Source of the DNA: an uncultured Eubacteriales bacterium
GTDB taxonomy: Bacteria; Bacillota; Clostridia; Christensenellales; Borkfalkiaceae
Assembly: GCA_900549005.1 (NCBI GenBank)
Contig: URMT01000043.1
Span: 1-12,411 of the forward strand
Reading direction: 5' to 3'
Length of the DNA: 12,411 bases
The first letter of the stretch is position 1. Each line of letters starts with the position of its first letter. The position numbers were made by a program, and so were the translations under genes. This document shows, piece by piece, positions 1-12,411 of this stretch. Below the pieces are notes generated by a model. The model did not search any database. It saw only the letters and a list, made by a program, of their open reading frames with translations, and was not told the origin of the DNA.

Positions 1-1
1 T

Positions 2-3000
2 ACCGTATCTGGCGGCGTAGTTACGGGCGTTAAGGCAGGCGAAGTGACGATAACCGCAAAGGCGGGCGATAAGAGCGCAACCTGTACGGTTACTGTAAAT
101 CCCGCCACCGACCCCGACCCCGTAGTGACGGATGTTGAAATCAGCGGGGCGGCCAACACCCTTACGGTGGGCGGCAGCCTTAAACTTACAGCAACGGTGC
201 TTCCTGCGGGTGTTTCTCAGCAGGTAACGTGGAGCATTTCAAGCGGCTCAGACATAGCTACCGTTACTTCCGAAGGTGTGGTAACTGCTACGGGAGCAGG
301 AAAAGTTGTGGTAAGGGCAACCGCAGACGGCACTGCCATATACGGCGAGTGGACAATAACGGTGACGGCATCCGCAGAGCTCGAAACGGAGTATGTGTTC
401 GATATGAACTATTTCCTCACGACTTCGCAAAATTATCTTGGCGGAGGGTCATCGGGCGACAGAACGACTCAACCTATACAGGTCGGGATATTTACCGTTG
501 CGGCGGGAGTTCGTCCGGAAGCGAGCAACAACAGATTCAATTCCCAGGGTGCGGAAGACGCTATAACCTTTATTGTCAGCGGATATACTAATACAATCTC
601 GTTCTCTCTCACGGGTGCGAGCGGCGCAGGCGCCGCCAATATTGTTACTCTAAGGCGCATAAATGCTGACGGGACTACTGTTGAGGGAAGCGAGATTATA
701 ATAAGCAATAATCTTGCTAACGGCGAATCTCCTTCGCAAACGGTATACGAAAATTTGCCTGCCGGCACGTATGTGCTTACGGCAACAAGGTCGTTCCGCC
801 TTACTGCTCTTTCCGTGACTGAATTTCAACAGCCACATTCCTGTGCGGAAAATGCTGAGGCAACCGCATATCGGGCGGCTACTTGTACAGAGCCGGGCAA
901 TATAGCATATTGGACTTGCTCTGAATGCGGAAACATATATTCCGATGAGCAATGCACAATGCTTATAACGCAGGAGCAGACTGTTATCCCTGCAAAGGGG
1001 CACAGCCCTGCAAGCGGGTGGTCGCACGACGATGCCTCGCATTGGCACGCCTGCCTCAACGGCTGCGGGACACAGCTTGATAAGGTTTCCCACGATACGA
1101 ACGGCGCAGACGGGGCTTGCTCGGTTTGCGGCTATATAGAGGGACATAAGCACTCTCTCACGCGGCAACAGTATACAGACGGCTGCGCAAACAACCCCGT
1201 AACTTATTATACCTGCTCGGGCTGCTCCAATCTGTTCCTTGACGAGAACGGCACGCAGGTAGTGACTATGGACGACATACAGAAGATGAGCGCGCACGAC
1301 CTCGCGCACCATACGGCGGTAGAGGCCACCTGTGAACACGCGGGCAACATCGAATACTGGGAGTGCGACAACTGCCACAAGTTCTTTACGGACGAAGGCA
1401 TAACCGAAGTGGAGCAGAGCGACATCGTTGAAGCTCAGCTTGACCACGATTATGAGTATCAGAGCAACAGCACCCAGCATTGGAAAGAGTGCACTATGTG
1501 CAAAACCGAACTGGACGGCTCGCGCAAAAATCATTCATTTGGCGCGGCCGACAGTCAGGGCAATCAGACTTGCTCGGATTGCGGCTACAAGATAAACACG
1601 GGCGCGCTTGAAAACGTCGAAGAATACGGCGCATACGAAGAGAGTATGTACGTAGTAATGCAGGACGACGTAACGGCCGACCTTAAAGTGACCTACAACG
1701 CGGCAGGTTCAAGCAGCGTGACCGCCGTGCCCTCCGAACTTATCAGAACGGTGAACGGTGCAACCCGCGTGGATATAGTGGGCGTATCGGCAGGCATTTA
1801 CGATATCAACCTCTCTATCGGCGGCACCAACTTTACTCTCGGTGACATAGAAGTAGAGGCTTACGACCGTTCGGGTTACGCCCACTTCGACCCCGACGCG
1901 CCGAACGATATGTATGCAAACGGCATAGGCGCATACGAAAACGACGGCACGTTGAAAGACGGCGCGCTGGTAATATATCTGACCGAAGCAAACAAGAACG
2001 ATATATCAAATAGTGCGTACGTCTACGACGAAGAGACAGACAGCTATACCAAGGCAGATATAACCAAGTATTTCCACCCTAAGGGAGAACAGTATACCAG
2101 CACACAAACAAATACTACCTATACAACTTCTTATAGCATAGGTTACTTCCTCAATAACAGGATGTATAACACAAGCACTACCGGTAACCCCGGTACGGCG
2201 AACGGCGGTATAAATACATACGGCATAAAGGCTGCGTGTGACGATTACGGTGCTGTTGTTGTAAGAGTTATGGGCAAGGTAAATGCGGAAATCTCTGGCT
2301 CTATGGATAGCGCCATAGACGGCCTCACCGCTTATAACTCAACCGACAATGCCGGCACGGGAGCTCCTGGTGAAAAGGGTGATAATGGCAGGATGGTGCG
2401 CATAGTGGACGCCTATAATCTCACCATAGAGGGAATAGGTGAAGATGCTTCCATCTATGGCTGGGGCTTCCACTTCATTGCAAACAAAGGCGAACAGTCC
2501 GAATACGGCGTGCACGGTGGCGAAAGTTTTGAAGTGCGCAACTTAACGTTTGAACGCTACCCCGAAGATGCGTTAGGTATGGAAGGGCAGGGCGACGATA
2601 TAACCGTTCCCGTACAGCGTTGCTGGGTACATAACAATGTATTTAAACCCGGATATGCTTCCAATCCCACAGAGGGCGATAAGGCGGAAGGCGACGGTTC
2701 GTGCGACTTCAAGCGCGGTTATTACTATACGTTCAGCTATAACTATCTTGAAGGCTGCCATAAGACTAACCTGATAGGTGCAAGCGATAGCTGCAAACAA
2801 TATAACATAACATTCCATCACAACTGGTGGCGCAACTGCGGTTCGCGTATACCGCTTACAAGGCAGGCGAACGTGCACTACTACAATAACTATATCTCTG
2901 TCGACGCAGATTATGAAGGCGAAATAAGTTACGTAATGAGTCCTCGCGCCAGCTGCTATATTTTTGCCGAAGGCAACTATTTCGATGGCTGCAAGAATAT

Positions 3001-4780
3001 CATAAGCGGCAGCGGAGGCACGGTTAAGTTCTGGAACAACACGTTCCATGCCTGCTACGACGATATTCCTTCGCAGACATCGAGCCGCGACGAAAAGGTA
3101 TCTTCAAACTGTGAATATGCAGGAACAAGCTACTCTTCGTTCGAGCTCAACTCCGAACTGTTTTACGATGCCGAGGGTAAACTTGCTACCGATTCTGTGA
3201 CGGCGCGCAAAGTCGTTATGCAGCAGGCGGGCGTTCACGGTTTCGGCCAAGAAACCGCTACCGGAATGAATGCCGTTAACCCTCAGCAATCTGTAAGCAT
3301 ACCCCAAGAGGGGCTTACGGTAGACCTTTCACAGGTTTCAAAGACCTCTTCCGTGCAGTATGTAAACGGCGTTGCTTTCACCAATATTACAGGTGTTTCG
3401 TCAGGTACTGTAAAGGGTAAGGGTCAGCTTGTAACGTTTGCCGTTCAGGGCGGTGCTGTGGTTACCATAACTTGCAGCGGCAGCGGTGCGGCGGCAGGCG
3501 AGCTTATTGGTGCTGACGGCAAACTGTATGCAGGCAAAATCAACGGTACGGTCACGGTAGAGCTTGAAAGCGGCATTTATGTGCTTGCTTCCGGGATAAA
3601 AGACAAAGAGCTTACAATAAGCGCAATTTCTTTTGAGGATGCCGCAGGTTCGTCGGAAATCCGTGTGCAGGCAGTTATAGATGCAATCAACGCTATACCT
3701 TCCACGGTGACGCTTGACTCGGCTGAAACGGTAAACGCCGCAAGGCAGGCATACGACGCGCTTCGCGACGACGAAGTTTCGCAGATTCCTTCAAACCTTG
3801 TAACTAAGCTCAAAGAGGCTGAAACTACGCTCTCCGGTTTGCTGGTAAACAATGTTATAAACCTTATTGCCCAAATTGGCGAAGTGAACGAGAACAGCTA
3901 TAATGCAATCAACGCGGCGCGTACGGCCTACAACGCTCTTACTGTTGCGCTTCGGCCGCAGGTAACCAACTATAACGTACTCGTTTCGGCGGAAACAGAG
4001 TTCGAGAATTTTGAGGTTATAAGCGTTCAGAATATGATTGACGCTCTTCCCGAAACTTCAAATGTAACCATAGCCGACGAAAGCTCGGTGCAAACCGTAC
4101 TTGAAAGGTATCGGACGGCGTATGACGCATACGGTATTCTCGACGAAAATCAGACGGCTCAGGTGGGCGACAGCCGTTACGACAAGGTAATTAAAGGTAT
4201 GGCGTATCTCGAAGGCGTGCTCAACGTTTACGACTTTAAAGACGCGCTTGCGGCGGTAGACGTAGACAGTGCGGATATGGCTGCTCTCGGCGCGATTATA
4301 GAGGCTTACAATGAATTTGCCGACGACGATACGCTTGTAAATCTTCTTACAGAGGAAGAAAACATAAAGTATCAGAGCATTTCAGAAAAGTATACTGAGT
4401 TTGCAAGCCAGGCAATCACGGTAAGTTTTACTGAGAGTGCGGAAAACTGGATAGGTGATAATAGTTTATTTAGTTATGTTACTGAAAGTTCTCTCAGAAA
4501 AGAAAGTAGCCCGCTGAATTTTGGTGGCGTAGAGTATACGCATACGCTTAAAATGGAAACCGATGTGTCTATCAACTTCACAACGAGCGCCACAATGAGC
4601 TTGACTGTCTATTTCTCAACGCGTAGTGTAGATAGAAGTGTTTATATTGACGGTAATGCTTATAACGTTCAGGCTGATGGCACGGTTGTTATTAACAATT
4701 TAGGTGCGGGAACGCATAGCATCACAAAAGATGATACAAATGTAGATGTATTCCTTATTTCCCTTACGCCTGCGGGCTGA
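2..4780 (+). CDS. Large modular secreted pectate lyase (PL1), 5' end off window
   Basis: The frame is open from base 2, so the N-terminus and any signal peptide lie upstream; 1592 residues are visible, ending in tandem stops TGA TAA. Visible modules in order (nt): the end of one Big_2 Ig-like domain (2-115), a complete Big_2 domain (about 122-373), a beta-sandwich domain (377-832), Cys/His-rich repeats (833-1599), a linker domain (1612-2200), a right-handed beta-helix pectate lyase core (about 2215-3060), a second beta-sandwich (3287-3650), helical repeats (3660-4410) and a third beta-sandwich (4412-4777). The lyase call rests on PL1-like blocks: CWVHNNVF, CDFKRGYYYTFSYN, HKTNLIGASDS, ITFHHNWW, GSRIPLTR and NVHYYNNY. 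The first Arg of RIPLTR (nt 2846-2848) fits the catalytic Arg of the family. By family knowledge it would cleave pectate or polygalacturonate by calcium-dependent beta-elimination outside the cell. No LPXTG or membrane anchor is visible at the C-terminus. The last module has lower GC than the rest. The lyase class is secure; the exact substrate is inferred. Confidence 0.88.
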   Translation, partial: TVSGGVVTGVKAGEVTITAKAGDKSATCTVTVNPATDPDPVVTDVEISGAANTLTVGGSLKLTATVLPAGVSQQVTWSISSGSDIATVTSEGVVTATGAGKVVVRATADGTAIYGEWTITVTASAELETEYVFDMNYFLTTSQNYLGGGSSGDRTTQPIQVGIFTVAAGVRPEASNNRFNSQGAEDAITFIVSGYTNTISFSLTGASGAGAANIVTLRRINADGTTVEGSEIIISNNLANGESPSQTVYENLPAGTYVLTATRSFRLTALSVTEFQQPHSCAENAEATAYRAATCTEPGNIAYWTCSECGNIYSDEQCTMLITQEQTVIPAKGHSPASGWSHDDASHWHACLNGCGTQLDKVSHDTNGADGACSVCGYIEGHKHSLTRQQYTDGCANNPVTYYTCSGCSNLFLDENGTQVVTMDDIQKMSAHDLAHHTAVEATCEHAGNIEYWECDNCHKFFTDEGITEVEQSDIVEAQLDHDYEYQSNSTQHWKECTMCKTELDGSRKNHSFGAADSQGNQTCSDCGYKINTGALENVEEYGAYEESMYVVMQDDVTADLKVTYNAAGSSSVTAVPSELIRTVNGATRVDIVGVSAGIYDINLSIGGTNFTLGDIEVEAYDRSGYAHFDPDAPNDMYANGIGAYENDGTLKDGALVIYLTEANKNDISNSAYVYDEETDSYTKADITKYFHPKGEQYTSTQTNTTYTTSYSIGYFLNNRMYNTSTTGNPGTANGGINTYGIKAACDDYGAVVVRVMGKVNAEISGSMDSAIDGLTAYNSTDNAGTGAPGEKGDNGRMVRIVDAYNLTIEGIGEDASIYGWGFHFIANKGEQSEYGVHGGESFEVRNLTFERYPEDALGMEGQGDDITVPVQRCWVHNNVFKPGYASNPTEGDKAEGDGSCDFKRGYYYTFSYNYLEGCHKTNLIGASDSCKQYNITFHHNWWRNCGSRIPLTRQANVHYYNNYISVDADYEGEISYVMSPRASCYIFAEGNYFDGCKNIISGSGGTVKFWNNTFHACYDDIPSQTSSRDEKVSSNCEYAGTSYSSFELNSELFYDAEGKLATDSVTARKVVMQQAGVHGFGQETATGMNAVNPQQSVSIPQEGLTVDLSQVSKTSSVQYVNGVAFTNITGVSSGTVKGKGQLVTFAVQGGAVVTITCSGSGAAAGELIGADGKLYAGKINGTVTVELESGIYVLASGIKDKELTISAISFEDAAGSSEIRVQAVIDAINAIPSTVTLDSAETVNAARQAYDALRDDEVSQIPSNLVTKLKEAETTLSGLLVNNVINLIAQIGEVNENSYNAINAARTAYNALTVALRPQVTNYNVLVSAETEFENFEVISVQNMIDALPETSNVTIADESSVQTVLERYRTAYDAYGILDENQTAQVGDSRYDKVIKGMAYLEGVLNVYDFKDALAAVDVDSADMAALGAIIEAYNEFADDDTLVNLLTEEENIKYQSISEKYTEFASQAITVSFTESAENWIGDNSLFSYVTESSLRKESSPLNFGGVEYTHTLKMETDVSINFTTSATMSLTVYFSTRSVDRSVYIDGNAYNVQADGTVVINNLGAGTHSITKDDTNVDVFLISLTPAG
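833..1599 (+). repeat. Alternating Cys-pair repeats inside the pectate lyase gene
   Basis: Protein-level repeats of two kinds. Type A has the pattern ATC..GNI.YW.C..C...F.DE and occurs around nt 878-970, 1166-1260 (degenerate) and 1318-1420. Type B has the pattern HW..C..C followed by a C..CGY unit and occurs around nt 1015-1152 and 1444-1593. The order is A-B-A-A-B. Together they hold six CxxC pairs and one CxxxC. Such units occur in large Firmicutes surface proteins; metal binding or disulfide formation is inferred, not shown. Confidence 0.75.
3660..4410 (+). repeat. Helical-bundle repeats in the pectate lyase C-terminal region
   Basis: About four protein repeats, each with a V..xI..I/LP start, a central (A/R)..R.AYDAL-like helix and a closing helix with L..AE. 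Examples are VIDAINAIP followed by ARQAYDAL, VINLIAQIG followed by ARTAYNAL, and MIDALPETS followed by YRTAYDAY. They resemble the small three-helix modules found in large Gram-positive surface proteins and probably act as a spacer or an adhesive stalk. The function is inferred. Confidence 0.6.
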
Positions 4781-4808
4781 TAAGTTAATAACAAAACTTA
4801 AACACAGC

Positions 4809-4861
4809 TGTGCGGGCGGAAGTTAAATTTACTGTTTGCCTCCAAAACTTCCGCCCGCACA
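4809..4861. other. Perfect 16-bp inverted repeat after the pectate lyase gene
   Basis: The arms 4809-4824 and 4846-4861 are exactly complementary (TGTGCGGGCGGAAGTT with its reverse complement) and enclose a 21-nt loop. It begins 28 bases after the TGA. On the plus strand it is followed by an A-rich stretch, not by T residues, so it is not a standard intrinsic terminator for the lyase gene. Read on the minus strand it is followed by T-rich sequence. It may stabilise the 3' end of the mRNA or be a repeat unit. Confidence 0.6.
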
Positions 4862-4880
4862 AATAAAAACGACCATACAC

Positions 4881-4950
4881 AAAGATTACAAGCAATCTTT
4901 TCAGTGTTCTCCTGAAAGTGCGCCGCCCGCAGCAAGTGCGGGCGGCGCAC
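4881..4950. other. Two further hairpins upstream of the phosphofructokinase promoter
   Basis: A 7-bp stem (AAAGATT at 4881-4887 with AATCTTT at 4894-4900) is followed by a single extra T. A 13-bp perfect stem (4918-4930 with 4938-4950, sequence GTGCGCCGCCCGC) has a 7-nt loop. Neither has a clear T-tract on the plus strand. With the 4809-4861 repeat they fill most of the 338-base gap between genes. One or more of them probably ends or trims the lyase transcript; I see no gene here. Confidence 0.5.
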
Positions 4951-5015
4951 CTCCTGTATTGCCCGCGCAAGCGTAAAATAGTGCGCATTGCACGCTCAAA
5001 AGTTAAAAATGCCTA

Positions 5016-5044
5016 TTGATTTTTTGTGTGTTGTATGCTATAAT
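5016..5044 (+). promoter_or_regulatory. Promoter of the phosphofructokinase gene
   Basis: A -35 box TTGATT (5016-5021), a 17-bp spacer and a perfect -10 box TATAAT (5039-5044), preceded by TGC, which makes an extended -10. The predicted start of transcription is near 5051, giving a leader of about 68 nt before the ATG at 5119. It matches the housekeeping sigma-factor consensus closely. Confidence 0.85.
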
Positions 5045-5061
5045 AATACAGACGGCGGAAC

Positions 5062-5079
5062 TTTTTGCCGCGGCAAAAA
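5062..5079. promoter_or_regulatory. 18-bp perfect palindrome, candidate operator
   Basis: TTTTTGCCGCGGCAAAAA is a perfect palindrome centred on 5070/5071, about 11-29 bases downstream of the predicted transcription start and before the ribosome-binding site. The central CG and symmetric arms resemble the sites of LacI-family regulators. Position and symmetry fit a roadblock-type repressor site controlling a glycolytic gene. It has no T-tract after it and almost no loop, so it is a poor terminator. The regulator is unknown. Confidence 0.55.
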
Positions 5080-5118
5080 ATAATTGGTAATTTTATTGTA
5101 TAAGGGGGGAAATTTTAA

Positions 5119-6351
5119 ATGAAGAACGTAATTGTCGGTCAGTCCGGCGGACCTACCGCAGTTATCAATTCCAGCCTTCTGGGCGTATTCAAAACGGCTA
5201 AGGACAGGGGGGCCGACGTCGTTTACGGAATGGTTCACGGCATAAAGGGGCTTTTGGACAGAAACATAGTCGACCTTTCCGCTCACATCAAAAACGACCT
5301 CGATATGGACCTGTTGAAGAGGACGCCTTCGTCCTTCCTCGGCTCGTGCCGCTACAAACTGCCCGACATCGAGGGCAACGAAAAGACCTACGAAGAAATC
5401 TTCAAAATTTTAAAGGAATACAACATCTACGCCTTCTTCTATATCGGCGGCAACGACTCGATGGATACCATCAAAAAGCTGTCTGACTACGGCGAAAAGA
5501 TAAACAGCCCCATACGCTTTATGGGCGTTCCCAAGACTATTGACAACGACCTCGCCATAACCGACCACACACCCGGCTACGGCAGTGCGGCAAAATACAT
5601 AGCTTCCACCACCAAGGAAATCATCCGCGACGGCCTCGTATACGACTATCCCGTCGTATCTATAATAGAGGTAATGGGCCGCAACGCGGGCTGGCTTACG
5701 GCTGCCGCCGCGCTCGCAAAGGGGGAGGACTGCGAGGGCGTTGACCTCATCTATCTTCCCGAGCGCGTGTTCGACCTCGATAAATTCCTCGCAAAGGTAG
5801 GCGAGCTCTACAAACAGAAACGCTCGGTGGTAATCGCCGTGTCCGAGGGCGTAAAAATCGCCGACGGCAGGTATGTGTGCGAGCTTGCCGACCACGTGGA
5901 CTACGTGGACGCGTTCGGACACAAACAGCTTGCGGGCACCGCGCGCTTCCTCGCCGCGAAGGTGGCGGAAAAGTACGGCGTAAAGACGAGGGCGATAGAG
6001 CTTTCGTCGTTGCAGCGCTGCGCATCTCACATAACCTCGCGCATAGACGTTACCGAGGCGTTCAACGCGGGCGGCGCGGCCGTAAAGGCTGCGTTCGAGG
6101 GAATGAGCGGACAGGTAATCACCTTGAAGCGCGTATCGGAAGACCCGTATATGTGCGTGACCGAACCTGCCGACGTTCACTTCATAGCCAACGTTGAAAA
6201 GAAAGTGCCCGACGAGTGGATAGCCGAAGACGGCACCTACGTAAAAGAGGCGCTCGTTCACTATATCCGTCCGCTCATTCAGGCAGAAATCGCGCCGCTG
6301 TGGGTAGACGGACTTCCCCGCCATCTCATTTTGAAGCAGTCTTTGAAGTGA
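5119..6351 (+). CDS. pfp: Pyrophosphate-dependent 6-phosphofructokinase
   Basis: The 410-residue protein belongs to the phosphofructokinase family, which phosphorylates fructose 6-phosphate to fructose 1,6-bisphosphate in the cytoplasm. The phosphate-donor loop starts with GQSGGPTAVIN (residues 7-17). The motif GGNDS carries Asp where ATP enzymes have Gly, and PKTIDND carries Lys where ATP enzymes have Gly. By family knowledge these two residues favour pyrophosphate over ATP and make the reaction reversible. The substrate motif MGRNAGWL and the YLPER segment are also present. The ATG at 5119 is supported by the purine-rich AAGGGGGGA (5102-5110), 8 bases upstream, and by the strong promoter at 5016-5044. 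The gene stands alone, with its own promoter, a possible operator and a downstream terminator. Isoleucine codons are 15 ATC, 13 ATA and 5 ATT, which contrasts with the rsmH region at the right. The donor assignment is a confident motif-based inference. Confidence 0.93.
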   Translation: MKNVIVGQSGGPTAVINSSLLGVFKTAKDRGADVVYGMVHGIKGLLDRNIVDLSAHIKNDLDMDLLKRTPSSFLGSCRYKLPDIEGNEKTYEEIFKILKEYNIYAFFYIGGNDSMDTIKKLSDYGEKINSPIRFMGVPKTIDNDLAITDHTPGYGSAAKYIASTTKEIIRDGLVYDYPVVSIIEVMGRNAGWLTAAAALAKGEDCEGVDLIYLPERVFDLDKFLAKVGELYKQKRSVVIAVSEGVKIADGRYVCELADHVDYVDAFGHKQLAGTARFLAAKVAEKYGVKTRAIELSSLQRCASHITSRIDVTEAFNAGGAAVKAAFEGMSGQVITLKRVSEDPYMCVTEPADVHFIANVEKKVPDEWIAEDGTYVKEALVHYIRPLIQAEIAPLWVDGLPRHLILKQSLK

Positions 6352-6357
6352 GGGCCG

Positions 6358-6375
6358 TGCGCCGTCCGCGGCGCA
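6358..6375. other. Short GC hairpin just after the phosphofructokinase stop
   Basis: TGCGCCG (6358-6364) pairs with CGGCGCA (6369-6375) across a 4-nt loop, 7 bases after the stop codon. A run of five T residues follows only about 16 bases later, so it is at best a weak terminator. From here to the stronger hairpin at 6482 I see nothing else of note. Confidence 0.35.
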
Positions 6376-6481
6376 TAAAGTTACGAAAGTTTTTCTTCGT
6401 GCGTCCGCAATCGGGCATAATCTGTTCCTGTCCGGCATCGGTTACGCGCGGAGCGTTCTCCTTTTTAATAATAATGATTGT

Positions 6482-6529
6482 GCCCTGCGCCGCGGCTTAA
6501 AAAGCTGCGGCGCAGGGCCGTTTCTGCTT
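6482..6529 (+). terminator. Terminator between pfp and a convergent small gene
   Basis: A 15-bp stem with one G-T wobble (6482-6496 with 6504-6518), a 7-nt loop TTAAAAA, then a T-rich stretch CGTTTCTGCTTCTG. It lies 130 bases downstream of pfp and 34 bases past the stop of the minus-strand small gene. It may serve both convergent transcripts, although the minus side lacks a clear T-tract. Confidence 0.65.
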
Positions 6530-6552
6530 CTGCCGTTTATACTCCCGCCGCG

Positions 6553-6783
6553 TCATTTCCTCCGTTTTATGCGGCCCGATATTGCCTCGTGCCTTGCTAT
6601 CACCTCCGCAAGCACGTTGGCGTTCCCGTCGCCTTCGCCGTTGCCGCCGTCCGTTTCAAAGTTTTCGCGTGGCTTGTTTTCGTCGGCGGTATTCGGGGCG
6701 GCGGCGCCGTCGGTGTCGTCTGCTTTTGTGCCGTTTGCACTGCCAAGCGCCCGCAGAACGTCAAAAAAAGAAAATTTCTCCGT
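6553..6783 (-). CDS. Hypothetical small protein, 76 residues, apparent ACG start
   Basis: Minus-strand frame of 77 codons ending in TGA (6553-6555). A strong ribosome-binding site AAAAGGAG (6793-6800) precedes it, and a TAA stop in the same frame sits just before that. Between the ribosome-binding site and codon 60 the frame holds no ATG, GTG or TTG; the only candidate at normal spacing (9 bases) is ACG at 6781-6783. Read from there the protein begins (M)EKFSFFDVLRALGS. A Gly/Asn/Asp/Glu/Ala-rich, probably disordered middle (residues 20-54) follows, then a compact basic C-terminus, VLAEVIARHEAISGRIKRRK (residues 57-76). Codon use (GGC, GCC, GAC, AAC) matches the neighbouring genes, and the N- and C-terminal ends look like genuine protein. 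I do not recognise the family. It could use a rare start codon, be a pseudogene by a T-to-C change, or carry a sequence error. It points towards pfp and shares the terminator region at 6482-6529. Confidence 0.6.
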   Translation of the reverse strand, partial: TEKFSFFDVLRALGSANGTKADDTDGAAAPNTADENKPRENFETDGGNGEGDGNANVLAEVIARHEAISGRIKRRK

Positions 6784-6792
6784 AGGTTTGCT

Positions 6793-6800
6793 CTCCTTTT
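6793..6800 (-). promoter_or_regulatory. Ribosome-binding site of the ACG-start small gene
   Basis: On the minus strand this reads AAAAGGAG, a close match to the anti-Shine-Dalgarno partner, placed 9 bases before the ACG at 6783-6781. No ATG, GTG or TTG in any frame lies at a usual distance from it, so it supports ACG as the start or as a mutated ATG. Confidence 0.6.
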
Positions 6801-6833
6801 ATCAAATTTTCATTAAATACAACTTGTTTTTAA

Positions 6834-6862
6834 TTGCTTAAACCTCTGTTTTAGTATATAAT
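6834..6862 (+). promoter_or_regulatory. Promoter of the 790-residue surface protein gene
   Basis: A -35 box TTGCTT (6834-6839), a 17-bp spacer and a perfect -10 box TATAAT (6857-6862). Transcription would start near 6869, leaving a leader of about 77 nt before the ATG at 6946. The surrounding sequence is AT-rich. Confidence 0.8.
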
Positions 6863-6945
6863 TAAAACTGCTGTATTTACTGATAACCGTTTTATTTATT
6901 ATTATTAAGTACGGCAACCGACTGATTACAGTATTGGGGTAAAAA

Positions 6946-9318
6946 ATGCGTAAAAACGTAAAAAGGGCGCTTGCTTGCGCCGCCGCGGCAGTACTTGCCG
7001 GCGGTCTTACTTTTGCCGCAGCGTGCAGCGGCAACTATTACAGTGCTACTCCCCTCGACGGCAGCTATGAATACGACGAAGTCGTATCCAACGGCGGCTT
7101 TGCGGTACAGGCAGGGGACTGGGTTTATTTCATCAACGGCGTAGAGAGCAACACGGCAGACAGCAACTCTTACGGCGACGTCGTAAAGGGTTCGCTCGTG
7201 CGCATCTCGCTCGAAAATCTCGCCGCGGGCAACTATTCCGATGTGCAGACGGTGGTTCCCCTCATAATGTATTCCGGCGACTACGACGCGGGTATATACA
7301 TCTACGGCGACTACGTGTATTACAGCACGCCCTCCACGGCAAGGGATTCGAGCGGCGAAGTTCTGAATACCCGCCTGGAATTCAAGAGCACCAAGCTCGA
7401 CGGCACCGAGACGATGACCGACTATTACTTCCAGTCTGAAAACACAGACTTGGATTACCGCTTTATGGAAGTGGACGGCACCGTCTATCTCGTATATGCA
7501 ACGTCTGAAATTCTCTACGGCACAGAATCCCGAACGAATATCCATTCGGTAAATCTTAAAACCCGCACAGATACTCTGCTTGCATACGACGTAGACAGCT
7601 ATGCCTTCGACAGTCTGAATACAGACAGCCAGTATGTTTACTATACAATGGGCGTAACATACAACCTGGGCACGGACAACGCTTCCGATGCGGACTATAA
7701 CCAGGTATACCGCGTGCGTGCAGACGCCAAGGCGGAGTACGCTCCCCGCGAATATAACTTCGACTACGTTGAAGATTTCGACGCGGAAGAGGACCCTCTG
7801 TACGTCAACCTCGGCGAGTTCGTGTTCGACGGCAGGGGCGTGTTCAGCGGAATGACGCAGTTCAACTACGGTTACAGAGCCGATTCCGACAGCGATACCT
7901 CTTCCGACGACGCCAACACCCTTTCGGGCTACACGTACGAGATTGTATCCTACGAAGACGGCAAGCTCTATTATACCCGCACAAATTCGGGTGACAGCGC
8001 CCAGATGCTTCTGTACGTTAAAGACAGTGAAATGGACGAAGACGGTGATGGTAAAATAGACAAAAGCTGGAACCCCGTAACGGGCAACCCTTCGGCTCCC
8101 GCTTACGGCGGCAAGTCGCTTTTGTATGCGGCTTCCAACGTTTCGGGCTATAATTTCGTAACGAATGCCGACGGCGTACCCACGGGCGTCATCTATACCG
8201 AGGGCATAACCAACGGCTACGCGCTTATGAGCGCAACGTTCTCGGGCGGCGCGCTCACCGATATATTCCCTATGGCCACCGCTTCCGACGAGATAAACAT
8301 TCTCACCACTTCGGAAGAGACGGTAAACGACACGGCTTATACCTTCCTGTATTACAGCGTATCGGGCGAGGGCAACGAATATTCAATTCACCGCATAGCG
8401 CTCGGCGGAACGGACAGCGATTATAACGAGCTGCCTTCCTTCTCCGAAACCGAGGCGATGAGCAACTACGACGATACAAAGATACTCGATTTGGACGTCG
8501 TATCCACGTGGTATATGCCCGAGATTCTCGGCGGTCACATCTTCTTTGCAACTGCCACCACCGATATGACCGACTATGACTATATAATGGCGTTCGACCT
8601 TCGCGACGAGGGCGTTACTACCGCGACCAACGTCACGATGTCTAACGACGATATAGAGGCTCTCAACGACCTTTACGACAGCGTAATCGGCGACGAAGAG
8701 GGCAACGAGGGCATAATCGCCTCCATAGACGAAGAAGATTTCCAGAACCTTCCCAACGCTCTCCGCTTTGCGTTCTATGCAGGCGCAAGCCAGGTAAACC
8801 GCGTTGACGAGCTGATTGCCGACTGGGTTGACGAAGGCGAGGACGAGGAGTACCTCTTCTCGGTAGAGTCCGCAGAGATGTATAAGGACTTTATAAACGC
8901 GACGGGTACCTATGCAGACCTTGCGGAAGAGGGCACCAGAAAGGTGAACGGGGCTGACCTTCACCCCAACACGCGCGACTACTTCTATTGCCTTGTAGGC
9001 GTGATGACCGAAGACGACGCCGAAAATTATATCGAGGACCTCGCCGGCGACTATCTGCCTGCCGCTCCCACCACGGAAGAGGGCTGGTTTGAATCGCTCT
9101 CCACCGGTGCGAAAGTCGGCTTCATAATCGGCGTGTGCGCGGGCGGCATAATAATAATCGCCGCGGCAGTGCTCATACCCGTGCTCGTCATCCGCAAAAA
9201 GAAGAAGACGCTTCCTCAGTATAACAAGAAGCGCATCAAAGTGGACACCACCGACGACAGGGATATCGACGTATACGCAAGCGACGAACCTCAGGACGGC
9301 GATTCTGAAAACAAATAA
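6946..9318 (+). CDS. Surface lipoprotein with C-terminal membrane helix, beta-propeller-like
   Basis: A 790-residue protein of unrecognised specific function. The N-terminus has basic residues, a hydrophobic stretch and a lipobox-like TFAAAC with Cys27 as the likely lipidated residue. A long extracytoplasmic part follows, rich in Tyr, Asp, Gly and Ser, with repeated strand patterns such as GDWVYFIN, GDYVYYST, SQYVYYTM and DGKLYYTR. These resemble the DUF5050-type beta-propeller proteins of Firmicutes. A calcium-loop-like DEDGDGKID lies at residues 364-372. Near the C-terminus a 26-residue hydrophobic helix (about 724-749) is followed by RKKKK and a 40-residue charged tail. The basic flank predicts a cytoplasmic tail. 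The protein would thus be held in the membrane at both ends if the lipobox is used; otherwise the first segment is an ordinary signal peptide. The start is supported by GGGG six bases upstream and the promoter at 6834-6862. It is monocistronic, ended by the terminator at 9335-9366. A sensor, substrate-binding or scaffold role is possible; none is shown. Confidence 0.8.
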   Translation: MRKNVKRALACAAAAVLAGGLTFAAACSGNYYSATPLDGSYEYDEVVSNGGFAVQAGDWVYFINGVESNTADSNSYGDVVKGSLVRISLENLAAGNYSDVQTVVPLIMYSGDYDAGIYIYGDYVYYSTPSTARDSSGEVLNTRLEFKSTKLDGTETMTDYYFQSENTDLDYRFMEVDGTVYLVYATSEILYGTESRTNIHSVNLKTRTDTLLAYDVDSYAFDSLNTDSQYVYYTMGVTYNLGTDNASDADYNQVYRVRADAKAEYAPREYNFDYVEDFDAEEDPLYVNLGEFVFDGRGVFSGMTQFNYGYRADSDSDTSSDDANTLSGYTYEIVSYEDGKLYYTRTNSGDSAQMLLYVKDSEMDEDGDGKIDKSWNPVTGNPSAPAYGGKSLLYAASNVSGYNFVTNADGVPTGVIYTEGITNGYALMSATFSGGALTDIFPMATASDEINILTTSEETVNDTAYTFLYYSVSGEGNEYSIHRIALGGTDSDYNELPSFSETEAMSNYDDTKILDLDVVSTWYMPEILGGHIFFATATTDMTDYDYIMAFDLRDEGVTTATNVTMSNDDIEALNDLYDSVIGDEEGNEGIIASIDEEDFQNLPNALRFAFYAGASQVNRVDELIADWVDEGEDEEYLFSVESAEMYKDFINATGTYADLAEEGTRKVNGADLHPNTRDYFYCLVGVMTEDDAENYIEDLAGDYLPAAPTTEEGWFESLSTGAKVGFIIGVCAGGIIIIAAAVLIPVLVIRKKKKTLPQYNKKRIKVDTTDDRDIDVYASDEPQDGDSENK

Positions 9319-9334
9319 GTGTTTAAACCATAGC

Positions 9335-9366
9335 AAGAAGCGGGGCAATCGCCCCGCTTCTTTTTT
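9335..9366 (+). terminator. Strong intrinsic terminator
   Basis: A 12-bp perfect stem (9335-9346 with 9351-9362, core GCGGGGC) with a 4-nt loop AATC, followed directly by T residues (9361-9366). It lies 16 bases after the stop codon of the surface lipoprotein gene and is the clearest terminator in the window. Confidence 0.92.
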
Positions 9367-9403
9367 ACGGTCTTTGCCGCGACTTTTGCAAAAACGTGCT
9401 TAC

Positions 9404-9525
9404 GCCCGGGCGATAGTCGCCCGCCCTCAATGTCATTGACGCGATTGCGCTTACAGCGAACAATCGCTATTCCGTCGCTTCGCTCCTTACGAGCGAGCGC
9501 TAACGAGTGGAGAAATCTCGTAACA
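9404..9525. repeat. Structured intergenic element, probable dispersed repeat
   Basis: A chain of short inverted repeats fills this gene-free stretch: CGGGCGA with TCGCCCG (9407-9413, 9417-9423); GCGATTG with CAATCGC (9441-9447, 9461-9467), with an inner CGCT/AGCG stem; TCGCTC with GAGCGA (9480-9485, 9491-9496); and ACGAG with CTCGT (9503-9507, 9517-9521). Words such as CAATGTCATTGACGCGATTG, CGTCGCTTCGCTCCTTACG and GTGGAGAAATCTCG recall dispersed intergenic repeats known from many bacterial genomes (family resemblance only). No open frame or tRNA fold is seen. From 9526 to the promoter at 9667 the sequence is AT-rich, without other features I can support. Confidence 0.5.
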
Positions 9526-9666
9526 ACAGTCACTATTCTGCATAAAAAAGCGGCTTCGGCGGCAAAATTATTGTGATTTTTGAGCGGGAAAAATATGGCG
9601 CCCGTGCGGTATGGCAAAAATGACATTTTTTTAACAAAATAATTTGATTTTTATTTGTTAAAACGG

Positions 9667-9695
9667 TTTACAAATAAAGCAAATGCTAATATAAT
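9667..9695 (+). promoter_or_regulatory. Promoter of the zinc-ribbon protein gene
   Basis: A -35 box TTTACA (9667-9672), a 17-bp spacer and a perfect -10 box TATAAT (9690-9695). Transcription would start near 9702, giving a leader of about 105 nt before the chosen ATG at 9808. The leader contains one hairpin, GGGAAAA with TTTTCCC (9750-9756, 9765-9771), of unknown meaning. Confidence 0.8.
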
Positions 9696-9807
9696 GTTAC
9701 CATTGATTAGGGTTAGCCGGATGTTGATAGCTTTTAACACTCGGCTTATGGGAAAAGAGGGATTTTTTCCCGCCTGTATTCTTTTTAGATACGGAGAAAA
9801 TCTGAAT

Positions 9808-10308
9808 ATGATTAAGTATGTAAAATGCCCCAGGTGCGAACTCAACTACATCGACCCTGAAAAACAGGAGTACTGCGACGTCTGCATAGCCGAAATGAAG
9901 GGCAACAAATTGCAGTTTGCCGATTTCGACGAAGACTTTGACGACGAAAACGCAGAAAAGACGGAAATCTGCCCCGTGTGCGGCGTGAATACTATGCGCT
10001 ACGGCGAAAAGATGTGCGACGCCTGCAAACAGGCCAGCCAGTACGAGGACGACCAGGACGTAGATATGGACACCGACGAGGAGTGGAAGAACTACCTCGA
10101 AGACGACGAAGACCTCACCATCGACGACGAAACTCTCGAAGAGGAGCTTTCGGAAGAGCTCGACGACGAGTATGACGATGAAGAGAGCGAAGAACATTAC
10201 GACGAAGACGACCCTCTTTCAGACTTCGACGACGACTTCTCCGACGATGAAGACGATGATGAGGACGATGACGACGAAGACGACGAGGACGATGACGACC
10301 TGTTCTGA
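9808..10308 (+). CDS. Double zinc-ribbon protein with long acidic tail
   Basis: A 166-residue cytoplasmic protein of unrecognised function. The N-terminal half has two four-Cys modules: CPRC (7-10) with CDVC (23-26), and CPVC (55-58) with CDAC (70-73). Each fits a zinc ribbon. From about residue 76 to the end it is dominated by Asp and Glu, closing with a near-pure acidic run and LF. This start is chosen because the conserved-looking sequence begins MIKYVKCPRC and GGAG (9793-9796) lies 11 bases upstream. The frame is open further up (in-frame ATGs at 9694, 9721 and 9748), but the extra residues look unlike this protein and the ATG at 9694 overlaps the -10 box. Acidic tails of this kind often occur on proteins that bind basic partners or nucleic-acid enzymes; that is only a suggestion. 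Tandem stops TGA TAG. The Veg-family gene follows after 56 bases with no terminator, so the two may be co-transcribed. Confidence 0.75.
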   Translation: MIKYVKCPRCELNYIDPEKQEYCDVCIAEMKGNKLQFADFDEDFDDENAEKTEICPVCGVNTMRYGEKMCDACKQASQYEDDQDVDMDTDEEWKNYLEDDEDLTIDDETLEEELSEELDDEYDDEESEEHYDEDDPLSDFDDDFSDDEDDDEDDDDEDDEDDDDLF

Positions 10309-10364
10309 TAGCGCCTTTTTCAAAGCTGCATAATTTTGCCTGTTTCGGGCAATAATAGCAGTAT

Positions 10365-10604
10365 ATGATAAAACCAACAACAAGCGTTTCGCAGGTGAAG
10401 CGCGCCGTAGAGGGGTGCTATTTAAAGCCCGTCACGGTAAAGCTCAACCTCGGCAGGAACAAATTCGTCACTTTTCCCGCCACCGTAAACGGCGTATATC
10501 CGTCGCTGTTCACGGTCAGCCCTGACGACAAAAATTTTTTGGGCAAAACGGCCTATTCATACTCCGAACTGCTCTGCGGCAGGGTAAAACTTAAAGCAAG
10601 GTAA
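10365..10604 (+). CDS. veg: Veg family protein
   Basis: A 79-residue protein matching the Veg family of Firmicutes (in Bacillus subtilis a small protein linked to biofilm matrix expression). The recognisable pattern is a short N-terminal helix region (VSQVKRAVEG), a strand segment VTVKLNLGRNKFV, then NGVYPSLFTV and the YSYSELL motif near the end, corresponding to the YPSVF and YSYADIL parts of the Bacillus protein. The length is close to the family's usual 80-90 residues. The ATG at 10365 has no clear Shine-Dalgarno sequence upstream, which is odd, but no better start exists in frame. It probably shares a transcript with the zinc-ribbon gene. It is the last gene with the codon style of the left part; the truncated rsmH begins about 16 bases after its stop. 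Confidence 0.85.
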   Translation: MIKPTTSVSQVKRAVEGCYLKPVTVKLNLGRNKFVTFPATVNGVYPSLFTVSPDDKNFLGKTAYSYSELLCGRVKLKAR

Positions 10605-10622
10605 CCGTAAAATTATTTTGGG
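10605..10622. other. Probable junction between two unrelated sequence segments
   Basis: Immediately after the veg stop, 16 bases (10605-10620) lead directly into the middle of the GGAGHS motif of rsmH. The frame upstream of this motif is closed by TAA at 10608-10610, and the residues before it (N-Y-F) do not match the usual D.T.G lead-in. Codon use changes across this point. It is either an assembly join at a short GC-rich overlap or a real recombination point. Confidence 0.65.
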
Positions 10623-11459
10623 GGCGCCGGTCATTCTTTCGGGTTTGCTTCGCAGCTTAACGAAGACGGAATGCTTATAGGCATTGACCAGGACGAAGAT
10701 GCCATTGCCGCTTCGCAGAAACGCCTGGCGCCGTGCAAATGTAAAATTGCTACGGTTAAAAGTAATTTTAAGGATTTTGACACAGTGCTGGATGGTTTAG
10801 GCGTTGAAAAGATTGACGGTATCTTTTTTGACCTTGGCGTTTCAAGTTATCAGCTGGATACGCCGGAACGCGGTTTTTCGTATATGCACGACGGGCCGCT
10901 TGATATGCGCATGGATAAAAGCGCGAAGCTGAGCGCGGAATATATTGTAAATAATTATTCTGAAAGCGAGCTTGCTGATGTTATTCACCGTTACGGTGAG
11001 GAGCGCTGGAGCAAACGCATAGCTGCTTTTATTGCGGCAGAGCGCAAAAACAAACATATTTCCACCACTTTTGAACTGGTGGAAATTATAAAAAAAGCTA
11101 TACCCAAAGGTGCCAGAATGGATGGGCCGCACCCGGCAAAAAGAACTTTTCAGGCACTGAGGATTGAAGTTAACAACGAGCTCGGCATACTGCAAAAAAC
11201 AATGGAAAATGCTGTGGCAAGGCTTAAAACAGGCGGAAGGATTGGCGTAATAACCTTTCATTCGCTGGAAGACAGAATTGTAAAACAAACTTTTGCAGCG
11301 CTTGCCAAAGGCTGCATTTGCCCGCCGCAGGTTCCGGTATGTGTGTGCGGCAGAAAACCGCAGCTGAAAAAAGTGGGGAATATTGTGCCGCCGGCGGAAG
11401 AAGTTGAAGAAAATCCGCGTGCGCGCAGTGCAAGGCTTAGGTTTGCCGAGAAATGCTGA
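10620..11459 (+). pseudogene. rsmH: 16S rRNA m4C1402 methyltransferase RsmH, 5'-truncated
   Basis: The 279 codons readable in frame cover all but the first 30 or so residues of a family that is usually about 310 long. RsmH methylates N4 of C1402 in 16S rRNA with S-adenosylmethionine. Motifs present: GGAGHS (10620-10637), [60 protein letters not shown] and the C-terminal [10 protein letters not shown]. The start codon and the N-terminal segment before the SAM motif are missing. The first in-frame ATG (10671) lies after the GGAGHS motif, so any product from it (262 residues) would probably be inactive. Isoleucine codons are 14 ATT, 6 ATA and 1 ATC, unlike pfp. The gene leads into an ftsL-like gene after 24 bases, as expected for a dcw cluster. 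It is intact from the motif onward, which suggests a cut sequence and not slow decay. Confidence 0.9.
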
Positions 11460-11483
11460 TAAATATTGATGGAGGAAAACGCT

Positions 11484-11891
11484 ATGTTAGCCAGAAAGTA
11501 TGATGAATATGCATGGGAATTGGAAGAACAACAAGAAAATACTGTACGGCAGACAGCGTATGTAAAAAGGCCCAAACAGCGCAATTTAAAACTTATGCGC
11601 CGCCGTATTGCTGTGGTGGCAGGAATTTTGCTGGCTACTTATTTTGCATGCGTTGTACGCAGCGAATGCCTTATTTCCAAAAGCAATGAGCTTGTAGCTT
11701 TAAAACAGCAGGAAGCGGCTTTGATGCTGGAAAACAGCGAAGAACGCATTGTTGTTGAGCAGCTTAAGGGGCCTGAAAGAATTACCTCTATTGCAGAAAA
11801 GCAGCTTGGCATGCAGGTAGCGCGCAACAATATTTATGTTAAAGCAGACAAAGGTAAAATTGCTTATGACGGTTATGCTTATGCAAAGTAA
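11484..11891 (+). CDS. ftsL: FtsL-like cell division protein
   Basis: A 135-residue bitopic membrane protein. It has a charged cytoplasmic N-terminus (1-40), a single membrane helix (about 42-58, RIAVVAGILLATYFACVV), a coiled-coil segment (about 59-96) and a GPERITSIAEKQLGMQ block typical of FtsL/DivIC-type proteins. FtsL works in the divisome with partners such as DivIC/FtsB and activates septal wall synthesis. The position directly after rsmH is the normal one in the dcw cluster. The start at 11484 is set by GGAGG (11471-11475), 8 bases upstream; the ATG at 11469 and TTG at 11466 overlap or precede this site and are less likely. Codon use agrees with rsmH and murE. Sequence conservation in this family is low, so the name rests on topology, motif and context. 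Confidence 0.8.
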   Translation: MLARKYDEYAWELEEQQENTVRQTAYVKRPKQRNLKLMRRRIAVVAGILLATYFACVVRSECLISKSNELVALKQQEAALMLENSEERIVVEQLKGPERITSIAEKQLGMQVARNNIYVKADKGKIAYDGYAYAK

Positions 11892-11917
11892 AAAACATAG
11901 CCTTCTTAAGCAAGATA

Positions 11918-11926
11918 TGGTATAAT
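11918..11926 (+). promoter_or_regulatory. Extended -10 promoter in front of murE
   Basis: TGG followed by TATAAT (11921-11926) forms an extended -10 element. No convincing -35 box lies 17 bases upstream. Transcription would begin near 11933, giving murE a leader of about 60 nt. Confidence 0.5.
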
Positions 11927-11944
11927 AATATAAAATTTTATGGG

Positions 11945-11972
11945 AGGCAGCCTGAGTGTATTAAGGCTGCCG
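11945..11972 (+). promoter_or_regulatory. Hairpin in the murE leader
   Basis: GGCAGCCT (11946-11953) pairs with AGGCTGCC (11964-11971) around a 10-nt loop, followed by the moderately T-rich GTTTCACTTTT. It sits between the possible promoter and the ribosome-binding site at 11983. It could weakly attenuate or terminate transcription coming from ftsL; the T-tract is interrupted, so this is uncertain. Confidence 0.4.
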
Positions 11973-11994
11973 TTTCACTTTTGGAGGTATCCGG

Positions 11995-12411
11995 ATGGAA
12001 AAGAATTTACAGGATTTGCTGAAGCTGCTGCCGGACGCAGAAGTTACCGGCGCGGCAGGCAAAACCATTACTGATATAACTGCCGATTCCCGCGTTGTTG
12101 TGCCGGGAAGTTTATTTATCTGCCTGAAAGGCGCAACCGTTGACGGGCATAAATTTTTACAGCAGGCGCATGAAAAGGGCGCTGTGGCAGCCATTGTTGA
12201 AGATGCTGTTATATGCCCGGAAGGCATGACGCTGATTAAGGTAAACGATACCAGAAGGGCCATGGAGTTAGTGACCCCTTATTTTTTTGACTATCCCGGC
12301 AAAAAAATGCGCATGATTGGCGTTACCGGAACCAACGGCAAAACAACTACCACCAATATTATCAGGCTTATTCTGCGTAAGGCAGGATATAAGGTTGGTA
12401 TGATTGGTACC
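11995..12411 (+). CDS. murE: UDP-MurNAc-tripeptide ligase MurE, 3' end off window
   Basis: The first 139 residues of a Mur ligase. The N-terminal UMP-binding domain shows ITDITADSRVVVPGSLFICL, KGATVDGHKF and a GAVAAIV segment. The central ATPase domain begins with the P-loop GVTGTNGKTTT (residues 114-124). The ADSR..PG.LF..L.G...DGH pattern is typical of MurE, which adds the third amino acid to UDP-MurNAc-L-Ala-D-Glu in peptidoglycan synthesis. The part that decides between meso-diaminopimelate and lysine lies beyond the window. The ATG at 11995 has GGAGG (11983-11987) 7 bases upstream. The gene is not directly coupled to ftsL: a 103-base gap with its own promoter and hairpin separates them, and the ftsI-type penicillin-binding protein gene often found here is absent. 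Confidence 0.92.
   Translation, partial: MEKNLQDLLKLLPDAEVTGAAGKTITDITADSRVVVPGSLFICLKGATVDGHKFLQQAHEKGAVAAIVEDAVICPEGMTLIKVNDTRRAMELVTPYFFDYPGKKMRMIGVTGTNGKTTTTNIIRLILRKAGYKVGMIGT

Follow-up and report, generated by a model that had tools for sequence, protein, structure and literature searches.

Assemblers can create chimeric contigs via shared k-mers or sequencing errors, as stated where PMC7299287 deals with such contigs. The two gene neighbourhoods that come closest to the locus described here are found in different bacteria. In Phascolarctobacterium sp. ET69 (locus L001), of a genus that belongs to the class Negativicutes, rsmH is intact, encodes 312 amino acids and lies directly after mraZ; it starts 99 nt before the point at which rsmH sets in within the window, the whole stretch of 12,411 nucleotides analysed here. 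In a Clostridia locus (L127), the frame that follows veg encodes a SipL/SPOCS domain, as found in this one locus tested, and is followed by a GHMP kinase gene, which from its position we take to be probably ispE. Judged by sequence comparison, the window very probably is a chimeric contig in which DNA from these two bacterial classes is joined.

Relatives of the joined veg/rsmH region were collected by a search of genome contigs, and among the best 80 of 411 confirmed loci the top ten were all from Phascolarctobacterium. A blastn comparison of the window with loci L001 to L016 aligned positions 10620-12411 without gaps to ET69 and to a second genome (L002), with 96.5% DNA identity over 1792 columns in both cases; the rsmH start of L002 coincides with that of L001 in the alignment. 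The match to L003 extends into the veg part of the joined query (residues 124-454), which was taken for a chance extension. The right-hand DNA was matched in all six genomes of the ET69 genus, in five of them from 10620 onwards and in the remaining one over no more than the last 198 bases, and the left 10,610 bases gave a single 36-base match (E 7.6e-4) in one of the six.

This right-hand part carries three genes on the forward strand: rsmH without its first 33 codons (10620-11459, recognized with RsmH models and by comparison with L001), an ftsL-like gene (11466-11891, with FtsL/DivIC models scoring under their cut-offs) and murE (11995-12411, recognized with murE models), the 3' end of which is cut by the end of the window. 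The matching parts of the three proteins share 96, 100 and 97% amino acid identity, respectively, with their ET69 counterparts. The closest RsmH protein among the best 120 of 7998 scored is likewise 96% identical and has a length of 312 residues. A complete gene for the RsmH 16S rRNA methyltransferase, including the N-terminal part and the start codon, is not present: matches to the RsmH profiles begin at position 29 (PF01795) or 32 (TIGR00006) and run to the end of the models, and 99 nt, corresponding to 33 codons, are absent relative to ET69. An earlier sequence-only reading of this DNA had estimated that rsmH lacks its start and about 30 of its first codons, which is borne out by these values. 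It had also pointed to GGAGHS as the first family residues past the veg stop, and indeed the stop codon TAA of veg occupies 10602-10604 and the codons GGG-GGC-GCC-GGT-CAT-TCT follow from 10620, with 15 bases in between. An in-frame stop at 10608-10610, upstream of GGAGHS in the rsmH frame, makes an upstream start for rsmH impossible.

The seam, where the sequences of the two source organisms meet (10605-10622, no strand assigned), is set by the end of the left-genus matches and the beginning of the similarity to Phascolarctobacterium. With positions 9600-10640 as the query against 93 genomes of the Clostridia genus of G533, none of the matches listed goes past 10613. The alignments to L001 and L002 show that similarity to Phascolarctobacterium begins at 10620 with a first mismatch at 10622, and of the 60 bases preceding 10620 only 16 and 17 are identical to L001 and L002, which is chance level. 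On the evidence of these matches, the sequence switches between two bacterial classes at this site. The sequence-only reading had proposed a short 'GGGGGCGCC-like' overlap for the join. ET69 has GGGCGGCGCCGG at this site and GGCGCCGG (10623-10630) is therefore native to the right side; the GGCGCC of the window lies where the window has TTTTGGGGGCGCCGG and ET69 has CATGGGCGGCGCCGG.

Starting from genomes reached in the contig search, relatives of the left side were sought stepwise, in a sample of 391 genomes (class of G006, Clostridiales), in 398 genomes of the G204 family and finally in 93 genomes of the G533 genus, where the query 9600-10640 was matched in 91 of the 93 genomes. Five genes, all on the forward strand, lie on this side. 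The first encodes a pectate lyase-like protein (2-4780; Pfam Pectate_lyase_4, CBM77 and Big_2), is cut at its 5' side by the window end, and has left-genus relatives of up to 58% identity over nearly the full length. It is followed by a gene for a pfp-like phosphofructokinase (5119-6351; Pfam PFK, NCBIfam PRK14072.1), whose product is up to 98% identical to a protein of the left genus, encoded in G533 on a contig (C17) that also carries the veg gene of this genome. The next two genes have no Pfam or NCBIfam match and were recognized by their conservation in congeneric genomes. One encodes a 790-amino acid protein (6946-9318), by eye apparently secreted and membrane-anchored; the other encodes an Asp/Glu-rich protein (9808-10308) that by eye is zinc-ribbon-like and has a very acidic tail. 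In all seven congeneric loci fetched, the 790-residue protein (56-66% amino acid identity) is encoded upstream of the zinc-ribbon gene, and the zinc-ribbon-like protein is conserved with 83-94% identity over its first 106-131 residues. The zinc-ribbon gene precedes veg in the same seven loci. The complete veg gene (10365-10604; Pfam VEG, E 9e-13) closes the series. Its protein is identical to that of a cluster representing 618 public contigs, and among 120 matches listed all seven relatives with an NCBI organism name (72-81% identical) are labelled 'Clostridia bacterium'.

The order pfp, 790-residue protein, zinc ribbon, veg is kept in five of the seven loci; in the other two no pfp lies within the stretch. 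In the six loci examined of the seven fetched, the next frame after veg has 491-502 codons and is not rsmH. Pfam recognized nothing in short N-terminal stretches of the genes downstream of veg and did find matches in the longer frames of L127. The species of the left parent was not found among the genomes of this genus, in which the best congener, G533, is 90% identical in the Veg protein, and its different continuation after veg is accordingly drawn from its genus. The genus has an rsmH gene of its own in 85 of the 93 genomes, with 42-51% identity to rsmH of the window. It is listed on a different contig from veg in all 77 genomes with both listed (veg in 84, rsmH in 85), which, many of these genomes being fragmented, means only that the two were not seen as neighbours.

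Codon usage changes between the two sides. The counts of the isoleucine codons ATC/ATA/ATT in pfp (15/13/5) and in the rsmH fragment (1/6/14) given in the sequence-only reading were reproduced exactly, and the shift persists, as it had claimed, into ftsL (0/0/8) and murE (2/2/7). Pooled counts are 51/81/35 for the five left genes and 3/8/29 for the three right genes (chi-square p = 1.7e-9). The comparison of tetranucleotide profiles, proposed at the same time, gave a clear result on the right and a partly ambiguous one on the left: segment 10620-12411 correlates at 0.92 with a Phascolarctobacterium locus and at 0.48 with left-genus loci, and two of the nine wholly left segments, 2001-3791 (0.52 vs 0.44) and 3001-4791 (0.58 vs 0.52), fit Phascolarctobacterium slightly better. 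Composition thus changes at the seam with two of nine left segments ambiguous, and both of these fall in the pectate-lyase gene. This gene is rich in ATA, has a GC3 of 0.53 as compared to 0.71 for pfp, and differs in tetranucleotides from the other left genes. In view of its deviation and of the ambiguous segments, composition would not by itself be sufficient proof of a join.

The GC3 values and the ambiguous segments raised the question of whether another join lies between the pectate-lyase gene and pfp; the relatives of the pectate lyase in the left genus (up to 58% identical) speak against it. In genome G525, one contig carries both a pectate-lyase relative and pfp, at a distance of about 21 kb. 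By these gene matches, the left block may come from a single genome.

Inside the rsmH fragment, a tract on the forward strand (10712-10809) differs from ET69 in 31 of 98 bases and is flanked by stretches of 96 and 98% identity, with four mismatches in 92 bases at 10620-10711 and 28 in 1602 at 10810-12411. The tract has 14 codons with silent differences and eight in which the residue is altered. At the DNA level, 10680-10792 is matched best by another genome of the ET69 genus (L124, 86.7%), little above L002 (85.0%), and the best protein match of the tract, among 240 compared, is 84% identical over 32 of 36 residues. With these 31 mismatches, the tract, lying near the seam, hints at further mosaicism of the sequence. 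It may stem from natural recombination or gene conversion, or from strain mosaicism of the assembly beside the seam.

The closest relatives of the two sides thus belong to different organisms, on the left the Clostridia genus of G533 and on the right Phascolarctobacterium of the Negativicutes, and each side exists in its relatives in uninterrupted form. Both observations support the chimeric contig join that the sequence-only reading had preferred. DNA of an uncultured Clostridia species would extend from position 1 to about 10604-10619, and Phascolarctobacterium DNA close to that of strain ET69 would be joined to it at or just before 10620-10622. The seam would then lie inside the SAM-binding motif of rsmH on the right side, and this gene would look truncated because the DNA of another organism takes the place of mraZ upstream and of the 33 codons with which rsmH begins. 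We infer an origin of the join in library preparation or assembly rather than inside a cell; the unusual gene neighbourhood at the seam probably has no biological basis. To link two sequences, De Bruijn assemblers require that these share one k-mer or more, and this counts against the chimera at the seam, where a long shared word is not visible in comparison with relatives of the right parent. Such a junction would suit ligation, and within the chimera reading it is conceivable, if the less favoured course, that a chimeric molecule was formed by ligation or amplification before sequencing and that the assembler made no error.

A real and very recent transfer, which would have placed chromosomal DNA of a Phascolarctobacterium, beginning within rsmH and including ftsL and murE, after veg in a Clostridia genome, is very improbable. 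The seam falls past veg, between genes on the left, and no left gene is seen broken; moreover, a Clostridia genus with its own rsmH elsewhere need not be harmed by a broken extra copy. Against this stands the 96.5% DNA identity of the division genes to those of another class, which would require a very recent event, and the finding of rsmH on the veg contig in none of the 77 left-genus genomes mentioned above. Furthermore, the signs of a mobile-element insertion (element genes, a tRNA, repeats at the border in view) were not found. A Pfam scan of the eight main reading frames revealed no mobile-element family, only one border lying within the window; no tRNA was found in the window, the seam border included; and repeats of 11 bases at the seam are absent except for one inverted 11-mer, a copy of 10610-10620 at 9635-9645 that is taken as chance. 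In the viral_contigs collection no relatives of rsmH or veg were confirmed, and each of three scans, with exact words taken from the left side, from the right side and from the stretch spanning the seam, gave no matches. That the window comes from one ordinary genome with a truncated rsmH and gene-by-gene variation in codon usage, for which the varying GC3 of the left genes might be cited, is least probable of all and can practically be dismissed, as the matches of the two sides, at 96-98%, are to different classes and the gene order is undisturbed on each side.

With a chimeric contig as the preferred reading, inferences from gene neighbours across 10605-10622, such as veg lying beside rsmH, ftsL and murE, are not to be used, and the truncated rsmH is not to be taken as a variant enzyme. 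Any genome bin that includes such a contig would carry contamination from one of its two sides.

Similar to the inter-genome chimeric contigs of metagenomes, as characterized where PMC7299287 treats them, the window would hold sequence of more than one genome on one contig. The chimeras described there involve related species and arise via shared k-mers, or arise from sequencing errors, whereas in the window different classes meet and the overlap is putative. As compared to the mraZ-rsmH-ftsL-murE cluster of ET69, positions 10620-12411 have the same order and spacing, but the preceding mraZ and the initial 33 codons of rsmH, both present in ET69, are missing from the window. Compared to L127, it shows the same order of pfp, the 790-residue protein, zinc ribbon and veg, with 63-97% protein identity up to veg; beyond this gene L127 continues with the SPOCS gene and the GHMP kinase, whereas the window continues with the rsmH fragment.
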